A stretch of DNA of 64,000 bases. It comes from Acetobacteraceae bacterium (GTDB lineage: Bacteria; Pseudomonadota; Alphaproteobacteria; Acetobacterales; Acetobacteraceae). The notes below the pieces were generated by a model, which was not told where the DNA came from, did not search any database, and worked only from the letters and a program-made list of their open reading frames with translations. Position 1 is the first letter of the stretch; every line of letters starts with the position of its first letter. This document shows, in pieces, positions 1 through 64,000 of the stretch. The stretch spans positions 1 to 64,000 of the forward strand of contig DAIDJM010000047.1 in assembly GCA_027451405.1 (NCBI GenBank). Direction: 5' to 3'. The position numbers were made by a program, and so were the translations under genes.

Positions 1-249
1 CGCCGGGGCGCTGCTGCTGGGGGGGGCCGCGGGCGCAGCCGGGGCCGGGGCGCCGGGGCGGGCGCCGACCTCGCGTTTCTTGCGTACCTCGACCTGCACC
101 GTCTTGGTGCGGCCGTGGGAGAAGCTCTGTTTGACGGAACCGGCATCGACCGTGCGGCCGAGTTCGAGCCGGCCCGCCGGGCGCAGCGATAGCCGCCCCT
201 TGGCCTCCTGGCCGTCCTGCCGCGTCTCCGGATCCTTGCCTTCGCTCAT
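1..249 (-). CDS. infB: Translation initiation factor IF-2, N-terminal part (runs off the left edge)
   Basis: First 83 codons of IF-2, the GTPase that places fMet-tRNA on the 30S subunit. The G domain lies outside the window. The visible part is the polar leader with RLSLRPAGRLELGRTVD and SFSHGRTKTVQVEVRKKR, which is typical of alphaproteobacterial IF-2, followed by a Pro/Ala-rich linker. The ATG at 249 overlaps the TGA of the preceding YlxR-like gene by 4 nt (ATGA), so the two are probably translationally coupled. It is the last visible gene of the rimP-nusA-ylxR-infB operon, and that position supports the call as much as the short sequence does. Confidence 0.9.
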   Translation of the reverse strand, partial: MSEGKDPETRQDGQEAKGRLSLRPAGRLELGRTVDAGSVKQSFSHGRTKTVQVEVRKKREVGARPGAPAPAAPAAPPSSSAPA

Positions 250-953
250 TCACCAACCTGCTTCGTCATCGCCCGCCCGGTCACTCCCGAGAGGCGAAAA
301 ATCTCGTCTTCCAGCGAACGCGCCAGCTTTCCCGGCGCGATCGCCACATGCACCACATGGTCCCGGCCGAACACCGCGCCGAGCGAGACCGCGTCGAGCG
401 GCTCCGCCACGGTGACATCGCGTGCGCCGGAGAGGAACCGCCGTTTCTCGTCGGGGCTGCCGTCCGAGGCTTGCAAGATGAGGGCGGCGCGGCCGGAAAC
501 CAGCCATTCCCGCGCTTTCGCAAACCCGGCTACCGCCTGGCCGGCCCGCCGCGCCAGCCCCACATGCTCGATCACGCGACGGATGAGCCCCGCTTCCACC
601 ATGGCCGCCAGATCGGGCGGCACCACCACCGGGCCCTTCGCGGCGCGAGCGAAAGCGCGCGCCAGAGAATTCTGGGCTCGGGCCGGTTCTATCACATCGC
701 GCCGCGGGCTCAACCACAGGCCCCGGCCGGGCAGGCGTGCCGCCAGGTCGGGGACGATGGCGCGATCGGGCGCGAGCACGAAGCGGATCATGCGCGCGCG
801 CGGACCCGGCTCGCGCGTGGCGACGCAGAGCCGGTGAGGGCCCTCTTCCGCCTCGGGCGCGGCATCCAGGAGGGTGTCGGACGTCTCAGCTCTCCTCGCC
901 CGGCGCGGCCCCGGCGGCGGCTTCGGGAGCGGCCTGGGTTTCCCCTTCCTCAC
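246..953 (-). CDS. YlxR (DUF448) / L7Ae-like RNA-binding protein; start uncertain
   Basis: About 210-235 aa. It has an N-terminal YlxR-like domain (PHRLCVATREPGPRARMIRF, then the GRGLW motif) and a C-terminal L7Ae-like fold (LARRAGQAVAGFAKAREWL, AALILQASDGSPDE). This is the arrangement found between nusA and infB in alphaproteobacteria; the family binds RNA or the ribosome, and its exact role is unsettled. The stop overlaps the infB start. No ATG, GTG or TTG lies between the nusA stop and the conserved domain. The nearest usual start in frame is a GTG at 953, inside nusA; the alternative is a rare codon just after the nusA stop, such as ACG about 7 nt after GAGGAG. The 5' end given is therefore tentative. 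Confidence 0.8.
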   Translation of the reverse strand: MRKGKPRPLPKPPPGPRRARRAETSDTLLDAAPEAEEGPHRLCVATREPGPRARMIRFVLAPDRAIVPDLAARLPGRGLWLSPRRDVIEPARAQNSLARAFARAAKGPVVVPPDLAAMVEAGLIRRVIEHVGLARRAGQAVAGFAKAREWLVSGRAALILQASDGSPDEKRRFLSGARDVTVAEPLDAVSLGAVFGRDHVVHVAIAPGKLARSLEDEIFRLSGVTGRAMTKQVGE

Positions 954-2448
954 ACTCGAACCAATGCGCGCGGGCAGCCATGATGATGTCGTTCGCGGCG
1001 GCCTCGTCGATCGCGTCCTCGCCGAGAATCTCGACGAGTTCGTCGCCGGCGAGATCGGCCAGATCGTCGAGCGTCTTGACGCCCTTCTCGCCGAGCGTGA
1101 CCAGCATCTGCGGCGTGAAGGCCTCGAAGGCGGCGACCTCCTCGGCAACGCCGAGCTCGAGCCGGCGCTCGTTCAGCGCCTGGTCGCGGCGCACGAGATA
1201 GGCTTCGGCGCGCATCAACAACTGATCGGCGATGTTTTCATCGAATCCCTCGATTTCGGCGAGCTCGTCGCGCGGCGTGTAGGCCAGTTCCTCGACCGTA
1301 TTGAAACCCTCGGTGACGAGCAGGCCGGCGATCACGTCGTCGACGTCGAGCGCGTCGACGAACAGGCCGGTGCGGCGGCGGAACTCTTCCTGCCGGCGCT
1401 CGCTTTCCTCGGCCTCGGTGAGGATGTCGATGTCCCAGCGCGTGAGCTGGCTCGCGAGCCGCACGTTCTGCCCGCGCCGGCCGATCGCGAGGCTCAGTTG
1501 CTCATCGGGAACGACCACCTCGACCCGGCCGGCTTCCTCGTCCATCACCACTTTGGTGACTTCGGCCGGCGCCAGCGCGTTGACCACGAAGGTCGCGGCC
1601 TGCGGCGACCAGGGAATGATGTCGATCTTCTCGCCCTGCAATTCCTGCACGACCGCCTGCACGCGGCTGCCGCGCATGCCCACGCAGGCGCCAACCGGGT
1701 CGATCGAATGATCGCGCGAGATCACCGCCATCTTGGCGCGGCTGCCGGGATCGCGGGCGACCGCCTTGATTTCGATGATGCCGTCGTAGATTTCCGGGAC
1801 TTCCTGCGCGAAGAGCTTGGCGAGAAACGCGGGATGCGTGCGGGAGAGAAAGATCTGCGGGCCGCGCGGTTCCTCGCGCACGTCGTAGATATAGGCGCGC
1901 ACGCGGTCGCCGTTGCGGAAGCTTTCGCGCGGGATCAGCTCGTCACGGCGCAGCAGCGCCTCGGCGCGGCCGATCTCGACCATCAGGTTGCCGTATTCGG
2001 TGCGCTTGACGACGCCGTTGACGATCTCGCCGACGCGGTCCTTGAACTCGTCATATTGCCGCTTGCGCTCGTATTCGCGCACGCGCTGCACGATCACCTG
2101 TTTCGCGGTCTGCGCGGCGATGCGGCCGAAATCGATCGGCGGCAGCGGATCGACGATGAATTTGCCGATCTCGAGCGCGGGGTCGATGCGCTTGGCGATA
2201 TGGACCGGGATCTGCGTCTCTTCGTTCTCGACGGTTTCGACCACTTCGGTCCAGCGCGAGAGGCGCACATCGCCGGTGCGCCGGTCGATGGTGGCGCGGA
2301 TATCCTTCTCGGCGCCGTATTTGGCGCGGCCGGCCTTCTGGATGGCCTGCTCCATCGCTTCGAGCACTTCCTCGCGATCGATCGATTTCTCGCGCGCGAC
2401 GGCGTCGGCGACGAGGAGCAGTTCGGGGCGGGCTACGGCGGTGTCCAT
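886..2448 (-). CDS. nusA: Transcription termination/antitermination factor NusA
   Basis: 520 aa. NusA binds RNA polymerase and controls pausing, intrinsic termination and Rho- or antiterminator-dependent events. Domains in order: N-terminal RNAP-binding domain (about 1-130, beginning at MDTAVARPELLLVADAVA), S1 domain (about 135-200), two KH domains (about 210-345, with GACVGMRGSRVQAVVQEL and LAIGRRGQNVRLASQL), and an acidic C-terminal region with two helix-hairpin-helix repeats. These C-terminal repeats occur in proteobacterial NusA. The gene lies 46 nt downstream of rimP; between them is a small hairpin that looks like a relic of the stop-anchored repeat family. Length and domains are normal, so the call is secure. 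Confidence 0.97.
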   Translation of the reverse strand: MDTAVARPELLLVADAVAREKSIDREEVLEAMEQAIQKAGRAKYGAEKDIRATIDRRTGDVRLSRWTEVVETVENEETQIPVHIAKRIDPALEIGKFIVDPLPPIDFGRIAAQTAKQVIVQRVREYERKRQYDEFKDRVGEIVNGVVKRTEYGNLMVEIGRAEALLRRDELIPRESFRNGDRVRAYIYDVREEPRGPQIFLSRTHPAFLAKLFAQEVPEIYDGIIEIKAVARDPGSRAKMAVISRDHSIDPVGACVGMRGSRVQAVVQELQGEKIDIIPWSPQAATFVVNALAPAEVTKVVMDEEAGRVEVVVPDEQLSLAIGRRGQNVRLASQLTRWDIDILTEAEESERRQEEFRRRTGLFVDALDVDDVIAGLLVTEGFNTVEELAYTPRDELAEIEGFDENIADQLLMRAEAYLVRRDQALNERRLELGVAEEVAAFEAFTPQMLVTLGEKGVKTLDDLADLAGDELVEILGEDAIDEAAANDIIMAARAHWFECEEGETQAAPEAAAGAAPGEES

Positions 2449-2469
2449 GGGGTCTTTCCTATCTCATGC

Positions 2470-2497
2470 GCCTCCGGCCCGCCGGAGGCACCTCTCA
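2470..2497 (-). repeat. Relic of the stop-anchored palindromic repeat between rimP and nusA
   Basis: Hairpin GCCTCCGG-CCCG-CCGGAGGC (2470-2489) followed by CACCTCTCA, which includes the complement of the rimP stop codon. This is the same tail (GCCGGAGGCAC-TCTCA) that ends the full repeat copies near 15520 and 32940. The CTGGGGCC core is missing, so it is either a decayed copy or the minimal unit. It forms the whole rimP-nusA spacer apart from the nusA ribosome-binding region. Confidence 0.6.
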
Positions 2498-3010
2498 ATG
2501 TTTCTTCGCGGCGGTCGCCGCGATCAATTCGTCCGTCAGCACGAGCTGCGCCCGCCGCAGATCGGCGAGCGGCAGCCGGACCTCGCTGCCGTCATCGAGT
2601 CGCAGGCGCCCGGCGCCGTCCTCGGCGCCCATCACCATGCCCGCAAAGCGCTTGCGCCCATCGAGCGGCACGGCGAGTTCGGCGCGCGCGCGGTGGCCGG
2701 CATAGCGCTCCCAGTCGCGGGCCCGGGTCAGCGGGCGGTCGATGCCGGCCGAGCTGATTTCGAGGGTCCAGGCGCCATGGATCGGGTCGGCCACGTCGAG
2801 CACGGCGCCGAGGGCGACCGAGATCGCCTCGCAATCCTCGACGCCGATCGGCAGGCCGCCGGCGCGGTCGGCCATGATCTGCACGACCGGCCGGTCGCGA
2901 CCGCGAATCGAGACGCGCACGAGCTCGTATCCCATGCCCTCGAGGGTGGGCGTGACCGCGTCGGCGATGCGGGCTTCGAGCCCGGTATGGTGCGGCTGGT
3001 CCTGGTCCAA
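2495..3010 (-). CDS. rimP: Ribosome maturation factor RimP
   Basis: 171 aa. RimP assists maturation of the 30S subunit. The sequence shows the N-terminal alpha/beta domain ([20 protein letters not shown], then the conserved [20 protein letters not shown]) and a C-terminal Sm-like domain ([20 protein letters not shown]). Being the first gene before nusA is the usual position. The ATG at 3010 was chosen because the conserved region begins directly after MDQDQPHHT. The upstream 120 nt hold a short hairpin (CTCCAT/ATGGAG around 3040-3057) but no tRNA gene, unlike the E. coli operon. Confidence 0.95.
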
Positions 3011-3133
3011 TGCCGATCAGGCGGCGCCGGAGCGCCACCCTCCATTTGAAGATGGAGTTGTAGGGTGAACCCGTTCAATACGACCGCGCCGCGCCAGCCG
3101 CAAGCGGGTCGTGAGCGCGCGATCGGGGGCGCG

Positions 3134-4219
3134 CTATTTGGCGCTGCCGGCGTCGGCGAGATCGAGGCAGTTCGGCCAGAGCCAGGTCGATTGCGAGATC
3201 AGGTTGCCGCCATTGTCGAGCATCTGGACCGAGAGCGCGCTGTTGCCGGCCGGCGGATAGGCGTAATTGAACCAGGTGTTGCCGACCGCGGCGCCGGTGT
3301 CGGAGATGAAGGCGCGCACGTAATTGGCGAGATTGCTGATGGTGGTGCCGAAGGTCGGGCGTTCGAGAATCCATTCCGCGCTCGTACCCTTGAAGCTCGT
3401 CCCGGCCGGCGCGGTCGGCGACATCACCACATACTGGTTGGAGGTTGCGTTCTCGACCAGCACGAAGCCGGTGGTCGCGCTTTTCGCGGCGATGAAGACG
3501 ATCACGATGTCGCCGGGGCTGATCAGCAGATTGGTGATCTGCACGAGGCCGGCCGGAAACCATTCCATCCAGGGATAATAGTAGGCGCTGCTGCCGGCGC
3601 TGGTGCAGTAGGCGTCCCCTTCGACGCCGGCCTGCAGGATGTCGCCGCTGTTGACGCCGTCGAGGCCGACCCAGGTGGAATAATGCACGCCGGTATTGCA
3701 GGTCCCGAAGGGAAGTTCGGCGATCGACACGTTGAAATCGCCGGCCGCCTGGGTGATCGAGCTGCCGCCGAGGCTGGCGGCGCCGTTGGCGACCACCATG
3801 CCGCTCCAGTTGCGGCTGTAATCGTTCACCGGAATGTTGCTCGATTGTGTGACCGCCGGCGCGCGCGGCGCGAAAGGCGCGGGAACCCAGACCGGAAGGG
3901 CCATCTCGCGGTGGAGTCTGCGCAGTTGCGGCGTGATGCGGATTTTCGCGCCGGCGACCATGCGGACCCAGTGCGCGTAGGCGGTGCCTTGCATCTTCGA
4001 GGGGCGCGGCGGAAAGCCATAGGCGTCGAGATCCGCGTCGCTGGCGCGCAGCGGATCGAAGCCCGCGGGCGGCGCCGCCACGGTGGCGATGTCGGGCAGC
4101 GTGGTGGGCAAAAGGCGCGGCGCAGCCATGGCGTTCAACGGCAGGGCGATCGCGAAACCGAAGGTTGCAAGCGTGCGACGCAAGGCGGGCTCCCCGGGGA
4201 TGGCGGCGCGCCGCGTCAT
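3134..4219 (-). CDS. Secreted G1-family (eqolisin-type) endopeptidase
   Basis: 361 aa. It has an N-terminal signal sequence (hydrophobic TLATFGFAIALPLNA, cut near AMA-AP), a propeptide-like stretch to about residue 130, then a G1/A4 peptidase domain: NWSGMVVANG, YSTWVGLDG, ILQAGVEG, YYPWMEWFPAG and AEWILERP. In eqolisins a Gln and a Glu form the catalytic dyad; the candidates here are Q196 (ILQAG) and a Glu of AEWILE (E282/E286). Members work at low pH, so this is probably a secreted acid protease, which suits an acidophilic or acid-tolerant host. It is monocistronic, downstream of the LuxR gene on the same strand with 108 nt between them. The assignment of catalytic residues is by motif only. 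Confidence 0.85.
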   Translation of the reverse strand: MTRRAAIPGEPALRRTLATFGFAIALPLNAMAAPRLLPTTLPDIATVAAPPAGFDPLRASDADLDAYGFPPRPSKMQGTAYAHWVRMVAGAKIRITPQLRRLHREMALPVWVPAPFAPRAPAVTQSSNIPVNDYSRNWSGMVVANGAASLGGSSITQAAGDFNVSIAELPFGTCNTGVHYSTWVGLDGVNSGDILQAGVEGDAYCTSAGSSAYYYPWMEWFPAGLVQITNLLISPGDIVIVFIAAKSATTGFVLVENATSNQYVVMSPTAPAGTSFKGTSAEWILERPTFGTTISNLANYVRAFISDTGAAVGNTWFNYAYPPAGNSALSVQMLDNGGNLISQSTWLWPNCLDLADAGSAK

Positions 4220-4327
4220 GGCGGAAGGCGCTGCGTTTGGGGATGAGCCTACCGTTGCGTGTAGCGGACGTATAGATCGCCGTTTCCGGGGCCGCGTGAT
4301 TTTTTGTTTCCGGCGCCAAGGCCGCGA

Positions 4328-5428
4328 TCAGGTCCGGCCGAGTTGCGCAATCATCGTGGCCAGGGCACGCAGATTGGGCGCTCCTGTTTTCGTGAGGATG
4401 CGGGCCGCCTGGTCGCGCACGGTCGCCGCCTTCACGCCGCGGCTCTGCGCGATGACGCGCGCGGACGCGCCGGCGAGCAGTTGCGGCACGATCGAGGCCT
4501 CGGCCGGTGTGAGATCGAACAGCGCCATCAGTTGCGAGGGCGAGATTTCCGGGGCCGGCGCCACGTCGCGCAGCGTGATCAGCGCGAGACCGGCGCCCTG
4601 CGATGCGATCGGGGTTGGCAGCGGCACGATGGCGGCGGAGAGCGGCGGGCCGTTCGGCCGCAGCAGGCGCAGGATGCCGCCGGGCTTTCCGGCCGCCGCG
4701 TCGCGCAGCAGGGACGCGAAGGCGTGGGCCGGGTCGCTGGCGGGACAGAGGCCGGCGGGACCGTCGAGCTGGATGGCGCCGCTTTGCGCCAGGGCCTGCG
4801 CCACGCGGTTGGCGAACAGCACCTGGCCGGCGCCGGTGGCGATGATCGCGCCGTGGCCGAGCTGGTCGAGGGCGGAGTCGCGGGTGGCGCGCGCGACCCG
4901 GGTTTCGGCGAGGCGCCGCTCGAGCCGCAGCGCGGCCGCGATATGGCGGGCCAGCGCGTCGAGCGCGCGGGCCTCGGCGGGGGAGAACGCGCCGGCATCC
5001 TCGGCGCGGTGCAGCGCGATCCCGGCGCAGGTGAAGCCTTCGAGCGGCAGCGCCGCTTCGAGCACGTGGGTCGCGCCGCCGATCCGGGCGCGGGCGAAAT
5101 CGGGATAGCCGCCGGCCGGCCCGAAGGCGCGCGCGACCGGCACTTCGCGGCCCAGCAGACCGGAGAAGCAACGGTTGAGCTCGCCTGGCGGGGCGAAAGG
5201 ATCGAGATGGATGCGGCCGTCGTCGAGGCTGCGCAGCGGCGCGGGCGGCCATTCGGCGACCGCGCGCGAGGCGCCGTCGGCACCTTGGCTCTGCCGGTAG
5301 ATCAGGCCGCTTCCGGCATCGAAGGCGGCGAGCAGCGCGGTCCAGACCAGGCTCCAGCGGGCCGGTTCGGCCGCCGCTTCATAAAGCTCGCCGATCAGAC
5401 CGGCGAAAGGATCGAGCTCGTCCGACAT
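4328..5428 (-). CDS. LuxR-type helix-turn-helix transcriptional regulator
   Basis: 366 aa. The C-terminal 65 residues form a LuxR/GerE helix-turn-helix (FDLTPAEASIVPQLLAGASA, then KAATVRDQAARILTKTGAPN). The N-terminal 290 residues resemble a GAF/PAS-type sensory region with no recognised ligand. There is no receiver domain, so it is not a classic response regulator. The ATG at 5428 is preceded by GGGAGGG. It lies upstream of the G1 peptidase on the same strand and divergent from addA; regulation of either neighbour is possible but only inferred. The orphan family gives no specific function. Confidence 0.8.
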   Translation of the reverse strand: MSDELDPFAGLIGELYEAAAEPARWSLVWTALLAAFDAGSGLIYRQSQGADGASRAVAEWPPAPLRSLDDGRIHLDPFAPPGELNRCFSGLLGREVPVARAFGPAGGYPDFARARIGGATHVLEAALPLEGFTCAGIALHRAEDAGAFSPAEARALDALARHIAAALRLERRLAETRVARATRDSALDQLGHGAIIATGAGQVLFANRVAQALAQSGAIQLDGPAGLCPASDPAHAFASLLRDAAAGKPGGILRLLRPNGPPLSAAIVPLPTPIASQGAGLALITLRDVAPAPEISPSQLMALFDLTPAEASIVPQLLAGASARVIAQSRGVKAATVRDQAARILTKTGAPNLRALATMIAQLGRT

Positions 5429-5519
5429 GGAAACCCTCCCTGACCTCGGGCAGAGTGCGGCCGGGGGAGCCTCATGGGTTAATGAAGAGTTCTGAAAAAC
5501 CATCAAACGGCGAGGCCGG

Positions 5520-8500
5520 GTGAACCAGGCGGCGCCGCTGCGACCGCCCGCGCCCGACGCGGCGCCCCACCCGGCGCCCGAATCCGATCCGGGCCTCTCG
5601 GCGTTCGTCTCGGCCCATGCGGGGGCAGGCAAGACCACGCTGCTGGTCGAGCGGTTGTTGCGGCTGATGCTGAGCGGGGCCGATCCGGCCGGCATTCTCT
5701 GCCTCACCTATACGAAGGCGGCCGCGGCCGAGATGGCGATCCGGCTGCAGCGCCGGCTCGGCGATCTCGTGGTGCTGGGCGATGGCGCGCTCGCGGCCCG
5801 GCTCCGGGGGCTCGGGGTCCGCGCGGACCGGGAAGCGATGGCCCGGGCGCGCGGGCTGTTCGCGCGGGTGCTCGAACTGCCGGGCGGGATGCACATCGAG
5901 ACGATTCATGCCTTCTGCCAGAGCCTGCTGCGGCGGTTTCCGCTCGAGGCGCAGGTGTCGCCGCATTTTTCGGTGCTCCAGGATCTCGAGGCCGAGGCGG
6001 CGCGCCGGACGGCGCGGGAGGCCGGGATCGCCGATGCCGATCCCGCGGCGCTCGAGACGCTGGCGGGGCTCGTGGAGGCGAACGGGTTCGCCGCGCTGTT
6101 CGGGGCGCTGCTGGGCGAGGCCGAGCGGCTCGATGCGGTGCTGGCGCTGGCGGCGCCGGCGCGGCGTGCGGCGATCCGGCGGGCCGCCGGTTGCCGGGCC
6201 GAATCGGCCGAGGCGGCGATCGAGGCGGCGCTCGAATGGCCGCAGGCGCAATCGCTGGCCGCGGCCCTGAGCATCGCGGCCCGGGACGGGTCCCAGGGGG
6301 TCGCGGCGAAGGCGCAGGACCTGCTCGGCTGGCTCGCGCTGGACCGCGACGGACGCAGGGCCGGCTGGTCCGGCTGGCTCAACCATCACTTCAGGAAAGA
6401 CGGCCAAAAGGTTGCTGCCTCGAAGTTTTGCAATGAGGTTCTCGCCCGCACCCGGCCCGAGATCGCCGCTGCCTGCGAGGCCGAACAGGCGCGGCTGGAA
6501 GCGGTGCTGGCCGAACTCGCGGCGCAACGCTGCGCCGAGGCGACCGAGGCGCTGCTCGCGGTCGCCGCGCCCGCGGTCGCGCGCTACGCGCGGGAAAAAG
6601 GCGCCGCCCAGCTCGATTTCGACGATCTGATCGCGCGCAGCGCCAGGCTGCTCGTCGAGCCGGGCGCGGCCTGGGTGCTCTACAAGCTCGATGCGCGGCT
6701 CGATCATCTGCTGATCGACGAGGCGCAGGACACGGCGCCGTCGCAATGGCGCATCGCCAAGGCGCTCACCGACGAATTCTTCGCCGGCACCGGGGCGCGC
6801 GAGGATGCGGCGCGCACGCTGTTCGCCGTCGGCGACCGCAAACAATCCATCTACTCGTTCCAGGGCGCCGATCCGGAACAGTTCGCGCATTGGCAGACCG
6901 CGTATGGGCGGCGTGTGCGGCAGGCCGGCCTGGTCTGGCTCGAGGGGGCGCTCGAACGCTCCTGGCGCAGCACGGGACCGGTGCTGCGGCTGGTGGACGC
7001 GGTGTTCGCCGATCCCGAGGCGGCGCGGGGCGTGTGCGCGCCGGGGGAGCTGCGGCACCAGGGGATGCGCGAGGGCCAGGCAGGGCGGGTGGAGCTCTGG
7101 CCGCTGGCGCCGCGGCCGGAGAGCCTGACCCCCGATCTCTGGCCCGCGCCGGAGACCAACCGGCGGCGCGAGAGCGCGGTGGCGGCGCTCGTGCAGCATC
7201 TCGCCGGCTGGATCGAGACCGAGCTCCGGCAGGGGCGGCTCGAGAGCGCCGGGCGGAAGCTGGCGCCGCACGACATCCTGATCCTCGTGCGCAAGCGGAG
7301 CGAAATCGCGCGGGCGCTCGTGGGCGCGTTGAAGGCGCGCGGGATTCCGGTGGCGGGGCTCGACCGGCTGGCGCTGACCGAGCAGCCGGCGGTGCGCGAC
7401 CTGCTCTCGCTCTGCGAGGCGCTGTTGCTGCCCGAGGACGATCTGAAGGTCGCCGAATATCTGACCTCGCCGCTGGGCGGGCTCGACGATGACGGGCTGA
7501 TGGCGCTGGCGGCCGGGCGGACCGGCACGCTGGCCGAGGCATTGCGCGCGCGCGCGCCGGAGCGGGCGGATTGGGGAGCGGCCTGGGCACGCTACGCGGC
7601 GCTGCGCGCGCGGGTCGATTATGCCGGCCCCTACGCGCTGCTGGCCGAGGCGCTGGGGCCGCAGGGCGGGCGCGCGCGGCTCCTGGCCCGGCTCGGCCCG
7701 GAGGCGGCGGAACCGCTCGACGAGCTTCTGAACGCGGCGCTGCTCCATGCGCGGGCGCATCCGCCGTCCTTGCAGCTCTTTCTCCATTGGCTCGAGCAGT
7801 CCGGGGCGGAAGTGAAGCGCGAGGCGGAGGCGGCGGGCGCGTCGGTGCGCATCATGACCGTGCATGGCGCCAAGGGACTCGAGGCGCCGCTCGTGATTCT
7901 GCCGGACACGGTGAGCGGTCTCGCGCGGGGTGGGGCGCTGCTCTGGACCGAGGATCCGGCGGGGGGCGGGGACGTGCCGCTCTGGTCGCCGGCGCGGGAG
8001 GCGTTGGGCAGCGGCGCCCTGGCGGCGCGCGCCCGGAAGGCCGCGCGCGAGGCCGAGGAGGAGAACCGGCTGCTCTATGTGGCGCTGACCCGTGCGCGGG
8101 ACCGGCTGGTGATTTGCGGCGCCACGCCCGGCAAGCCGCAACCGCAGAGCTGGTACGCGATGATCCGGCGCGGGCTGGAGCGCGCCGGCGCGAGACCGCT
8201 CGCCCATCCCTGGGGCGAGGGGCTGTGTCTGGAATCCCCGCAGCTCGCGGCGCCGGACACTGCCGATGCCGTGCGGCACGCGGCCGCGGTGGCGCTGCCG
8301 GCTTGGCTCGGCCGCGCACCGGATTGGCGGCATGCGCCGCCGCCGCCTGAGCCGCGCCGTCCGGTGCCGTTGGCGCCGAGCCGCCCCGAGGGGATCGAGC
8401 AGGGGCCGGTGCCGGCGGCGCGTTCGCCGCTGGCGGGGGGTGGGAAGCGCTATGCGCGCGGGCGGCTGATCCACGCGCTGCTGCAGCGCCTGCCGGAGTT

Positions 8501-8921
8501 GCCGGAGCCGGAGCGGGAGGGGGCGGCGCGGCGGTTCGCGCCGGAGGTGGCCGATGAGGTGATGGCGGTGCTGCGCGATCCGGCGCTGGCCGCGCTGTTC
8601 GGGCCGGGGAGCCGGGCCGAGCAGCCGGTGGCGGGCATGGTCGGCGACCGGGTGATCGCGGGGCAGGTGGACCGGCTCGCGGTGCTGCCGGATCTCGTGC
8701 TGGTCGCCGATTACAAGACCGGGCGGGCGCCGCCGCCGGCGCCCGAGCGGGTGCCGGCCGCCTATGTGCGGCAGATGGCGGCCTATCGCGCGGTGCTGGC
8801 GGGGATTTATCCGGAGCGGCGAATCGCGTGCTGTCTGGTGTTTACCGAAGGGCCGGCGCCGGTCTGGCTGCCTCCGGCGATGCTGGACGCGGCGGCGGCT
8901 TGGTTGGCGGGCGAGGCTTGA
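5520..8921 (+). CDS. addA: Double-strand break repair helicase-nuclease subunit AddA
   Basis: 1133 aa, GTG start. AddA is the UvrD-type helicase and nuclease subunit of AddAB, which resects double-strand breaks for RecA. Visible motifs in order: Walker [13 protein letters not shown] (about 29-40), Walker [10 protein letters not shown] (about 397-405), [14 protein letters not shown] (about 439-452), [17 protein letters not shown] (about 780), [15 protein letters not shown] (about 852), and the C-terminal RecB-type nuclease with GQVDRL, ADYKTG and RQMAAY. Length is normal. The partner addB, which in many alphaproteobacteria directly precedes addA, is not here: the upstream gene is a divergent LuxR regulator. 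trxA follows 49 nt downstream. Confidence 0.95.
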
Positions 8922-8970
8922 TCGGACGGGCGGCCCGCGCCATTTCGCGGGCGAGTTTGAGGAGGTGCGC

Positions 8971-9300
8971 ATGAGCGCCAATACCGTGGCCGTCACCGAC
9001 GACAGCTTCGAGACCGATGTGCTGCAATCCGACAAGCCGGTGCTGGTCGATTTCTGGGCCGAGTGGTGCGGCCCGTGCCGGATGATCGCGCCGGCGCTCG
9101 AGGAGATCGGCGCCGAGTATCAGGGCAAGATGACGGTCGCGAAGGTGAATATCGACGAGAACCCAAACACGCCGAACGCCTATGGCGTGCGGGGGATTCC
9201 GACGATGATCCTGTTCAAGGGCGGCAAGGCGGTGGCCACCAAGGTCGGCGCCGCGCCCAAGGGCGCACTCAAGGAGTGGGTCTCGACCAGCCTGGGTTGA
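8971..9300 (+). CDS. trxA: Thioredoxin 1
   Basis: 109 aa. Cytosolic thiol-disulfide reductant, reduced by thioredoxin reductase (a trxB candidate is at 36656). It has the classic active site FWAEWCGPC and the cis-Pro loop [12 protein letters not shown]. The ATG at 8971 follows GAGGAGGTGCGC, a strong ribosome-binding site, so this start is preferred over upstream in-frame codons inside addA. The addA-trxA order is common in alphaproteobacteria. The TGA runs straight into a palindromic repeat. Confidence 0.97.
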
Positions 9301-9393
9301 GAAATGGGGTCTGGGGCCTTATGGCCCCAGCAGGCTTGCCATGGGCGCGCCATTGGTTCGAGCGCCAATGGCGAGGGGCCGAGCCCCTGGCCA
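9301..9393 (-). repeat. Stop-anchored palindromic repeat, copy A
   Basis: Perfect palindrome CTGGGGCC-TTAT-GGCCCCAG at 9311-9330, then an inverted repeat around CGCCATTGG/CCAATGGCG (about 9349-9373) and a third hairpin AGGGGC-CGA-GCCCCT (9374-9388). It fills the whole trxA-ahcY spacer and ends about 20 nt before the ahcY start. Strong stems suggest a terminator or mRNA-stabilising structure; that is inference. Confidence 0.8.
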
Positions 9394-9412
9394 TTCTTTT
9401 TCGGAGTTCCTG

Positions 9413-10723
9413 ATGCCCGACGCGCTGGTTCAGCCCGACTTCAAGGTCCGCGATCTCGCGCTCGCCGATTGGGGCCGGAAAGAGATTTCCATGGCCGAGG
9501 ACGAGATGCCCGGGCTCATGGCGCTGCGCGAGGAATATGCCGGCCGCGCGCCGCTCAAAGGCGCCCGCATCGCCGGCTGCCTGCACATGACGATCCAGAC
9601 CGCGGTGCTGATCGAGACCCTCATCGCGCTCGGCGCCAGCGTGCGCTGGTCGTCCTGCAACATCTTCTCGACCCAGGATCATGCGGCGGCGGCGGTCGCG
9701 GCCGCGGGGATTCCGGTTTTCGCCTGGAAAGGCATGAGCGAGGAAGAGTTCTGGTGGTGCATCGACCAGACCGTGCGCGGTCCGGACGGGTGGACACCGA
9801 ACATGATCCTCGACGATGGCGGCGACCTCACCATCGTGATGCACGAGAAATTCCCCGACCTGCTCGACGAGGTGCGGGGCCTGTCGGAGGAGACGACGAC
9901 GGGCGTGCACCGGTTGTGGAACATGGCGAAGGCCGGGACGCTGCGGGTCCCGGCGATCAACGTCAACGACAGCGTGACGAAGTCGAAATTCGACAATCTT
10001 TATGGCTGTCGCGAGAGCCTGGTGGACGCGATCCGGCGCGGGACCGACGTGATGATGGCCGGCAAGGTCGCGGTGGTGGCCGGGTTCGGCGACGTGGGCA
10101 AGGGGTCGGCGGCGTCGCTGCGGCAGGCGGGCTGCCGTGTGCTCGTGACCGAAGCCGATCCGATCTGCGCCCTGCAGGCGGCGATGGAAGGTTACGAGGT
10201 CGTCACCATGGAGGATGCGGCGCCGCGCGGCGACATCTTCGTGACCGCGACCGGCAATATCGACGTGATCACGATCGATCATATGCGCGCGATGAAGCAC
10301 CGCGCGATCGTCGCCAACATCGGCCATTTCGATAGCGAAATTCAGATCGAGGCTCTCCGCAACTACACCTGGGAGAACGTCAAGCCGCAGGTGGACGAGG
10401 TGGTGTTCCCGAACGAGAAGCGGCTGATCGTGCTCTCGGAGGGGCGGCTCGTGAATCTCGGCAACGGCACCGGCCATCCGAGCTTCGTGATGTCGGCGAG
10501 CTTCACCAACCAGGTGCTGGCGCAGATCGAGCTCTGGAACGCCAAGCCTGGGCAATACGAGAAGCGGGTCTATACGCTGCCGAAGCATCTCGACGAGAAG
10601 GTGGCGTCGCTGCACCTGGCGAAAGTGGGCGCGAAGCTCACGAAGCTCACGGAAAAGCAAGCGGCGTATATCGGCATCCCGAGCGAGCATGGGCCGTTCA
10701 AACACGAGCTCTATCGCTACTGA
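9413..10723 (+). CDS. ahcY: Adenosylhomocysteinase (S-adenosyl-L-homocysteine hydrolase)
   Basis: 436 aa. It splits S-adenosylhomocysteine into adenosine and homocysteine with tightly bound NAD, recycling the product of SAM-dependent methylation. Signatures: [28 protein letters not shown], the NAD-binding [32 protein letters not shown] and the C-terminal KHDL-like KHELYRY. The ATG at 9413 follows GGAG at a normal distance. No SAH riboswitch-like leader is evident; the spacer is repeat DNA. Together with metY further on, it indicates active methyl-cycle metabolism, though the two are not in one operon. Confidence 0.97.
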
Positions 10724-10733
10724 GAAGGGGATT

Positions 10734-10887
10734 CTTCTTTTTCTGAAGAAAAAGAAGCAAAAAGACTTTTGTTCGTTGGGACTGGGGGCGCTGTCGCACC
10801 AGCCTGATGCGAGTCGCATCGGGATGCTGCGGCAGGCGCCCCTAACCACAGGACAAAGTTTTTTGGTTCTTTTTTTCAAAAAAGAAC
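10734..10887. repeat. MITE-like 155-bp repeat with inverted ends, copy 1
   Basis: It starts with the palindrome CTTCTTTTTCT-GA-AGAAAAAGAAG and ends with GTTCTTTTTT-TC-AAAAAAGAAC. The two ends (about 38 bp each, including CAAAAAGACTTTTGT against CAAAAAACTTTGT) are imperfect inverted repeats of each other. The middle is GC-rich and itself folds (GATGCGA-G-TCGCATC; GGGGGCGC/GCGCCCC). A second copy in the same orientation lies at 11126-11280. It has no coding capacity of its own and looks like a non-autonomous element or bidirectional terminator. Confidence 0.8.
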
Positions 10888-10891
10888 AGAA

Positions 10892-11122
10892 ATGCTTACC
10901 GTCGATCGTTTCTTCAATCTCATCCTTCTGCTCGCCGCGATGCTCTCCGGCGTCGCCTTCATCGGCGGGCTGAGCGCGATCGTCCTGTCGTTCTGCGAGG
11001 GCGATCCGCCGCTGGTTCCGCTCTACGCACCCTTTCTTGCGGCTTTGTTCGGGATCGGGCTGGTGTTGCTGCGGCGCGCGGTGGTGTTCGTCGATCCGGC
11101 TTCGGCTGAGCTGGGGGAGTGA
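10892..11122 (+). CDS. Small two-helix membrane protein of unknown function
   Basis: 76 aa with two predicted membrane helices (FFNLILLLAAMLSGVAFIGG and an ALFGIGLVLLRRAVVF region). It begins 4 nt after repeat copy 1 and stops 3 nt before repeat copy 2, so it is exactly bracketed by two direct repeats. The only ribosome-binding candidate is the purine-rich end of the repeat (AAAAAAGAACAGAA). Codon composition is like its neighbours. No family was recognised. It may be a real membrane peptide, possibly linked to the channel gene downstream; translation is not proven. Confidence 0.55.
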   Translation: MLTVDRFFNLILLLAAMLSGVAFIGGLSAIVLSFCEGDPPLVPLYAPFLAALFGIGLVLLRRAVVFVDPASAELGE

Positions 11123-11125
11123 GGG

Positions 11126-11280
11126 CTTCTTTTTCTGAAGAAAAAGAAGCAAAAAGACTTTCGTCCGTTTGGACTGGGGCCTCTGGAGCCACGCACCGAT
11201 GCGAATCGCATCTGGACGTTGCTGCAGGCGCCCCTGGCCAGGTGACAAAAGTTTTTTGGTTCTTTTTTTCAAAAAAGAAC
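11126..11280. repeat. MITE-like 155-bp repeat with inverted ends, copy 2
   Basis: Near-identical terminal parts to copy 1 (CTTCTTTTTCT-GA-AGAAAAAGAAG at the left; GTTCTTTTTTTC-AAAAAAGAAC at the right), same orientation, with a more diverged centre (GATGCGAATCGCATC). It ends 26 nt before the start codon of the ion-channel gene. Confidence 0.8.
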
Positions 11281-11306
11281 ATTCTTGCTTCGCTCCAAGG
11301 CCGCGC

Positions 11307-11987
11307 ATGACCCCGTGGGACCGTCTAAGAGCCTGGCAGACAGAGGTGCGGGAGCCGGCGCTCTCGCTGCTTGTCGTCTATCTTCTTTTCCTGGAGTTCG
11401 TGCTGGCGCCGTGGGAGGTGGAAGCCGGGCTGGATGTGCGGCGCGGGGGCAGCGGCGTGATCGCGGCCGGCTTCGCCGGGTTCGCCTTCTGCATCGTGCG
11501 CACGCGCCTCGGCGTCGCGCTGGTGCTCGGCGTGTGCCTGATGGCGATCCTCGGCTGGATTCTGGGCGGTTTCATGCCGCCCTCGGCCGAGATCCGCATC
11601 GAGCTGATCGTCAAGTTCGCGGTCCTGGTATTGCTCACGGGCGCGATCGGCGCGGCGGTGTTCGGTCCCGGTGCGATCACGCTGCACCGCGTGCTGGGCG
11701 CGGTCGCGATCTATCTCATGGTGGCGCTGATCTTTGCGCAGGCTTTCGGCGCGATCGTGAGCCTCGATCCGCACGCCTATCAGTTCGCACCCGGCAACCA
11801 TCCGGGTGACGGGCAGTTGCTCTATTTCAGTTTCGCCACGCTGACGACCGCAGGCTACGGCGACATCGTGCCGGTCGATCCATTCGCGCGCAGCCTCGCC
11901 AGTCTCGAGGCCGTGTTCGGGCAGCTCTATCCGGCAACCGTGCTGGCCCGTCTGCTCACGCTTGAACTGGAGGCACGCCGGCGCTGA
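11307..11987 (+). CDS. Potassium-channel-like two-pore membrane protein
   Basis: 226 aa. It has about five or six membrane helices, with a pore loop near residue 180 reading TTAGYGDIVP, which matches the K+ selectivity filter TxGYGD, and a final helix after it. It probably forms a K+ or cation channel in the inner membrane. There is no regulatory RCK domain. The ATG at 11307 follows CAAGG; reading upstream would enter the repeat, so this start is preferred. The conserved pore makes the family call good, but the physiological role is unknown. Confidence 0.8.
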   Translation: MTPWDRLRAWQTEVREPALSLLVVYLLFLEFVLAPWEVEAGLDVRRGGSGVIAAGFAGFAFCIVRTRLGVALVLGVCLMAILGWILGGFMPPSAEIRIELIVKFAVLVLLTGAIGAAVFGPGAITLHRVLGAVAIYLMVALIFAQAFGAIVSLDPHAYQFAPGNHPGDGQLLYFSFATLTTAGYGDIVPVDPFARSLASLEAVFGQLYPATVLARLLTLELEARRR

Positions 11988-12072
11988 ACCGGGTGCATGC
12001 TGCCACCCAGACGCGCGCGGTTGTAGCGCGTGTCCGCCCCGAATGATTTCGGACGCCGCGTTCGCGCCCGGG

Positions 12073-13128
12073 TCAGGCTCTCTCGTACCAGTGGCGTGAG
12101 CGGCGGACGAGGTGGGCGACCGATAGCATCACCGGCACTTCCACGAGCACGCCGACGACCGTTGCCAGGGCGGCGCCCGACTGGAAGCCGAACAGCGCGA
12201 TGGCGGTGGCGACGGCAAGCTCGAAGAAATTGCTGGCGCCGATCAGCGCCGACGGGCCAGCGACGCACCAGGCCACGCCGAGCTGGCGGTTGAGCCAGTA
12301 GGCAAGTCCCGCATTGAAATATACCTGCACCAGAATCGGCACCGCGAGCAGCGCGATCACCGCGGGCTGCCGGACGATCGCTTCGCCTTGCAGGCCGAAC
12401 AGCAGGACCAGCGTCAGCAGCAGCGCGCCGAGCGACAGCGGCGCGAGCGCACCGAGCGTCTGGGCCAGGGCCGGTGGTCCGCCGCGCGCCATCAGCGACC
12501 GCCGCCAGAGCTGCGCCACGGTCACGGGCACGACGATATAGAGAATCACCGACAGGACCAGCGTGTTCCACGGCACGGCGATCGAGGACAGGCCCAGCAG
12601 CAGCGCCACGATGGGCGCGAACGCCACGACCATGATCGTGTCGTTGAGCGCGACCTGCGCGAGCGTGAAATGCGGCTCGCCATCGACCAGGTTCGACCAG
12701 ACGAACACCATGGCCGTGCAGGGGGCCGCTGCCAGCAGGATCAGCCCGGCCCGGTAGCCGTCGATCTGCGACGGCGGCAGGAGCGGGCGGAAGAGATGGC
12801 CTATGAACAGCCAGCCGAGCAGCGCCATCGAGAACGGCTTGACCAGCCAGTTCACGCCGAGGGTGGCGGCAATGCCGCGCCAGTGCCGGCCGACCTCGCG
12901 CAACGCGGCGGGGTCGATCTTGAGCAGCATCGGCACGATCATCAGCCAGACCAGTAGCGCCACCGGAATGTTGACGGAAAATAACGTCGCGTCGCCGAGC
13001 GCCCGGAACAGGGTGGGGGCCGCCTGTCCGAGCACGATGCCCGCCACGATGCAGAGCAGGACCCAGAGCGTCAGGAACCGCTCGAAAATCCCCATGGCGG
13101 GCCGCGCCGGCACTGCCGCTTCGCTCAT
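12073..13128 (-). CDS. ACR3-family arsenite efflux permease
   Basis: 351 aa, about ten membrane helices. ACR3 exports As(III) from the cytoplasm using the proton gradient. The signature APCTAMVFVWSNL carries the conserved Cys of the fourth helix, and MIVPMLLKIDPAALREVGRH is typical of the third. It is the last gene of the minus-strand ars operon; its ATG (13128) overlaps the arsC stop by 4 nt. It takes the place of ArsB, to which it is unrelated. Confidence 0.93.
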   Translation of the reverse strand: MSEAAVPARPAMGIFERFLTLWVLLCIVAGIVLGQAAPTLFRALGDATLFSVNIPVALLVWLMIVPMLLKIDPAALREVGRHWRGIAATLGVNWLVKPFSMALLGWLFIGHLFRPLLPPSQIDGYRAGLILLAAAPCTAMVFVWSNLVDGEPHFTLAQVALNDTIMVVAFAPIVALLLGLSSIAVPWNTLVLSVILYIVVPVTVAQLWRRSLMARGGPPALAQTLGALAPLSLGALLLTLVLLFGLQGEAIVRQPAVIALLAVPILVQVYFNAGLAYWLNRQLGVAWCVAGPSALIGASNFFELAVATAIALFGFQSGAALATVVGVLVEVPVMLSVAHLVRRSRHWYERA

Positions 13129-13550
13129 CGCGTCACGCGCTGGCCGGCGGCATCGACCACGGGCTCCCCGTCCTCCTTGGAGAGCGCGCCGCGCTGGGGC
13201 TGGGACAGAATCTCCAGCACCGTTTCCGAGGGGCGGCACAGTCGCGCGCCCTTGTCGGTGACGACGATCGGCCGGTTGATGAGAATGGGATGGGCGATCA
13301 TGGCGTCGATGAGCGCGTCGTCGGTCAGGGCCGGATCATCCAGCCCCAGCGCGTCATAGGGCGTGCCTTTCCGGCGCAGGACGCCGCGCACCGGCAGCCC
13401 GATGCGGGCGATCAGCGCCACCAGTTCGCTGCGGCTCGGCGGCGTCTTGAGATATTCAACGATGCGCGGCGTCTCTCCGCTGTTGCGGATCAGCGCGAGG
13501 ACATTGCGAGAGGTCCCGCAATCCGGATTGTGATAGATCGTGACCGTCAT
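13125..13550 (-). CDS. arsC: Arsenate reductase, glutaredoxin-dependent (ArsC)
   Basis: 141 aa. It reduces arsenate to arsenite for export by ACR3. It belongs to the ArsC/Spx thioredoxin-fold family: IYHNPDCGTSRNVLALIRN holds the catalytic Cys (C11), and HPILINRPIVV holds the conserved Arg. Start ATG at 13550, overlapping the arsR stop by 4 nt; its own stop overlaps the ACR3 start. Length matches the family. Confidence 0.94.
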   Translation of the reverse strand: MTVTIYHNPDCGTSRNVLALIRNSGETPRIVEYLKTPPSRSELVALIARIGLPVRGVLRRKGTPYDALGLDDPALTDDALIDAMIAHPILINRPIVVTDKGARLCRPSETVLEILSQPQRGALSKEDGEPVVDAAGQRVTR

Positions 13551-13927
13551 GGCGCGCCCTCCGCGCTCGCCGCTGCCGCTGCCCTGCGCCTCCGGGCCGG
13601 GGTCTGGCCGGACGGATCGCAGGCGGGCGCGCAGGCGGCGATCGTTCCGCCGCAACAATTCTCCGTCAGATAGGCGAGGAGCGCGTTCATCGCCGCATAT
13701 TCGGCGACGTAGATCAGCGAGCGGCTTTCCCGGCGGAAGCGAACCAGCCCTGCATGCCTGAGCTGGTTGAGGTGGAAGGACAAGGTTGCCGGCGGCAGCG
13801 TGAGCCGCGCGCCGATCCGGCCGGGCGACAACCCCTCCGGGCCGGCCTGGACCAGCAGCCGGAACACGTCGAGCCGCGTGGGCTGCGCCAGCGCCGCCAG
13901 CGCGGCTACGGCACTCGTCTTTTCCAT
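13547..13927 (-). CDS. arsR: ArsR-family arsenic-responsive repressor
   Basis: 126 aa. Winged helix-turn-helix (LAQPTRLDVFRLLVQAGPEG, LPPATLSFHLNQLRHAGLVR, then the wing RFRRESRSLIYV). There is no Cys in the DNA-binding helix where E. coli ArsR has its CVCDL site; instead the C-terminal part has ENCCGG and CAPACD, four Cys within about 20 residues. This fits ArsR types that bind As(III) with C-terminal cysteines. First gene of arsR-arsC-ACR3, probably autorepressed. The last 25 residues are Arg/Ala-rich. Confidence 0.93.
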   Translation of the reverse strand: MEKTSAVAALAALAQPTRLDVFRLLVQAGPEGLSPGRIGARLTLPPATLSFHLNQLRHAGLVRFRRESRSLIYVAEYAAMNALLAYLTENCCGGTIAACAPACDPSGQTPARRRRAAAAASAEGAP

Positions 13928-13934
13928 GGTTCCA

Positions 13935-13963
13935 GTTTTATCGAAATAGCCGGCGGGTGTCGA
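13935..13963 (-). promoter_or_regulatory. Putative promoter/operator of the ars operon
   Basis: On the minus strand TCGACA (13958-13963) and TAAAAC (13935-13940) are separated by 17 nt, just upstream of the arsR ATG at 13927. The imperfect palindrome TATCGAAATA lies against the -10 region and could be the ArsR operator. Both are weak matches proposed by position only. Confidence 0.3.
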
Positions 13964-14065
13964 GCGATTGGTTCACCCGGTGGATCAACCGCGCCATGCG
14001 CGCGCTCATTAGCGCCCGGCGGAGGGGGTATGCCCACGATGACTCGGGCGGCCCTCCTCGTTAAA

Positions 14066-14134
14066 CGGGTCTGGGGCCTTCCGGCCCCAGCAAGGGCGCC
14101 GGGGCAAAGCCTCGGCCCGCCGGAGGCGGAGGAA
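14066..14134 (-). repeat. Stop-anchored palindromic repeat, copy B
   Basis: Core CTGGGGCC-TTCC-GGCCCCAG at 14071-14090, followed by a weak second hairpin (GGGGCAAAGCCTC) and the tail CCCGCCGGAGGC. The tail overlaps the GGAGGCGGAGGAAAC ribosome-binding region of metY, so here the element end serves as, or was placed at, a translation initiation region. Confidence 0.75.
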
Positions 14135-14142
14135 ACAGAAAC

Positions 14143-15438
14143 GTGAAGAGCCAACATCCCGAAACCCTCGTCCTGCATGCCGGCTGGCGCAGCGATCCGG
14201 CGACGAACGCTGTTGCGGTGCCGATCTATCAGACGACGTCCTATCAGTTCGACAGCACCGACCACGCGGCCAATTTGTTCGCCCTGCGCGAGCTCGGGAA
14301 TATCTACACGCGCATCATGAACCCGACGGTCGATGTGCTGGAGAAGCGCATGGCGGCGCTCGAGGGCGGGGTGGGGGCGCTGGCGCTTGGGTCGGGGCAG
14401 GCGGCGACGGCGCTGGCGGTGCAGAATCTGGCGAGTGCCGGCGACAATATCGTCAGTTCCACCGATCTTTATGGCGGGACCTGGAATCTTTTCGCCAATA
14501 CGCTGAAGGCGCAGGGGATCGAGGTGCGATTCGTCGATCCGGCCGATCCTGAGGCGTTCGCGCGGGCGACGGATGCGCGCACCCGGGCTTATTATGCGGA
14601 GACGCTGCCCAATCCGAAGCTCGTGGTGTTTCCGATCGCCGAGGTGGCGGCGATCGGCAGGCGCATGGGCATTCCGCTGATCATGGACAATACCGCGGCA
14701 CCCTTGCTGGTGCGGCCGTTCGAGCATGGGGCGGCGGTGGTGATGTATTCGGCTACGAAATATATCGGCGGCCATGGCAACAGCATTGGCGGCGTTATCA
14801 TCGATGGCGGGAATTTCGACTGGGGGGCGCACGCCGAGCGGCAGCCCAATCTGAACACGCCCGATCCGAGCTATCATGGGGCGGTTTGGAGCGAGGCGGC
14901 GAAGCCGCTCGGGCCGATCGCGTATATTTTGCGGGCGCGGGTGGTTTTGTTACGCGATCTAGGGGCGCCGCTGGCGCCGTTCAACGCATTCCTCATCCTG
15001 CAGGGGCTCGAGACGCTGCCGCTCAGGATGCGGGCGCATTGCGAGAATGCCGAGATCGTCGCGGCCTATCTGGCGAAACATAAGGCGGTGACGCGGGTTA
15101 TCCATCCCGGGTATCACCAGGGGGTGGCGAAGGCGCGGACCGAACAATATCTCACGCGGGGGCGGGGGGCGCTGCTCGGGTTCGAGCTGGCGGGCGGGGC
15201 CCTGGCGGGGCGGGCGTTCATCGATGCGCTGCGGATGGTGTATCACGTCGCCAATATCGGCGACGCGCGCACGCTCGCGATCCATCCGGCGAGCACGACG
15301 CACAGCCAGCTCGATCCCGAGGAACAGCTCGCGACTGGGGTTTCGCCAGGCTATGTGCGGCTTTCAATCGGGATCGAGCATCCCGACGATATCATTGCCG
15401 ATCTGGAACAGGCCCTCCGGCGGGCGGTTTCGGGCTGA
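14143..15438 (+). CDS. metY: O-acetylhomoserine aminocarboxypropyltransferase (sulfhydrylase)
   Basis: 431 aa, GTG start after GGAGGAAACAGAAAC. A PLP enzyme of the Cys/Met metabolism family; it makes homocysteine (or cysteine) from O-acetylhomoserine and sulfide. Signatures: IYQTTSYQFDSTDHAANLFA, YTRIMNPTVDVLEKRMAALE, and the PLP lysine in MYSATKYIGGHG (about K206). The length of 431 fits MetY better than the shorter MetZ/MetB enzymes (about 390). The leader shows no convincing SAM riboswitch. It is convergent with queC, with repeat copy C between the two stops. Confidence 0.92.
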   Translation: MKSQHPETLVLHAGWRSDPATNAVAVPIYQTTSYQFDSTDHAANLFALRELGNIYTRIMNPTVDVLEKRMAALEGGVGALALGSGQAATALAVQNLASAGDNIVSSTDLYGGTWNLFANTLKAQGIEVRFVDPADPEAFARATDARTRAYYAETLPNPKLVVFPIAEVAAIGRRMGIPLIMDNTAAPLLVRPFEHGAAVVMYSATKYIGGHGNSIGGVIIDGGNFDWGAHAERQPNLNTPDPSYHGAVWSEAAKPLGPIAYILRARVVLLRDLGAPLAPFNAFLILQGLETLPLRMRAHCENAEIVAAYLAKHKAVTRVIHPGYHQGVAKARTEQYLTRGRGALLGFELAGGALAGRAFIDALRMVYHVANIGDARTLAIHPASTTHSQLDPEEQLATGVSPGYVRLSIGIEHPDDIIADLEQALRRAVSG

Positions 15439-15447
15439 GGCGTGCGG

Positions 15448-15520
15448 AATGGGGGTCTGGGGCCTTACGGCCCCAGCGGAGTGCAGAGGCGGAGCCTCTG
15501 CCCGCCGGAGGCACGTCTCA
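15448..15520 (-). repeat. Stop-anchored palindromic repeat, copy C
   Basis: The most complete copy: core CTGGGGCC-TTAC-GGCCCCAG (15457-15476), second hairpin GCAGAGGC-GGA-GCCTCTGC, then CCGCCGGAGGCACGTCTCA, whose last three bases are the complement of the queC stop codon. It sits between the convergent ends of metY and queC, where it could terminate both. Confidence 0.85.
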
Positions 15521-16234
15521 ACCCCCACGCCATTTCCGATAGCCCGCGGCGCGCAGCTCGCAGGCGGGGCAGGCGCCGCAGCCATAGCCCCAATCGTGGC
15601 GGCGGCTGTGGTCGCCGCGATAGCAAGTATGCGTTTGTTCGCGGACGATCTCGAGGATACCGAGCGCGTCGGCGAGTGCGAACGTCTCCGCTTTGTCGAG
15701 CCACATCAACGGGGTTTCGATAACGAAACGGGAGTCGAGGCCGAGATTGGCGGCGAGCTGCATGGCCTTGATCGTGTCGTCGCGGCAATCGGGGTAGCCC
15801 GAGAAATCGGTCTCGCACATGCCGGCGACGAGGCGGCGGAGGCCTCGCCGCCAGGCCAGCGCGGCGGCAGCGGCGAGGAAGAGGAGGTTGCGGCCGGGGA
15901 CGAAGGTGGTGGGGAGGTTGCCTTGGCCGATGGTGATTTCGGCCTGCGAGGTCAGCGCGGTGGCGCCGATGCCGGCGATGGTGGCGGTGAGGTCGATGAG
16001 GTGGTCGGGGCCGAGGCGGGGGCCGTTGGGCGTGGCGGCGAGGGCGGCGCGGATGGGGGCGCGGCAGTCGAGTTCGATGGCGTGGCGCTGGCCGTAGGCG
16101 AAGCCGAGGGTCTCCACGTGGGGGTAGCGGGCGAGCGCCCAGGCGAGGCAGGTGGTCGAGTCCTGGCCGCCGGAAAACAGGACCAGGGCGGCATCTTCAG
16201 ATGGCGCCGGGGGCGGCGTATGGTCTTGCGTCAT
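15518..16234 (-). CDS. queC: 7-cyano-7-deazaguanine synthase
   Basis: 238 aa. QueC converts 7-carboxy-7-deazaguanine to preQ0 with ATP and ammonia, a step in queuosine tRNA modification. Visible: PP-loop [33 protein letters not shown], and the C-terminal zinc site HTCYRGD with [12 protein letters not shown]. The ATG at 16234 shares bases with the ATG of the divergent gene at 16233. No other que gene is in the window. The stop codon belongs to the repeat tail. Confidence 0.96.
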
Positions 16235-17003
16235 GGACGGCGATCTGAACCTGAATTTCTCCGAGGAGGAAATCCGGCGCTATGCGCGGCACATCCTGCT
16301 CGACGAGGTGGGCGGGGTGGGGCAGGCGCGGCTGCGGGCCGCGCGGGTGCTGATTGTGGGCATGGGCGGGCTCGGCTCGCCGCTGCTGCTCTATCTCGCG
16401 GCGGCCGGGGTCGGGACCATCGGGATCGCCGACGACGATGCGGTCGATCTGTCGAATTTGCAGCGGCAGATCGCGCACGCGACCGGCTCGGTGGGGCGCG
16501 CGAAGATCGAATCGGCCGCGGAACAGGCGGCCTCGATCAATCCGCATGTGCGGATCGTCGCGCATCGGCTCCGGGTGGATGCGGAGAACGTCGCCGGGCT
16601 GATCGAGCCCTACGACATCATCTGCGACGGGACCGATAATTTCGCCGCGCGGTTCGTCATCGCGGACGCCGCCTACCGGGCGGGAAAAATCCTGGTCTCG
16701 GCGGCCGTTTTGCGGTTCGACGGGCAGCTGGCGATTTTCGGGCCGGGCGGGCCTTGCTATCGCTGTCTCTATCCTTCCGAGCCGCCCGAGGGCGCGGTGC
16801 CGAGTTGCGCGGAAGCGGGTGTGCTCGGCGCGGTGACCGGCGTCATGGGGACGTTGCAGGCGACCGAAGTGTTGAAGCTCATTCTCGGGATCGGCGAGAC
16901 GCTGGCGGGCAGATTGCTGATCTGGGACGGTCTGGCGATGCGTTTCAGGATCGTCCGCCTGGCCCGCGATCCGGTATGCCCGGTCTGTGGCGAAAACAGC
17001 TGA
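16233..17003 (+). CDS. HesA/MoeB/ThiF-family adenylyltransferase
   Basis: 256 aa. E1-like enzyme that adenylates the C-terminal Gly of a sulfur-carrier protein (ThiS or MoaD) for thiamine or molybdopterin synthesis. Signatures: [16 protein letters not shown], the nucleotide loop [44 protein letters not shown], and the zinc cysteines CYRC and CPVC. There is no C-terminal rhodanese domain, so it is the short form. MoeB and ThiF cannot be separated by sequence alone. The start ATG overlaps the queC ATG on the other strand; a DsrE-like gene follows, overlapping its end. Confidence 0.88.
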
Positions 17004-17403
17004 GCGGGAAGGGGCGCGGCACGCGCTCCGCCGGCGGCTCGGCGTGTTGCTGCTGACCGGCACGCATGAGCGGGCGCATTTCGGCCTGACGCTCGCGTGC
17101 AGCGCCGCCGCGCTCGACGACGACGTCATCCTGTTCGCGAGCGCCGGCGGCTGCGCGGCGCTGCTGCGGGACTGGACCGCGCTCGACCCCGGGGGGAGGG
17201 ACGCGGTCGTGCGCATGCGGGGGGTCGCGGGGTTTGCGGAGTTGCGTGATGCGGCCAGTGAACTCGGTGTGCGGATGATCGCCTGCGAGGCGGCGCTGCG
17301 GGCGGAGGGTGTCGATGCGTCGGCGCTGGCGCCGGGCGTCGAGGTGGCCGGGGTCGCCACCTTCCTGGAGAGCGTAGGCAGCGGCCGGATCGTCTCCGTA
17401 TAA
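16987..17403 (+). CDS. DsrE-family-like protein
   Basis: 138 aa. It resembles DsrE/DsrF-like sulfur-relay proteins: LGVLLLTGTHERAHFGLTLA, ALDDDVILFASAGGCAALL and GVRMIACEAALRAEGVD, where the Cys of IACEAAL is at the position often used in persulfide carriers. The GTG at 16987 overlaps the 3' end of the ThiF-like gene by 17 nt, pointing to coupled expression with the E1-like enzyme and a sulfur-transfer role; that link is inference. Members are cytosolic and small, as here. Confidence 0.7.
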   Translation: MAKTAEREGARHALRRRLGVLLLTGTHERAHFGLTLACSAAALDDDVILFASAGGCAALLRDWTALDPGGRDAVVRMRGVAGFAELRDAASELGVRMIACEAALRAEGVDASALAPGVEVAGVATFLESVGSGRIVSV

Positions 17404-17412
17404 CGGTATGCG

Positions 17413-18099
17413 ATGACGGGACGGTTCGAGTCGGGCGCGAAACGCGCCTGTCTGGTTTTGCTGGCGTTGGCAGCGGGCGCGGCGGCGCCGACGCCGACGG
17501 TCCATGCCCGGCATCGGCCGGTGCGGCGCGCCGTGCATGCGGCGCCGCTCGTCACGTCGCCGCCGCTCAAAAAGGGGCCGGCCAAGAAGGCGCCCGCCAA
17601 GAAGGCGCCGGCCAAACCGGCCGCGCCCGCCAAGCCGCCGCCGCCGAAATTGCCGCCCGATGTCGGCACGAGCACCGGCCTGCATCTGCCGCGCTTCGCA
17701 TCGCTCAGGAGCGACGATGTGAATATGCGCAGCGGCCCGGGTGAGCGCTATCCGGTGCTCTGGGTCTATAAGCGCCGGGAGTTGCCCGTGGAGATCACGC
17801 GGGAATTCGATGTGTGGCGGCTCGTGACGGACATGGATGGCATCAAGGGCTGGGTGCATCAGGCGACGCTGACCGGAAGCCGCAGTTTCGTGGTGGTGGG
17901 GAAAAGCGAGGCGACCTTGCGGGCGCAACCCGACGACGGGGCCGCGGCGGTCGCGGAATTGCGGCCGGGAGTGGTGGGCAAGCTGCGGCGCTGCGATGCA
18001 GGCTCGGCCTGGTGCGAGGTCGAGGCCGGCGGGTATCGGGGCTGGCTGCCGCGCGAGGCATTCTGGGGAACGCTGTCGCAGGAGGCAGTGCAACCCTGA
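17413..18099 (+). CDS. Exported SH3-domain protein
   Basis: 228 aa. Signal peptide ([21 protein letters not shown]), a Lys/Pro/Ala-rich linker of repeated KKAPA units (about 52-85), then a bacterial SH3 region: ASLRSDDVNMRSGPGERYPV, WVYKRRELPVEITREFDVWR and IKGWVHQATLTGSR, followed by a second SH3-like half. Such proteins are periplasmic and often bind peptidoglycan. It follows the DsrE-like gene by 9 nt and may be co-transcribed. The specific role is unknown. Confidence 0.85.
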   Translation: MTGRFESGAKRACLVLLALAAGAAAPTPTVHARHRPVRRAVHAAPLVTSPPLKKGPAKKAPAKKAPAKPAAPAKPPPPKLPPDVGTSTGLHLPRFASLRSDDVNMRSGPGERYPVLWVYKRRELPVEITREFDVWRLVTDMDGIKGWVHQATLTGSRSFVVVGKSEATLRAQPDDGAAAVAELRPGVVGKLRRCDAGSAWCEVEAGGYRGWLPREAFWGTLSQEAVQP

Positions 18100-18160
18100 C
18101 CGGCGCGGCTTGACGGTCGTTCCGCGGGCGCCCATCTGCGCCGCCGAAAGGCAGGGCGGC

Positions 18161-18859
18161 ATGATCGAGATCCGGGCGCGCGACGGTCTGGGCGGGGCCA
18201 ATCACGGTTGGCTCGACACCAAACATCATTTCTCCTTCGCGGATTATCACGACCCGGCGCGCATGGGCTGGGGCGCGTTGCGCGTATGGAACGACGACGC
18301 CATCGCGCCGAACACGGGATTTCCTCCGCATCCGCATGCGAACATGGAAATCATCACCTATGTGCGGCAGGGCGCGATCTCGCACCGCGACAGTCTCGGC
18401 AATGCCGGGCGGACGGCGGCGGGCGATGTGCAAGTGATGAGTGCCGGAAACGGAATCCGGCACAGCGAATATAATCTGGAGCCGGAGGCGACGAAGATTT
18501 TCCAGCTTTGGATTCTGCCGCGGCGAAGCGGGGGCGAGCCGAGCTGGGGCGCGCGGGCCTTTCCGAAAGGCGAACGGGCCGGGCAGTTCGTGGCACTCGC
18601 CAGCGGTCTGCCGGGAGATGAGGGCGCGCTGCCGATCCGCGCGGATGCGCGCGTGCTCGGCGCCACGCTGCAGGCGGGACAGAGCCTCGATTATGCCGCC
18701 GCCCCTGGGCGTCATCTTTATCTCGTGCCGGCCGCCGGCGCGGTTTCGGTCAATGGGCATCGGGTGGCGGAGGGCGATGGCGCGGCCATTCGCGACGAGC
18801 CGTCCTTGCGGATCGAGGCGGGAGAGGATTCGGAGATTCTGCTGGTCGACGCGGCGTGA
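18161..18859 (+). CDS. Pirin family protein
   Basis: 232 aa. Bicupin with the pirin metal site in the N-terminal cupin: GFPPHPHANMEIITYVRQG and a later GNGIRHSEYN, supplying three His and one Glu for Fe. Some bacterial pirins show quercetinase activity and others bind enzymes; the role here is unknown. The ATG at 18161 follows AAAGGCAGGG. Cytosolic and about the normal family length. Confidence 0.9.
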   Translation: MIEIRARDGLGGANHGWLDTKHHFSFADYHDPARMGWGALRVWNDDAIAPNTGFPPHPHANMEIITYVRQGAISHRDSLGNAGRTAAGDVQVMSAGNGIRHSEYNLEPEATKIFQLWILPRRSGGEPSWGARAFPKGERAGQFVALASGLPGDEGALPIRADARVLGATLQAGQSLDYAAAPGRHLYLVPAAGAVSVNGHRVAEGDGAAIRDEPSLRIEAGEDSEILLVDAA

Positions 18860-18864
18860 GGCGC

Positions 18865-19776
18865 TTAGGCCAATCTCTTCCAGACGCGTAAGTAATCGAG
18901 CGTGTAGTCCCAGTTGTCCGGCTCGGCCTTCATGCCGGTCAGATCGACGCCCGGCAGATTCATGCCGATCTGGTTGGTGACCAGGATGTGCGCGGGCGGC
19001 GCGCGCCAGAGATAGTTCACCTGCTGCAACTCGACCCCGTCCAGTAGCCACACCGGCGCGCCCTGCCGCCAGTCGAGCGCGAAGACGTGAAAGCCGGCCG
19101 AGAAATCGATGCCCGGGTCGTATTTGCCGTCATCCATCCGGGTGAAGAGCGGGTGCGGGTTGCCGTAGCGCTCGGGATGGCCGTTGACCTGCACATGGCT
19201 TTCCATGATGCGCGGCACCGTGCGGTGCTGCCAGACGAAGAATTCGAAGATGTCGATCTCCGGCGGCCATGGCGTCGCGGAGAAGGTGGCGTTCGGGTAT
19301 TCGACGCCGGGATTGATCCAGAAGGCGGGCCAGACGCCCAAGCCCCGCGGCAGCTTGGCGCGCATCTCGACGACCATGCCCTCGGTGAAGGGCAGGAGCG
19401 CGCGCAGCATGCCGGATTCGATGCCGCCATTGTGCAGGCCGCCGCCCGGCGGAATGCGGCCTTTGAGGATCAGCGTATCGGCCGTGAAGACATGGAGCGA
19501 GCGCGGATCGCCTTCCGGATAATCGCGATGCTTGGACCAGTAGCTCCACAGCCCGTCGAGGCGGCCCTGGTCATAGATGTAACGGTATCGGAAGAAGCGG
19601 TCGAGGTCGGATTTGCGTCGCACGGTGGCGTCCGGGCGGGAATGTCCGAAGCGCCAGTCGCGCAGATTGGCGAAGGTGCCGGTGAGGCCGAGCGGCTTGA
19701 CCGCGGATGACGCGGCCAGGCCGAGGGAGGCGGCGCTGGCCAGGACCCCGCGCCGGGTCAGGGCCGGCGAAGGCAT
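18865..19776 (-). CDS. Glycoside hydrolase family 16 protein, Tat-exported
   Basis: 303 aa. Twin-arginine-type leader (LTRRGVLASAASLGLAASSA), then a GH16 beta-jelly-roll with the catalytic motif EIDIFEFF (Glu-x-Asp-x-x-Glu; about 193-200) and aromatic binding-site residues (GVWPAFWINPG). GH16 enzymes cut beta-1,3/1,4-glucans and galactans. It is the last gene of a minus-strand set with the Wza-like lipoprotein (TGATG overlap) and the outer-membrane barrel, so it probably trims the exopolysaccharide that this cluster makes. Confidence 0.88.
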   Translation of the reverse strand: MPSPALTRRGVLASAASLGLAASSAVKPLGLTGTFANLRDWRFGHSRPDATVRRKSDLDRFFRYRYIYDQGRLDGLWSYWSKHRDYPEGDPRSLHVFTADTLILKGRIPPGGGLHNGGIESGMLRALLPFTEGMVVEMRAKLPRGLGVWPAFWINPGVEYPNATFSATPWPPEIDIFEFFVWQHRTVPRIMESHVQVNGHPERYGNPHPLFTRMDDGKYDPGIDFSAGFHVFALDWRQGAPVWLLDGVELQQVNYLWRAPPAHILVTNQIGMNLPGVDLTGMKAEPDNWDYTLDYLRVWKRLA

Positions 19777-20327
19777 CAGAAATGGCGCTCGAAGATCTTC
19801 ACCACGTCGCCGGGGGCGAGCAGGGATTGCGGCGTGATCCGGCCTTTTTCGACCTGGCCGTTCACCGTGCGGATGTCCTGCGCCTCGTCCTCGACGGCCC
19901 GGTAGGTGAAGCCGCCGGCGACGGCGACTGCGGTGAGCATGGTCATACCCGGCTGATACGGATATTGGCCGGGCCGGTTCACTTCACCGAGCACGAAAAT
20001 CGGCCGGTAGGTGGTCACTTCCACCGACACGCTCGGATTGCGCAGCAGGTTGCGCTTGCTGAATTCCTCGTCGAGCATGCTGGCGAGCTGCTCGGGCGTG
20101 GTGCCGGCCGCGTGCACGTTGCCGAGCAGCGGGATCGCCAGATCGCCCTGATCGTCGATCCGGAACTTGCCGCTCAGCTGTTCGGCGCCGAAGGTGATGA
20201 TCCGGACTTCATCGCCGCCGCCGAGCCGGTAGCCGCCCGGGGTGTAATCGCTCATCGGAGGCAGGCCGCTGCCGGGATCGCAGGCGGCGAGCAGGAGCGG
20301 GGCGAGGATCGCCATTCGTTTCAGCAT
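19776..20327 (-). CDS. Polysaccharide export lipoprotein (Wza/Poly_export family)
   Basis: 183 aa. Lipoprotein signal (MLKRMAILAPLLLAACDPGS, lipobox LAAC), polysaccharide-export domain (YRLGGGDEVRIITFGAEQ, GDLAIPLLGNVHAAGTTPEQ) and a SLBB domain (FVLGEVNRPGQYPYQPGMTM). It would form the outer-membrane or periplasmic export channel for a polymer. The ATG at 20327 follows TGGAGGCAAG. It is shorter than E. coli Wza (about 380 aa) and lacks the C-terminal barrel helix. It ends in a TGATG overlap with the GH16 gene. Confidence 0.92.
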   Translation of the reverse strand: MLKRMAILAPLLLAACDPGSGLPPMSDYTPGGYRLGGGDEVRIITFGAEQLSGKFRIDDQGDLAIPLLGNVHAAGTTPEQLASMLDEEFSKRNLLRNPSVSVEVTTYRPIFVLGEVNRPGQYPYQPGMTMLTAVAVAGGFTYRAVEDEAQDIRTVNGQVEKGRITPQSLLAPGDVVKIFERHF

Positions 20328-20355
20328 CTTGCCTCCAGGATGATGGCGCGGGACC

Positions 20356-21657
20356 TCACAGCGCGACCTTGAGTTGGAGCGCCACGAGATGCTCGCTGTA
20401 ATTGGCACCGAAAATGCCGGTCGGTCCGGGCAGGACAAACGCCCCGCCATTGCCGTTTCGTGTCGAATACGTATAGGTCAGCGCCAGCGCGAGATTGCGG
20501 TTCAGTTTGTAGGTGGCGCCGACGCCGATGTCGTAGAATTGCTGGTTGCCGCTTCCCTGGTAGCTGTCCAGATACACGTCGCCATGCGCGTTCAGCACGA
20601 CGTTCCGGTAGAGCTCGTGATCGACCGAGAGCTTCAGCGCCGTCTCGGTGAAGGCGGTGGTGGCTTCGGCGGCCGAATCCTCGATGTACCGCGCGGCGGT
20701 CGCGGTCACGGTGGTGAGCGGTGTCGGCGTCCAGGTGACCGCGCCTTCGACGATCGGCGCCTGGATCGTCTTGTAGGCGCGGCTCGTGAAATTGCGCTGT
20801 TCGTATCCGCCGAGCAGGCGGAAATCGATGACGCCGTCGGCGTCGTAGGCGAGGCCGACCAGCACCGAGATGTCGTTAAAGCTCTGCAACGGAACGCCCG
20901 GCAGCGGGTTGGCGAAGGTCGCGTTGGCGTCGCGCACGACGAGCACGATGCGGCGGCGCGTGGCGAATTCGTAGGAGGCCACGACGCTGGGTTCGACCAC
21001 GAAACGGTCACGGTAGGTCTGGACGTACGGCTGGTTCAGGACCTGGCCGTTGTCGAAATTATACCAGCTGAGATCGATGCCGGGCTGGATCGAGAGCCGG
21101 CTGTCGACCCAGTTGTAGTTGGTCCGCAGATCGTTGACCCGGTAGGCGATCGGCATGTCGAGCTGCGGCACGTCGAGATCGCCCGGCGTCTGGTAGAGGT
21201 TGAGATGCGAGGCGCCGATATAGAGCGTGTCCTCGCCGATCTGGTGCGAGGCGCCGAGCTGGGCCGACCAGTTCGTGTAGGACTGCACCGATTGCTGCGG
21301 ATATTCGTAATCGTCGAGCGTGAGGGCCGCGTCGGCCTCGTTGACATTGTCCTTGTAGCTGAGCGCGACTTTGGGATTGGTCTCGACCAGCATGCTGCCC
21401 TGCGCCTGCGGCGTGCCGGTCACGTTGCTGTCGTAGCCGATCGATTCGGTGAGTGTCGGCAACAAGGTGAAATTGCCGAACGTCACACCGGTGGGGTCAT
21501 ATTCCGGATGAAGCCGGGTCTGCACGGTCACACCCGGCAGCGGCCCATACCCCGGTATGTTCTGATCCAGATACTGATCGATGACCTGCGCGCTGGCCGG
21601 CGCCGCCATCAGCAGAAGCGGGAGCGCGGCTGGAAGCGCCGATTTCGTCCTCTGCAT
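20356..21657 (-). CDS. Outer-membrane beta-barrel protein of the exopolysaccharide cluster
   Basis: 433 aa. Cleavable signal (MQRTKSALPAALPLLLMAAP, cut at ASA-QV), then a long series of alternating amphipathic strands ending in a C-terminal hydrophobic residue (VALQLKVAL), as in outer-membrane barrels of the BBP2-like family that accompany capsule and EPS loci. The ATG at 21657 fits the signal peptide; in-frame codons upstream would put about 48 non-signal residues in front. It lies 28 nt upstream of the export lipoprotein gene in the same operon. Confidence 0.82.
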   Translation of the reverse strand: MQRTKSALPAALPLLLMAAPASAQVIDQYLDQNIPGYGPLPGVTVQTRLHPEYDPTGVTFGNFTLLPTLTESIGYDSNVTGTPQAQGSMLVETNPKVALSYKDNVNEADAALTLDDYEYPQQSVQSYTNWSAQLGASHQIGEDTLYIGASHLNLYQTPGDLDVPQLDMPIAYRVNDLRTNYNWVDSRLSIQPGIDLSWYNFDNGQVLNQPYVQTYRDRFVVEPSVVASYEFATRRRIVLVVRDANATFANPLPGVPLQSFNDISVLVGLAYDADGVIDFRLLGGYEQRNFTSRAYKTIQAPIVEGAVTWTPTPLTTVTATAARYIEDSAAEATTAFTETALKLSVDHELYRNVVLNAHGDVYLDSYQGSGNQQFYDIGVGATYKLNRNLALALTYTYSTRNGNGGAFVLPGPTGIFGANYSEHLVALQLKVAL

Positions 21658-21821
21658 CGATCCGGTTTTCCCCCTGTTCACAACCACGCGATTACGCTCC
21701 CGCAAGTGCGAACGCGGAGGGGCCAGGATGGTTTCCACGCTCACGATCTTATCCTTTCGCCGCAACGGACGGCGACCAACGATGGGTTGAGTAGCGGTCA
21801 AACAGGGGGGCGGCAGTTCAC

Positions 21822-23078
21822 ATGTCTGTCATAAGCGCCGCTTCGGCCGGGCCCTTGCCCCGGGCGGCGCGGGCCCAGTCGCTCACCGAGGCGCGGCTGC
21901 TGCGCTTCACGGTGCTGCTGTTCGCGGCATCGTTGTTCTTGCAGCGTTTCGGCCTGCCGTTCGGCGCGAAGTCGATCAGCCTGGTGGGCCCGGTCGGGCT
22001 CGGGCTCGCCGCCTTCGAATGGTGGCGCGGCACGCTCGTCTTCCACCGCGGCCGCGTGCTGATTTTCGGGCTGTTGTGCTTCTGGATCGCGTTCGGGGCG
22101 GCGGTGCGGGCCGCGCTGCCGGACAATTTCGGGGTGGCGCCGCTGGTGCGGTCGCTCGCGCAGTTCCTGCTGCTCAACAGTTTCGCGATGCTCGGTTTCG
22201 CCGAGCCGGTGAGCGAGGCGGCTTTCTTCCGGCGCATCAACGGCGTGCTCGCCTGGATCGCGATCGCGGGTCTCGCGCAGTTCCTGCTGCAATTCGCCGG
22301 GCTCGGCCTGTTCGCGTTCCACGGCATCGTGCCCGACTGGCTGCTCTACGAGAAGAACTACGTGCAGATCATCGAGGTGGGGGTCGGCGACATCCTCAAA
22401 TCGAACGGCTTCTTTCTCGAGGAGCCGTCGCTGTTTTCCCAGTTCATGGCGGTGGCGATCATGATCGAGGCGCTTGGGCCGCGAAGGCGCGCCTATTTCG
22501 CGCTGTTCGCCGCCGGCCTGCTGTTGTCCTTCTCGGGCACCGGCTGGATCGTGCTGCTGGTGTTCCTGGCGACCGTCGGTGCCCGGCTCGGTGGCCGCGG
22601 CGTGGCGATCGCGCTCGGCGTGACTGCGGCGCTGGCCTGCGCGGGCGCGGCGATGATGCTGCTGGCGCCCGACATGGCCGCCGCGTTGCAGGATCGCTTC
22701 GCCGAATTCTCTACACCGGGCACTTCCGGGCACATGCGGTTCGTGACGCCGTTCTGGGCGGCCGGCGACGTGATCGGGCGCGATCCGCTCTCGCTGCTGA
22801 CCGGCATCGGCGCCGGCGTGAGCGAGCGGCTCAGCCTGCCCTATGCCTACGACGTGAACACGCCGATCAAGATCATGCTGGAATACGGCATCCCGGCGCT
22901 GATCCTGTATCTCGGGCTGTTTCTCGTGGGCGAGCATACGCCGGCGCAGGGGGCGCTGCTGGCTCCCGTCATCGTGCTCGTTCTGATGACCGGCGGGTAT
23001 CAGGAATTCCCGCCGGTACTGTTTCCGATGCTGCTGCTGGTGTCGCTGGCGCGGCTGCGGCGCGAGGCGCCGGACTGA
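21822..23078 (+). CDS. O-antigen ligase/polymerase-like exopolysaccharide membrane protein
   Basis: 418 aa with about ten membrane helices and a large periplasmic loop (VGDILKSNGFFLEEPSLFSQ, SGTGWIVLLV, GIGAGVSERLS). This is the layout of Wzy/WaaL/ExoQ-type polymerases, which join lipid-linked repeat units on the periplasmic face. It is divergent from the barrel, export and GH16 genes with 164 nt between; a shared control region is likely. Polymerase rather than ligase is inferred from the EPS context. Confidence 0.75.
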   Translation: MSVISAASAGPLPRAARAQSLTEARLLRFTVLLFAASLFLQRFGLPFGAKSISLVGPVGLGLAAFEWWRGTLVFHRGRVLIFGLLCFWIAFGAAVRAALPDNFGVAPLVRSLAQFLLLNSFAMLGFAEPVSEAAFFRRINGVLAWIAIAGLAQFLLQFAGLGLFAFHGIVPDWLLYEKNYVQIIEVGVGDILKSNGFFLEEPSLFSQFMAVAIMIEALGPRRRAYFALFAAGLLLSFSGTGWIVLLVFLATVGARLGGRGVAIALGVTAALACAGAAMMLLAPDMAAALQDRFAEFSTPGTSGHMRFVTPFWAAGDVIGRDPLSLLTGIGAGVSERLSLPYAYDVNTPIKIMLEYGIPALILYLGLFLVGEHTPAQGALLAPVIVLVLMTGGYQEFPPVLFPMLLLVSLARLRREAPD

Positions 23079-23081
23079 GGC

Positions 23082-23498
23082 TCAATCGTCGCGGTGGACG
23101 CGCTCCATGCGCTCGTGACGCTCCTGCGCCTCGAGCGAGAGGGTGGCGATGGGGCGCGCTTCCAGCCGCTTGAGCCCGATCGGCTCGCCGGTCTCTTCGC
23201 AATAGCCGTAAGAGCCGTTCTCGATGCGCAGCAAAGCCTGATCGATCTTGGCGATCAGCTTGCGGGCGCGGTCGCGGGTCCGCAGCTCGAGCGCGCGATC
23301 GGTCTCGACGCTGGCGCGGTCGGTGATGTCGGCCTCATGGATGCCGCCCTGGCTCAGGCTCAGCAGCGTATCGTCTGCTTCGCGCAACAGGTCGGCCCGC
23401 CAGCGGAGCAATTTCTGGCGGAAATACTCGACTTGGAGGGGGTTCATAAACGGTTCGGCGTCGGACGGCGCGTAGTCCGGGGGCAGCGTGACCATCAT
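23082..23498 (-). CDS. dksA: RNA polymerase-binding transcription factor DksA
   Basis: 138 aa. DksA enters the RNAP secondary channel and, with ppGpp, sets stringent-response promoter activity. A coiled coil (FRQKLLRWRADLLREADDTL to DRARKLIAKIDQALLRIENG) carries the tip acidic residues, and the zinc-finger region reads GSYGYCEETGEPIGLKRLEA. Only the first Cys is kept; the others are replaced, as in many alphaproteobacterial DksA proteins, so a classic four-Cys zinc site cannot form. Two adjacent ATGs (23498, 23495) are possible starts. Convergent with the polymerase gene, 3 nt apart. Confidence 0.95.
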   Translation of the reverse strand: MMVTLPPDYAPSDAEPFMNPLQVEYFRQKLLRWRADLLREADDTLLSLSQGGIHEADITDRASVETDRALELRTRDRARKLIAKIDQALLRIENGSYGYCEETGEPIGLKRLEARPIATLSLEAQERHERMERVHRDD

Positions 23499-23626
23499 GC
23501 GGGCGCTTCCTCAGACCGATCTGCTGCGCGGCGGGCTGTCCGGCAGTGTCGGCTGGCGCGGCTTATAGCGGCGGGTATGCGCCTCGCCAAGCGGTTCGCC
23601 GCTGGCACGCCGCCCTGCCGCGGGCG

Positions 23627-24049
23627 CTATGGCCCGAGCGGGTCCGGGGCGGAGCCCTGACCGCCGCCAGCGCGCTTGGCCAGCTCCACCGCCGCCCGCA
23701 CCCGGATTTCCTGCAGCACCGATTCCAGCCCGGGCGACCCCGCCGCCATGCCGCGGTCCGCCAGCTCGGCCAAGCGGGCGAGGCAGGGCGCCGGCGCGGC
23801 GCCGCTCAACAGCACGGTCTGGAGGGATTGCAGGCCGTCGAGCACCGCCTCGCCGTGCCGTTCGGCGTCCTCGGTCTCGCCACCGGTCGCGAGCGCCGGG
23901 AGCGCGGCCGGTGATGCCGGCGCGGTCTCGGGGGCCGGCGCGGCGCCGGCGACGGGATCGAGCCAGGGGTCGAAGCCGGCGCGGCGGCGGGTGCGCCGCG
24001 GCGTGGGTCCGACCGTCACGCTGCCCAGATTGCCGATCCGCTCCACCAT
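23627..24049 (-). CDS. fliX: Flagellar assembly regulator FliX-like
   Basis: 140 aa. Resembles FliX, the alphaproteobacterial protein that couples early basal-body assembly to FlbD-driven late flagellar transcription. The N-terminus is VERIGNLGSVTVGPTPRRTR, a Pro/Ala-rich linker follows, and the C-terminal half is helical (AVLDGLQSLQTVLLSG, LESVLQEIRVRAAVELAKRA), as in the family. Divergent from flgI with 75 nt between, as in Caulobacter. Sequence conservation in FliX is low, so context carries much of the weight. Confidence 0.8.
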   Translation of the reverse strand: MVERIGNLGSVTVGPTPRRTRRRAGFDPWLDPVAGAAPAPETAPASPAALPALATGGETEDAERHGEAVLDGLQSLQTVLLSGAAPAPCLARLAELADRGMAAGSPGLESVLQEIRVRAAVELAKRAGGGQGSAPDPLGP

Positions 24050-24124
24050 GCCGCCACTCCGCCGGCCCGCCCTGCGCGGACCCATGAACGATCCCGAAAC
24101 TCTTCCGTGGTGTGCTGACGGCCG

Positions 24125-25270
24125 ATGCCCCACCGACGCCCGCGCGCCGCGCCGCGATCAGCATGGCGCCCAATCCTTTCCACGCTGCGAATCGCGGTGC
24201 TGGCCTCGTTGCTCGCGACCGCGTCGCGGGCCGAAGTGCGCGTGAAGGACATCGCCGATATCGAGGGGGTCCGGGAAAACCAGCTCGTGGGATACGGGCT
24301 GGTGGTCGGGCTCAACGGCACCGGCGACATGCTGCAGAATTCCATTTTCACCGCGGAATCGCTGGTCGGCATGCTCGAGCGGCTCGGCGTGAACACGCGC
24401 GATCAGATCGCCAAGCTGCAGACCAAGGACGTGGCGGCGGTGATGGTCACCGCGACCCTGCCGGCCTTCGCGCGCAACGGCAGCCGGTTCGATGTTTCGG
24501 TGTCGGCGATCGGCGACGCCACCAATCTCTCCGGCGGCACGCTGCTCGTGACACCGCTGCTCGCCGCCGACGGCGAAGTCTATGGCGTGGCACAGGGCGC
24601 GGTGACCACGGGCGCGATCGCGGCGCGGGGCGCGGCCGCATCGGTCACGCGCAATGTCCCGACCGCGGGCAAGATCGCGAACGGCGCGATCGTCGAACGC
24701 GAGGTGAATTTCGCGCTGGGCGCCCATGACGAGCTGAACCTGGCGCTGCGCAATCCGGATCTCACCACCGCGCGGCGCATCGAAACCGCCATCAACGATG
24801 CGATCGGCGCCGGCACCGCGCATACGACCGATCCGCGCACCGTGGCGCTCAATCTGGCGGGACACGACGTGGTGGGCGCGCTCACCCGCATCGAGGAATT
24901 GCGCGTCGAGCCCGATACGCCGGCGACCGTCATCATCGACGAGGCGAGCGGCACGGTGGTGATGGGTGCGAATGTGCGCATCAGCACGGTCGCGATCGCG
25001 CAGGGAAATCTCACCATCCGCGTCACCGAGGCGCCGGAAGTGGCACAGCCCGGGCCGTTCAGCCGCGGCCGCACCGTGGTGGTGCCGCGCAGCTCGATCC
25101 AGGTCGATACGCAGAGCGACCATAAGCTCGGGCTGCTGACGGCGCAGCCGACCTTGCGCGACCTGGTCGCGAGCCTCAACGCGCTCGGCGTGGGACCGCG
25201 CGACCTCATCAGCATCCTGCAGGCCATCAAGGCGGCGGGCGCGCTGCAAGCCGATCTGGAGGTGCGATGA
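24125..25270 (+). CDS. flgI: Flagellar P-ring protein FlgI
   Basis: 381 aa. FlgI subunits form the periplasmic P ring around the flagellar rod. Signal peptide (LRIAVLASLLATASRA), then VRVKDIADIEGVRENQLVGY, GTGDMLQNSIFTAESLVGML, NVPTAGKIANGAIVEREVNF and the C-terminal LRDLVASLNALGVGPRDLIS, all typical. The ATG at 24125 leaves a 19-residue basic segment before the hydrophobic core; a later start is possible but none is well placed. The stop overlaps the next gene by 4 nt. Confidence 0.96.
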   Translation: MPHRRPRAAPRSAWRPILSTLRIAVLASLLATASRAEVRVKDIADIEGVRENQLVGYGLVVGLNGTGDMLQNSIFTAESLVGMLERLGVNTRDQIAKLQTKDVAAVMVTATLPAFARNGSRFDVSVSAIGDATNLSGGTLLVTPLLAADGEVYGVAQGAVTTGAIAARGAAASVTRNVPTAGKIANGAIVEREVNFALGAHDELNLALRNPDLTTARRIETAINDAIGAGTAHTTDPRTVALNLAGHDVVGALTRIEELRVEPDTPATVIIDEASGTVVMGANVRISTVAIAQGNLTIRVTEAPEVAQPGPFSRGRTVVVPRSSIQVDTQSDHKLGLLTAQPTLRDLVASLNALGVGPRDLISILQAIKAAGALQADLEVR

Positions 25271-25557
25271 GCGATTCCATCGCGGCGCCGGGACCGGTCC
25301 CGGCAGGGTTGGGCTCGACGGCGAAACTCCGTCGCGCGGCCGAGGATTTCACGTCCGTGGCGCTCAACGAGATGCTGGCGCCGATGTTCGAGGGGGCCAC
25401 CGATCCGCAAGGCCCGTTCGGTGGCGGCGCCGGCGAGGAAGCGTTCCGCCCGCTGCTGATCGCGGAGTTCGCCAAGCATCTGGCGGCGTCCGGCGGGCTC
25501 GGCCTGACCGAAATGGTTTATCGCCAGATGCTGGCATTGCAGGAGAGCAAACGATGA
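25267..25557 (+). CDS. Rod-binding protein (FlgJ N-terminal/CheL-like)
   Basis: 96 aa. Matches the rod-binding domain: AAEDFTSVALNEMLAPMFEG and FRPLLIAEFAKHLAASGGLG, TEMVYRQML. It has no muramidase domain, which is usual for alphaproteobacterial versions (often named CheL). It helps rod assembly through the peptidoglycan. Overlaps flgI (ATGA) and the next gene (ATGA), so all three are translationally coupled. Confidence 0.88.
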   Translation: MSDSIAAPGPVPAGLGSTAKLRRAAEDFTSVALNEMLAPMFEGATDPQGPFGGGAGEEAFRPLLIAEFAKHLAASGGLGLTEMVYRQMLALQESKR

Positions 25558-25925
25558 GCGGGTCGGAGGAGGCCGCGATCGAGCGGCTGGCGTGGCTGTT
25601 GCAGGAGGAAAACGCGGCGCTCGAGGCGCTCGATTTCACGCGCGGGCTGCAATTGCTGCCGGCCAAGCGCGAGGCGGCCGAGGCCTTCAGCGCGGCGACC
25701 CGCGGCGCGTCGCCTGGCGATGCCGATGCCGATGCGCTGCGGCGGCTGCGCTTTCTTGCCGACGAGAACAGGGCTCTGCTGGTTCGCGCTTTGCGGGTGC
25801 AGCAACGGGTGATCGAAATGGTCGCGCGCGCGGCGCGCGCGGCGACGCCGCCGCCCGTCTATGGCGCATCGGGACTGCCCGGCGCGGGCAGCGCGACACC
25901 GCGGAGCCTGCTGCAGCGCGTCTGA
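25554..25925 (+). CDS. FlgN-like flagellar chaperone candidate
   Basis: 123 aa, mostly helical. It has a heptad-like N-terminal half (IERLAWLLQEENAALEALDF) and a second helix (LRRLRFLADENRALLVRALR), as in FlgN-type chaperones that escort hook-associated proteins. The C-terminus is Pro/Ser/Gly-rich. The call rests on size, helix pattern and the 4-nt overlap with the rod-binding gene; sequence identity to any named family is not clear by eye. Confidence 0.6.
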   Translation: MSGSEEAAIERLAWLLQEENAALEALDFTRGLQLLPAKREAAEAFSAATRGASPGDADADALRRLRFLADENRALLVRALRVQQRVIEMVARAARAATPPPVYGASGLPGAGSATPRSLLQRV

Positions 25926-25992
25926 AACGAGGCGCGGTGCGCCGCTGAAGCGTGCCGTTCGAGCGCATCTCCGGCGCGGCGCGGGGCGGACT

Positions 25993-26034
25993 CTGAGAAA
26001 AAGAAAAGGCCCGGAAGCGATCGCTCCCGGGCCT
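25993..26034 (-). terminator. Intrinsic terminator of the histone-like gene
   Basis: Hairpin AGGCCCGG-A-AGCGATCGCT-C-CCGGGCCT (26007-26034), 18 pairing positions with one mismatch. On the minus strand it is followed by TTTTCTTTTTCTC, a U-rich run. It lies 23 nt after the stop of the gene at 26057. On the plus strand no T-run follows, so it serves the minus-strand transcript. Confidence 0.8.
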
Positions 26035-26056
26035 GTCGTCGGCGAATGAACGCCGG

Positions 26057-26803
26057 TCAGTCCATGTCGTGCTCTTCGCCGCCCGACTCGTCGAGGCCAT
26101 GTTCCTCGACCGGTTCGACGACCTTCGGCTTGCGGCCGCGGCGCTTCGGTGCCGGCGCGTCGGCGAGCACCGCCATCAGCTCCTCATGCGTCGCCACCCC
26201 GCGCGCGGAACGCGCGGATTCGGCACGCGCGCCGGCGCCACGCGGCAGACGCGGACCGGTGCTCGCGCGCTTCGCACGCGCGGTGCCGTTCGCGCTGCGC
26301 GTAGTCTTGCGCGCGGTGGCCGTTTTGGCGGCGGCCGGCTTGCGCCCGCGGGTCGCGCCCGTGGCTTTCGTCGCCTTCGCGGCAGTCGCGCGTGTCGTGC
26401 GCTTCGCGGTGGCGCCGCGCTTCGCGGCGGTGGCGCGGGTGGCGGCGGTGCGCCCGCGTCCCGTCGCGGCCTTCGCCGGACGGCCGACGGCGCGCGCCGG
26501 ACGCCCGACCGCTTTTGCCGTGCGCGTCGTCTTGCGTGCGGTCGCGGTCTTCGCGGCGGCGGGCTTGCGGCCGCGCGTCGCCCCGGTGGTTTTCGCTTTC
26601 GCCGTACGCGTGGTCTTGCGCGCGGCGGCGGGCTTCGCCGCTTTCGCGCGCGTGGTGGTCTTCTTCGCCGCGGGCCTGCCGGCCGCTTTCGGCGGACGTC
26701 CCGGACCACGGCGTTTCGTTCCGGCCGCACCACGACGCGTCGCCGGCCGTGTCGCCATGGCCTGCTCGCGCGGTGCGGAACCGCTACCCTCTTCGCTGCT
26801 CAT
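26057..26803 (-). CDS. Histone H1-like Lys/Ala/Arg-rich protein with AT-hook motifs
   Basis: 248 aa, highly basic. AT-hook-like cores: KRRGPGRPPK (about 30-39), TRGRKP (about 76 and 151) and KRRGRKPK (about 220). A 22-residue segment is repeated exactly at 73-94 and 148-169, each time containing GRKPAAAKTATARKTTR. The last 20 residues are acidic (PVEEHGLDESGGEEHDMD). It is probably a nucleoid-associated protein binding AT-rich DNA, like H1-type proteins in other bacteria (for example HctA/AlgP types). The ATG at 26803 is 9 nt from AAGGAG; a TTG precedes it. It has its own promoter and terminator, so it is monocistronic. The repeats make the exact length prone to expansion or contraction. Confidence 0.85.
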   Translation of the reverse strand: MSSEEGSGSAPREQAMATRPATRRGAAGTKRRGPGRPPKAAGRPAAKKTTTRAKAAKPAAARKTTRTAKAKTTGATRGRKPAAAKTATARKTTRTAKAVGRPARAVGRPAKAATGRGRTAATRATAAKRGATAKRTTRATAAKATKATGATRGRKPAAAKTATARKTTRSANGTARAKRASTGPRLPRGAGARAESARSARGVATHEELMAVLADAPAPKRRGRKPKVVEPVEEHGLDESGGEEHDMD

Positions 26804-27025
26804 CAAACTTTACTCCTTCGCTGACTGGCCAATCCGCCGACGCGGGCTCGAACGATCCCTGATGCGCCCGGTTTTTTTCTGGACCGCCACCGGCGCCACG
26901 CTTGCGGCGCGCCGGAAAAGCCGCCAAAACAAAGCCGCGCTGATTGCCCGTCCACCCCTCGAAAGCGCCCCCCGGAAAACCAGCCGTCAGGATGACGGCG
27001 CGAATCGCAGATGGCGCTTTTCACG

Positions 27026-27054
27026 CTATCTGCCCCTCCACGTGTGCATGTCAA
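27026..27054 (-). promoter_or_regulatory. Putative sigma-70 promoter of the histone-like gene
   Basis: Minus strand: perfect -35 TTGACA (27049-27054), 17-nt spacer, -10 AGATAG (27026-27031). It lies about 220 nt upstream of the start codon, leaving a long 5' leader in which no ORF was recognised. The rest of the 26804-27140 stretch shows no gene. Confidence 0.4.
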
Positions 27055-27142
27055 TTGAAACATGCGCCCCGGGCGCAGTTTCGACTGCAAAATCTCGTAA
27101 ACCGGTGATTTTTCCGTCCCGCGCCAGGCGCATCGGGATTTC

Positions 27143-27173
27143 GCCGCCGCGCGGGATCCTCCCGCGCGGCGGC
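27143..27173 (-). terminator. Strong hairpin after prpD
   Basis: Perfect 14-bp stem GCCGCCGCGCGGGA / TCCCGCGCGGCGGC with a 3-nt loop, 9 nt after the prpD stop. The following minus-strand sequence (GAAATCCC) is only weakly U-rich, so it may be a terminator or a 3'-end-protecting structure. Confidence 0.55.
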
Positions 27174-27181
27174 CGAACACA

Positions 27182-28681
27182 TCAGAAGATGCCCGGCTTG
27201 CCCTGTTTCAAGCGGCCGGCCGGCAGCGCGACATTCAGCGCGGCGAGTTCGCCGGCCGCCAGCTTCGGCAGATGCTGCACGGCATCGAGGAAGCGCGCGC
27301 TCTCGCGGTGGCTGATCAAACCCTCCGTCAGGGTCTCGAACTTACGGATGTAGTCAGGGCGGCGGAACGGACGCGCGCCCAGCGGATGCGCGTTGGCGAT
27401 CGCCAGCTCGTCCTCGATCCGCTCCCCGCCGCGCAAAAATATCTCGACGCGGGCACCGAACGCGCGCTCCGCCGGATCGGGCGCGTGGTAGCGGCGCGTC
27501 CACTCGGGATCCTCGCGGGTCTCGATCTTGTGCCAGAGCGCCACCGTGTCGGGCCGCCGCGCGCGCGCCGGCTTGTAGCTGTCGATATGGTGCCAGCGCC
27601 CGTCCTGCAGGGCGACCGCGAAGATGTACATGATGGAGTGGTCGAGCGTCTCGCGGCTCGCTTGCGGGTCCATCTTCTGCGGATCGTTGGCGCCCGTGCC
27701 GATGACGAAGTGGGTGTGGTGGCTCGTGTGCAGCACGATGCGCTCGACCGCATCGAGATCGGGGATGCGCTCGCGCAGGGCGAAGGCGAGGTCGATCAGC
27801 GCCTGGCTCTGATATTCGGCGCTGTGTTCCTTGGTGTAGCTGTCGAGGATCGCGCGCTTCGGCTCGCCCGGCGCCGGCAGCGGAACATGGTATTCGGCGT
27901 CGCGCCCGCCGAGCATCCAGGCGATGACGCTGTCCTCGCCTTCATAGATCGGGCTCGGCGCACCCTCGCCGCGCATCGCGCGATCGACCGCCTCGACCGC
28001 GAGCTTGCCCGCATGCGCCGGCGCATAGGCCTTCCAGCTCGAGATCTCGCCCTTGCGGGACTGGCGCGTCGAGAAGCTCACATGCACCGCCTGCTGCACC
28101 GCCTGGTAGATCACCTCGGTGGGCAGTTTCAGGAGCGTGCCGATGCCGGCGGCCTGCGCCGGTGCCAGATGGGCGATGTGGTCCTTCTTATGTTCATGCA
28201 GGCAGATGGCGCGCACCAGGTCGATCTGAATCTCGTAGCCGGTGGCGATGGCGCGGAGCAGCGCGCGGCCGCTCTTCTCCATGGTCTGCGCGACCGCGAG
28301 AATGGGCGGGATGTTGTCGGCCGGATGGCTGTAGTCGGCAGCCAGAAACGTATCGTGGAAATCGAGCTCGCGCACCGCGGTGCCGTTGGCCCAGGCCGCC
28401 CATTCGGGGCTGACGCGCACGCCCGGCGCGCAGCCGAACACGGTCGCGCCGCCGCGGCGCTTGTGGCCGAGCGCCATGTCGCGCGCCGTCACCACCGGGC
28501 CGCGATTGACCGACGCGATCGCGACCGCCGCGTTATCGATGATCCGGTTGATGATCATGTCCACGACATCGCGCTCGAGGGGCACGCGGTCGGCGGCGAC
28601 TTCGGCGATCTTCCAGGCGAGCTGCGCTTCGCGCGGGAGATGGTCTTTCGATGGGTGAACGCGGACGGTGTGGGTCTGCAT
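27182..28681 (-). CDS. prpD: MmgE/PrpD family protein, probable 2-methylcitrate dehydratase
   Basis: 499 aa. PrpD dehydrates 2-methylcitrate to 2-methyl-cis-aconitate in propionate catabolism. The sequence is of the long PrpD type: [72 protein letters not shown] and [18 protein letters not shown]. No prpB or prpC is adjacent, so the rest of the pathway would be elsewhere. Upstream are two head-to-head palindromic repeats and panC. Family certainty is high, the exact substrate moderate. Confidence 0.9.
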
Positions 28682-28697
28682 GCGAGGGCCCTTGTGT

Positions 28698-28769
28698 TGA
28701 GACGGAAAAGGCCAGGAAGGCTCTGCCTCCCTGGACCCTCCGCTGGGGCCATAAGGCCCCAGACCCCAT
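28698..28769 (+). repeat. Stop-anchored palindromic repeat, copy D
   Basis: Starts TGAGACGG, then an inverted repeat around CCAGGAAGGC / GCCTCCCTGG, then the core CTGGGGCC-ATAA-GGCCCCAG (28743-28762) and ACCCCAT. Opposite orientation to copy E, which starts 24 nt further on. Confidence 0.75.
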
Positions 28770-29677
28770 CACTTGGTTACGGTGCCAAAGTAATGGGGTC
28801 TGGGGCCTTTCGGCCCCAGTGGGGGTCCAGGGGGCAAAGCCCCCTGGCCGTCGGAGGCCTCCAAATTATCCAACAACCGCACGCCCGCCAGCTTCGCCGC
28901 AACGATCAGCCGCGCACCCCGCGCAACGCTGCGCGTTTCGACCATCGTCTCGCCATCCACGAGCGCCAGATATTCCACCGCGAAACCCGCGCCGGTCAGC
29001 GACGCACGCCCATGCGCCAGCGCGTCCGCCACACCGTTCCCGAGCCGCGCGCGCACCTCGAGCAACGCGCGATGGATGGCTGCGGCGCGCGCCCGCTCGG
29101 CGGGCGCCAGATAGCGGTTGCGCGACGACATCGCGAGCCCGTCCGCTTCGCGCACGATCGGCGCGGCCACGATTTCCACGGGCAGCGCGAGGTCGCGCAC
29201 CATCCGGCGGATCACCTGCAATTGCTGCCAATCCTTCTCGCCGAACACCGCGATGTCCGGGCGCACCTGGCCGAACAATTTGGCAACCACCGTGGCGACG
29301 CCGCGGAAATGACCGGGACGCGCGGCGCCTTCGAAGCCGAGTGCCGGGCCCGCGACCTCGATCGCGGTCGCGTCGTCCGGCGGATACATGGTCGCAACAT
29401 CCGGCAGCCAGACGAGATCGCAGCCCGCCGCGCGCAGCTTCGCGAGGTCGGCATCCTCGTCGCGCGGATAGCGCGCGAAATCCTCGGCGGGGCCGAATTG
29501 CGTCGGGTTCACGAAAATCGAGGCGGCGACGGCGCCCGCCGGGCGCGCATGGTCGAGCAGGCGCAGATGCCCCGCATGCAGCGCGCCCATGGTGGGCACG
29601 AGACCGATCCCGCGCGCGCGGCCGCGGAGTTCGGTGGTGGCCTGCGCGAGTTCCGCGCGGGTACGGGCCACGATCAT
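28769..29677 (-). CDS. panC: Pantothenate synthetase with a repeat-derived C-terminal tail
   Basis: 302 aa. PanC joins pantoate and beta-alanine with ATP to give pantothenate. Signatures: PTMGALHAGHL, SIFVNPTQFGPAEDFARYPR, VFGEKDWQQL and MSSRNRYL. Normal PanC ends near VRLLDN; here about 28 further residues, ASDGQGALPPGPPLGPKGPR then PHYFGTVTK, are encoded by repeat copy E and its flank. The core enzyme looks intact. The start at 29677 overlaps the stop of the TPR gene (ATGA). panB and panD are not nearby. Confidence 0.94.
   Translation of the reverse strand: MIVARTRAELAQATTELRGRARGIGLVPTMGALHAGHLRLLDHARPAGAVAASIFVNPTQFGPAEDFARYPRDEDADLAKLRAAGCDLVWLPDVATMYPPDDATAIEVAGPALGFEGAARPGHFRGVATVVAKLFGQVRPDIAVFGEKDWQQLQVIRRMVRDLALPVEIVAAPIVREADGLAMSSRNRYLAPAERARAAAIHRALLEVRARLGNGVADALAHGRASLTGAGFAVEYLALVDGETMVETRSVARGARLIVAAKLAGVRLLDNLEASDGQGALPPGPPLGPKGPRPHYFGTVTK
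28793..28862 (-). repeat. Stop-anchored palindromic repeat, copy E (coding for the PanC tail)
   Basis: ATGGGGT, core CTGGGGCC-TTTC-GGCCCCAG (28800-28819), then CCAGGGGGC-AAA-GCCCCCTGG (28827-28847) and the tail GTCGGAGGCC. The panC reading frame runs through the whole element on the minus strand and stops beyond it, at 28769. Confidence 0.8.
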
Positions 29678-31587
29678 GCGAAATCGGCGAGCGCGCGCTG
29701 CACGGCGGTGATCACGCTTGGCCAATCGCCTGGCCTGGGCTGACGGAAAATGCGCATCGTCGGATACCATGGCGTGTCGTCGCGCCCGAGCATCCAACGC
29801 CAGTCGGTGTCCGCGCGATTGAGCAGCCAGATGGGGCGCCCGAGCGCGCCGGCGAGATGGGCGACCGCGGTATCGACGGCGATGATCAGGTCGAGGGAAA
29901 CGATCGCGGCGGCGGTTTCGGCGAAATCGGTGAGATGCGGCGATGCGTCGAACAGGCGCGCATCGGCGGGTGCCGCGCCGCATTGCAGCGAGACGAAGCT
30001 CGCCGGGAACGCGAGCAGAGTCGCCATCGTCGCGAACGGGATCGAGCGTTTGCGGTCGGCCGGATAATCCGGATTGCCGGCCCAGACGAGACCGATGCGC
30101 GGTCCGGGCAGGTGGGCGAGCCTTTGTTCCCAGGCGCGCTGCGCTGCCGTCTCCGCGCGGAGATAAGGGACGGCGTCGGCGAAATGCGCGGGCGCGATGC
30201 CGAGCGCGCGCGGCAGACTCATGAGCGGCAGTTGCGCCGCGCAGCGTGGCAGCGGGTCGGCATCGCGCATCGGCGGCGCGCCCTCGAGCTGGGCGAAGAG
30301 GCGCTTGAGCGCGCGCGGACCGGCGAACACGACCGGCGCGCGCGCCGCGGCCGCGGCGACGAAGCGCGCGAACTGAATCGTGTCGCCCATGCCCTGCTCG
30401 GCATGGATCAGCACGGGGCGATCCGTCGGGCCGCCGTCCCAGAGCGGCTCGCGCAGCCGCGCATTGCCGGGACGTCCGTTGCGCCATTCGAACTCTGCCC
30501 AGCCCTGCTCGAAATCCCCGAACGCCAGCAGCGCATAGGCGAAATTGCTGCGGATTTCGGAATCGTCCGGAGCCAGGCGCGCGGCCTCGCGGAACACCGG
30601 CAGCGATTCCTCCCAGCGCGCCAGATCGCGCAAGGTGAGCGCGCGCCGGTGCCAGGCTTCGGCGCAGAGCGGCGCGGACCGGCAGACCGACTCGAATTCC
30701 ACGAGCGCCTCGTCCAGGCGCGCCTGCATCGCGAGCGCGCTGCCGAGGGCCACGCGCGTCGCTGCATCGTCCGGCGCGAGGCGCAGCGCTTCGCGGAACG
30801 CTTGCTCGGCCTGCGCTCCGTGCTTCTGCCGGTGGCGGATCTTTCCGAGCGCGATCCAGACGGACGCATCCTTCGGCGCCGCTTCGTAGGCGGCCGCGGC
30901 TTCCTCGAGCCGGTCGAGCGCCTCGAGTGCTGCGGCGCGGTTGATGCGGGTGGTGGCATGATCGGGTGCAGCGGCGAGCGCGCGGTCGAACGCGGCGAGC
31001 GCTTCCTCGCCTTTGCGCTGCGCCGTCAGCGCGAGACCGAGCGCATTCAGCGCCGCCGCCTGATCGGGCGCGGCGCGCAACGCCGGTTGCAGGACGAGCT
31101 CCGCCTCGTGCGGGCGCGCATGGCGGATCAGCCAGTGCGCGAGATCGAGGCGCAGCGCGATCCGGTCGCGTGCGAGGCGGAGCGCGCGGCGAAAGAGGGT
31201 TTCGGCTTCGGCATCGTCACCGGAATCGGCGAGCGCCAGGCCGAGATGGTGCAGGAAGGTGGGTTCGTTCGGCGCGCGGCCCAGCGCCGCGCGATAGGCG
31301 GCGATCGCGCCCGCCCTGTCGCCGCGCTCGCGCAGCACGTTGCCGAGCGAATTATGGAAAGCGGCCTCCTGCGGCGCGCGCGACACGGCGCGGCGCAGCC
31401 AGGCCTCGGCTTCCGCGCCGCGACCGGTCTGATGCGCGAGTACGCCGAGACCGTGCAGCGCGAGCGGATGATCGGGCATGCGCGCGAGCGCGGCGCGATA
31501 GGCGGCCTCGGCCTCCGCGAGCTGTCCCGCCTGGTGCAGCGCGAGCGCGGCGGCGACCGGATCGAGGCGCGTCGTGGCGTCGCTCAG
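29674..31587 (-). CDS. Tetratricopeptide-repeat protein with GT9-like glycosyltransferase domain
   Basis: About 600-637 aa. The N-terminal two thirds are tandem TPR units (AEAEAAYRAALARMPDHPLA and many like it). The C-terminal 250 residues resemble heptosyltransferase-type (GT9) proteins: VLIHAEQGMGDTIQFARFV, PRIGLVWAGNPDYPADRKRS, DLIIAVDTAVAHLAGALGRP. It probably adds sugars in the cytoplasm, possibly to proteins such as flagellin; the substrate is unknown. No ATG, GTG or TTG occurs between the upstream crotonase stop and the first TPR. The coordinate given uses a CTG overlapping that stop (CTGA); the first in-frame ATG is at 31479. Confidence 0.8.
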   Translation of the reverse strand: MSDATTRLDPVAAALALHQAGQLAEAEAAYRAALARMPDHPLALHGLGVLAHQTGRGAEAEAWLRRAVSRAPQEAAFHNSLGNVLRERGDRAGAIAAYRAALGRAPNEPTFLHHLGLALADSGDDAEAETLFRRALRLARDRIALRLDLAHWLIRHARPHEAELVLQPALRAAPDQAAALNALGLALTAQRKGEEALAAFDRALAAAPDHATTRINRAAALEALDRLEEAAAAYEAAPKDASVWIALGKIRHRQKHGAQAEQAFREALRLAPDDAATRVALGSALAMQARLDEALVEFESVCRSAPLCAEAWHRRALTLRDLARWEESLPVFREAARLAPDDSEIRSNFAYALLAFGDFEQGWAEFEWRNGRPGNARLREPLWDGGPTDRPVLIHAEQGMGDTIQFARFVAAAAARAPVVFAGPRALKRLFAQLEGAPPMRDADPLPRCAAQLPLMSLPRALGIAPAHFADAVPYLRAETAAQRAWEQRLAHLPGPRIGLVWAGNPDYPADRKRSIPFATMATLLAFPASFVSLQCGAAPADARLFDASPHLTDFAETAAAIVSLDLIIAVDTAVAHLAGALGRPIWLLNRADTDWRWMLGRDDTPWYPTMRIFRQPRPGDWPSVITAVQRALADFA

Positions 31588-32342
31588 GAGGGGGCTCCAT
31601 GACGGCCTTCGCCGGCCGCGAAACGCGCTGCCCCGGCGCGACCCTCGGCCAGCGCGCGCCGGCCGTGCGCGATTTCGTTGGCGATCGCCTGCGCTCCGGG
31701 GAGCGACCATTGTTCCAGCATCGAAAGCCGGTCGCCGCGCAGCGCCGCCTGCGGCAGTTCGGCGAGTTCGCGGGCCAGCGCGCGCGCGGCGCGCAGCGCC
31801 TCGCCGGGTTCCGCGAGACGGTTGGCGAGACCGATCGCGAACGCTTCCTCGGCCCCCACCGCGCGGCCGGTGAGGATCATGTCGGCGGCACGGCTCTGGC
31901 CGATCAGGCGCGGCAGGCGGATGGTGCCGAGATCGATCAGCGGCACGCCGAAGCGCCGGCAGAACACGCCGAAGATGGCGTCGCGGGCGGCGACGCGCAA
32001 ATCGCACCAGAGCGCCAGTTCGAGGCCACCCGCGACGGCGTAACCTTCCACCGCCGCAATCACCGGCTTGGCGAGCTGCAGCCGGGTCGGTCCCATCGGC
32101 GCCAGATCGCCTTCGGGCTCGATCGGACGCGCGTCGCCGGCGGCGAAGGCCAGCAGATCCGCGCCCGCGCAGAAATGACCGCCACTGCCGGCAAGGATCG
32201 CGACGCGCGCCGCCGGGTCGGCGTCGAAGGCGCGGAATGCGTCGTAGAGCGCGCGCACGGCCGTTGCATCGACCGCGTTGCGGCGTTCGGGCCGGTCGAT
32301 CGTGACGGTGGTGACGGCGTCTGCGGTCTCGATGCGGATCAT
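31584..32342 (-). CDS. Enoyl-CoA hydratase/crotonase family protein
   Basis: 252 aa. Crotonase fold with the oxyanion motifs GSGGHFCAGADLLAFAAG and AVAGGLELALWCDLRVAARD. The second half reads FGVFCRRFGVPLIDLGTIRL, so the Glu of the usual PE-x-x-LG motif of true hydratases is absent. It may therefore be an isomerase, hydrolase or lyase of the superfamily rather than a beta-oxidation hydratase. Start ATG at 32342. It overlaps the start of the TPR gene. Divergent from the small exported protein at 32518. Confidence 0.88.
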   Translation of the reverse strand: MIRIETADAVTTVTIDRPERRNAVDATAVRALYDAFRAFDADPAARVAILAGSGGHFCAGADLLAFAAGDARPIEPEGDLAPMGPTRLQLAKPVIAAVEGYAVAGGLELALWCDLRVAARDAIFGVFCRRFGVPLIDLGTIRLPRLIGQSRAADMILTGRAVGAEEAFAIGLANRLAEPGEALRAARALARELAELPQAALRGDRLSMLEQWSLPGAQAIANEIAHGRRALAEGRAGAARFAAGEGRHGAPS

Positions 32343-32517
32343 GCGGGCTCCGGCGCGCGGCGCGACCAAAGCAAACCGGCGCCAAGAACGCAAAGCGGCG
32401 GAGCTTGCGAAGCTTTCATGCGCTGCCGCAATGGCGCCACGGAGCCGACAGGAAGCGGCCGCCGCCGGCGCCTTTCTTTGCGTCTGCCGGCGCTCCTGCC
32501 GGCCACGGAGACCCTCG

Positions 32518-32811
32518 ATGAAATATTTCCGCAGCCTCGCCGCCTTGGCCCTGATCGGCGGCGCGCCGCTCGCGGCGCTGGCGCAGACCACACCCGCTCC
32601 GGCCGCCGCGACGACGACCGCAGCGCCCGCGCCGGCGCCCGCCGCCACGCCGTCCGATACCGGCATGGCCGCGCCGGGCATGACCGCGCCGGCGCCGAAG
32701 CCGGTCACGGCGAAGCCCGCGCACAAGACGCACAAGCATCATCGCAGCACGCACCACACGGCGGCGAAACCGGCGCCGGACAGCAGCGGCAGCACCGGAC
32801 AGAAACGCTGA
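32518..32811 (+). CDS. Small exported Ala/Pro/His-rich protein
   Basis: 97 aa. Clear signal peptide (MKYFRSLAALALIGGAPLAA, cut at LAQ), then a low-complexity Ala/Pro/Thr segment and a basic His/Lys cluster (HKTHKHHRSTHH). The ATG at 32518 follows CACGGAGACC. No domain was recognised. The His cluster could bind metal, but that is only a guess. It ends in front of repeat copy F, convergent with the next gene. Confidence 0.65.
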   Translation: MKYFRSLAALALIGGAPLAALAQTTPAPAAATTTAAPAPAPAATPSDTGMAAPGMTAPAPKPVTAKPAHKTHKHHRSTHHTAAKPAPDSSGSTGQKR

Positions 32812-32882
32812 GGCTTGGCGGGGCAGCGGCTCCTTCGGGGGCCGCTTCTTTGCCTGCCGGCGGGCAGGGCGACGTCTCAGGT

Positions 32883-32940
32883 GATGGGGGCTGGGGCCTT
32901 GCGGCCCCAGCGGGCTCGCCATCGCCGGAGGCACGCCTTA
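32883..32940 (-). repeat. Stop-anchored palindromic repeat, copy F
   Basis: Core CTGGGGCC-TTGC-GGCCCCAG (32891-32910) and tail CGCCGGAGGCACGCCTTA, whose last bases are the complement of the TAA stop of the minus-strand gene at 32938. The second hairpin is shortened. Lies between two convergent genes. Confidence 0.8.
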
Positions 32941-33921
32941 AACGTGCAACGCGCGCGCCGCGGCACCCAATATGTCGAACAAATCCATCAGCCGCGCGAC
33001 ATAGCGGTCCCGCGCGGCGAAGCCCGGGGCGGAAGGGTCGCGCATTTGCCGCTCCAAGGCGTCGAGCATGCGGCGCAGCCGGCGCTGATGCAGGCCGAAC
33101 TGGAATTGCACCGGATCGGCAACCATGCCGGCGAAGGCGGCGGTGCAGGCGGCGCCGAGGATCAGGCCGCCGGTCAGGCTCGCGACGAAGGCCGCGGTGG
33201 GGGCGGCGGGAAACAAACCATACCAGAGTCCGCCGAGGCCGGGACCGAGCGGGAAGGCGGCGATCGCGGCCTGTTGCGCGAGCACGCCCGCCAGGGCGGG
33301 GCCGAGCGTCGCGGCGCCCGGCGTCAGTTTCTGCAACGCGATCGCGCCGCTCGACAGCGTGAGCAGGCCGGTCGTGATCTCGGCCGCGGCCGCGCGGGTT
33401 TCCGTGTAGGTGGCGAGCGCCGTTTCGAGTTTCGCGCGCACGCTTTCCTCGCCCGCATGCGGCGCGATGTCGCGGAGCGCGCGGGCCACCCGGTCGCTCA
33501 CGCGCGGGTCGGCGAGGATCGTCTCGGCCAGGGCGTCGCGCTCGGAACGGCGTCCGTCCTGCGCGAAGGGCAATTCGAGGAGCTGCGTCATCATGCGCCA
33601 TTCGATCTCGCGCACGACGGCGGTTTTCAGCAGCAGGCTGCGTCCGTGCAACCGGCGGGCGATGCCTTTCGCGCCGAGACGGGCGGTGGCGGCCTCCACC
33701 GCGTGCAGCAGCAATTGCGGTCCGGCGAGCGAGAGATTGGCGGGCGCGCGCAGCACGTCCCAGCCAAGTGCCGCGCGATGCAGCGACGCCGCGCCGCGCC
33801 AAGAGAAATTGGCGCGCGCGAACGCATCGACGCGCGCGCGGCGGTCGGCGAAATAATGCGCGATCCCCTCGTCGACGATCGCGGCGGCATCGGCGGCTTC
33901 GCTCACCGTCCTTGATCGCAT
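32938..33921 (-). CDS. Hypothetical membrane-associated protein (DUF6635-like)
   Basis: 327 aa. The N-terminal half has ARANFSWRGAASLHRAALGW and DVLRAPANLSLAGPQLLL, a pattern I associate with DUF6635 proteins of alphaproteobacteria; this is from memory and unverified. The central part contains small-residue-rich hydrophobic stretches (GLLTLSSGAIAL, FVASLTGGLILGAACTAAFA) that may be membrane helices. The ATG at 33921 lies 26 nt downstream of the GST stop, so the two may be co-transcribed. Function unknown. Confidence 0.7.
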   Translation of the reverse strand: MRSRTVSEAADAAAIVDEGIAHYFADRRARVDAFARANFSWRGAASLHRAALGWDVLRAPANLSLAGPQLLLHAVEAATARLGAKGIARRLHGRSLLLKTAVVREIEWRMMTQLLELPFAQDGRRSERDALAETILADPRVSDRVARALRDIAPHAGEESVRAKLETALATYTETRAAAAEITTGLLTLSSGAIALQKLTPGAATLGPALAGVLAQQAAIAAFPLGPGLGGLWYGLFPAAPTAAFVASLTGGLILGAACTAAFAGMVADPVQFQFGLHQRRLRRMLDALERQMRDPSAPGFAARDRYVARLMDLFDILGAAARALHV

Positions 33922-33947
33922 GAGCGCCGCCGCCGGTTGCGGCCCGG

Positions 33948-34592
33948 TCAGGCGGGTTGTTTTTGCGCCTGCGCGATCAGCGCATCGTCGATCGCGCGCG
34001 CGCGTTCCGCCGCCGGGCGCGCATAGAGGGCATCGACATAGGCGACGAAGGCCGGGCGTTTTGGGATCGTGCCGAATTGCAGCGAGAAGCCGAGCTGCGA
34101 GCCGACATAGAGATCGGCCGCGCTGAACCGCCCGCCGGCGAGGTAGGGGCCCTGCGACACCGCGTTTTCGAGCGTGTCCAGCACCGCGTCCACCGTGCCC
34201 CAGCCGAGCATGCCTTGCCGTTCCGGCGGTGCCTGGAAGCCGAGCCGGTCCAGCGTGACCGCCGCTTCGAACGCGCTCGCGGCGAAGAACAGCCAGCGAT
34301 AATAGGGGCCGCGCGCGCGGGCGCCCGGCGCCGGCGCGAGCCCGGCCTCGGGAAACGCATCGGCCAGATAGGTCACGATCGCGGCGGTTTCGGTGATGAC
34401 GGTGTCGCCATGGCGCAGCGCCGGCACTTTGCCCATCGGGTTGATGGCCCGGTAGGCAGCGGCCTTCATTTCCGGCCCGTAACCGACAATCTCGGTGCGA
34501 TAGGGCTGGCCCACCTCCTCGAGCATCCAGCGCACGATCCGGCCGCGCGACATCGGGTTCGTGTAGAAAACGAGTTCGTCGCTCATGGGCAT
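33948..34592 (-). CDS. Glutathione S-transferase family protein
   Basis: 214 aa. Thioredoxin-fold N-terminal domain (LVFYTNPMSRGRIVRWMLEE, NPMGKVPALRHGDTVITETA with the cis-Pro and the glutathione-contacting Glu-Thr) and an all-helical C-terminal domain (SAADLYVGSQLGFSLQFGTI). Cytosolic; likely detoxification or small-molecule isomerisation. Two nearby ATGs (34592, 34586) are possible. It lies between the GT39-like gene and the DUF6635-like gene on the same strand. Confidence 0.9.
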   Translation of the reverse strand: MPMSDELVFYTNPMSRGRIVRWMLEEVGQPYRTEIVGYGPEMKAAAYRAINPMGKVPALRHGDTVITETAAIVTYLADAFPEAGLAPAPGARARGPYYRWLFFAASAFEAAVTLDRLGFQAPPERQGMLGWGTVDAVLDTLENAVSQGPYLAGGRFSAADLYVGSQLGFSLQFGTIPKRPAFVAYVDALYARPAAERARAIDDALIAQAQKQPA

Positions 34593-34616
34593 GCCTCTCC
34601 AGACGATGCGCGGAGG

Positions 34617-36074
34617 CTATCGGCGAAAGCGGCCAGGGAGCCAGACCGAAGCGCGATCGGGTGCCCCGTGCACGAGGTAGAGCGCGTAGGTTTCGGCGGC
34701 GATGCCGTGGCGGGCGCGGGTGAGGGTCGCGATCCGCCGCGCATCGCGCCACGGGATCGGCGCGCGGTGGTGCTCGCTCCGCACGAACAGGCCGGGGCCC
34801 GCGTCGGCCGTGGCGGGCGGCAGCCGGAAGAGAGTCCAGCGGGGCTCGACTCCGGCGACCGGGAGGCGGCTATGGAAGGCGAGCTCGGCGGCCACGCCGT
34901 ATTCGTCCGCGGCGAGGAAATGGGCGCCCTCGGCGCGCGCCGCCGCGTCAATGGCTGCCGCGAGCCCGTCCCAGCCGCCGAGCCGGGCGAGCGTGAAATC
35001 GATCCGGCGCGGCAGGGGAAGCGGCGCGAGCGCCGCCTGCGCGTAGACCGGGGCGGTGAGCAGGAGGCCCGACAGGGCGGCCGCGCGCCAGAAGCCGATC
35101 TGCGCGATCGCGGCGGCCAGAACCGCCGCCGGATAGACCGGCGCCGGCCAGTTCGCCTGCACCCGGTCGCCGGTCGCGTGGGCGATGAACACCGCGGCCG
35201 GAACGAGCGTGAACGCCAAGACGAGGGCGGCGCCGGGTTCGCGATATCGCGGCACGAGACGACGGAGGCCGAGCCCGAGCGCGGCAAAGATCACCGGAGT
35301 TGCGAGTCCGATCTGGCCGAGCGCGAGTTCCGTCAGATAGCGCGCGGCGAGCCCGGGCCGGAACACGCCCTCGCGCCCGCCCTGTTTGATGAAGCTCACC
35401 CAATGGTGCTGACCGTTCCAGATCAGTACCGGCGCGAACAGCAGCAGCGCGAGCGCGCCGCCGGCCCAGAGCGGCCAGGCGCGCCAGAGGCGGCGCTGCG
35501 GCGGCAAGGCCAGCCAGACCAGCAGGGCAGGGGCGAGCAGCGCGGCCGTATATTTACTGTCGAGTGCGAGGCCCGCGGCGAGACCGAAGCCGAGCAGCCA
35601 GCGCGCCGAGCCGCCGGCCGCGAGTCGCGCCGCGGTCCAGAGCGCGGCGGTCCAGAAGAAGAGGAGCGGCGTGTCCGGCGTCATGATGACGGCGCCGGCA
35701 TTCATCAGCAGCGTGCCGTTCATGAGCCAGAGCGCCGGGGCGGCCGCGCGGGGGCCGGCCAGCGCGCGGGCCGCATCGGCCAGCAGCAGCGTGCCGGCGA
35801 GCGCGGCGAGGGGTCCGAGCAGCCGCACGCCCAGCGCATCATCGCCCGCGAGCGCGATGCCGGCGCGGATCCAGAGCGCCACCATGGGCGGGTGATCGAG
35901 ATAGCCGGGGGCCAGCGCGAAGGCCCAGATGCGGTAATAGGTCTCGTCCGGTGCGAGCGGCGCCGCGGCGGCGACCGCGAGCCGGATCGCCGTCAGCCCG
36001 AGGAGCGCCAGCAGCGGCAGCGCCGCGCCGGAGCGCGAGATCGGCCGGTGGGCCCGGCCCAGCGCGGCACTCAC
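34617..36074 (-). CDS. GT39/ArnT-like membrane glycosyltransferase
   Basis: 485 aa with about ten to twelve membrane helices. The first periplasmic loop has APLAPDETYYRIWAFALAPG and YLDHPPMVALW, the acidic catalytic pair typical of PMT/ArnT-type transferases, which move a sugar or sugar acid from undecaprenyl phosphate to lipid A or protein. A C-terminal periplasmic region follows (ADEYGVAAELAFHSRLPV). The start overlaps the Lrp-gene stop by 4 nt, an unusual operon pairing of a regulator with a transferase. The acceptor is unknown. Confidence 0.85.
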   Translation of the reverse strand: MSAALGRAHRPISRSGAALPLLALLGLTAIRLAVAAAAPLAPDETYYRIWAFALAPGYLDHPPMVALWIRAGIALAGDDALGVRLLGPLAALAGTLLLADAARALAGPRAAAPALWLMNGTLLMNAGAVIMTPDTPLLFFWTAALWTAARLAAGGSARWLLGFGLAAGLALDSKYTAALLAPALLVWLALPPQRRLWRAWPLWAGGALALLLFAPVLIWNGQHHWVSFIKQGGREGVFRPGLAARYLTELALGQIGLATPVIFAALGLGLRRLVPRYREPGAALVLAFTLVPAAVFIAHATGDRVQANWPAPVYPAAVLAAAIAQIGFWRAAALSGLLLTAPVYAQAALAPLPLPRRIDFTLARLGGWDGLAAAIDAAARAEGAHFLAADEYGVAAELAFHSRLPVAGVEPRWTLFRLPPATADAGPGLFVRSEHHRAPIPWRDARRIATLTRARHGIAAETYALYLVHGAPDRASVWLPGRFRR

Positions 36075-36547
36075 AAAGGAACGCCGGCGAGCCTGTGGCT
36101 GGTGATGGTCTGCAGCGTCTGCACGCGCGCGACGTTCGGCGCTTCGGTGAGCTTGCGGGTCAGCTCGTTTTCCTGGGCCGTGTCGCGCGCGACCAGCCGC
36201 AGCAGGAAATCGCCGCCGCCGCGGATCATGTGAACCTCGCGCACCTGCGGCCAGGCGCCGACCATGGTCTCGAACGCCGCGAGCGCCGCCTCCTTCTGGC
36301 TTTCGAGCCCGACGATCACGAAGAAGGTGATGGCGAAGCCGAGTTTCTGCGGGTCGGTGTCGGCATGATAGCCGCGGATGATGCCGGCCTCCTCGAGCCG
36401 GCGCACGCGGCGCAGGCAGGGCGGCGCCGAGATGCCGGCGCGCTTGGCCAGCTCCACATTGGTCATGCGCCCGTCCTGCTGCAGCTCGATCAGGATGCGG
36501 CGGTCGATCGCATCGAGATCGGCCGGGAGGTGGGAACCGTTCTTCAT
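36071..36547 (-). CDS. Lrp/AsnC family transcriptional regulator
   Basis: 158 aa. N-terminal helix-turn-helix (LDAIDRRILIELQQDGRMTN, AKRAGISAPPCLRRVRRLEE) and C-terminal RAM domain (AFETMVGAWPQVREVHMIRG, GGDFLLRLVARD), which binds an amino acid and drives octamer formation. The ATG at 36547 fits the family length. It is divergent from trxB (109 nt between start codons) and upstream of the GT39-like gene with overlap. Confidence 0.93.
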   Translation of the reverse strand: MKNGSHLPADLDAIDRRILIELQQDGRMTNVELAKRAGISAPPCLRRVRRLEEAGIIRGYHADTDPQKLGFAITFFVIVGLESQKEAALAAFETMVGAWPQVREVHMIRGGGDFLLRLVARDTAQENELTRKLTEAPNVARVQTLQTITSHRLAGVPL

Positions 36548-36655
36548 CCTGTTCTCATCGCCGGGTCGTGGCGAAAGATAATTACACGCGGACCCTCAAG
36601 CATGGAAGGCGCCGCGCTTGCCTGGGCTGACGCCGCGACCGATATTCGGCCGACG

Positions 36656-37636
36656 ATGGCAAACACATACCAGACCCGGCTTCTGATCATAGGCGCCGGG
36701 CCCGCCGGCTATACGGCGGCGATCTATGCGGCGCGGGCCAATCTGCGCCCGCTGCTGGTCGCCGGGCTGCAGCCCGGGGGCCAGCTCATGATCACGACCG
36801 ATGTCGAGAACTATCCGGGCTTCGCCGCGGCGGTGCAGGGCCCGTGGCTCATGGAGCAGATGGCCGAGCAGGCCGCCCATGTCGGCACCGAAATCCTGCA
36901 GGATCTGATCACGGAGGTCGATTTCGCCGCGCGTCCGTTCCGCGCGCGCGGCGATTCGGGCGATCTCTATCTCGCCGACTCGGTGGTGATCGCGACCGGC
37001 GCGCAGGCCCGCTGGCTCGGGCTGCCGTCGGAAGCGCGGTATCAGGGCGCCGGCGTCTCGGCCTGTGCCACCTGCGACGGGTTTTTTTATCGCGGCAAGC
37101 CGGTCGCGGTGGTGGGCGGCGGCAATACCGCGGTCGAGGAGGCGCTGCACCTGACGCACCATGCCTCGCATGTGACGCTGATCCACCGGCGCGATTCGCT
37201 GCGGGCGGAAAAAATCCTGCAGCAGCGGCTGTTCGAGAATCCGAGGGTCTCGGTGATCTGGGACAGCGTCGTGGACGAGATTCTCGGCGGCGGCACGCCG
37301 CCCGTGGTGCAGGGGGTGCGGATCCAGAACGTGCGGACCGGCGCGCTCAGCACGCTCGATGTCGATGGTGTGTTCGTGGCGATCGGCCATACCCCGAATA
37401 CGTCGGTATTCCGGGGCCAGATAGAGATGGATCCGGAAGGGTATGTCGTGACCGTGCCGGGCAGCACGCGCACCTCGGTGCCGGGCGTGTTCGCGGCGGG
37501 CGACGTGCAGGATCGGGTGTTTCGCCAGGCCGTCACCGCGGCGGGGACGGGTTGCATGGCAGCGCTGGAGGCGGAAAAGTGGCTGACCGAACAGTCACCG
37601 CGGTTGAGTCCGAGTCCCGACCTGGTCGTGGCCTGA
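36656..37636 (+). CDS. trxB: Thioredoxin reductase
   Basis: 326 aa. Flavoprotein that reduces thioredoxin with NADPH. FAD site LIIGAGPAGYTAAIYAARA, redox motif SACATCDGFFYRGK, NADPH site VAVVGGGNTAVEEALHLTHH, and the C-terminal FAAGDVQDRVFRQAVTAAGT. The ATG at 36656 (MANTYQTR) gives the usual length; an ATG at 36602 would add 18 residues. Its substrate TrxA is encoded at 8971. A LysR gene follows 23 nt downstream. Confidence 0.96.
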   Translation: MANTYQTRLLIIGAGPAGYTAAIYAARANLRPLLVAGLQPGGQLMITTDVENYPGFAAAVQGPWLMEQMAEQAAHVGTEILQDLITEVDFAARPFRARGDSGDLYLADSVVIATGAQARWLGLPSEARYQGAGVSACATCDGFFYRGKPVAVVGGGNTAVEEALHLTHHASHVTLIHRRDSLRAEKILQQRLFENPRVSVIWDSVVDEILGGGTPPVVQGVRIQNVRTGALSTLDVDGVFVAIGHTPNTSVFRGQIEMDPEGYVVTVPGSTRTSVPGVFAAGDVQDRVFRQAVTAAGTGCMAALEAEKWLTEQSPRLSPSPDLVVA

Positions 37637-37659
37637 CGCGGCCCGAGGGGCGGGGTGTG

Positions 37660-38538
37660 ATGGATTGGGATAAGCTGCGCGTATTTCACGCGGTGGCCGA
37701 GGCCGGCAGCTTCACGCATGCCGGCGACACGTTGAATCTGAGCCAGTCGGCGGTGAGCCGGCAGATCTCGGCGCTCGAGGAGGCGCTGGCGGTGCCGCTG
37801 TTCCACCGGCATGCGCGCGGCCTGATCCTCACCGAGCAGGGCGAGGCGCTGAACACGACGGTGCGCGAGGTGTTCGCGAAGCTCGCGATGACCGAGGCGC
37901 TGCTGACCGAGAGCCGCGACAAGGCGGCCGGGCGGCTCAAGGTCACCACGACCTTCGGCTTCGGCAGCACCTGGCTCGCGCCGAGGCTGGTGCCGTTCCT
38001 GGATCAGAACCCGGACGTCTCGATCAGCCTGCTGCTCGATGACGGCGATCTCGATCTGGCGATGCGCGAGGCCGACGTGGCGATCCGCATGCATCCGCCG
38101 AAGCAGCCCGACCTGATCCAGCGGCACCTGCTCTCGCTCGGCTGGGTGATCTGCGCCGCGCCGGAATATCTCGCCAAGCACGGGACGCCGAATTCGGTGG
38201 AGGCGCTGGAGAGCCACCGGCTGGTGCTGTTCGGGGAGTTCAAGCCGCCGGTGCCGGACATCAACTGGCTCGGCGAGCTCGGCCATAACGGCACGCCGCG
38301 GCGGGGCACGCTCGAGGTCAACAGCATGGCCGCGATGGCCTATGCGATCCGGGCGGGCGCCGGCATCGGCGCGCTGCCGCAATGGATGTCCGCCGACCTC
38401 GACGGCCTCACTCCGCTGCTGCCGAACGTGAAGCGGCCGAAGGTCGATTGCTTCTTCGTGTATCCGGAAGAGCTGCGCAATTCGAAGCGGGTCGCGGTAT
38501 TCCGGGACTACCTGCTGGCGCGGCTGCAGGAGATCTGA
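37660..38538 (+). CDS. LysR-family transcriptional regulator
   Basis: 292 aa. N-terminal helix-turn-helix (DKLRVFHAVAEAGSFTHAGD, LNLSQSAVSRQISALEEALA) and a periplasmic-binding-like effector domain (GRLKVTTTFGFGSTWLAPRL, ADVAIRMHPPKQPDLIQRHL). In alphaproteobacteria this regulator type often follows trxB, as here, and may be co-transcribed with it. The effector is unknown. It is the last high-GC gene before the lower-GC glycan island. Confidence 0.92.
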   Translation: MDWDKLRVFHAVAEAGSFTHAGDTLNLSQSAVSRQISALEEALAVPLFHRHARGLILTEQGEALNTTVREVFAKLAMTEALLTESRDKAAGRLKVTTTFGFGSTWLAPRLVPFLDQNPDVSISLLLDDGDLDLAMREADVAIRMHPPKQPDLIQRHLLSLGWVICAAPEYLAKHGTPNSVEALESHRLVLFGEFKPPVPDINWLGELGHNGTPRRGTLEVNSMAAMAYAIRAGAGIGALPQWMSADLDGLTPLLPNVKRPKVDCFFVYPEELRNSKRVAVFRDYLLARLQEI

Positions 38539-38594
38539 CCATGGACAGCGCCGCCGGCGGGCTTGCCGCCGGGGGATCCTTTTGAGAGGCCGGC

Positions 38595-39833
38595 TTGTTC
38601 AAGCGATGCTTCCTGCATATCGGCACGGAAAAGACAGGCACGACGTCGATCCAGAACTTCCTCGCGGCCAATCGCGAGGCGCTCGAGCGGGGCGGTTTCT
38701 TTTATCCTTCGAGCTTCGGGCTCCCGAACCAGGTCGGGCTGGCGGCCTATACCGGGGAGCCGGAACGGGTGGCGGACCTGCTGCGCGGGTTCGGCTATGG
38801 CAGCTCGGCGGAGGATGCGGCCCGCTTCCGCCGGACCCTTGAGGAGCGCTTCCGCCAGGAGGTCTCGGACCGGGAGTCTGCCGACGAGGTGTTGCTTCTC
38901 TCGAGTGAGCACCTGCACAGCCGGGCTCGCCGATCCGACGGCATTGCCCGCTTGCGCGACTTCCTGGCCGGCTTCTGCCGCGAGATCACCGTGGTCGTCT
39001 ATTTGCGCCGTCAGGATCAGCTGGCGGTCAGCCTTTCCTCGACGCATTACAAAACCGGGAAATCAAACCGCTTCGAGCTTCCCCGCATCGGCAGGGCATT
39101 GCCCTATTACTATGATTATCAGGCCATTCTCGAGAATTACGCCGCCATTTTCGGACAGTCTCAGTGCGTCGTGCGCCTATTCGAACGGGGCACGTTGCGC
39201 GGCGGCGACGTGATCGCGGATTACTCGTTGGTCACCGGGCTTCCCTCGTCGCTGGCCCTCAGAATTCTGCCCGAACAGAACCAGTCCCTCACGACACTCG
39301 GTCAGCGCCTCCTGGCAGAGTTGAACAAGCATTTTCCGCCCGATGAGGAAGGCAGGCCGAGCCCGCTTCGGGCCAACCTCGCAGACATCATCACGACCCA
39401 TTATCCTGGGCGGCCCGAAATCCTGTCACGCGCGGAAGCGCAGCGCTTTTACGCGCATTTTCGCGACGGCAATCAGATGGTGAAGGCGCGCTTCTTCCCC
39501 GATTTGCCCCGCCCGACCCTATTTGCCGAAGATTTCGGCAGCTACCCAGAAACGGTGGCGGAGCCGGCGCTCGATTTTGAGCAGGGCTGCGCAGCCGCCG
39601 CCTGCCTATGGAGGGTACAGGCGCTCCGCATACAACAACTCCGCAAGCAAATCTGGCTGGCCCGGCGGGAGCTTACCTCGGCCATGGCCAGCGTCTCGGA
39701 CGCCGGCGGGACTCGGGCCGTTTCGTCGGCGCTGGCTTTGCTCGAGGGCGCGGAGGAGGGCGCGCCGGGCAAGCGCTACGGCTTGAAACCCAGGACGCGC
39801 GCGCCAACTCTCCGCCAAGCGGCTCGTAACTAG
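38595..39833 (+). CDS. Sulfotransferase-like protein
   Basis: 412 aa, TTG start after GAGAGG. The N-terminus FLHIGTEKTGTTSIQNFLAA matches the PAPS 5'-phosphosulfate loop of sulfotransferases (GxxKTGTT; K13). ITVVVYLRRQDQLAVSLSST is the likely 3'-phosphate site. It probably transfers sulfate, or a related group, to a cell-surface glycan made by the neighbouring glycosyltransferase. GC content and codon use are lower than in trxB and the LysR gene just upstream. The C-terminal 60 residues are basic and of no known domain. Confidence 0.75.
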   Translation: MFKRCFLHIGTEKTGTTSIQNFLAANREALERGGFFYPSSFGLPNQVGLAAYTGEPERVADLLRGFGYGSSAEDAARFRRTLEERFRQEVSDRESADEVLLLSSEHLHSRARRSDGIARLRDFLAGFCREITVVVYLRRQDQLAVSLSSTHYKTGKSNRFELPRIGRALPYYYDYQAILENYAAIFGQSQCVVRLFERGTLRGGDVIADYSLVTGLPSSLALRILPEQNQSLTTLGQRLLAELNKHFPPDEEGRPSPLRANLADIITTHYPGRPEILSRAEAQRFYAHFRDGNQMVKARFFPDLPRPTLFAEDFGSYPETVAEPALDFEQGCAAAACLWRVQALRIQQLRKQIWLARRELTSAMASVSDAGGTRAVSSALALLEGAEEGAPGKRYGLKPRTRAPTLRQAARN

Positions 39834-39923
39834 GCCCGGTCGACAGCCCGTCCGGCGCTCTTTCGCGTTGTTATTTTGAGCTTCGCATGGCAATACCGCT
39901 CGGCCGCGACCGGCGGAGGCAAC

Positions 39924-40352
39924 GTGCCCGACTACAACAAGCCGATCACATTCGGAAAACACGGGTCGGTTCGAGAATGCAATCCGTCTGGGCTTTCGCT
40001 CGAGGACGACGATTTTTGCTGGACGATCGAGCCGATGGTTCAGCTCGACATTCAGCTGCCACCAGCGCGGGCGGATATCCGCTTTCAGATCACGGCCACT
40101 CCGTTTTTGTATGGGATGCAGATCAGGTGTCAGCATCTGCACATCTATTGCAACGGCCTCTTCCAGGGCTTTTTCCAGTTCAGCGAGGGCCGTGCGGCAG
40201 AGTGTCAGTTGCCGCGCAGTGTGTTTTCGCTACGCGCCAACCGGGTCACGCTTGTCATCCCAACCGCTATGTCGCCCGTGTCGCTCGGGATCAATGCCGA
40301 CGTTCGATGCCTGGGACTTGCTGTTTCCGACATGCAATTTGCAGCGTCATGA
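39924..40352 (+). CDS. Hypothetical beta-rich protein in the glycan island
   Basis: 142 aa from GTG 39924, which has the strong site GGAGGCAAC just upstream; a TTG at 39876 is a poorer alternative. Beta-strand-rich sequence ending IPTAMSPVSLGINADVRCLG, LAVSDMQF. This SPxxLGxxxDxRxLG pattern recurs at the C-terminus of accessory domains near glycosyltransferases, so a carbohydrate-binding or jelly-roll fold is plausible. No catalytic motif seen. It ends 7 nt before the large glycosyltransferase. Confidence 0.65.
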   Translation: MPDYNKPITFGKHGSVRECNPSGLSLEDDDFCWTIEPMVQLDIQLPPARADIRFQITATPFLYGMQIRCQHLHIYCNGLFQGFFQFSEGRAAECQLPRSVFSLRANRVTLVIPTAMSPVSLGINADVRCLGLAVSDMQFAAS

Positions 40353-40359
40353 GTAGGCC

Positions 40360-42981
40360 GTGAACGACCGATCCATCCCTGCCTCCGATCTGGACTTGTC
40401 CGCCGCCGCTGATCTCGTCGGCGCCCCTCTGCCAAAAGCAGGGCCGACGTCTTCATCGCGCAAGCGGCCGGGAGCCCCAAAAGCCCTTGCCACACCGAAA
40501 TCGGAGCCGAGCCCGGTCGGGTTTTTGGACGAGTTGAGCCTGGATCTGATTTCCGGCTGGGCCTGGGATCCTGCCCGTCCGAACGAGCCGGTCGAAGTGG
40601 AGGTTCTCGACGGCGACGAGGTCATACTCACTATCCGGGCCGACCTTTACCGCGAAGACCTTGTGCAGAACGGTTTTGGCAACGGCGTGCACGGCCTCCG
40701 GATCACCGGTCTGCGGAGCCTCACGCAAAAATCGCGTCAGCGCATTCATGTGCGCCGGGCCATGGATCATGTGGACCTGCCGGGCTCTCCTGCTTGGCTG
40801 ACCAACGAGACGGCTGGTTTCGATGAGGCAGCCGCCGCTTTCCTCGAGAGGGCTGTCGAAAATGTTCTTGTCAGAGCGGCGGGACCAGAGGAGTTGGACT
40901 ATCCGCTTTCATTCCTTCTGCAACTTGTCAATAGTCTGGGCAATGCACGCGCCGATCGCGTTCGCGCCACTCAGCCCGACGCCCCGCTTGAGTCACCACT
41001 GGCGCACGCGCCCTTGTCGTATTGGATGCGCGAACTCGCCATCAAGCTGACACTCGATCATCCGCCACTGCACATCGAGCCCAGCGAGGCGCCGGAAGTC
41101 AGCATCATCATTCCAGTCTATAATCACTTCCACCACACCTATAACTGCCTGAAATCCATCATCAGCCATTTGCCGAAGGCGTCGTTTGAGATTCTGGTCG
41201 CTGACGACTGCTCCACCGACGAGACGATGCTGTGCGGGCTGATTTTTTCGGGTGCGATCCGGGTTTTGCGTCATCCAAAGAATTTGGGCTTCATCCGCTC
41301 CTGCAACGCCGCCGCGGCTCAGGCGCGAGGGCGGTATCTGTTCTTTCTCAATAACGACACCCTGGTGCGCGAGGGCTGGCTGGACGAGCTGGTAGCGACC
41401 TTCAGTTCGGTTCCGAATATCGGCATCGCCGGCTCGAAACTGTTGTTCGAGGACGGATCGCTGCAGGAGGCCGGCGGCATCATCTGGCGTCTAGGCGATG
41501 GCTGGAACTGGGGGCGCGGGCGGGACCCCAAGCTGCCGGCCTTCTGCTACCTGCGGGATGCCGACTGGGTATCGGGTGCCGCGCTGATGATCGAGCGCGG
41601 CTTGTTCGAGCAACTTGGCGGTTTCGACGAGCATTTCGCGCCGGCCTATTACGAGGACACCGACCTCGCCTTCCGCGTGCGAGCGGCCGGCAAGCGGGTC
41701 GTGGTTCAGCCTGCATCGGAGATCGTGCATCTCGAGGGCGTGTCCTCGGGCACCGATGTCGCCGGCACCGGCACGAAGCGCTTCCAGGCCATCAACCATC
41801 GCAAATTCTACCAGCGCTGGCGCGATACCTTGTCGGCGCATCGCTTCAACGGCGACCAGCCGGAACTCGAGGCGGAGCGCCACGTCACTAAGCGCGCCTA
41901 TTTCATTGACGAAACCGTCCCGACGCCGGACGAGGATGCGGGGTCGAACGCGGCGCTCGAGCACATGAAGCTGCTCATGGAGCTGGGCTACAAAGTCACA
42001 TTCCTGCCTGCCGACAACATGGCGCAAATCGATCCCTACACGCGAAACTTACAGAAGATTGGCGTGGAGTGTCTCTACGCGCCCCATTATTGGTCGGTTG
42101 AGGAGGTGTTCCGCAAAGCCGCGCGCAAGCCCGACCTCGTCTATCTTCACCGTTATAATAACGCAATGAAATACGCGAGCCTGGTCCGGCGTCATTTTCC
42201 TGGTGCATGGATCGTGTACAACGTTGCCGACCTGCATTTCCTGCGCATGGAAAGACAGGCCGATCTTGAAGGCGGCGCCGAAAGCAAGATCGAGGCGGAA
42301 CGGCAGCGTGAAGTCGAGCTGGACGCCATGCGCCGCGTCGACTGCGTGATCGTGCATTCCTCTTTTGAAGCGAGGCTTATCCGCGAGACCGATCCGTCCA
42401 TTCCGGTCGAAACCGTCCCCTGGACGGTCTATCCTCAGCCGGCGCCGCCGGCATTCGAGACGCGGTCTGGCATGGCGTTCGTCGGCGGCTACCGTCACCC
42501 GCCGAACGTGGATGCCGCGGAATATCTGGTCGCCGACATCATGCCGCGGGTCCGACGTCGCGCATCCGGGATCGTTGCCTCTCTCATCGGCAGCCACATG
42601 CCCGAGAAGGTCCGCCAGTTGGCGCGAGAAGATGTTCGTGCGGTCGGCTATGTTCCTGTTTTGCGGGATGTGCTGTCGAGCTGCCGGCTGACCGTCGTGC
42701 CACTGAGATATGGGGCAGGCATAAAAGGCAAGGTGTTGGAGAGTTTCGCCCATGGCCTCCCTTGCGTGATGAGCGAAGTCGCGGCGGAAGGCTTGGATCT
42801 CCCCGCCGAACTCCTGTGGCTCGTGGCACCCGACCCGGAGCTGTTTGCCGAGAAGATCGTGGCACTGCATCAGGATCGGGAGCTAAACGACCGAATTGCC
42901 AGATCGGGCCTGGCGTATGTCACCGAGCGTTTTGGGCGCGCCACGATACGAGCCGCTTTGGAGCGTTCGTTCGTTTCTTAG
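40360..42981 (+). CDS. Two-domain glycosyltransferase (GT2 + GT4)
   Basis: 873 aa, GTG start. The N-terminal part (about 50-125) has LISGWAWDPARPNEPVEVEV, a small beta domain common in large glycosyltransferases. GT2 domain about 243-475: VSIIIPVYNHFHHTYNCLKS, DDCSTDE, FFLNNDTLV and FDEHFAPAYYEDTDLAFRVR. GT4 domain about 510-870: FVGGYRHPPNVDAAEYLVAD, then PLRYGAGIKGKVLESFAHGL. It thus carries two transferase activities that would build a repeat of a surface glycan. It is flanked by sulfotransferase-like genes. Lower GC than the genome average suggests acquisition by transfer. Confidence 0.9.
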   Translation: MNDRSIPASDLDLSAAADLVGAPLPKAGPTSSSRKRPGAPKALATPKSEPSPVGFLDELSLDLISGWAWDPARPNEPVEVEVLDGDEVILTIRADLYREDLVQNGFGNGVHGLRITGLRSLTQKSRQRIHVRRAMDHVDLPGSPAWLTNETAGFDEAAAAFLERAVENVLVRAAGPEELDYPLSFLLQLVNSLGNARADRVRATQPDAPLESPLAHAPLSYWMRELAIKLTLDHPPLHIEPSEAPEVSIIIPVYNHFHHTYNCLKSIISHLPKASFEILVADDCSTDETMLCGLIFSGAIRVLRHPKNLGFIRSCNAAAAQARGRYLFFLNNDTLVREGWLDELVATFSSVPNIGIAGSKLLFEDGSLQEAGGIIWRLGDGWNWGRGRDPKLPAFCYLRDADWVSGAALMIERGLFEQLGGFDEHFAPAYYEDTDLAFRVRAAGKRVVVQPASEIVHLEGVSSGTDVAGTGTKRFQAINHRKFYQRWRDTLSAHRFNGDQPELEAERHVTKRAYFIDETVPTPDEDAGSNAALEHMKLLMELGYKVTFLPADNMAQIDPYTRNLQKIGVECLYAPHYWSVEEVFRKAARKPDLVYLHRYNNAMKYASLVRRHFPGAWIVYNVADLHFLRMERQADLEGGAESKIEAERQREVELDAMRRVDCVIVHSSFEARLIRETDPSIPVETVPWTVYPQPAPPAFETRSGMAFVGGYRHPPNVDAAEYLVADIMPRVRRRASGIVASLIGSHMPEKVRQLAREDVRAVGYVPVLRDVLSSCRLTVVPLRYGAGIKGKVLESFAHGLPCVMSEVAAEGLDLPAELLWLVAPDPELFAEKIVALHQDRELNDRIARSGLAYVTERFGRATIRAALERSFVS

Positions 42982-43422
42982 GTTAATAGACTGGTTAATA
43001 CATCCTAAGCGGCGAAGAGGCTTTGACGCATCAGATTACGTATGTCGCATGTTCTTGGTCAGTTCCGTTTATACTCGTCGGCCGATCGTTTTGGGTTCGA
43101 GGCCTGCCCCCGACCCCGGTGAGGCAGTCGCTCGGGCAAGATTCTTAAATTGCAATTTAATCTTGGCCTCTTTGACCGTTGGCAAGCCGATGTCTAGGAG
43201 GCCCTCCCTTCGGCGGCTGGCATCGGGTGCGTTGCTAACCTCGGGCCGGGCCATTCGGCACATTCGCTCTACTCCACCTTGCTAAGGGCTGAAAACCACT
43301 AGATATCAGCGGCCCGGCTGGGTTTCGACTGGGAAACCATGAGAGTTGTCCATACGGGTGCAGCGTCTGTATCTGTTTGCGTAAGAGCGGCCCCTTAGAA
43401 CTGGGGCGGGGGGGAGTAGGCC
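42982..43422 (+). other. Long intergenic stretch in the low-GC island
   Basis: 441 nt with no convincing gene. A short open frame across 42896-43285 has no ribosome-binding site and no recognisable protein, and it overlaps the glycosyltransferase. The region is relatively AT-rich and contains the perfect 16-nt palindrome TTAAATTGCAATTTAA (43145-43160) inside a larger imperfect inverted repeat (43138-43164). It may hold the promoter of the next gene, or be decayed coding DNA. Confidence 0.5.
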
Positions 43423-44385
43423 TTGGGGCTCATTTTACATATCGGCCCACACAAAACCGGCACGACGGCGATTCAGAAGGGCCTGCTCGACAATCGAGGA
43501 AGACTAGCCGAACTTGATATCCGCTACCCGGAGATCGGCTTCCATTATTACGGCCACCATAAAATCGCTGAAGCTCTGACTCAGCCCAGGCGAGCCGATG
43601 AGGCGACCCAATATTTGTCGGCGATCGCTCAGCTGCCTGGCACGGTTGTCGTTTCAAGCGAAAACTTCTCCAAATGCTCGCCGGAAGCTGTTGCGCGCAT
43701 CCGGGAAATCATTCCGGGAGACGTTACTGTCGTCTGTTATCTGAGGAGCTTTCTGGAGATTCCCTACGCTTGGTGGCAGGAGCAGATCAAGCACGGGAAA
43801 ACCCTTGAATTTACAGCATGTTTGAGCGAGATGCTTCTGCGCCCTCATCAAAACCACCTTTTTGGGATAAGCCGGACGCTGGAGGCTTGGTGTGAGAATT
43901 TCGGAGAGGAGAATCTCCGTCTCTTCAGCTACGAAGCGGCAAGGGAATTGCCGGACGGTGGGACATTTGCTCACTTTATGAAGACGGTTCTTGGCGTTAC
44001 CGAGTATACGACAAGTCCAGGCTTGCAAACGATCAACCGGTCGTTCGATGCCGCTGGTGTGGAGACGATGAGAGCGCTCAACGTCCTGGGCTGGCAAGGT
44101 TTGGCGTTATTGCAAGACAGTCCCGCAGCCAAAGCGCTTCGTGATTTGCTCCGCGTCAGGGGCGAAAAATATAGAAGATCGATCCTGGTAGATTACGGGA
44201 CAACAACATTCAGGATGCTCGAAAAAAGCCTTCTCGACCGCTGGGGTAAAGCGATTGAGGCTTCGGAGCGGCTGGGTTCTGGGGGCCTGTTCCCCGAACG
44301 GTCGAAGGTCTTGTCCTTCCTGGATCCGGTGGCTTGGGTGGCAGAGGCCGACTTGGCGGCGGCCTTGAAGAACGTGAGCCGATAG
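43423..44385 (+). CDS. Second sulfotransferase-like protein
   Basis: 320 aa, TTG start after a GGAGTAGG site. LILHIGPHKTGTTAIQKGLL is the phosphosulfate-binding loop (K11); VTVVCYLRSFLEIPYAWWQE is the probable 3'-phosphate region. It shares this layout with the protein at 38595 but is otherwise diverged, so they are distant paralogues or separate acquisitions. Codon use is the least GC-biased of the window. Likely decorates the glycan of the neighbouring GT2-GT4 protein; the acceptor is unknown. Confidence 0.72.
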   Translation: MGLILHIGPHKTGTTAIQKGLLDNRGRLAELDIRYPEIGFHYYGHHKIAEALTQPRRADEATQYLSAIAQLPGTVVVSSENFSKCSPEAVARIREIIPGDVTVVCYLRSFLEIPYAWWQEQIKHGKTLEFTACLSEMLLRPHQNHLFGISRTLEAWCENFGEENLRLFSYEAARELPDGGTFAHFMKTVLGVTEYTTSPGLQTINRSFDAAGVETMRALNVLGWQGLALLQDSPAAKALRDLLRVRGEKYRRSILVDYGTTTFRMLEKSLLDRWGKAIEASERLGSGGLFPERSKVLSFLDPVAWVAEADLAAALKNVSR

Positions 44386-44504
44386 ACCGTTCGATCGGGG
44401 CGAGATGCGGCCGTGCCGACGCCAGAAGCGAGCCCGCTCTGCCGGGCTTGCGTTCGCTCTGGCCCCTTGCCAATTGTGCGGTGCACAGTTCAGCGGCCGT
44501 CCCC

Positions 44505-44933
44505 ATGCCCGACACTTTTCCCACGCGCTGGGCCCCCGAGCGCCGGGCGCCCAGTTCTGCCTGGCCTCAGCCGCCGCTCCTCCGCGCCTTGCTCCGCGGC
44601 GCGCTCGGGCGCTGTCCCGCCTGCGGGGGCGCGCCGCTCTTTGCCGGCTGGCTCCGGGTCCGCGAGGCCTGCCCGGTCTGCGCTGCGCCGCTCGGCCGGC
44701 TGCGGGCCGACGATGCCCCTCCCTATATCGTCGTCTTTCTCGTGGGCCATGTGGTCGTCGGCACGCAATTCGCGCTCGAACGCTACGCCGGCATCTCGAT
44801 CGGGGCCGAGATCGCGCTGCTGCTGCCGCTCACGGTCGGGCTGGCCCTCGGGCTGCTCCGGCCGGTCAAGGGGGCGGTCGTCGGGCTGATGCTGCGGCTC
44901 GGCATGTTGCCTGAGGCGGCTCGTGGCGGCTGA
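44505..44933 (+). CDS. DUF983 family membrane protein
   Basis: 142 aa. A zinc-ribbon-like pair CPACGGAPLF and CPVCAAPLG (four Cys), then two membrane helices (YIVVFLVGHVVVGTQFALER and IALLLPLTVGLALGLLRP). This is the DUF983 layout; the function is unknown. The ATG at 44505 was chosen because the conserved region follows soon after. Its end overlaps the UPF0262 gene by 11 nt, and that gene overlaps mtnA, forming a three-gene unit. Confidence 0.88.
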   Translation: MPDTFPTRWAPERRAPSSAWPQPPLLRALLRGALGRCPACGGAPLFAGWLRVREACPVCAAPLGRLRADDAPPYIVVFLVGHVVVGTQFALERYAGISIGAEIALLLPLTVGLALGLLRPVKGAVVGLMLRLGMLPEAARGG

Positions 44934-45420
44934 GGCCGGGATCGCGGCCAGCGCGCGCTCGCTGGTGCGGATCGAGCTGGACGGCGAGATGCCCGGCAAG
45001 CTCTCGGCCCTGCAGGAGGCCGATCGCGCGCAGGCCGTGCGCGATCTCTCGGTCGCCAACCGTTTCATTCCGGCAGGTCATGACGGGCCCTTCGTGCTGC
45101 GGCTCTCCATCGTCGAGGGCCGGCTCGTGTTCGACGTGCGCGATCTGCGCGAGACGCCGCTCACCGCGCTCGGTCTCGCGCTCGGACCATTCCGGCGCCT
45201 GCTCAAGGATTATCAGCTGCTCGTCGAGAGCTACGCCCATGCCATCCAAGAGGGGCGCGAGGCCAGCATCCAGGCGATCGACATGGGAAGGCGCGGATTG
45301 CACAACGAAGGCGCCGAGCTGATGATGCAACGGCTGGCCGGGCGGGTGGATATCGATTTCGAAACCGCCCGGCGGCTGTTCACCCTCGTCTGCGTCCTGC
45401 ATCAGCGGCATCCGGCATGA
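44923..45420 (+). CDS. UPF0262 family protein
   Basis: 165 aa, GTG start. Conserved in alphaproteobacteria and of unknown function: [53 protein letters not shown] and [20 protein letters not shown]-like text (here [19 protein letters not shown]). Cytosolic. The stop overlaps the mtnA start by 4 nt. Confidence 0.9.
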
Positions 45421-46514
45421 AGATCGATGGCATCCCGTATCGGAGCGTTTGGGTGGATTCCGCGAATGGCTGGCAGGTGCGGATCATCGATCAGACGAAG
45501 CTGCCCTGGTCGTTCGAGATCCTGCGGCTCTCGAGCGCCGCGGAAGTGGCGCATGCGATCCGTTCGATGCAGGTGCGGGGCGCGCCGCTGATCGGCGCGG
45601 CCGCCGCCTATGGCGTGGCGCTGGCGATGCGCGCCGACAGCTCCACCGAGGCGCTCGAGCAGGTCGCCGCCATGCTCGCCGCGACCCGTCCCACCGCGGT
45701 CAATCTGCGCTGGGCGATCGAGCGCATGCTGACCCGGCTGCGCAACACGCGCGCGGCCGATCGCGTGGCCGCCGCCTATGCCGAAGCGCAGGCGATCGCC
45801 GATGAGGACGTGGAACAAAACGCAGCGATCGGGCGCCACGGTCTGAAGCTGATCGAGGCGCACGCGCGCCCCGGCCGGAAGGTGAACGTGCTGACCCATT
45901 GCAATGCGGGGTGGCTCGCGACCGTCGATTGGGGCACCGCGCTCTCGCCGGTCTATGCGGCGCACGATGCCGGGATCGAGGTGCATGTCTGGGTGGATGA
46001 GACCCGCCCGCGCAACCAGGGCGCGTCGCTGACCGCGTTCGAACTCGGCAAGCATGGCGTCGCGCACACGGTCATTGCCGACAATGCCGGCGGGCACCTG
46101 ATGCAGCATGGCGAGGTCGATCTCTGCATCGTCGGCGCCGACCGCGTGACCGCGGCGGGCGATGCGGCGAACAAGATCGGCACCTATCTGAAGGCGCTCG
46201 CGGCCCGCGACAACGATGTTCCTTTCTGGGTGGCGATGCCGTCCTCCACCATCGACTGGCGGCTTCGTGACGGCGTGGCCGATATTCCGATCGAGCAACG
46301 GGCGGCGACCGAACTCACCACCGTCACCGGACGCGCGATGGACGGGTCGGTGACGACCGTGCGCGTCGTGCCGTCGGGCAGCGGCGCAGCCAATCCGGCG
46401 TTCGACGTGACCCCGGCACGGCTCCTCTCGGGATTCATCACCGAGCGCGGAACGTGCGAGGCGAGCGACGCGGGGCTGCGGTCGCTCTTCCCGGAAGCGG
46501 CGACGCCGCACTGA
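45417..46514 (+). CDS. mtnA: S-methyl-5-thioribose-1-phosphate isomerase
   Basis: 365 aa. MtnA isomerises methylthioribose-1-phosphate to methylthioribulose-1-phosphate in methionine salvage. Signatures: [40 protein letters not shown] (catalytic Cys), [37 protein letters not shown] and AMPSSTIDW. Close overlap with UPF0262. Other mtn genes are not in the window. Confidence 0.96.
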
Positions 46515-46563
46515 GCGCCGGCGCGCTTGGAATGCGGGCCGTTCCTGCTTAAAACGTCAGGGA

Positions 46564-47346
46564 ATGGTCAAACCATTCGCGTTTCCGGAGCAGGACGGCC
46601 CGGCGAGCTGTGCGTCCCGCGACGAATCGCGGATCGCGGCGCTCGAAGCCGAGATTGCCGCGCGCGACCTGTTCATCGCCACACTCGGACACGAGCTGCG
46701 CAACCCGATGGTGCCGATCATGCTCTCGGTCGATCGCCTGAAACGGCAGATCGCCAGCGGCGAGATCGACAAACTCCGGGGCACGGTCGAGACGCTCGAC
46801 AAGGCGGCCGATGCGTTCATGCGGCGCGCGACACAATTGCTCGATCTGTCGCGTATCGGCGGGGGCGGGCTCTCGCTCGCCGCCGAGCGGGTGGGGCTCG
46901 GGGAATTGCTGGCCGAGGCCGCGGCCCGGCATCGCGACACCGCCCAGCGCGCGCAATGCGAATTGCGCTTCCTGCCCCAGGCCGATTGCGCTGCCCGGGG
47001 AGATCGCGCGTCGGTTGAGCAGATTCTCGATAACGTTCTTTTGAACGCGTTCAAATATGGGCATGGAAGACCCGTCGAACTGACCTTCTGGTGTAGTGGC
47101 GATCGCGCAACGGTTTCGGTTCGCGATCATGGTCCCGGCGTGCCGGAGGAGGCGCAGGCGGCGATTTTCGATCTGTTCGGGCGCGGCCCGCGGCAGGATG
47201 CGCCGGGTCTGGGCATTGGCCTGTTCATCTCGGCAAGGCTGGCGGAAGCGATGGGAGGGCGGCTAGGTCTTGCGCCGGCGGAAGGCGGGGGCGCGGCTTT
47301 CCATTTGGAGTTGCCTCTGTATGGGGAAGCCGGCGCGGCGGCGTAG
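46564..47346 (+). CDS. Soluble HisKA histidine kinase of the KaiC-like operon
   Basis: 260 aa, without membrane segments. After a short coiled-coil (IAALEAEIAARDLFIATLGH) comes the dimerisation/phosphoacceptor helix GHELRNPMVPIMLSVDRLK (H43), then the HATPase domain: EQILDNVLLNAFKYGHGR (N box), VRDHGPGVPEEAQAAIFDLF (G1) and GLGIGLFISARLAEAMGG (G2). There is no sensory domain, so its input probably comes from a partner such as the KaiC-like protein 22 nt downstream. Expected to phosphorylate the receiver at 48882; the pairing is inferred. Confidence 0.9.
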   Translation: MVKPFAFPEQDGPASCASRDESRIAALEAEIAARDLFIATLGHELRNPMVPIMLSVDRLKRQIASGEIDKLRGTVETLDKAADAFMRRATQLLDLSRIGGGGLSLAAERVGLGELLAEAAARHRDTAQRAQCELRFLPQADCAARGDRASVEQILDNVLLNAFKYGHGRPVELTFWCSGDRATVSVRDHGPGVPEEAQAAIFDLFGRGPRQDAPGLGIGLFISARLAEAMGGRLGLAPAEGGGAAFHLELPLYGEAGAAA

Positions 47347-47368
47347 CGCGGGGAGCGGGCAGGGGGAT

Positions 47369-48877
47369 ATGAGCGGATTGTCGGACCACCCGGACGGACG
47401 CATGCCGTCGGGCATCGCCGGACTCGACCAGGTCCTGCTGGGCGGCTTCGTGCGCAACGGCATCTATATCGTTCAGGGACCGCCGGGATCGGGTAAGACC
47501 ATCCTCGCCAACCAGATCTGCTACACGCAGGTCGCCGCCGGCGGACGCGCGCTCTATGTCACGCTGCTGTCCGAGCAGCACGAGCGCATGTTGTCGAATT
47601 TGCGGCAGATGCGTTTCTTCGATCCCGGCTGCATCGCGCGCGAGATGAGCTATATCAGCGCGTTCCAGACGCTGGAGCGCGAGGGACTCGCGGGATTGCT
47701 CGCGCTGCTCCGGCGCGAGCTCGTCGGGCATCGCGCCACGGTGCTGGTGATCGACGGGCTCGTCGCGGCCGAGGCCTATGCCACGAACGCGCTCGCGCTC
47801 AAGAAATTCGTGCACGAGCTGCAGATGCTCTGTTCGGCCGGGGACTGCACCATGTTCCTGCTGACGAGCGCCGTCGATGCGACGGTGTCGGCCGAGCACA
47901 CGATGGTCGACGGCATGATCGAAATCGGCACGCAATCATTTGGATGGCGGGTCGAACGCCAGCTGCTCGTGCGAAAGTTCCGCGGCAGTGACTATCTCGC
48001 CGGCCAGCACGCGATGGCCATCAGCACCGACGGGATCACGATCTGGCCACGGATCGAGGCGTTGCTGACCGCGCCCGGGCGCGCCGCCCGCCGGGGCGAT
48101 GCGGCCCGCGCCGGCACCGGCATTGCCGGGCTCGATGCCATGGTGGGAGGCGGCATTCCGAAAGGGTCGGCAACCTTGCTGCTCGGGCCTACAGGCACTG
48201 GCAAGACCGCGATCGGCTTGCGCTTCCTGGCCGGCTGTTCGGCGGATGAGCCGGGGCTCTGGCTCGGGTTTTACGAATCGCCCGAGCAGCTCGAAGCGCG
48301 GGCGGCGGATATGGCGCCGGCACTCGTGCCGCTGATCCGCGATGGCGTCGTGCGTTTCGTCTGGCAGAGCCCGTCGGAGGGGCTGATCGACCGCGTCACC
48401 GGCGAGGTGATCGACGATGTGCGGCAGCGGCGGGTGAAGCGGCTCGTGGTGGACGGGCTTCTCGGCTTCCGCGACATGACGGTGCAGCCCGAGCGGCTGG
48501 GTGGTTTCTACCGGGCGTTCGCCAACGAGATGCGCGGACTCGATGTGACCGCGTTCTACACGGTCGAAGTGCCGGAACTGCTCGGTCCGGTGTTGCGGGC
48601 GCCGGTCCCGCGCCTGACGGCGATTTCGGAAAACCTCCTGCTGCTGCGCTTCGTTGAGCATGACGGGCGGTTGAAACGGCTTATTTCCGTGATGAAGGTG
48701 CGCAACAGCGCCTTCGATCCGCGATTGCGGGAATTGGAAATCGGCGGGGGCGGCGTGGCGATCGGGGAGGCGTTCGATGGCGAGCGAGCCCTGCTCTCGG
48801 GCTATCCGACCCCGGAGTCGGAGGCATCCTCACCGCGCGCGGGCACGGCGGCCGGCCGGGATCCCGGCGGGGTCTGA
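47369..48877 (+). CDS. Double-domain KaiC-like ATPase
   Basis: 502 aa. Two RecA/KaiC domains in tandem. Domain 1: SGIAGLDQVLLGGF, Walker A GPPGSGKT (37-44), Walker B VLVIDG (about 115-120). Domain 2: TGIAGLDAMVGGGIPKGSAT, Walker A GPTGTGKT (273-280), Walker B LVVDG (359-363), and RFVEHDGRLKRLISVMKVRN, typical of KaiC. After the Walker A strand KaiC has two adjacent Glu; here only one remains in each domain (LLSEQHE and GFYESPEQ). The Ser-Thr autophosphorylation pair of cyanobacterial KaiC is not evident (LTAISENLL). No kaiA or kaiB is nearby. ATG 47369 after GGGCAGGGGG. Confidence 0.92.
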   Translation: MSGLSDHPDGRMPSGIAGLDQVLLGGFVRNGIYIVQGPPGSGKTILANQICYTQVAAGGRALYVTLLSEQHERMLSNLRQMRFFDPGCIAREMSYISAFQTLEREGLAGLLALLRRELVGHRATVLVIDGLVAAEAYATNALALKKFVHELQMLCSAGDCTMFLLTSAVDATVSAEHTMVDGMIEIGTQSFGWRVERQLLVRKFRGSDYLAGQHAMAISTDGITIWPRIEALLTAPGRAARRGDAARAGTGIAGLDAMVGGGIPKGSATLLLGPTGTGKTAIGLRFLAGCSADEPGLWLGFYESPEQLEARAADMAPALVPLIRDGVVRFVWQSPSEGLIDRVTGEVIDDVRQRRVKRLVVDGLLGFRDMTVQPERLGGFYRAFANEMRGLDVTAFYTVEVPELLGPVLRAPVPRLTAISENLLLLRFVEHDGRLKRLISVMKVRNSAFDPRLRELEIGGGGVAIGEAFDGERALLSGYPTPESEASSPRAGTAAGRDPGGV

Positions 48878-48881
48878 GCCG

Positions 48882-49238
48882 ATGGCAACGGTGCTCGTCG
48901 TGGACGATGAATTCGGGATCGGCGAGCTGCTGGAAGCCCTGCTGCAGGATGAGGGGCATCGCGTGCTGACCGCGATTCATGGCCGCCACGCGCTCGAGCG
49001 CATGGCGGTGGCGCGGCCCGACCTCGTGATCAGCGACCTGATGATGCCGGTGATGGATGGCGCGGCCCTGCTGCGCGCGATGCGCGACAATGCCGAGTTC
49101 GCGAATATTCCGTTCGTGCTGATGTGCGCGCTGCCCGAAAGCGCGGTCCGGGAACGGGTGCAGGGCTATACGGCGTTCCTGCGCAAGCCGTTCAAGCTGG
49201 CGGCGATTTCGGCGCTGACGGCGTCGCTTCTGGAATGA
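48882..49238 (+). CDS. Single-domain response regulator of the KaiC-like operon
   Basis: 118 aa, one receiver domain and no output domain. VLVVDDEFGIGELLEALLQD (acidic pair), LVISDLMMPVMDGAALL (phosphoacceptor D52) and FLRKPFKL (K102). The usual Thr/Ser after strand 4 is Cys (VLMCALPES, C82), an uncommon change at a signalling residue. Starts 4 nt after the KaiC-like stop. Probably acts by binding a partner, perhaps the KaiC-like protein or kinase. Confidence 0.9.
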   Translation: MATVLVVDDEFGIGELLEALLQDEGHRVLTAIHGRHALERMAVARPDLVISDLMMPVMDGAALLRAMRDNAEFANIPFVLMCALPESAVRERVQGYTAFLRKPFKLAAISALTASLLE

Positions 49239-49248
49239 GCGCCGCCGC

Positions 49249-50379
49249 TCAGAGCGTATCGAGAATGTCCATCGCCTGGTGGAACGCGCCGGGATCGATG
49301 GTGAATGCCTGCTCGACATCCTGCCCGGACGTGTCGCCGAAAACATAGCCGGCCTGCTGATCCAGGGAAGTTGCGATGCCGGATTGGTAGTAGCCCGGAT
49401 GGGCGGAGGTCCCGCGCAGCGCGCCGACCGCGACGCCGGCGCCGCCGAAGACGCTGTTGTGCAGCGCCGAGCCGTATTCGCCGACCAGCAGCCGCGCCTG
49501 GCGGAACAGCGCGATCTGCGTGGCCAGCGGCAGCGTTTCGGGGCGCACTGGCGTCAGGCCGCGGCGTTTGGCTTCCTGTTCGATTTGCGCGCGGTTTTCG
49601 AGGCGGCGCTGGGGCGCCATGCCGGTCCGCGAGAGGAACAGGCGGGAGGCCATGGGGTTTGCCGGCAGGCGGAGCCGGGTCAGCAGCCGGCGCAACCAGA
49701 ACTGGGTGGCCTGGGCGAAATAGGGGCTGAGCCGGTCGCCCCGGCGCGGCAGGGTCGGCAGCAGCAGCCGGTCGGTGGTCAGTACTTCGCGCCAGAAATC
49801 GTAGGCAATGAGCTGATCCTCGGCGATGCCGCAGGCCAGTAGCAATTCGCGCGCGCGGTCGCCGAGATCCCAGGGCACCACGAAACGCAGCGCCGCGAGA
49901 TCCCAGCCGGTTTCGTAGAGCACCGCGAGGCGCGGCAGGAAATCGGTGAGCCAGTGGCCCCAGGTTTCGTGGCCCGGACCATCGATCACCGCGACGGGCC
50001 CACGCAGATGGCGGACCGGCAGATGCGAGGCGTTCAGCCGGTCGATGATCGCGACCACATGGGCCGGCGGCTGGGCCAGGGCATCCGAGCAGAAGGCGGT
50101 GTCGCCGATGACGCCGATGCCGGTCGGCGCGATCGTGGCGTCGCGCAGCCTGTAGCAGCCGATCTCGGGGGTGGCGATCTGACCGAACAGGGCAGCGAGG
50201 TCGGCGCGTCCGGCCTCGCCGAGCAGGAAGAGCGGCGGCCGCATCGGGCTGCATCCCGCCGGGACCAGGCGGTCGAAGCCGATTTCGGGGCCGTCGCCCT
50301 CGGCCGCGTGCAGCGCGATGTCGTTGACGTGGCAGATGCGGGGAAGGGTTTGGGGAGCGCGGTCGACAAGGGCCAACAT
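49249..50379 (-). CDS. Glycosyltransferase family 61 (DUF563) protein
   Basis: 376 aa. The GT61 core is visible: GPGHETWGHWLTDFLPRLAV, RLFLSRTGMAPQRRLENRAQ, TLPLATQIALFRQARLLVGE and YGSALHNSVFGGAG. Cytosolic sugar transferase, possibly for a surface glycan. It is convergent with the response regulator and downstream of thiE on the same strand (35 nt). Start ATG at 50379, no strong ribosome-binding site. Confidence 0.88.
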   Translation of the reverse strand: MLALVDRAPQTLPRICHVNDIALHAAEGDGPEIGFDRLVPAGCSPMRPPLFLLGEAGRADLAALFGQIATPEIGCYRLRDATIAPTGIGVIGDTAFCSDALAQPPAHVVAIIDRLNASHLPVRHLRGPVAVIDGPGHETWGHWLTDFLPRLAVLYETGWDLAALRFVVPWDLGDRARELLLACGIAEDQLIAYDFWREVLTTDRLLLPTLPRRGDRLSPYFAQATQFWLRRLLTRLRLPANPMASRLFLSRTGMAPQRRLENRAQIEQEAKRRGLTPVRPETLPLATQIALFRQARLLVGEYGSALHNSVFGGAGVAVGALRGTSAHPGYYQSGIATSLDQQAGYVFGDTSGQDVEQAFTIDPGAFHQAMDILDTL

Positions 50380-50414
50380 CGGCCCCGAGATTAGGCGGAA
50401 GGAGCGAACAAACC

Positions 50415-51035
50415 CTAAACGGCGCGGATCGCGGCGGCCAGTTCGCGGGCTCCGGCGGCGGGGCCCTCCTTGTGCGACCAGATCGCGGCCGAGACCGCCA
50501 GGAAATCGGCGCCGGCCTGCACCAGCGGGGCGCAGTTGGCCGCGGTGATGCCGCCGATCGCCACACAGGGCAGCTCCATCAGGTCAGACCACCAGGCGAG
50601 CAGATCCGGGGTCGCGACCGTGCGGGCGGTTTTCGTGGTGGTCGGGAAGAAGGCGCCGAACGCCACGTAGTCGGCGCCCGCCTCGCCGGCGCGCATGGCG
50701 AGGTCGCGGCTGTCGTAGCAGGAGACTCCGAGCTGCCGGTCGGGGCCGAGGATGCGGCGGGCCTCGGCGGCCGGCATGTCCTCGCCGCCGACATGGGCGC
50801 CGTCGCAGCCGGTTTCGACGGCGAGATCGGGGCGGTCGTTCAGGATGCAGGCGGCGCCGCTGGCCTGGATGATGGGGCGGAGCCGGTCGATCGCCCGGCG
50901 CAGCGGATCGTCGGGCAGGTCCTTGAGGCGGATCTGGACCGCGGCGATCGGCGTCGCTTCGAGCACGGCGGCCAGGTCCCGGTCGAAATGCGGTCCGATC
51001 GCGGGCGGGGTCAGCAGGTAGAGCTCGGTGGGCAT
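50415..51035 (-). CDS. thiE: Thiamine-phosphate synthase
   Basis: 206 aa. ThiE couples HMP pyrophosphate and thiazole phosphate. TIM barrel with [31 protein letters not shown] (the Asn-Asp motif), [33 protein letters not shown] and [20 protein letters not shown]. The ATG at 51035 is preceded by GAGG; an ATG at 51053 would add six residues. The usual VxxxR of the active site reads VQIRLKD. Confidence 0.93.
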
Positions 51036-51069
51036 CGCAGCCTCGAGCGCCATGGCGGGCGGGGTCGCG

Positions 51070-51474
51070 TCAAGCGCCGAGATGGGCGGCGAGCCGGAAG
51101 CGCCCCTCGCGCGTGCCGAGATCGAGCGCGTCGGGCGGGGCTTCGAGCAGAAGCGCGCCGAGCGACGCGGCGCGGCCGGCGATTTCCCGCCAGACCGGGG
51201 CCGGGGCGCGGAGCACCAGCCGGCGCTGGCCGGCGCGCAGGGCTTCCAGCGCCCGGCCGGGGGCGTCGCCGCAATCGAGGATGTGCGGCGGCTCGGGGCA
51301 GCCGCTCCGCCGGGCCGCGGCGGCGACGAGCCCAGCCCACCAGCGCGCGCCGCCATAGACGCCGGCCCAGGGCGCCGAGAGCAGCGTGACCGGGCGCCCG
51401 GCGACCAGGGCGAGGCAGGCTTCGGCCGCTTCGTGGACGATGACGCAGGGGGGAAATGGATCGGTCGCCGCCAT
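51070..51474 (-). CDS. Hypothetical cytosolic protein
   Basis: 134 aa upstream of thiE on the same strand (34 nt). [40 protein letters not shown] and [20 protein letters not shown] are visible, with no signal peptide or membrane segment. I recognise no family. The co-directional, close position suggests an operon with thiE. Divergent from the small gene at 51534. Confidence 0.65.
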
Positions 51475-51533
51475 TGACCTCGGGCGCTCGCGGGGCGTTC
51501 TGTGCAGTATGCGGAAGGCGGACGCGACTCGCG

Positions 51534-51746
51534 ATGGCTGACGCGCCGGACGACGAGGCGGCGAGGCTCGCCGCGGCGCTCGAGCGGATCGCGCGGGCCG
51601 GCGCGCGGCTGCGCGACCGCCGCTCTGGCGAGAGCGAGGGGGCTGGCGCGCAGGGCGAGGCGGTGGCGCGGATCGACGCGCTGATCGCGGAGCTGCGGTC
51701 GTTGCTCGGAGTCGAGGCGCCGGTCTCGGGCGAGCGGCGGCTTTAA
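51534..51746 (+). CDS. Small helical protein upstream of zapA (DUF4164-like)
   Basis: 70 aa, mostly one amphipathic coiled-coil-prone helix ([37 protein letters not shown]). Small proteins of this type precede zapA in many alphaproteobacteria, so a link with cell division is likely but unproven. The DUF4164 name is by resemblance only. Stops 20 nt before the zapA start. Confidence 0.65.
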
Positions 51747-51766
51747 GGATCGGGGAAGGTTTTGCG

Positions 51767-52087
51767 ATGGCCCAGATGACCATCAGGATCAACGGCTACG
51801 CCTATACGGTGGGGTGCGAGGACGGGCAGGAATCGCATCTGCTGGCGATGGCCGAGGCGGTCGAGAAGCGCATCGACAGCATCAAGGCGCTGGGCGGGCA
51901 GAGCGGCGAGTCGCGGCTGCTGGTGCTGGCGGCGCTGCTGATGGCGGACGAGCTGCACGACCAGGCGATCGAGCTCGAGCGGCTGCAGGCCGCCGGGGCC
52001 GGCGCGGGCGGGTCCGAGAAGCGGCCGCGGCTCGCGCGGCTCGCCGAGCGCGCCGAGGAGATTGCATCCGGGCTCGAGCAGCCCTAG
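51767..52087 (+). CDS. zapA: Cell division protein ZapA
   Basis: 106 aa. ZapA bundles FtsZ filaments at the division site. [40 protein letters not shown] and [18 protein letters not shown] are typical, followed by a coiled-coil tail. The ATG at 51767 has GGGGAAGG upstream. It is followed by 6S RNA and ygfA, the conserved proteobacterial order. Confidence 0.94.
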
Positions 52088-52089
52088 CT

Positions 52090-52222
52090 CTGTCGGGCGG
52101 GGCTGCCCGGTTCGTCAGGCAACGCAAATCCCCGGGGCCGTAAGCATCCTCCAGGGAGCTGGCGCTGTCGTGGCCCTGGTCACGGTATCTGGCACCCACC
52201 TGCACTTGCAGGCTCTGGAAGG
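52090..52222 (+). ncRNA. ssrS: 6S RNA
   Basis: The zapA to 5-formyl-THF cyclo-ligase spacer is the conserved site of 6S RNA, which binds RNAP holoenzyme by mimicking an open promoter. The sequence has a GC-rich helical part (CGGGCGGGGCTGCCCGG), a central region, and the 3'-side element TCTGGCACCCACCTGCA with the small hairpin CCTGCACTTGCAGG, which I associate with alphaproteobacterial 6S RNAs. Ends are approximate; a covariance search (Rfam 6S) would settle them. Confidence 0.75.
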
Positions 52223-52225
52223 ATT

Positions 52226-52837
52226 ATGACGCCAACGGCCATGGCGGCTCCGCACTTTTCCGCCGCGCCGACGGACGGCGTCCGGGAGGCCAAGGTCCGG
52301 TTGCGGCGCGCGGCGATCGCGGCCCGCGAAGCGGCCGATCCGGCCCGGTCCGGCGCCATCGCCGAATCGCTGCTCGGCCTCGATTTTCCGGCCGGGGCGG
52401 CCATCGCCGGCGTGTGGCCGCTGCCGGGCGAGATCGACCTCCGCCCCGTGCTCGCCGCGCTGGACGGGCGCGGGCATCCGATTCTGCTGCCGGAGACGCC
52501 GCCGCGCGGGCAGCCGTTGCGGTTCCGGCGCTGGCGCCCAGGAGCGCCGATGCGCCGCGAACGGTTCGGCACCGAATGTCCGGAGGGGCCGGAGGCCGTG
52601 CCCGACATTCTGCTCGTGCCGCTGCTCGCCTTCGACGAGCGCCGGTTCCGGCTCGGCTATGGCGGCGGCTATTACGACCGCACGCTGGCGGCGCTGCCGG
52701 GGCGGCCTGCGATCGGGTTCGCCTATGCGGTCCAGCGTGTGCCGGCGGTTCCCATCGAGGCGCATGACCGGCCGCTCGACGCGATCGTCACCGACGAGGG
52801 GACCCTCGGCAGAGTGCCCTTCGGCCCCCATCCTTGA
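52226..52837 (+). CDS. 5-formyltetrahydrofolate cyclo-ligase
   Basis: 203 aa. Converts 5-formyl-THF to 5,10-methenyl-THF with ATP (YgfA/FAU1 family). REAKVRLRRAAIAAREAADP, VWPLPGEIDLRPVLAAL, PDILLVPLLAFDERRFRLGY and GGGYYDRTLAALPGRPAIGF are the family motifs. ATG 52226 after GGAAGGA. Directly downstream of 6S RNA, with which it is often co-transcribed. Confidence 0.94.
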   Translation: MTPTAMAAPHFSAAPTDGVREAKVRLRRAAIAAREAADPARSGAIAESLLGLDFPAGAAIAGVWPLPGEIDLRPVLAALDGRGHPILLPETPPRGQPLRFRRWRPGAPMRRERFGTECPEGPEAVPDILLVPLLAFDERRFRLGYGGGYYDRTLAALPGRPAIGFAYAVQRVPAVPIEAHDRPLDAIVTDEGTLGRVPFGPHP

Positions 52838-52867
52838 GGGCGGGCGCCGCCAACCGGAGATTTCCCT

Positions 52868-53734
52868 GTGCGTATTCTTTTTCTGGGCGACGTGGTCGGG
52901 CGGACCGGCCGCGATGCGGTCGCCGCCCGGCTGCCGAAACTTCGCGCCGAGCTGGCGATCGACCTGGCCATCGTGAACGCCGAGAATGCGAGCCACGGGT
53001 TCGGGCTCGCGCCTGCCATGGCGGAGGCGCTCTTCGCCGCCGGGGCGGACGTGATCACGCTCGGCAACCATGCGTTCGATCGCAAGGAAATCATCGCCTA
53101 TATCGAGACCGAGAAGCGCCTGATCCGGCCGCTCAACTATCCGCCGGGAACGCCGGGGCAGGGCAGCACGGTCGTGACGCTCGCGGATGGCCGGCAGGCG
53201 CTCGTCCTGCAGGTGATGGGGCGGCTTTTCATGGAGCCGACCGACGATCCGTTCCGGCTGACCGCGGAACTGCTCGGGCGGCACCGGCTCGGCGGCACCG
53301 TGCAGGCGGCGGTGGCGGACATCCATGCGGAGGCGACCTCGGAGAAGATGGGGTTCGCGCACTCGTTCGACGGCAAGCTGTCGCTCGTGGTGGGGACCCA
53401 TACCCATGTGCCGACCGCGGACGCGCAGATCCTGCCGGGGGGGACCGGCTATCAGACCGATGCCGGGATGTGCGGCGACTATGACAGCGTGATCGGCATG
53501 GATAAGGGGGTCGCGGCGGCGCGGTTCTGGCGGAAGATGCCGGGGGAACGGCTGGCGCCGGCGGAGGGGGAGGCGACCGTCTGCGGCGTGTTCCTCGAGA
53601 CCGACGATTCGACGGGGCTCGCGCGGCGCATCGAGCCGCTCCGTGTGGGCGGGCGGCTGAAGGATGCCTCCGTGGGCCAGGGCGCCGCCTGGCCGCCGGT
53701 GCCCGAACCGGTGGCGCACCCGCTCGGGGCGTAG
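52868..53734 (+). CDS. YmdB-type metallophosphoesterase (TIGR00282 family)
   Basis: 288 aa, GTG start. Dimetal phosphoesterase: RILFLGDVVGRTGRDAV, VNAENASHGFGLAP, VITLGNHAFDRKE, VVGTHTHVPTADAQILPGGT and GYQTDAGMCGDYDSVIGMDK. Bacillus YmdB hydrolyses 2',3'-cyclic nucleotides and affects biofilm formation; the role in proteobacteria is not defined. Follows ygfA by 30 nt, likely the same operon. Confidence 0.92.
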   Translation: MRILFLGDVVGRTGRDAVAARLPKLRAELAIDLAIVNAENASHGFGLAPAMAEALFAAGADVITLGNHAFDRKEIIAYIETEKRLIRPLNYPPGTPGQGSTVVTLADGRQALVLQVMGRLFMEPTDDPFRLTAELLGRHRLGGTVQAAVADIHAEATSEKMGFAHSFDGKLSLVVGTHTHVPTADAQILPGGTGYQTDAGMCGDYDSVIGMDKGVAAARFWRKMPGERLAPAEGEATVCGVFLETDDSTGLARRIEPLRVGGRLKDASVGQGAAWPPVPEPVAHPLGA

Positions 53735-53751
53735 GCGCCGGCCCCCTTTAC

Positions 53752-53778
53752 TTGACGGGCCGGGGGTTTCGACATATT
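53752..53778 (+). promoter_or_regulatory. Putative rpmB promoter
   Basis: TTGACG (53752-53757), then CATATT (53773-53778) with a 15-nt spacer, or TATTGC with 17 nt, 25 nt before the rpmB start. The -35 is a good match, the -10 is weak. Confidence 0.35.
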
Positions 53779-53803
53779 GCGCGCGGCTTCCGAGGAGAGT
53801 GCG

Positions 53804-54106
53804 ATGTCCCGCCGCTGCGAAATCACCGGCAAGTCGGTGCTGACCGGCAACAATGTCAGCCACGCGAATAACAAGACGCGCCGGCGCTATCTGCCCAATC
53901 TGCAGGACACCTCGCTGATGTCCGAGGCGCTCGGCACGTCGGTGCGGCTGCGCGTGAGCACGCGGGCGCTGCGCACCATCGAGCATAATGGCGGGCTGGA
54001 CGCGTTCCTGACCTCGACGCCGGACCGTCGGCTGCCCGAGGAAGCGCGCGCGCTGAAGCGCCGCGTGGTGCGCGCCGCCGCCAAGCGCCAGGCCGCCGCA
54101 GGCTAG
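53804..54106 (+). CDS. rpmB: 50S ribosomal protein L28
   Basis: 100 aa. [55 protein letters not shown]: the L28 pattern, of normal alphaproteobacterial length with the C-terminal extension. The ATG follows CGAGGAGAGTGCG. Only the first Cys of the zinc-binding form is present, so this is the Cys-poor paralogue type. Confidence 0.97.
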
Positions 54107-54113
54107 CTCGCCG

Positions 54114-54671
54114 ATGCCGCTCGGCGCTCCGGTGCCGCGCGAAAGGTTGCACCGGCGGGAAATCGCCATCGAAGGGTTTGCCCGCGACGACGGCAATATC
54201 GACGTCGAAGCGCACCTGACCGACGTCAAGGCCTACGATTTCGCGCGCGATGACGGCTCCATCCGTCATGCCGGCGAACCGCTGCACGATATGTGGATGC
54301 GGCTGACGGTCTCGCCGTCGCGCGAAATCCTCGCCTGCGAGGCGGCCATGGAGGCGACGCCCTATGCGCTCTGCCCCGGGGTCGCGCCGAATTTCGCGCG
54401 GCTCGCCGGGCTCAAGATCGAATCGGGGTTCGTCAGGCAGGCGCTCGCCCGGGTCGGCGGGACCGAAGGCTGCACGCATCTGCGCGAGCTGTTGCAGCAG
54501 ATGGGGACCGTGGCCTTCGCCACGCTCTATTCGCTGCGGCGGCGGCAGCAGGGCGGATCGCCGGCGGCGCCGGAGCGGGGGAGGCGGCCGGCGCTGCTGG
54601 ATAGCTGTTACGCCTACGATTCGCGTGGGCCGGTCGTGGCGCAGCAATTTCCGGACTGGTTCACCGGGTAG
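54114..54671 (+). CDS. DUF2889 family protein
   Basis: 185 aa. Matches DUF2889: PRERLHRREIAIEGFARDDG, IDVEAHLTDVKAYDF, LHDMWMRLTVSPSREILACE, and GCTHLRELLQQMGTVAFATL. Function unknown; cytosolic. 7 nt after rpmB, probably co-transcribed. Confidence 0.9.
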   Translation: MPLGAPVPRERLHRREIAIEGFARDDGNIDVEAHLTDVKAYDFARDDGSIRHAGEPLHDMWMRLTVSPSREILACEAAMEATPYALCPGVAPNFARLAGLKIESGFVRQALARVGGTEGCTHLRELLQQMGTVAFATLYSLRRRQQGGSPAAPERGRRPALLDSCYAYDSRGPVVAQQFPDWFTG

Positions 54672-54716
54672 TTTCGAAAACGTAACAAAATCGGCGTGCG
54701 GAAGGGACGGGCTCTC

Positions 54717-55355
54717 TCAGGCGATTTTTGGGGAGAGGGCGTCGAACTCGGGGTCGCCGCGGCGGGGTAGGGACGCGTAAGGGACGAGCCAGTCGTCGGG
54801 GGCCGGGGGCGCCGGGGGCTTGGGTACGGCGGGTTCGGCCGGCGCGGCGGCGGCCGGGGGTTGGCGGAGCGGCTCGGGCGGGGTGAGGCCCAAGGCGCGG
54901 CAGATGGGGCGGAGCAGGCGGGCGAAGCGGGCGGGCTCGGCCTCGAGCAGGGGGCGGAACTCGGGAGCGGCGAGCCTCGCTTCGAATTCGGCGATCACCG
55001 CCGCGCACTCAGGGATCTCGCGGGGGAACCAGCCGAAACCGTAGCGCAAAGGGGGAAGACGCTCCTCGTCGCGCTGGGCCGGCCTGCGGGGCCCGGTCTG
55101 GCTGCGGGGGCGAAGCGGACGAAGCCTGCCTGCCTCGGCGCGATGGGTGAACTCGAGAAATCGGTGGAGCCTGGCGTCGAGCCAGAACCAGGCAGCCGCC
55201 ATGCGGGCGAACCGGGCCTTGGTGTCGGAAGGGCGGGCGGCCTCGGACACGGCATCGGACAGCCGCCGGATGACGGCGAGGAAGGCGGCGACCAGGCTTG
55301 TGAGGTGCTTGGGGGGCACGGGTGGATGTATGGAACAAAAGAGGAACTTGGTCAA
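54717..55355 (-). CDS. Hypothetical Pro/Ala-rich protein
   Basis: About 200-212 aa. A helical N-terminal half (LVAAFLAVIRRLSDAVSEAA, MAAAWFWLDARLHRFLEF), then PRPLRPRSQTGPRRPAQRDE-type basic text and a Pro/Ala linker before DDWLVPYASLPRRGD. No family recognised. The first codon is TTG at 55355, without a ribosome-binding site; a GTG at 55319 is an alternative. Repeat copy G lies directly upstream. The coding potential looks real but is modest. Confidence 0.5.
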   Translation of the reverse strand: MTKFLFCSIHPPVPPKHLTSLVAAFLAVIRRLSDAVSEAARPSDTKARFARMAAAWFWLDARLHRFLEFTHRAEAGRLRPLRPRSQTGPRRPAQRDEERLPPLRYGFGWFPREIPECAAVIAEFEARLAAPEFRPLLEAEPARFARLLRPICRALGLTPPEPLRQPPAAAAPAEPAVPKPPAPPAPDDWLVPYASLPRRGDPEFDALSPKIA

Positions 55356-55370
55356 GGGGGCGTTTGGGTT

Positions 55371-55437
55371 GGGGCGTGCCTCCGGCGGCCCGGGCTCTGC
55401 CCGGGACCCGCTGGGGCCGGAAGGCCCCAGACCCCGG
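55371..55437 (+). repeat. Stop-anchored palindromic repeat, copy G
   Basis: GCGTGCCTCCGGCGGCC, hairpin CCCGGGC-TCT-GCCCGGG, then the core CTGGGGCC-GGAA-GGCCCCAG (55411-55430) and ACCCCGG. Lies upstream of the 55355 gene, in a divergent spacer, so this copy is not anchored on a visible stop codon. Confidence 0.75.
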
Positions 55438-55524
55438 TAGCCGAGCCGATGATCGACGTTGCGACAAAGGTTTCGATACGCCTACGCTGAATGTGGCGGG
55501 TTGAGGCTGACGGGAGGACAAGGG

Positions 55525-55941
55525 GTGGAGGGCGGGGCAGGTCAGGCGATCGCGCTCTGGCGGCTCTATCTGCTGCGCATCGTCTATGCGGTCATGGCTG
55601 GTGGAATTTTCGCGACATTTTGGCCCGATGTCTTGCATCACACACCGCAATTCGCCGCCGGCCAGGGGCTTCGCGCCAGCCTGCTTGCCGGGCTTGGCGT
55701 GATGGCGGCCCTTGGGGTGCGCTATCCGCTGGCAATGCTGCCGATCCTCATGTTCGAATTCCTCTGGAAAGCGATCTACCTGGCGGCTTTCGCACTGCCG
55801 CTGTGGCGTGGCGGGACAATGCCGGCGGATATGACGGCCGACATGCAGGCGGTGCTTTTCGTGGTGATTTTCGTTCCGTTCGTGCCATGGGACTACGTGT
55901 TCCGCCGCTTCGTGCTGGCGCATGGAGACCGTTGGCGTTAG
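55525..55941 (+). CDS. Small four-helix membrane protein
   Basis: 138 aa from GTG 55525, which is 7 nt after GGGAGG; TTG codons further upstream (55501, 55459) are in frame but have weaker sites. Four hydrophobic helices (YLLRIVYAVMAGGIFATFW, ASLLAGLGVMAALGVRY, LAMLPILMFEFLWKAIYL, AVLFVVIFVPFVPWDYVF). No family recognised. Its stop codon TAG is part of the first unit of the tandem palindromic repeat that follows. Confidence 0.65.
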   Translation: MEGGAGQAIALWRLYLLRIVYAVMAGGIFATFWPDVLHHTPQFAAGQGLRASLLAGLGVMAALGVRYPLAMLPILMFEFLWKAIYLAAFALPLWRGGTMPADMTADMQAVLFVVIFVPFVPWDYVFRRFVLAHGDRWR

Positions 55942-56065
55942 AGCAACATCACCCAGACCGGAAACGGTCTGGGTGGTAAAGTTGCTCGCGAGAACAACGA
56001 GTTAGAGCAACATCACCCAGACCGGAAACGGTCTGGGTGATAAAGTTGCTCGCCAAATCAAAGAG
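55938..56065. repeat. Tandem pair of 64-bp palindromic units
   Basis: Two head-to-tail units (55938-56001, 56002-56065). Each has nested arms GAGCAAC / GTTGCTC and ACCCAGACC-GGAAAC-GGTCTGGGT. The palindromic parts differ at one position (GGTAAA against GATAAA), and the spacers differ more. Lies between the convergent ends of the membrane-protein gene and the response-regulator gene. Confidence 0.85.
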
Positions 56066-56066
56066 C

Positions 56067-56111
56067 CTAGAGCGGGTTCACTCTGACGCAGTCAGAGGGA
56101 ACCCACTCTAG
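56067..56111. repeat. Long palindrome next to the tandem repeat
   Basis: CTAGAG-C-GGGTTC-ACT-CTGAC paired with GTCAG-AG-GGAACCC-A-CTCTAG around a GCA loop. An imperfect 45-bp hairpin that could terminate both convergent transcripts. A different sequence from the 64-bp units but similar in design. Confidence 0.75.
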
Positions 56112-56180
56112 GTGCGACCGAATGTCGCCTCCATGATGTCCGCTTCCGGTTTTCGGTTTCCGCTGAGCAGCTGACTTCGG

Positions 56181-56549
56181 CTACGAAACAATTCGCCCGA
56201 TCGCTTTGGTTACGACCCTCATATCGACCGGCTTTTCGCAGCGCACGATGTCGGCGAACTTTGGCCCCAGGCTGAGCGAATCGTAGCCCGTCACGAACAG
56301 GAACGGCACGCCTCGCTCGAGGAGGACGTCGGCCACCGGGTCGACCCTCTCGCCGCCGAGACTGACGTCGAGGATGGCGCCGTCCGGGCGGGCCTCGGTC
56401 CCGATGAGGTCCAGGGCGCGTTCGACCGAGGGGGCCGGCCCCACAACGACAGCGCCGGCGCCATCCAACTCGCGGCTGAGCTCGTTGGCGAGCATGTACT
56501 CATCCTCCACCACGAGTATGTGACAGCCCTTCAAGGTCCGCTCAGGCAT
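56181..56549 (-). CDS. Response regulator paired with the HWE kinase
   Basis: 122 aa, receiver only. HILVVEDEYMLANELSRELD, DGAILDVSLGGERVDPVAD (phosphoacceptor D61), FLFVTGYDS (T87) and CEKPVDM (K106). This short receiver type often sits beside HWE kinases in alphaproteobacteria. The ATG at 56549 overlaps the end of the kinase gene by 8 nt, so the two are co-expressed. No output domain; probably an intermediate of a phosphorelay. Confidence 0.92.
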   Translation of the reverse strand: MPERTLKGCHILVVEDEYMLANELSRELDGAGAVVVGPAPSVERALDLIGTEARPDGAILDVSLGGERVDPVADVLLERGVPFLFVTGYDSLSLGPKFADIVRCEKPVDMRVVTKAIGRIVS

Positions 56550-59472
56550 GGGGTGCTTCCTCCACCGCGGTCGCGGAAACCGGCAGACTGATCGTGCAGT
56601 GAACCCCGTCGGGGCCAAGCACATAGGATGTTCTTGCTGACAGTTGGTAAGGCAGGGCTCGCTCGATCAGTTCACGCCCCAGGCCGCCGCCGCGTGGCGC
56701 GTCTCCCACGGGCGGCGTTGCAACCCCGCTTTCACGCCAATCTATGTGCAGCCAGGGCTTGCCGCCGTCCCCTCCAGGGTCGAACCGCCAGCGGATGGAT
56801 AGGTGGCCCCCGGGTTGGGCGATGGCGCCATATTTCACCGCGTTGGTGGCCAGCTCGTGCAGCCCCATGGCCAGGGTCTGGACGGTCGAGGAGCGCAGAC
56901 GAATGCCAATCGGGCCGCTCAGGGTCACCTTGTCGGGGCCGCCGTCGATGGCGTCCATCTCGGCCTGGATCAGTTCGTCGAAAGTCACCCGGTCGTAGTC
57001 GTTCAGCCGCGAGAGCAGGCCCTGCACGCGCGCGAGCGAGGTGAGGCGGCCGCGGAAGCGGGTCTGGAAGTCGGCGAGATCGGCGCTGTTGCGGAGCGTT
57101 CTGTCCGCCAGAGATTGGATGACGCCGACAAGGTTGCGGGTGCGGTGCTGCAACTCCGCGACCAGAACCTGCTGCCGGCCCTGAAGCTCGCGCAGATCGT
57201 GGATATCCGTCGAGGTGCCGAGCCACTCGATGATGGCGCCGGCCTCGTTCCTGACCGGCGTGGCGCGGGTCTGAAACCAGCGATACGTGTCGGCGGACGC
57301 TTTGAAGACGCGATACTCCACCTCGAACCCGCCGGTTGCCATCGCGTGCGTCCACGCTTCCTCCGCCGCGGCGCGGTCATCGGGATGGAGCGCGTCAAGC
57401 CATCCTCTCTCGAGGCTTTCCGCCTCGTGCTGGCCCGTGAAATTCGTCCATTGCGGGCTCGACCAAGTCCACCTTCCGTCATCGACGGCGCGCCAGACGA
57501 GTTGCGGAATGCCTTCGACCAGAGTCTGCAACCGCGCCTCGGCTTCCCGGAGCGCTTGCTCGGCGAGCGTGCCTTCGTGGATGTCGACCGCCGCACCAAA
57601 CCAGCGAACGATTGCCCCCGTCTCGTCGCGCAGGGGAACGTGACGGACGAGATGCCAGCGCCAGCCGTCGCCAGCCTTGTGGATGCGGTGCCGCCGTTCG
57701 AGGGGCTCGCCGGAGGCGAAGGCGTGTTCGAACGCCGCACGTGTTCCCGGCCGGTCGTCGGCATGGATCGCGCGAAGCCAGCCGAAATTGCGGGCCTCCT
57801 CCTTCGTCTGGCCGGTGAAGGTCAGCCAGCGCTCGTTGAAGCTGATCTCCTGACCGTCGGGACTGACCGACCATAACAGCGCCGGAACCAGTTCGACCAT
57901 CAGACGCTGCCGCTCCTCGCTTTCACGCAGCGCCGCTTCGGTGCGCGTGCGCTCGATCAGATCCGCGATTTGGCGGGCGAGCACGTCGAACAAGGGGAAA
58001 TCGCCTGGCTCGGGCCGATGAGGGAGGCGCCAATGGGTGGAGATCATACCCAGCCGGCGGCCGCTCCGTGAGATCAGCGGCGTCGACTGGACCGCCCTCA
58101 AGCCGGAACGGCGAAATGCGGCGAGGTCCCCGGTCTCCGCGATCCGAGCGGCCGCCTCGACATCTTCGATGATGATTCGAGCATTGGCCTGAAGCGCCAG
58201 GCCGCATGCCGATGCCGAACCGGCGTCGACATATTTCCAGAACGCTTCGCTGTCAGAATGGAAGTTCCGCGAGGCCAGCAATCTCAGCGTCCGCCCGTCC
58301 TCCTCGAAGAGCTGAACGCTCGCGGCATCCGCGTGCATCACGTTGATGGTGGCGTCGAGAAGTCCGGTATAGAGGCCGTTCTGCCCGGGCTCAGGTTCCA
58401 GCTCGGTGCCTATTCGCTGAAGCTCGCGCGACGCCTGTAACTCCATGGCCACCTCGCGCCGGAGCTCCTCCTCACAGGCGCGGGCCGCGCCCAGCGCCGT
58501 CGCGACCTGCCGGGCGAGGAGATCGAGGAAGGTCCGATAGCTCTTCCCGAACACCAGCCTTGGACTGAGCCCTGCGATCAGGAAGCCCGCGACGCCCTCG
58601 CGCCCCGAATGGGCGAGCGGCAGCACGATGGCTCGTCGTGTCGGCTCCGGCCAGGCACTGTGGAACGCGCACAGGGAGGCCGGGAGCTCGTCCACGATCA
58701 CGGCTTGGCCGTCCGACAGCACGCTGGAAAATGGCCAGGGGGCGCCCGCACCCACATCCAAGACTATCTGCGCGGCGGCGCCGCTGGGATCGAATCCGCA
58801 ATGGCCTGAGAGCCTGGCGCTCTTCCGCGCCTCGTCGAGCCGATAGAGAAGCGCGAACGGCAGGTCGCGCGGAACGCTGCGCAGCACCCCAACAGCCGCG
58901 TCACAGGCGTCCTCGATCGTCTTCGCGCTCGCGGTCCGCTCGCCGAGTGCTGCCAGCGCCGACAGACGGCGGTCGGCGAGAACGCGCTCGGTCTCCTCCG
59001 TGCAGGCGCAGAACAGGCCGGCGATGGCGCCGGTCTCGTCGCGGATCGGGCTGCAGGAGACGGTGAAGTAGACCTCCTCGGGGAAGCCGTTCCGCGTCAT
59101 CACCATTTCCAGCTGCTCGCTCCAGGTGGAGAGGCCCTGGATCATCACCGCGTCGGCGAGCGCTCCGACGAATGGCCACGAATCTTCCCAGCAGATTGCT
59201 GCCGGCTGTCCGAGCCCCCAAGGGTGGCGCTGCCCGAGAACCGGCATGTAGGCGTCGTTGTACAGCTGGATGAGCTCGGGCCCCCACCAGACAAGCATGG
59301 GGTAGCGAGAGGAGAGCATGATTTCCACGGCGTAACGGAGACTGGCGGGCCATTCCGACCTCGGTCCAAGCGGTGTGGCGGCCCAGTCGAACGACGCCAT
59401 CCGCGCGCGCATGTCGCCGCCGTTGAGCAGGTCGAGGTAGGTTTCCTCGGAGGTCGGGCGTTTTTCGGACAT
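56542..59472 (-). CDS. Multi-sensor HWE-family histidine kinase
   Basis: 976 aa, soluble. Domains in order: a PAS-like domain (about 25-165, MLVWWGPELIQLYNDAYMPV), a GAF-like domain (about 170-340), a second GAF (about 355-515), a PAS (about 525-650, with PAC KAGDGWRWHLVRHVPLRDET), a further PAS (about 655-760) and the HWE kinase: ELQHRTRNLVGVIQSLA (H776), MGLHELATNAVKYGA, and DWRESG, the W-x-E of the family. It senses unknown signals in the cytoplasm, perhaps light or redox through PAS/GAF. Overlaps its response regulator gene. Confidence 0.93.
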   Translation of the reverse strand: MSEKRPTSEETYLDLLNGGDMRARMASFDWAATPLGPRSEWPASLRYAVEIMLSSRYPMLVWWGPELIQLYNDAYMPVLGQRHPWGLGQPAAICWEDSWPFVGALADAVMIQGLSTWSEQLEMVMTRNGFPEEVYFTVSCSPIRDETGAIAGLFCACTEETERVLADRRLSALAALGERTASAKTIEDACDAAVGVLRSVPRDLPFALLYRLDEARKSARLSGHCGFDPSGAAAQIVLDVGAGAPWPFSSVLSDGQAVIVDELPASLCAFHSAWPEPTRRAIVLPLAHSGREGVAGFLIAGLSPRLVFGKSYRTFLDLLARQVATALGAARACEEELRREVAMELQASRELQRIGTELEPEPGQNGLYTGLLDATINVMHADAASVQLFEEDGRTLRLLASRNFHSDSEAFWKYVDAGSASACGLALQANARIIIEDVEAAARIAETGDLAAFRRSGLRAVQSTPLISRSGRRLGMISTHWRLPHRPEPGDFPLFDVLARQIADLIERTRTEAALRESEERQRLMVELVPALLWSVSPDGQEISFNERWLTFTGQTKEEARNFGWLRAIHADDRPGTRAAFEHAFASGEPLERRHRIHKAGDGWRWHLVRHVPLRDETGAIVRWFGAAVDIHEGTLAEQALREAEARLQTLVEGIPQLVWRAVDDGRWTWSSPQWTNFTGQHEAESLERGWLDALHPDDRAAAEEAWTHAMATGGFEVEYRVFKASADTYRWFQTRATPVRNEAGAIIEWLGTSTDIHDLRELQGRQQVLVAELQHRTRNLVGVIQSLADRTLRNSADLADFQTRFRGRLTSLARVQGLLSRLNDYDRVTFDELIQAEMDAIDGGPDKVTLSGPIGIRLRSSTVQTLAMGLHELATNAVKYGAIAQPGGHLSIRWRFDPGGDGGKPWLHIDWRESGVATPPVGDAPRGGGLGRELIERALPYQLSARTSYVLGPDGVHCTISLPVSATAVEEAPHA

Positions 59473-60001
59473 GCGCTCTCCATCGACCGCGACGTCGCGT
59501 AAAGTCGTGCTTAGAACATGGACGATCGGATCGCCAGACTGGCGCTGCCGCCGGCGGGAGCCAGCACGCCATGAGCATCAAACGCTTGTCAGCGCTGGCG
59601 TGCGGACCACCCACAGTTGAGGTCCCGGCGGCAGAGGCGTTCGGCGTCATCACCGGGATCGACATCGCCGAGACGTTGTTCGCCGGTTTCTCCTCGAACG
59701 TCCGCTTCTCCCCGCATTTCCGTCATTCCTGGTATGGCAAGGAGAGGACGAGCGGCGGCCGTGGTCGCGCGAGAGCGGTTCCGCCGAGGCGGATCGCGCA
59801 ATTGCCGGGAATGAATCCGCCACGTCGCTCGACGGGCAACGGCGCCGAGCAGAGCGAGCTTCACCCATCGATGCAGCCGCCACCCTGGAGGGCCGCGGCG
59901 CTTCGCGTCTGGCGATGACGGTTCCATGATCTGGATCACGGCGCGCGGTGCAGGGGGGCGGCAGGATCGGGGGGCGGTGGGCGATCGGAGGGCTCTGGCC
60001 G
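59473..60001 (+). other. Long intergenic stretch between the HWE kinase and mlaA
   Basis: About 530 nt. No convincing gene: open frames on both strands lack a ribosome-binding site and recognisable protein. It should contain the promoters of the two divergent flanking genes. A near-perfect inverted pair, TCATTCCTGG (59723-59732) and CCGGGAATGA (59805-59814), bounds a 92-bp segment of GC-rich sequence, resembling a short degenerate intergenic element. Confidence 0.5.
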
Positions 60002-60766
60002 ATGCGCGGTGGGTGGTTGGCCGCGATGGTGATGGCGGGGTTGGTTGGCTGCGCGGCGCGGCCGCCGGCGGATGAGCCTGAGGCGGGGCGGGCTTATGAG
60101 GAGGCGCGGGATCCTTGGGAGCCGTTCAACCGGCTTCTTTATCGGGTGAACGATGCCGCGGATCGTGTCGCTGTCGTGCCGTTGGCGCGCGGTTACAATT
60201 GGCTGGTGCCGTCGCCGGTGCGCGGGGGTTTGCACAATTTCCTGCGGAACCTGGAGACGCCGGCGCTGCTGATGAACGACGTGGCGCAGGGCAAGCCGCG
60301 GCGCGCGGGCGATACGTTCATGCGGTTTCTGATCAATTCCAGTCTCGGTCTGTTCGGGCTGTTCGATGTGGCGGCGCGGCTCGGCTACCGGCGGCACGAG
60401 ACCGGGTTTGGGGTGACGCTGGCGCTGTGGGGCGTGCCGGAGGGGCCCTATTATTTCTCGCCGATCGTGGGGCCGAGCAGCTATCGCGCGATCGGCGGTT
60501 TCGTGATCGATACGGCTTCCGATCCGCTGATTTTCGTGCCGGGCGGGCTTGGGTTGCGCACGTTCGAGCAGGCGCGGTTCGGCACGGGGCTGCTCGATGG
60601 GCGGGCGCGGCATCTGCAGGATATCGAACGGGTAAGGAATGATGCGCTCGATCCCTACGCGACGTTGCGGAGCTTCTATCGGCAGTCGGTCGCGGCGCTG
60701 ATCGCGCAGACGCGGGAGGACCGGCGCGCGACGGTGCCGGATTGGTATTCGGCCGCGCGGCCGTGA
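60002..60766 (+). CDS. mlaA: MlaA (VacJ)-family lipoprotein
   Basis: 254 aa. Outer-membrane lipoprotein of the Mla system, which moves misplaced phospholipids from the outer leaflet back toward the inner membrane. Lipobox MVMAGLVGCAA, then RDPWEPFNRLLYRVNDAADR, VRGGLHNFLRNLETPALLMN, FLINSSLGLFGLFDVAARLG and LALWGVPEGPYYFSPIVGPS. The ATG at 60002 has GGAGG upstream and gives a normal lipoprotein signal; a GTG at 59948 is less likely. Other mla genes are not in the window. Confidence 0.94.
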   Translation: MRGGWLAAMVMAGLVGCAARPPADEPEAGRAYEEARDPWEPFNRLLYRVNDAADRVAVVPLARGYNWLVPSPVRGGLHNFLRNLETPALLMNDVAQGKPRRAGDTFMRFLINSSLGLFGLFDVAARLGYRRHETGFGVTLALWGVPEGPYYFSPIVGPSSYRAIGGFVIDTASDPLIFVPGGLGLRTFEQARFGTGLLDGRARHLQDIERVRNDALDPYATLRSFYRQSVAALIAQTREDRRATVPDWYSAARP

Positions 60767-60836
60767 CGGGGGGTGTCTCGGAGGGCAGAGGCTCCGCCTC
60801 TGCACTCCGCTGGGGCCGGAAGGCCCCAGACCCCAT
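60764..60836 (+). repeat. Stop-anchored palindromic repeat, copy H
   Basis: Begins at the TGA of mlaA: TGACGGGGGGTGTCTCGG, hairpin GCAGAGGC-TCC-GCCTCTGC (60785-60803), core CTGGGGCC-GGAA-GGCCCCAG (60810-60829), ACCCCAT. Between the convergent ends of mlaA and the GT4 gene. Confidence 0.85.
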
Positions 60837-60859
60837 TTCTTCAGAGCAGCGGGCTCGCC

Positions 60860-62077
60860 TCAACCCGCGGCGCGGGCGATCAGGGCTTTGTATTTCGCGA
60901 GGTAGGTGCTCATGGGCAGGTGTTTTTCGGCCCAGGCGCGGGCATTGCGGCGGAGTTTGGTGGCGAGCGCCTGGTCCTCGAGCATTTCGAGGATGGCGTC
61001 GGCGATTTTTTCCGGCTGCAGGAAGGGGGCGAGCAGGCCGGTTTTGCGGTGGGTGACGAATTCGCGCACGGGGGCGGTGTCGCTGGAGACGAGGGCGCAG
61101 CCGGTGGCGAGCGATTCGCGGAGGCTCCAGCTCGCGACGAACGGGTAGGTGAGATAGACGTGGGTGTCGGAACGTTGCAGGAGCTTGACGTATTGGTCGT
61201 AGCCGACGCGGCCGGCAAAATGCAGTCGGGAGGTGTCGGTTTTCGGGCCGATCTCGTCGAGCATTTTCTCGCGCCAGGTGCCTTTTTCCGGTTTGGCGCC
61301 GTAGCTGACGTGATCGCCGCCGATCATCAGCACGCGCACGTCGGGCCGTTCGGCGAGCAGTTTCGGCAGGGCGCGCATGAAGACGTGGAAGCCGCGATAA
61401 GGTTCGAGGTCGCGCACCACGTAGGTGACGAGCTTGTCGGTGGGGTGGATCTTGTAGCCCGCGAGGGTGACGGTTTTTTCGCGTAAGGACGGGTTGGGCT
61501 TGCAGGTGTCGAGATTGACCCCTTCGGGGAGGATTTCGAGCCGCTCGCGCGCCCAATCGGGGTAGGTGCCGTGCTGGAACGCGGTCGGTGTGTGGCCGAG
61601 GCCGGGATTGGTGAGCGCCAGCAGGTTGATCGCGTTCTTGGCGCGGATGCGGGAGAATTCCGAGACAGGGACGGGAAATTCCGGGTCGAAATTCACGTCC
61701 ACGCCGTCGATATTGTAATAGAATTCGTGGTAGCCGACGATCGGCACGTCGGGCCAGACATCGGGCAGGTGGAGCAGCTCGCCCCAGCCATGGTGGCCGA
61801 GGATGGCGTCGGGGCGGAAGCCGAGCGCGTCGAGCTTGCGCGCCGCCTCGGCCACGGCTTCGGCGCGCAGCATGGCGACCTCGAACTCCTGCGCGTCGCG
61901 ATGGATGCCGCGGGTCGGCGCGCGGGGCAGGCCGCGCACGAGCTTGCGCACGCCGGGCATGCTGTTGCGGGTGTTTTCGGTGATGAAGACGAGATCGTGA
62001 GCTTTCTCGGCGGAGAGATCCCGCAGCAGATGCAGGAACTGTCCCGGAAAGTTCTGATGGACGAACAGGTAGCGCAT
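60860..62077 (-). CDS. Glycosyltransferase family 4 protein
   Basis: 405 aa. MRYLFVHQNFPGQFLHLLRD is the glycine-poor N-terminal donor fold used by a GT4 subgroup. ILGHHGWGELLHLPDVWPDV, YVVRDLEPYRGFHVFMRALP, and the GPGTS-like SWSLRESLATGCALVSSDTA with the conserved Glu follow. Cytosolic or membrane-associated sugar transferase acting on a surface glycan. Upstream on the same strand, 42 nt away, is a hypothetical gene; a second glycosyltransferase is beyond that. Confidence 0.9.
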   Translation of the reverse strand: MRYLFVHQNFPGQFLHLLRDLSAEKAHDLVFITENTRNSMPGVRKLVRGLPRAPTRGIHRDAQEFEVAMLRAEAVAEAARKLDALGFRPDAILGHHGWGELLHLPDVWPDVPIVGYHEFYYNIDGVDVNFDPEFPVPVSEFSRIRAKNAINLLALTNPGLGHTPTAFQHGTYPDWARERLEILPEGVNLDTCKPNPSLREKTVTLAGYKIHPTDKLVTYVVRDLEPYRGFHVFMRALPKLLAERPDVRVLMIGGDHVSYGAKPEKGTWREKMLDEIGPKTDTSRLHFAGRVGYDQYVKLLQRSDTHVYLTYPFVASWSLRESLATGCALVSSDTAPVREFVTHRKTGLLAPFLQPEKIADAILEMLEDQALATKLRRNARAWAEKHLPMSTYLAKYKALIARAAG

Positions 62078-62119
62078 GGGCGACGGCGCCCCGGCCGGTT
62101 GCGGCCGGGGCTGGCCTGA

Positions 62120-63109
62120 TCAGGCCTTGCGGCGCGACGGGGTTTTGGCGGCGGGTTTGGCGCTGCTCTTGGCGGGTTTGGCGGGTTCCGGCGCGGCACG
62201 GCGCTTCGGCGTGGCGGCGGGGGCGGCGATGCCGGCGCGGGGCACGATCTGGATCCGGAACGCTTCGAGCGGGGCGAGGCTCTCCGCCTGGCAGGGTTCG
62301 CCATTGTCCATCGGGCCGACGCGGGTGCCGTCGACGAAGGTGGCCTCGACGACGCAATCGAAATCATCGGCGGATTCGCCGCGCAGCCGGGCGCGCAGGC
62401 CGAGGATGGGCAGGCTCATGCCGCGGCTGCCGCAGAACTGGCCGCCTTCGGCCCAGGGGCTGAGCCAGCCGCGGCCGAGCACCGCCTGATATTCGATGTC
62501 CTGCGGCGAGATCACGGATTTCGGCGAGATCGCGAAGCCTTCGATCCAACGCTGGCTGCCCGCTTCGCCCATCCATTCGCCGATCATGGCCGCGACGTCG
62601 CCGCGGCTCTGGATGTGGGCGACGATTTCGACCTTCTCGGGCGGGGTGGCGGGCGCGGCGGCGGCCGGCCGCGCCGGCGCCGGGCTGGCGACGAGCGAGG
62701 GGGCGGGGCGCGCCTGGGCCGGGGCCGAGGCCTGGGCGGCGCCTTCCTGCAGGCGCAGGATCTGCAGTTTGGGCGCCTCCGCGGTGCTGCCGGGGGCCTG
62801 GTAGATGGTGACGAGCAGGAAGGCGGGGCCGCCGGTGACGCGCACGAGGGCGGCGCCGTTGGGGCCGCCGAGCCAGCCATCGTCGCGGAACGAGCTGATC
62901 GTAACGGCCTCGGGGCGGAAGCCGGGTCCGGGCGGCACCGAGACGCGCACGCCGGGCAGGCCGGTTTTGGGATCGGGCACCGGGCTGCCGGGCGCGTTGA
63001 AGATGCAGAACAGTCCCGCATCGAGCGGCATCAGATGGCCGGAAACCTTCAATTCCTGCACGAGGTTCTGCGGGTTGGCCGGCATCGCCGAAATCTTCGC
63101 TTCGCTCAC
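62120..63109 (-). CDS. Hypothetical protein between two glycosyltransferases
   Basis: 329 aa. Three parts: an N-terminal beta-rich domain (KVSGHLMPLDAGLFCIFNAP, AFLLVTIYQAPGS), a Pro/Ala linker (about 130-165), and a conserved-looking central domain (VEIVAHIQSRGDVAAMIGEW, YQAVLGRGWLSPWAEGGQFC), then a basic Ala/Lys/Pro tail (AKPAKSSAKPAAKTPSRRKA). No signal peptide. No catalytic motif recognised. The tail could bind DNA, RNA or a charged polymer. Location suggests a surface-glycan role, unproven. Confidence 0.65.
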   Translation of the reverse strand: MSEAKISAMPANPQNLVQELKVSGHLMPLDAGLFCIFNAPGSPVPDPKTGLPGVRVSVPPGPGFRPEAVTISSFRDDGWLGGPNGAALVRVTGGPAFLLVTIYQAPGSTAEAPKLQILRLQEGAAQASAPAQARPAPSLVASPAPARPAAAAPATPPEKVEIVAHIQSRGDVAAMIGEWMGEAGSQRWIEGFAISPKSVISPQDIEYQAVLGRGWLSPWAEGGQFCGSRGMSLPILGLRARLRGESADDFDCVVEATFVDGTRVGPMDNGEPCQAESLAPLEAFRIQIVPRAGIAAPAATPKRRAAPEPAKPAKSSAKPAAKTPSRRKA

Positions 63110-63114
63110 GGGAT

Positions 63115-64000
63115 TTATTTCGCTCCTAAGGCGGCCGCCGGCTCCGCGGGCGGCAGCGCTTCCGTCTCCCTAGTGGCAAGCGGTTGAATATTCAACAATG
63201 CATCGTTGATACGCGCAGGCGGCAGACCGAACGGCAATACCCAGCCGCGGCCGCTCGCGCGCACCCGTTCGGCCGGCGCGCCGATGTCGAAAACCGCGGC
63301 GGCGAGGCCCGCCGCCCAGGCGTCGCTCAGCGCGAAGCACCAGGTCTCGGGCCAGATCGAGGGCAGGAACGCGAAGGCGGCGTTTTGCGCGCGTATCAGT
63401 TCCGCGGCCTCCGCCAGCGCGTAGGGGCCGGTGATGGAAGCGGCGCCGGTCGCGAGCAGCGCTTCGTCGTCGATCGTGTAGCCGACCACGGTGAAGGCGA
63501 GCGGCAGGCGGCGGGCGGCGGCGTCGCGCGCGCAGTCGAGCAGGGCGGTGAAGCCTTTGACGCGGCCGATCGCGCCGATCACGGCGATGCGGCGGGGCGG
63601 CCCGCGCCAGTCGCCGGCGGGGGCGGGCCAGGGGCCGCGTTCCCAGGGTTCGACGCTGGGGGCGATGCCGGGGAAGTGGCGGCGCAGCCGCGCCTGCGTG
63701 TCCGCGCTCGGGGCGACGATGCGGGTCGCCCCGGCGAGCAGGCGGGCGCTCTCGCGGCGCAGCCCGGCAGGCGGGAGGCGGGCGCCGTCGAGCCTGCCGT
63801 GGGTCGCGATGCAGCGCGCGCAGCCGCCGGCGTCCGGTTCGCCGCAATAACGATCCTCGCCGGTGACGAGGGCGATGCGCGGGCAGAACAGAGCGTAATC
63901 GTGGGCGAACACCGCGTAGGGGATGGCGAGCGCGGCGATCAGGTCGAGCACCGCGCGGTGGTGGCCGAGCAGATGGTGGATCTCGGCTTCGCGCGGGCGC
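63115..64000 (-). CDS. Glycosyltransferase family 4-like protein, partial (runs off the right edge)
   Basis: About 295 C-terminal residues visible; the frame stays open to the edge (HHLLGHHRAVLDLIAALAIP continues upstream of an internal GTG). Motifs of a GT-B transferase: YAVFAHDYALFCPRI, a Cys-rich segment RYCGEPDAGGCARC, RIAVIGAIGRVKGFTALLDC, and FAFLPSIWPETWCFALSDAW, the donor-binding loop. The Cys cluster is common in large transferases with this HDYxxxCPR motif. The true start is outside the window. Ends 5 nt before the hypothetical gene. Confidence 0.85.
   Translation of the reverse strand, partial: RPREAEIHHLLGHHRAVLDLIAALAIPYAVFAHDYALFCPRIALVTGEDRYCGEPDAGGCARCIATHGRLDGARLPPAGLRRESARLLAGATRIVAPSADTQARLRRHFPGIAPSVEPWERGPWPAPAGDWRGPPRRIAVIGAIGRVKGFTALLDCARDAAARRLPLAFTVVGYTIDDEALLATGAASITGPYALAEAAELIRAQNAAFAFLPSIWPETWCFALSDAWAAGLAAAVFDIGAPAERVRASGRGWVLPFGLPPARINDALLNIQPLATRETEALPPAEPAAALGAK

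Follow-up and report, generated by a model that had tools for sequence, protein, structure and literature searches.

We found that a KaiC-like ATPase and a stand-alone receiver, encoded side by side, form the constant core of a bacterial gene cassette, and that the histidine kinase beside them is exchangeable. The cassette was examined in the window, that is, the whole stretch of 64,000 nucleotides analysed, which comes from an Acetobacteraceae bacterium. Three genes make it up:

46564..47346, + strand: HisKA histidine kinase P0001, 260 aa, soluble, with the Pfam HisKA domain at residues 34-101 and HATPase families
47369..48877, + strand: two-domain KaiC-like ATPase P0002, 502 aa, with two stretches matching Pfam PF06745
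48882..49238, + strand: stand-alone receiver P0003, 118 aa, with one Response_reg domain (Pfam)

All three genes share the + strand, with a gap of 22 nt between kinase and KaiC and one of 4 nt between KaiC and receiver. The preliminary description had proposed a kinase/double-KaiC/receiver operon with a single receiver domain, and its coordinates, order, strand and gaps were confirmed, as was the single Response_reg domain of P0003. The mtnA gene lies 49 nt 5′ of the kinase gene on the same strand, and a glycosyltransferase 61 gene (Pfam) lies 3′ of the receiver on the opposite strand. A scan for promoter and terminator consensus sequences as transcript limits gave nothing above shuffles. The source genome (3.37 Mb, 97.66% complete) carries one full-length gene of the P0002 kind, as well as a weak 79-residue match elsewhere. 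Upstream of the cassette, an open reading frame at window 43423-44385 (320 aa) had no Pfam match at E 0.01; its N-terminus resembles, by eye, a sulfotransferase P-loop.

Gene order around KaiC among relatives

With the best 3 to 8 candidates scored per genome, P0002 matches were identified at E ≤ 1e-55 in 29 of 299 genomes of the window's own family, and matches were found in 15 of 398 genomes of a phylum sample, the window being included in both counts; one of the 15 (G606, 31% identity) fell outside the clade in the tree. Among plasmid records 267 matched P0002, distant KaiC types included, and 248 of these covered at least 80% of the query. A scan of genome contigs returned at least 144 relatives, of which 80 were kept. 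We then pooled 140 loci, comprising the window, 6 plasmid loci, 80 genome-contig loci, 14 loci from the phylum search and 39 longer stretches. Filtering at KaiC identity <90% dropped 25 loci and left 115. Six of these scored below 250 bits, formed a separate, starred branch and served as the comparison set; the remaining 109 are the clade set, which spans Pseudomonadota and Myxococcota, with many families and also plasmids. Named loci with relatives include those of Roseomonas rosea (L062), Acidisoma (L041) and Lichenicola (L032).

At all 109 clade loci (<90% identity), a receiver domain starts between -60 and +200 nt from the KaiC stop codon on the same strand. Elsewhere in the flanks there were 31 receiver domains in 867,339 bp, and from this density a receiver would be expected by chance in that interval, on the right strand, at about 0.5% of loci. 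A separate receiver gene adjoining KaiC is missing from all six comparison loci: downstream of KaiC, five of them carry a hybrid kinase-receiver gene, and the sixth has an upstream kinase. At one of them (L193), a weak 19-bit receiver match starts at +25, inside the downstream hybrid kinase gene. No gene among the 140 loci fuses KaiC to a kinase or a receiver, an arrangement that would have pointed to contact between the proteins. Since the association of KaiC with two-component genes is known here from genomic linkage, one may ask whether a generic two-component pair simply lies beside a kaiC-like gene whose product works alone. We regard this as very improbable, because the linkage holds at 109 of 109 loci over many families and plasmids, against a chance adjacency of only about 0.005 per locus, and because the six distant KaiC relatives have no such gene. 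The survey of gene order thus found the genes conserved together, with the order kept across the clade, and the module of the preliminary description withstood it.

The kinase behaves differently from the receiver. A HisKA kinase was detected directly upstream of KaiC at 48 of the 109 clade loci and was not detected there at 61; the kinase counts are lower bounds, since the kinase model was trained on HisKA and misses HWE types. The script labelled the 48 kinases as 31 short, 13 long and 4 hybrid, with lengths taken from stop to stop, so that the N-terminus is overstated. After reading of the N-termini, together with Pfam on nine, they comprised 32 sensorless kinases, 11 PAS-bearing kinases of a Pseudomonas type plus a fragment (L050), and 4 hybrids; two of the 11 PAS-bearing calls rest on Pfam (L045 and L148) and the others on similarity. 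Two kinases labelled long by the script, L115 and L168, were judged sensorless from their N-termini, L115 also by Pfam. Of the 32 sensorless kinases, 29 are intact, and those of L044, L162 and L167 are broken or cut by the contig end; these three and L050 are fragments, split frames or contig edges. The kinase of L159 matched HATPase_c only, with no HisKA match at E 0.001.

At 16 of the 61 loci without a directly upstream kinase, a HisKA kinase was found elsewhere in the fetched flank, and at L034 a PAS-HWE kinase follows right after the receiver, downstream of the KaiC-receiver pair; as the HisKA-based model overlooks other kinases, the label "no kinase linked" is unproven for any single locus. 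A downstream frame of at least 200 aa on the same strand starts within 300 nt at 31 of the 61 loci. Nineteen of these frames were scanned for a third conserved gene and showed neither a kinase domain nor a recurring family, a weak scan in that 13 of the 19 matched no Pfam family and could be spurious frames. The Pseudomonas loci, for example L045 and L047-L050, carry the same KaiC and receiver. A Rhizobium plasmid (L035) carries, besides the KaiC-receiver pair, another KaiC gene of a different kind with a hybrid kinase after it (474-4077); this segment ends about 0.9 kb upstream of the pair. Because the receiver is present at 109 of 109 loci and the upstream HisKA kinase at only 48, and in varied types, we conclude that KaiC and the receiver are the constant core and that the kinase can be exchanged.

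Residues of the KaiC-like ATPase and the clock question

P0002 has the features of a double-domain KaiC-type protein. It matches PF06745 at 183.8 bits in two stretches, and both P-loops are intact (GPPGSGKT and GPTGTGKT), with the P-loops of relatives kept in the commonest forms listed. The Walker B Asp is invariant at both sites in all 109 clade loci. An AlphaFold2 model of P0002, built with 69 sequences, had a mean pLDDT of 90.8 and a pTM of 0.87, and its top 50 Foldseek hits were all KaiC, with TM-scores to the query of 0.70-0.78 at 22-26% identity. The K-x-R pairs K203/R205 and K443/R445 align with KaiC's own pairs and are invariant in the 109 sequences, which is suggestive of a KaiC-like hexamer.

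The preliminary description stated that each domain lacks one of the two usual Glu residues. This proved right, and alignment with solved KaiC chains identified the second Glu of each pair as the one retained. In domain 1, the alignment pairs LLSE, which has one residue more, with -FEE, so that S68 stands in place of the first Glu and E69 is the second; in domain 2, FYES aligns with FEES, placing Y302 at the first Glu and E303 at the second. Across the clade E69 is invariant (109/109) and E303 is Glu in 105 of 109. At the first position, domain 1 has Ala, Ser or Gly; in domain 2, Tyr or Phe occupies it in 99 of the 109 rows, Asp in one and Glu in none. This domain-2 position is that of KaiC E318, which serves the autokinase in cyanobacterial KaiC; its replacement by Tyr or Phe argues against phospho-clock chemistry.

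It had also been claimed that no obvious phosphorylation pair is present. For the window this stood, as the positions of Ser431 and Thr432 read T417-A418; for the clade it did not, as 57 of 109 relatives, Lichenicola (L032) among them, read Ser-Ser there. Ser or Thr stands at the Ser431 position in 99 of the 109 loci, so that autophosphorylation is possible, and the Thr432 position is Ser in 67 of 109. An hourglass timer that runs without KaiA and KaiB, through KaiC autophosphorylation at the Ser431-equivalent site, would make use of these residues, and work cited in the available text of PMC11832031 found that a single Ser431 site suffices for a temperature-compensated period. We nevertheless consider such a timer improbable. 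At the second site the window has Ala and its three nearest kin have Pro; at the first catalytic Glu position of domain 2 no row has Glu and a single one has Asp; and, in the same available text, there is no evidence of circadian function for the Pseudomonas KaiC proteins studied. Domain 1 contains a further candidate residue. The motif E-H-T-M-V-D-G occupies P0002 176-182, with E176, T178 and D181 invariant in 109 of 109; hhalign places T178 opposite the Thr432 position of domain 2, and Ser or Thr is also found there in 5 of the 6 comparison rows. T178 is a possible phosphosite or interface residue.

We searched the source genome for the clock partners. Neither KaiA (PF07688) nor KaiB (PF07689) had a match, and the control searches were positive in Synechococcus elongatus; the claim that the operon occurs without KaiA or KaiB is therefore upheld for a genome that is 97.66% complete, although the absence is not absolute. 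P0002 scored 115.6 bits against the clock-KaiC equivalog TIGR02655 (cut-off 546.25) and 165.8 bits against NF006799 (cut-off 408). In the model of P0002, strand 93-97 of domain 1 leads almost directly into helix 99-121, and alignment with a designed KaiC placed a six-residue gap after this strand, in the region of KaiC's KaiB-binding loop. Of 42 genomes carrying the clade, 7 contain KaiB. It lies on a different contig from the clade's KaiC in six of these; in the seventh (G266), it is about 260 kb from one clade KaiC copy and on another contig from the second copy.

Several known assignments were rejected. A direct clock reading fails on the equivalog scores, the missing KaiA and KaiB and the missing residue pairs; membership of the circadian KaiC group fails at T417-A418 for the Ser431/Thr432 pair and at S68-E69 and Y302-E303 for the Glu pairs; and a KaiABC or KaiBC system is improbable, as neither kaiA nor kaiB had a match in the 97.66% complete source genome. 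The cassette is probably not a clock. There is good support for a KaiC signalling module that is not circadian, from the conserved order, the lack of KaiA and KaiB matches and the clock scores far below cut-off.

The sensorless kinase and the direction of signalling

Both partners of a two-component system are intact in the window. P0001 retains H43 and the residues of the N-, G1- and G2-boxes, and 44 of the 46 aligned rows keep the kinase His. P0003 has the phospho-acceptor D52 together with K102, both found in 109 of 109 receivers. Position 82 of the receiver is Ser or Thr in 105 of 109; the four receivers with Cys are those of the window, L038, L158 and L159, the same rows whose KaiC pair reads Thr-Ala or Thr-Pro.

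As the preliminary description held, P0001 is a soluble HisKA kinase without a sensor domain, for Pfam identified only HisKA and HATPase families and 33 residues precede HisKA. In the sensorless kinases generally, a short stretch, often ending in a REAVRARDEFVA-like motif, leads straight into the H-box. The window and its nearest kin, L158, L159 and L038, all have a sensorless kinase and together make up a starred group of four rows. On the KaiC tree, the short-kinase label required 8 changes, a count that includes the two rows mislabelled by the script (L115 and L168), compared with 27.5 in shuffles. The tree is a quick tree with SH-aLRT support, in which support is weak (89, marked open) at the fork of the larger group to which the window belongs (36 rows). 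L179 has a short kinase, yet lies outside the main short-kinase group.

In the 299 family genomes, a search with P0001 that scored the best eight candidates of each genome returned 24 places at E ≤ 1e-30. KaiC of the clade adjoins 22 of these 24 best places, the window included, as established by comparing coordinates and reading three more stretches; the sensorless kinase type is thus nearly tied to KaiC. One of the 22 (L197) is a second kinase-KaiC-receiver cassette in genome G103, with a KaiC frame split into three pieces. Two genomes of one genus carry orphan sensorless kinases (L198 and L199) with neither KaiC nor receiver adjoining, between genes judged by eye to be decarboxylase-like and CoA-transferase-like. 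Among 27 intact sensorless operons, pairwise distances correlated at r 0.81 for kinase and KaiC, 0.69 for kinase and receiver and 0.71 for KaiC and receiver, and 0 of 999 permutations were as high. Such correlated divergence is as expected of a co-inherited unit, and any stable operon would give the same.

Our best explanation, held with moderate confidence, is that the signal runs from the kinase through the receiver to KaiC, the sensorless kinase having been added to the KaiC-receiver core in this lineage. The kinase would phosphorylate D52 of the receiver. The receiver, which has no output domain, would then bind the KaiC assembly and change its ATPase or conformational state, and KaiC would be a switch or slow timer powered by ATP and not a clock based on phosphorylation. 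A receiver without an output domain adjoins KaiC at every locus examined, which makes KaiC its best candidate target. As this pair is constant and the kinase varies, the kinase may reach KaiC by way of the receiver, which would then not be the last step of a pathway that KaiC starts.

The opposite direction has to be weighed. In cyanobacteria, KaiC output passes through the kinase SasA to RpaA, and SasA has a KaiB-like N-terminal domain. The cassette shares with that system the KaiC fold, a histidine kinase and a receiver, but it has no KaiA or KaiB, its receiver has no output domain and the clock residues are missing. The main rival, which we regard as rather unlikely, is a SasA/RpaA-like output arm in which the nucleotide state of KaiC, as sensor or timer, would stimulate or inhibit the sensorless kinase, and the receiver would be the output. 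The kinase has only 33 residues before HisKA, the N-termini of its kin read alike, and its type is nearly restricted to KaiC neighbours. A sensorless kinase needs input from another source, and KaiC is the obvious candidate, which would reverse the direction of signalling. However, P0001 has no KaiB-like domain such as that of SasA (no PF07689 match), which rules out a SasA-type kinase; the 61 pairs without a directly upstream HisKA kinase keep the receiver; the PAS-bearing kinases in the same place have their own input; and the two genomes with orphan kinases hold this type away from KaiC. The earlier suggestion that the ATPase is the sensor for a kinase lacking its own input was thus not borne out, as KaiC and receiver are constant and the kinase varies from sensorless to PAS-bearing, hybrid or none found.

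Returning to signalling from kinase to KaiC, we tentatively propose that a phosphorylatable receiver replaces KaiA and KaiB as the regulator of a KaiC ring without autokinase chemistry. The autokinase would have been given up, with the first Glu of each domain replaced clade-wide, and the ATPase sites and K-x-R interface residues are kept. Any kinase able to phosphorylate the receiver could plug in, whether sensorless, PAS-bearing, hybrid, HWE or encoded elsewhere. A parallel exists in the pseudoreceiver domain of KaiA and in KaiA3, which has a NarL-type receiver domain according to the available part of PMC11372060. If true, the proposal would describe a KaiC switch driven by two-component signalling.

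Relation to described KaiC systems

KaiC function outside cyanobacteria is an open question, and the clade offers a delimited and simple system, with one ATPase, one receiver adjoining it at all loci examined and a kinase that can be swapped. Two ideas become testable: that two-component phosphorylation can drive a KaiC ring without KaiA and KaiB, and that KaiC can work as an ATPase switch that needs no cycle of phosphorylation. A further prediction is that, in many soil and plant bacteria, the receivers beside this kaiC type are regulators of KaiC and not orphan response regulators.

The closest description was found in the Ramlibacter genome paper (PMC3164672), where, in the text available, kaiC of a third ("black") context group is frequently followed by a receiver gene or lies near a histidine kinase, most members have one or no phosphorylation site, and the arrangement is termed "less conserved". 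The window agrees on both points, with kaiC followed by a stand-alone receiver and at most one phosphorylation site. In contrast, the pair is found here at 109 of 109 loci of a delimited clade, with a sensorless kinase upstream in the window; the match to the "black" group, made by description, is putative. The same text reports a kaiC + Nt_HK pair, Rta_04330/Rta_04340, which likewise places KaiC and a histidine kinase in one operon without kaiB. In that pair the kinase gene lies after kaiC and its product has a sensor domain, which is conserved, at the N-terminus, whereas the window's kinase precedes KaiC and has no sensor domain, and a receiver is added.

In environmental Pseudomonas, KaiC proteins reportedly have a role in stress resistance and biofilm, with no circadian evidence (Terrettaz et al. 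2023, as cited in the available text of PMC11832031 and PMC11372060). Membership of the tested proteins in the clade is putative. Our Pseudomonas loci carry this KaiC and receiver; they differ from the window in that the place of the sensorless kinase is taken by a PAS-bearing or hybrid kinase, or that no kinase was found. A search by title and start of abstract, weak in that subscription literature lay mostly outside it, gave, among the papers listed, no description of a sensorless-kinase/KaiC/receiver cassette, and the accessible parts of PMC5520375, PMC10173096 and PMC13286277 held nothing further on the arrangement. KaiC followed by a receiver is thus already known (PMC3164672), and the cassette with a sensorless kinase appears, on weak literature evidence, to be new. 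One residue assignment differs from the published one: the P. entomophila locus (L069) reads Ser-Gly at the site pair, where the available text of PMC3164672 gives Ser-Ser for PSEEN2280.
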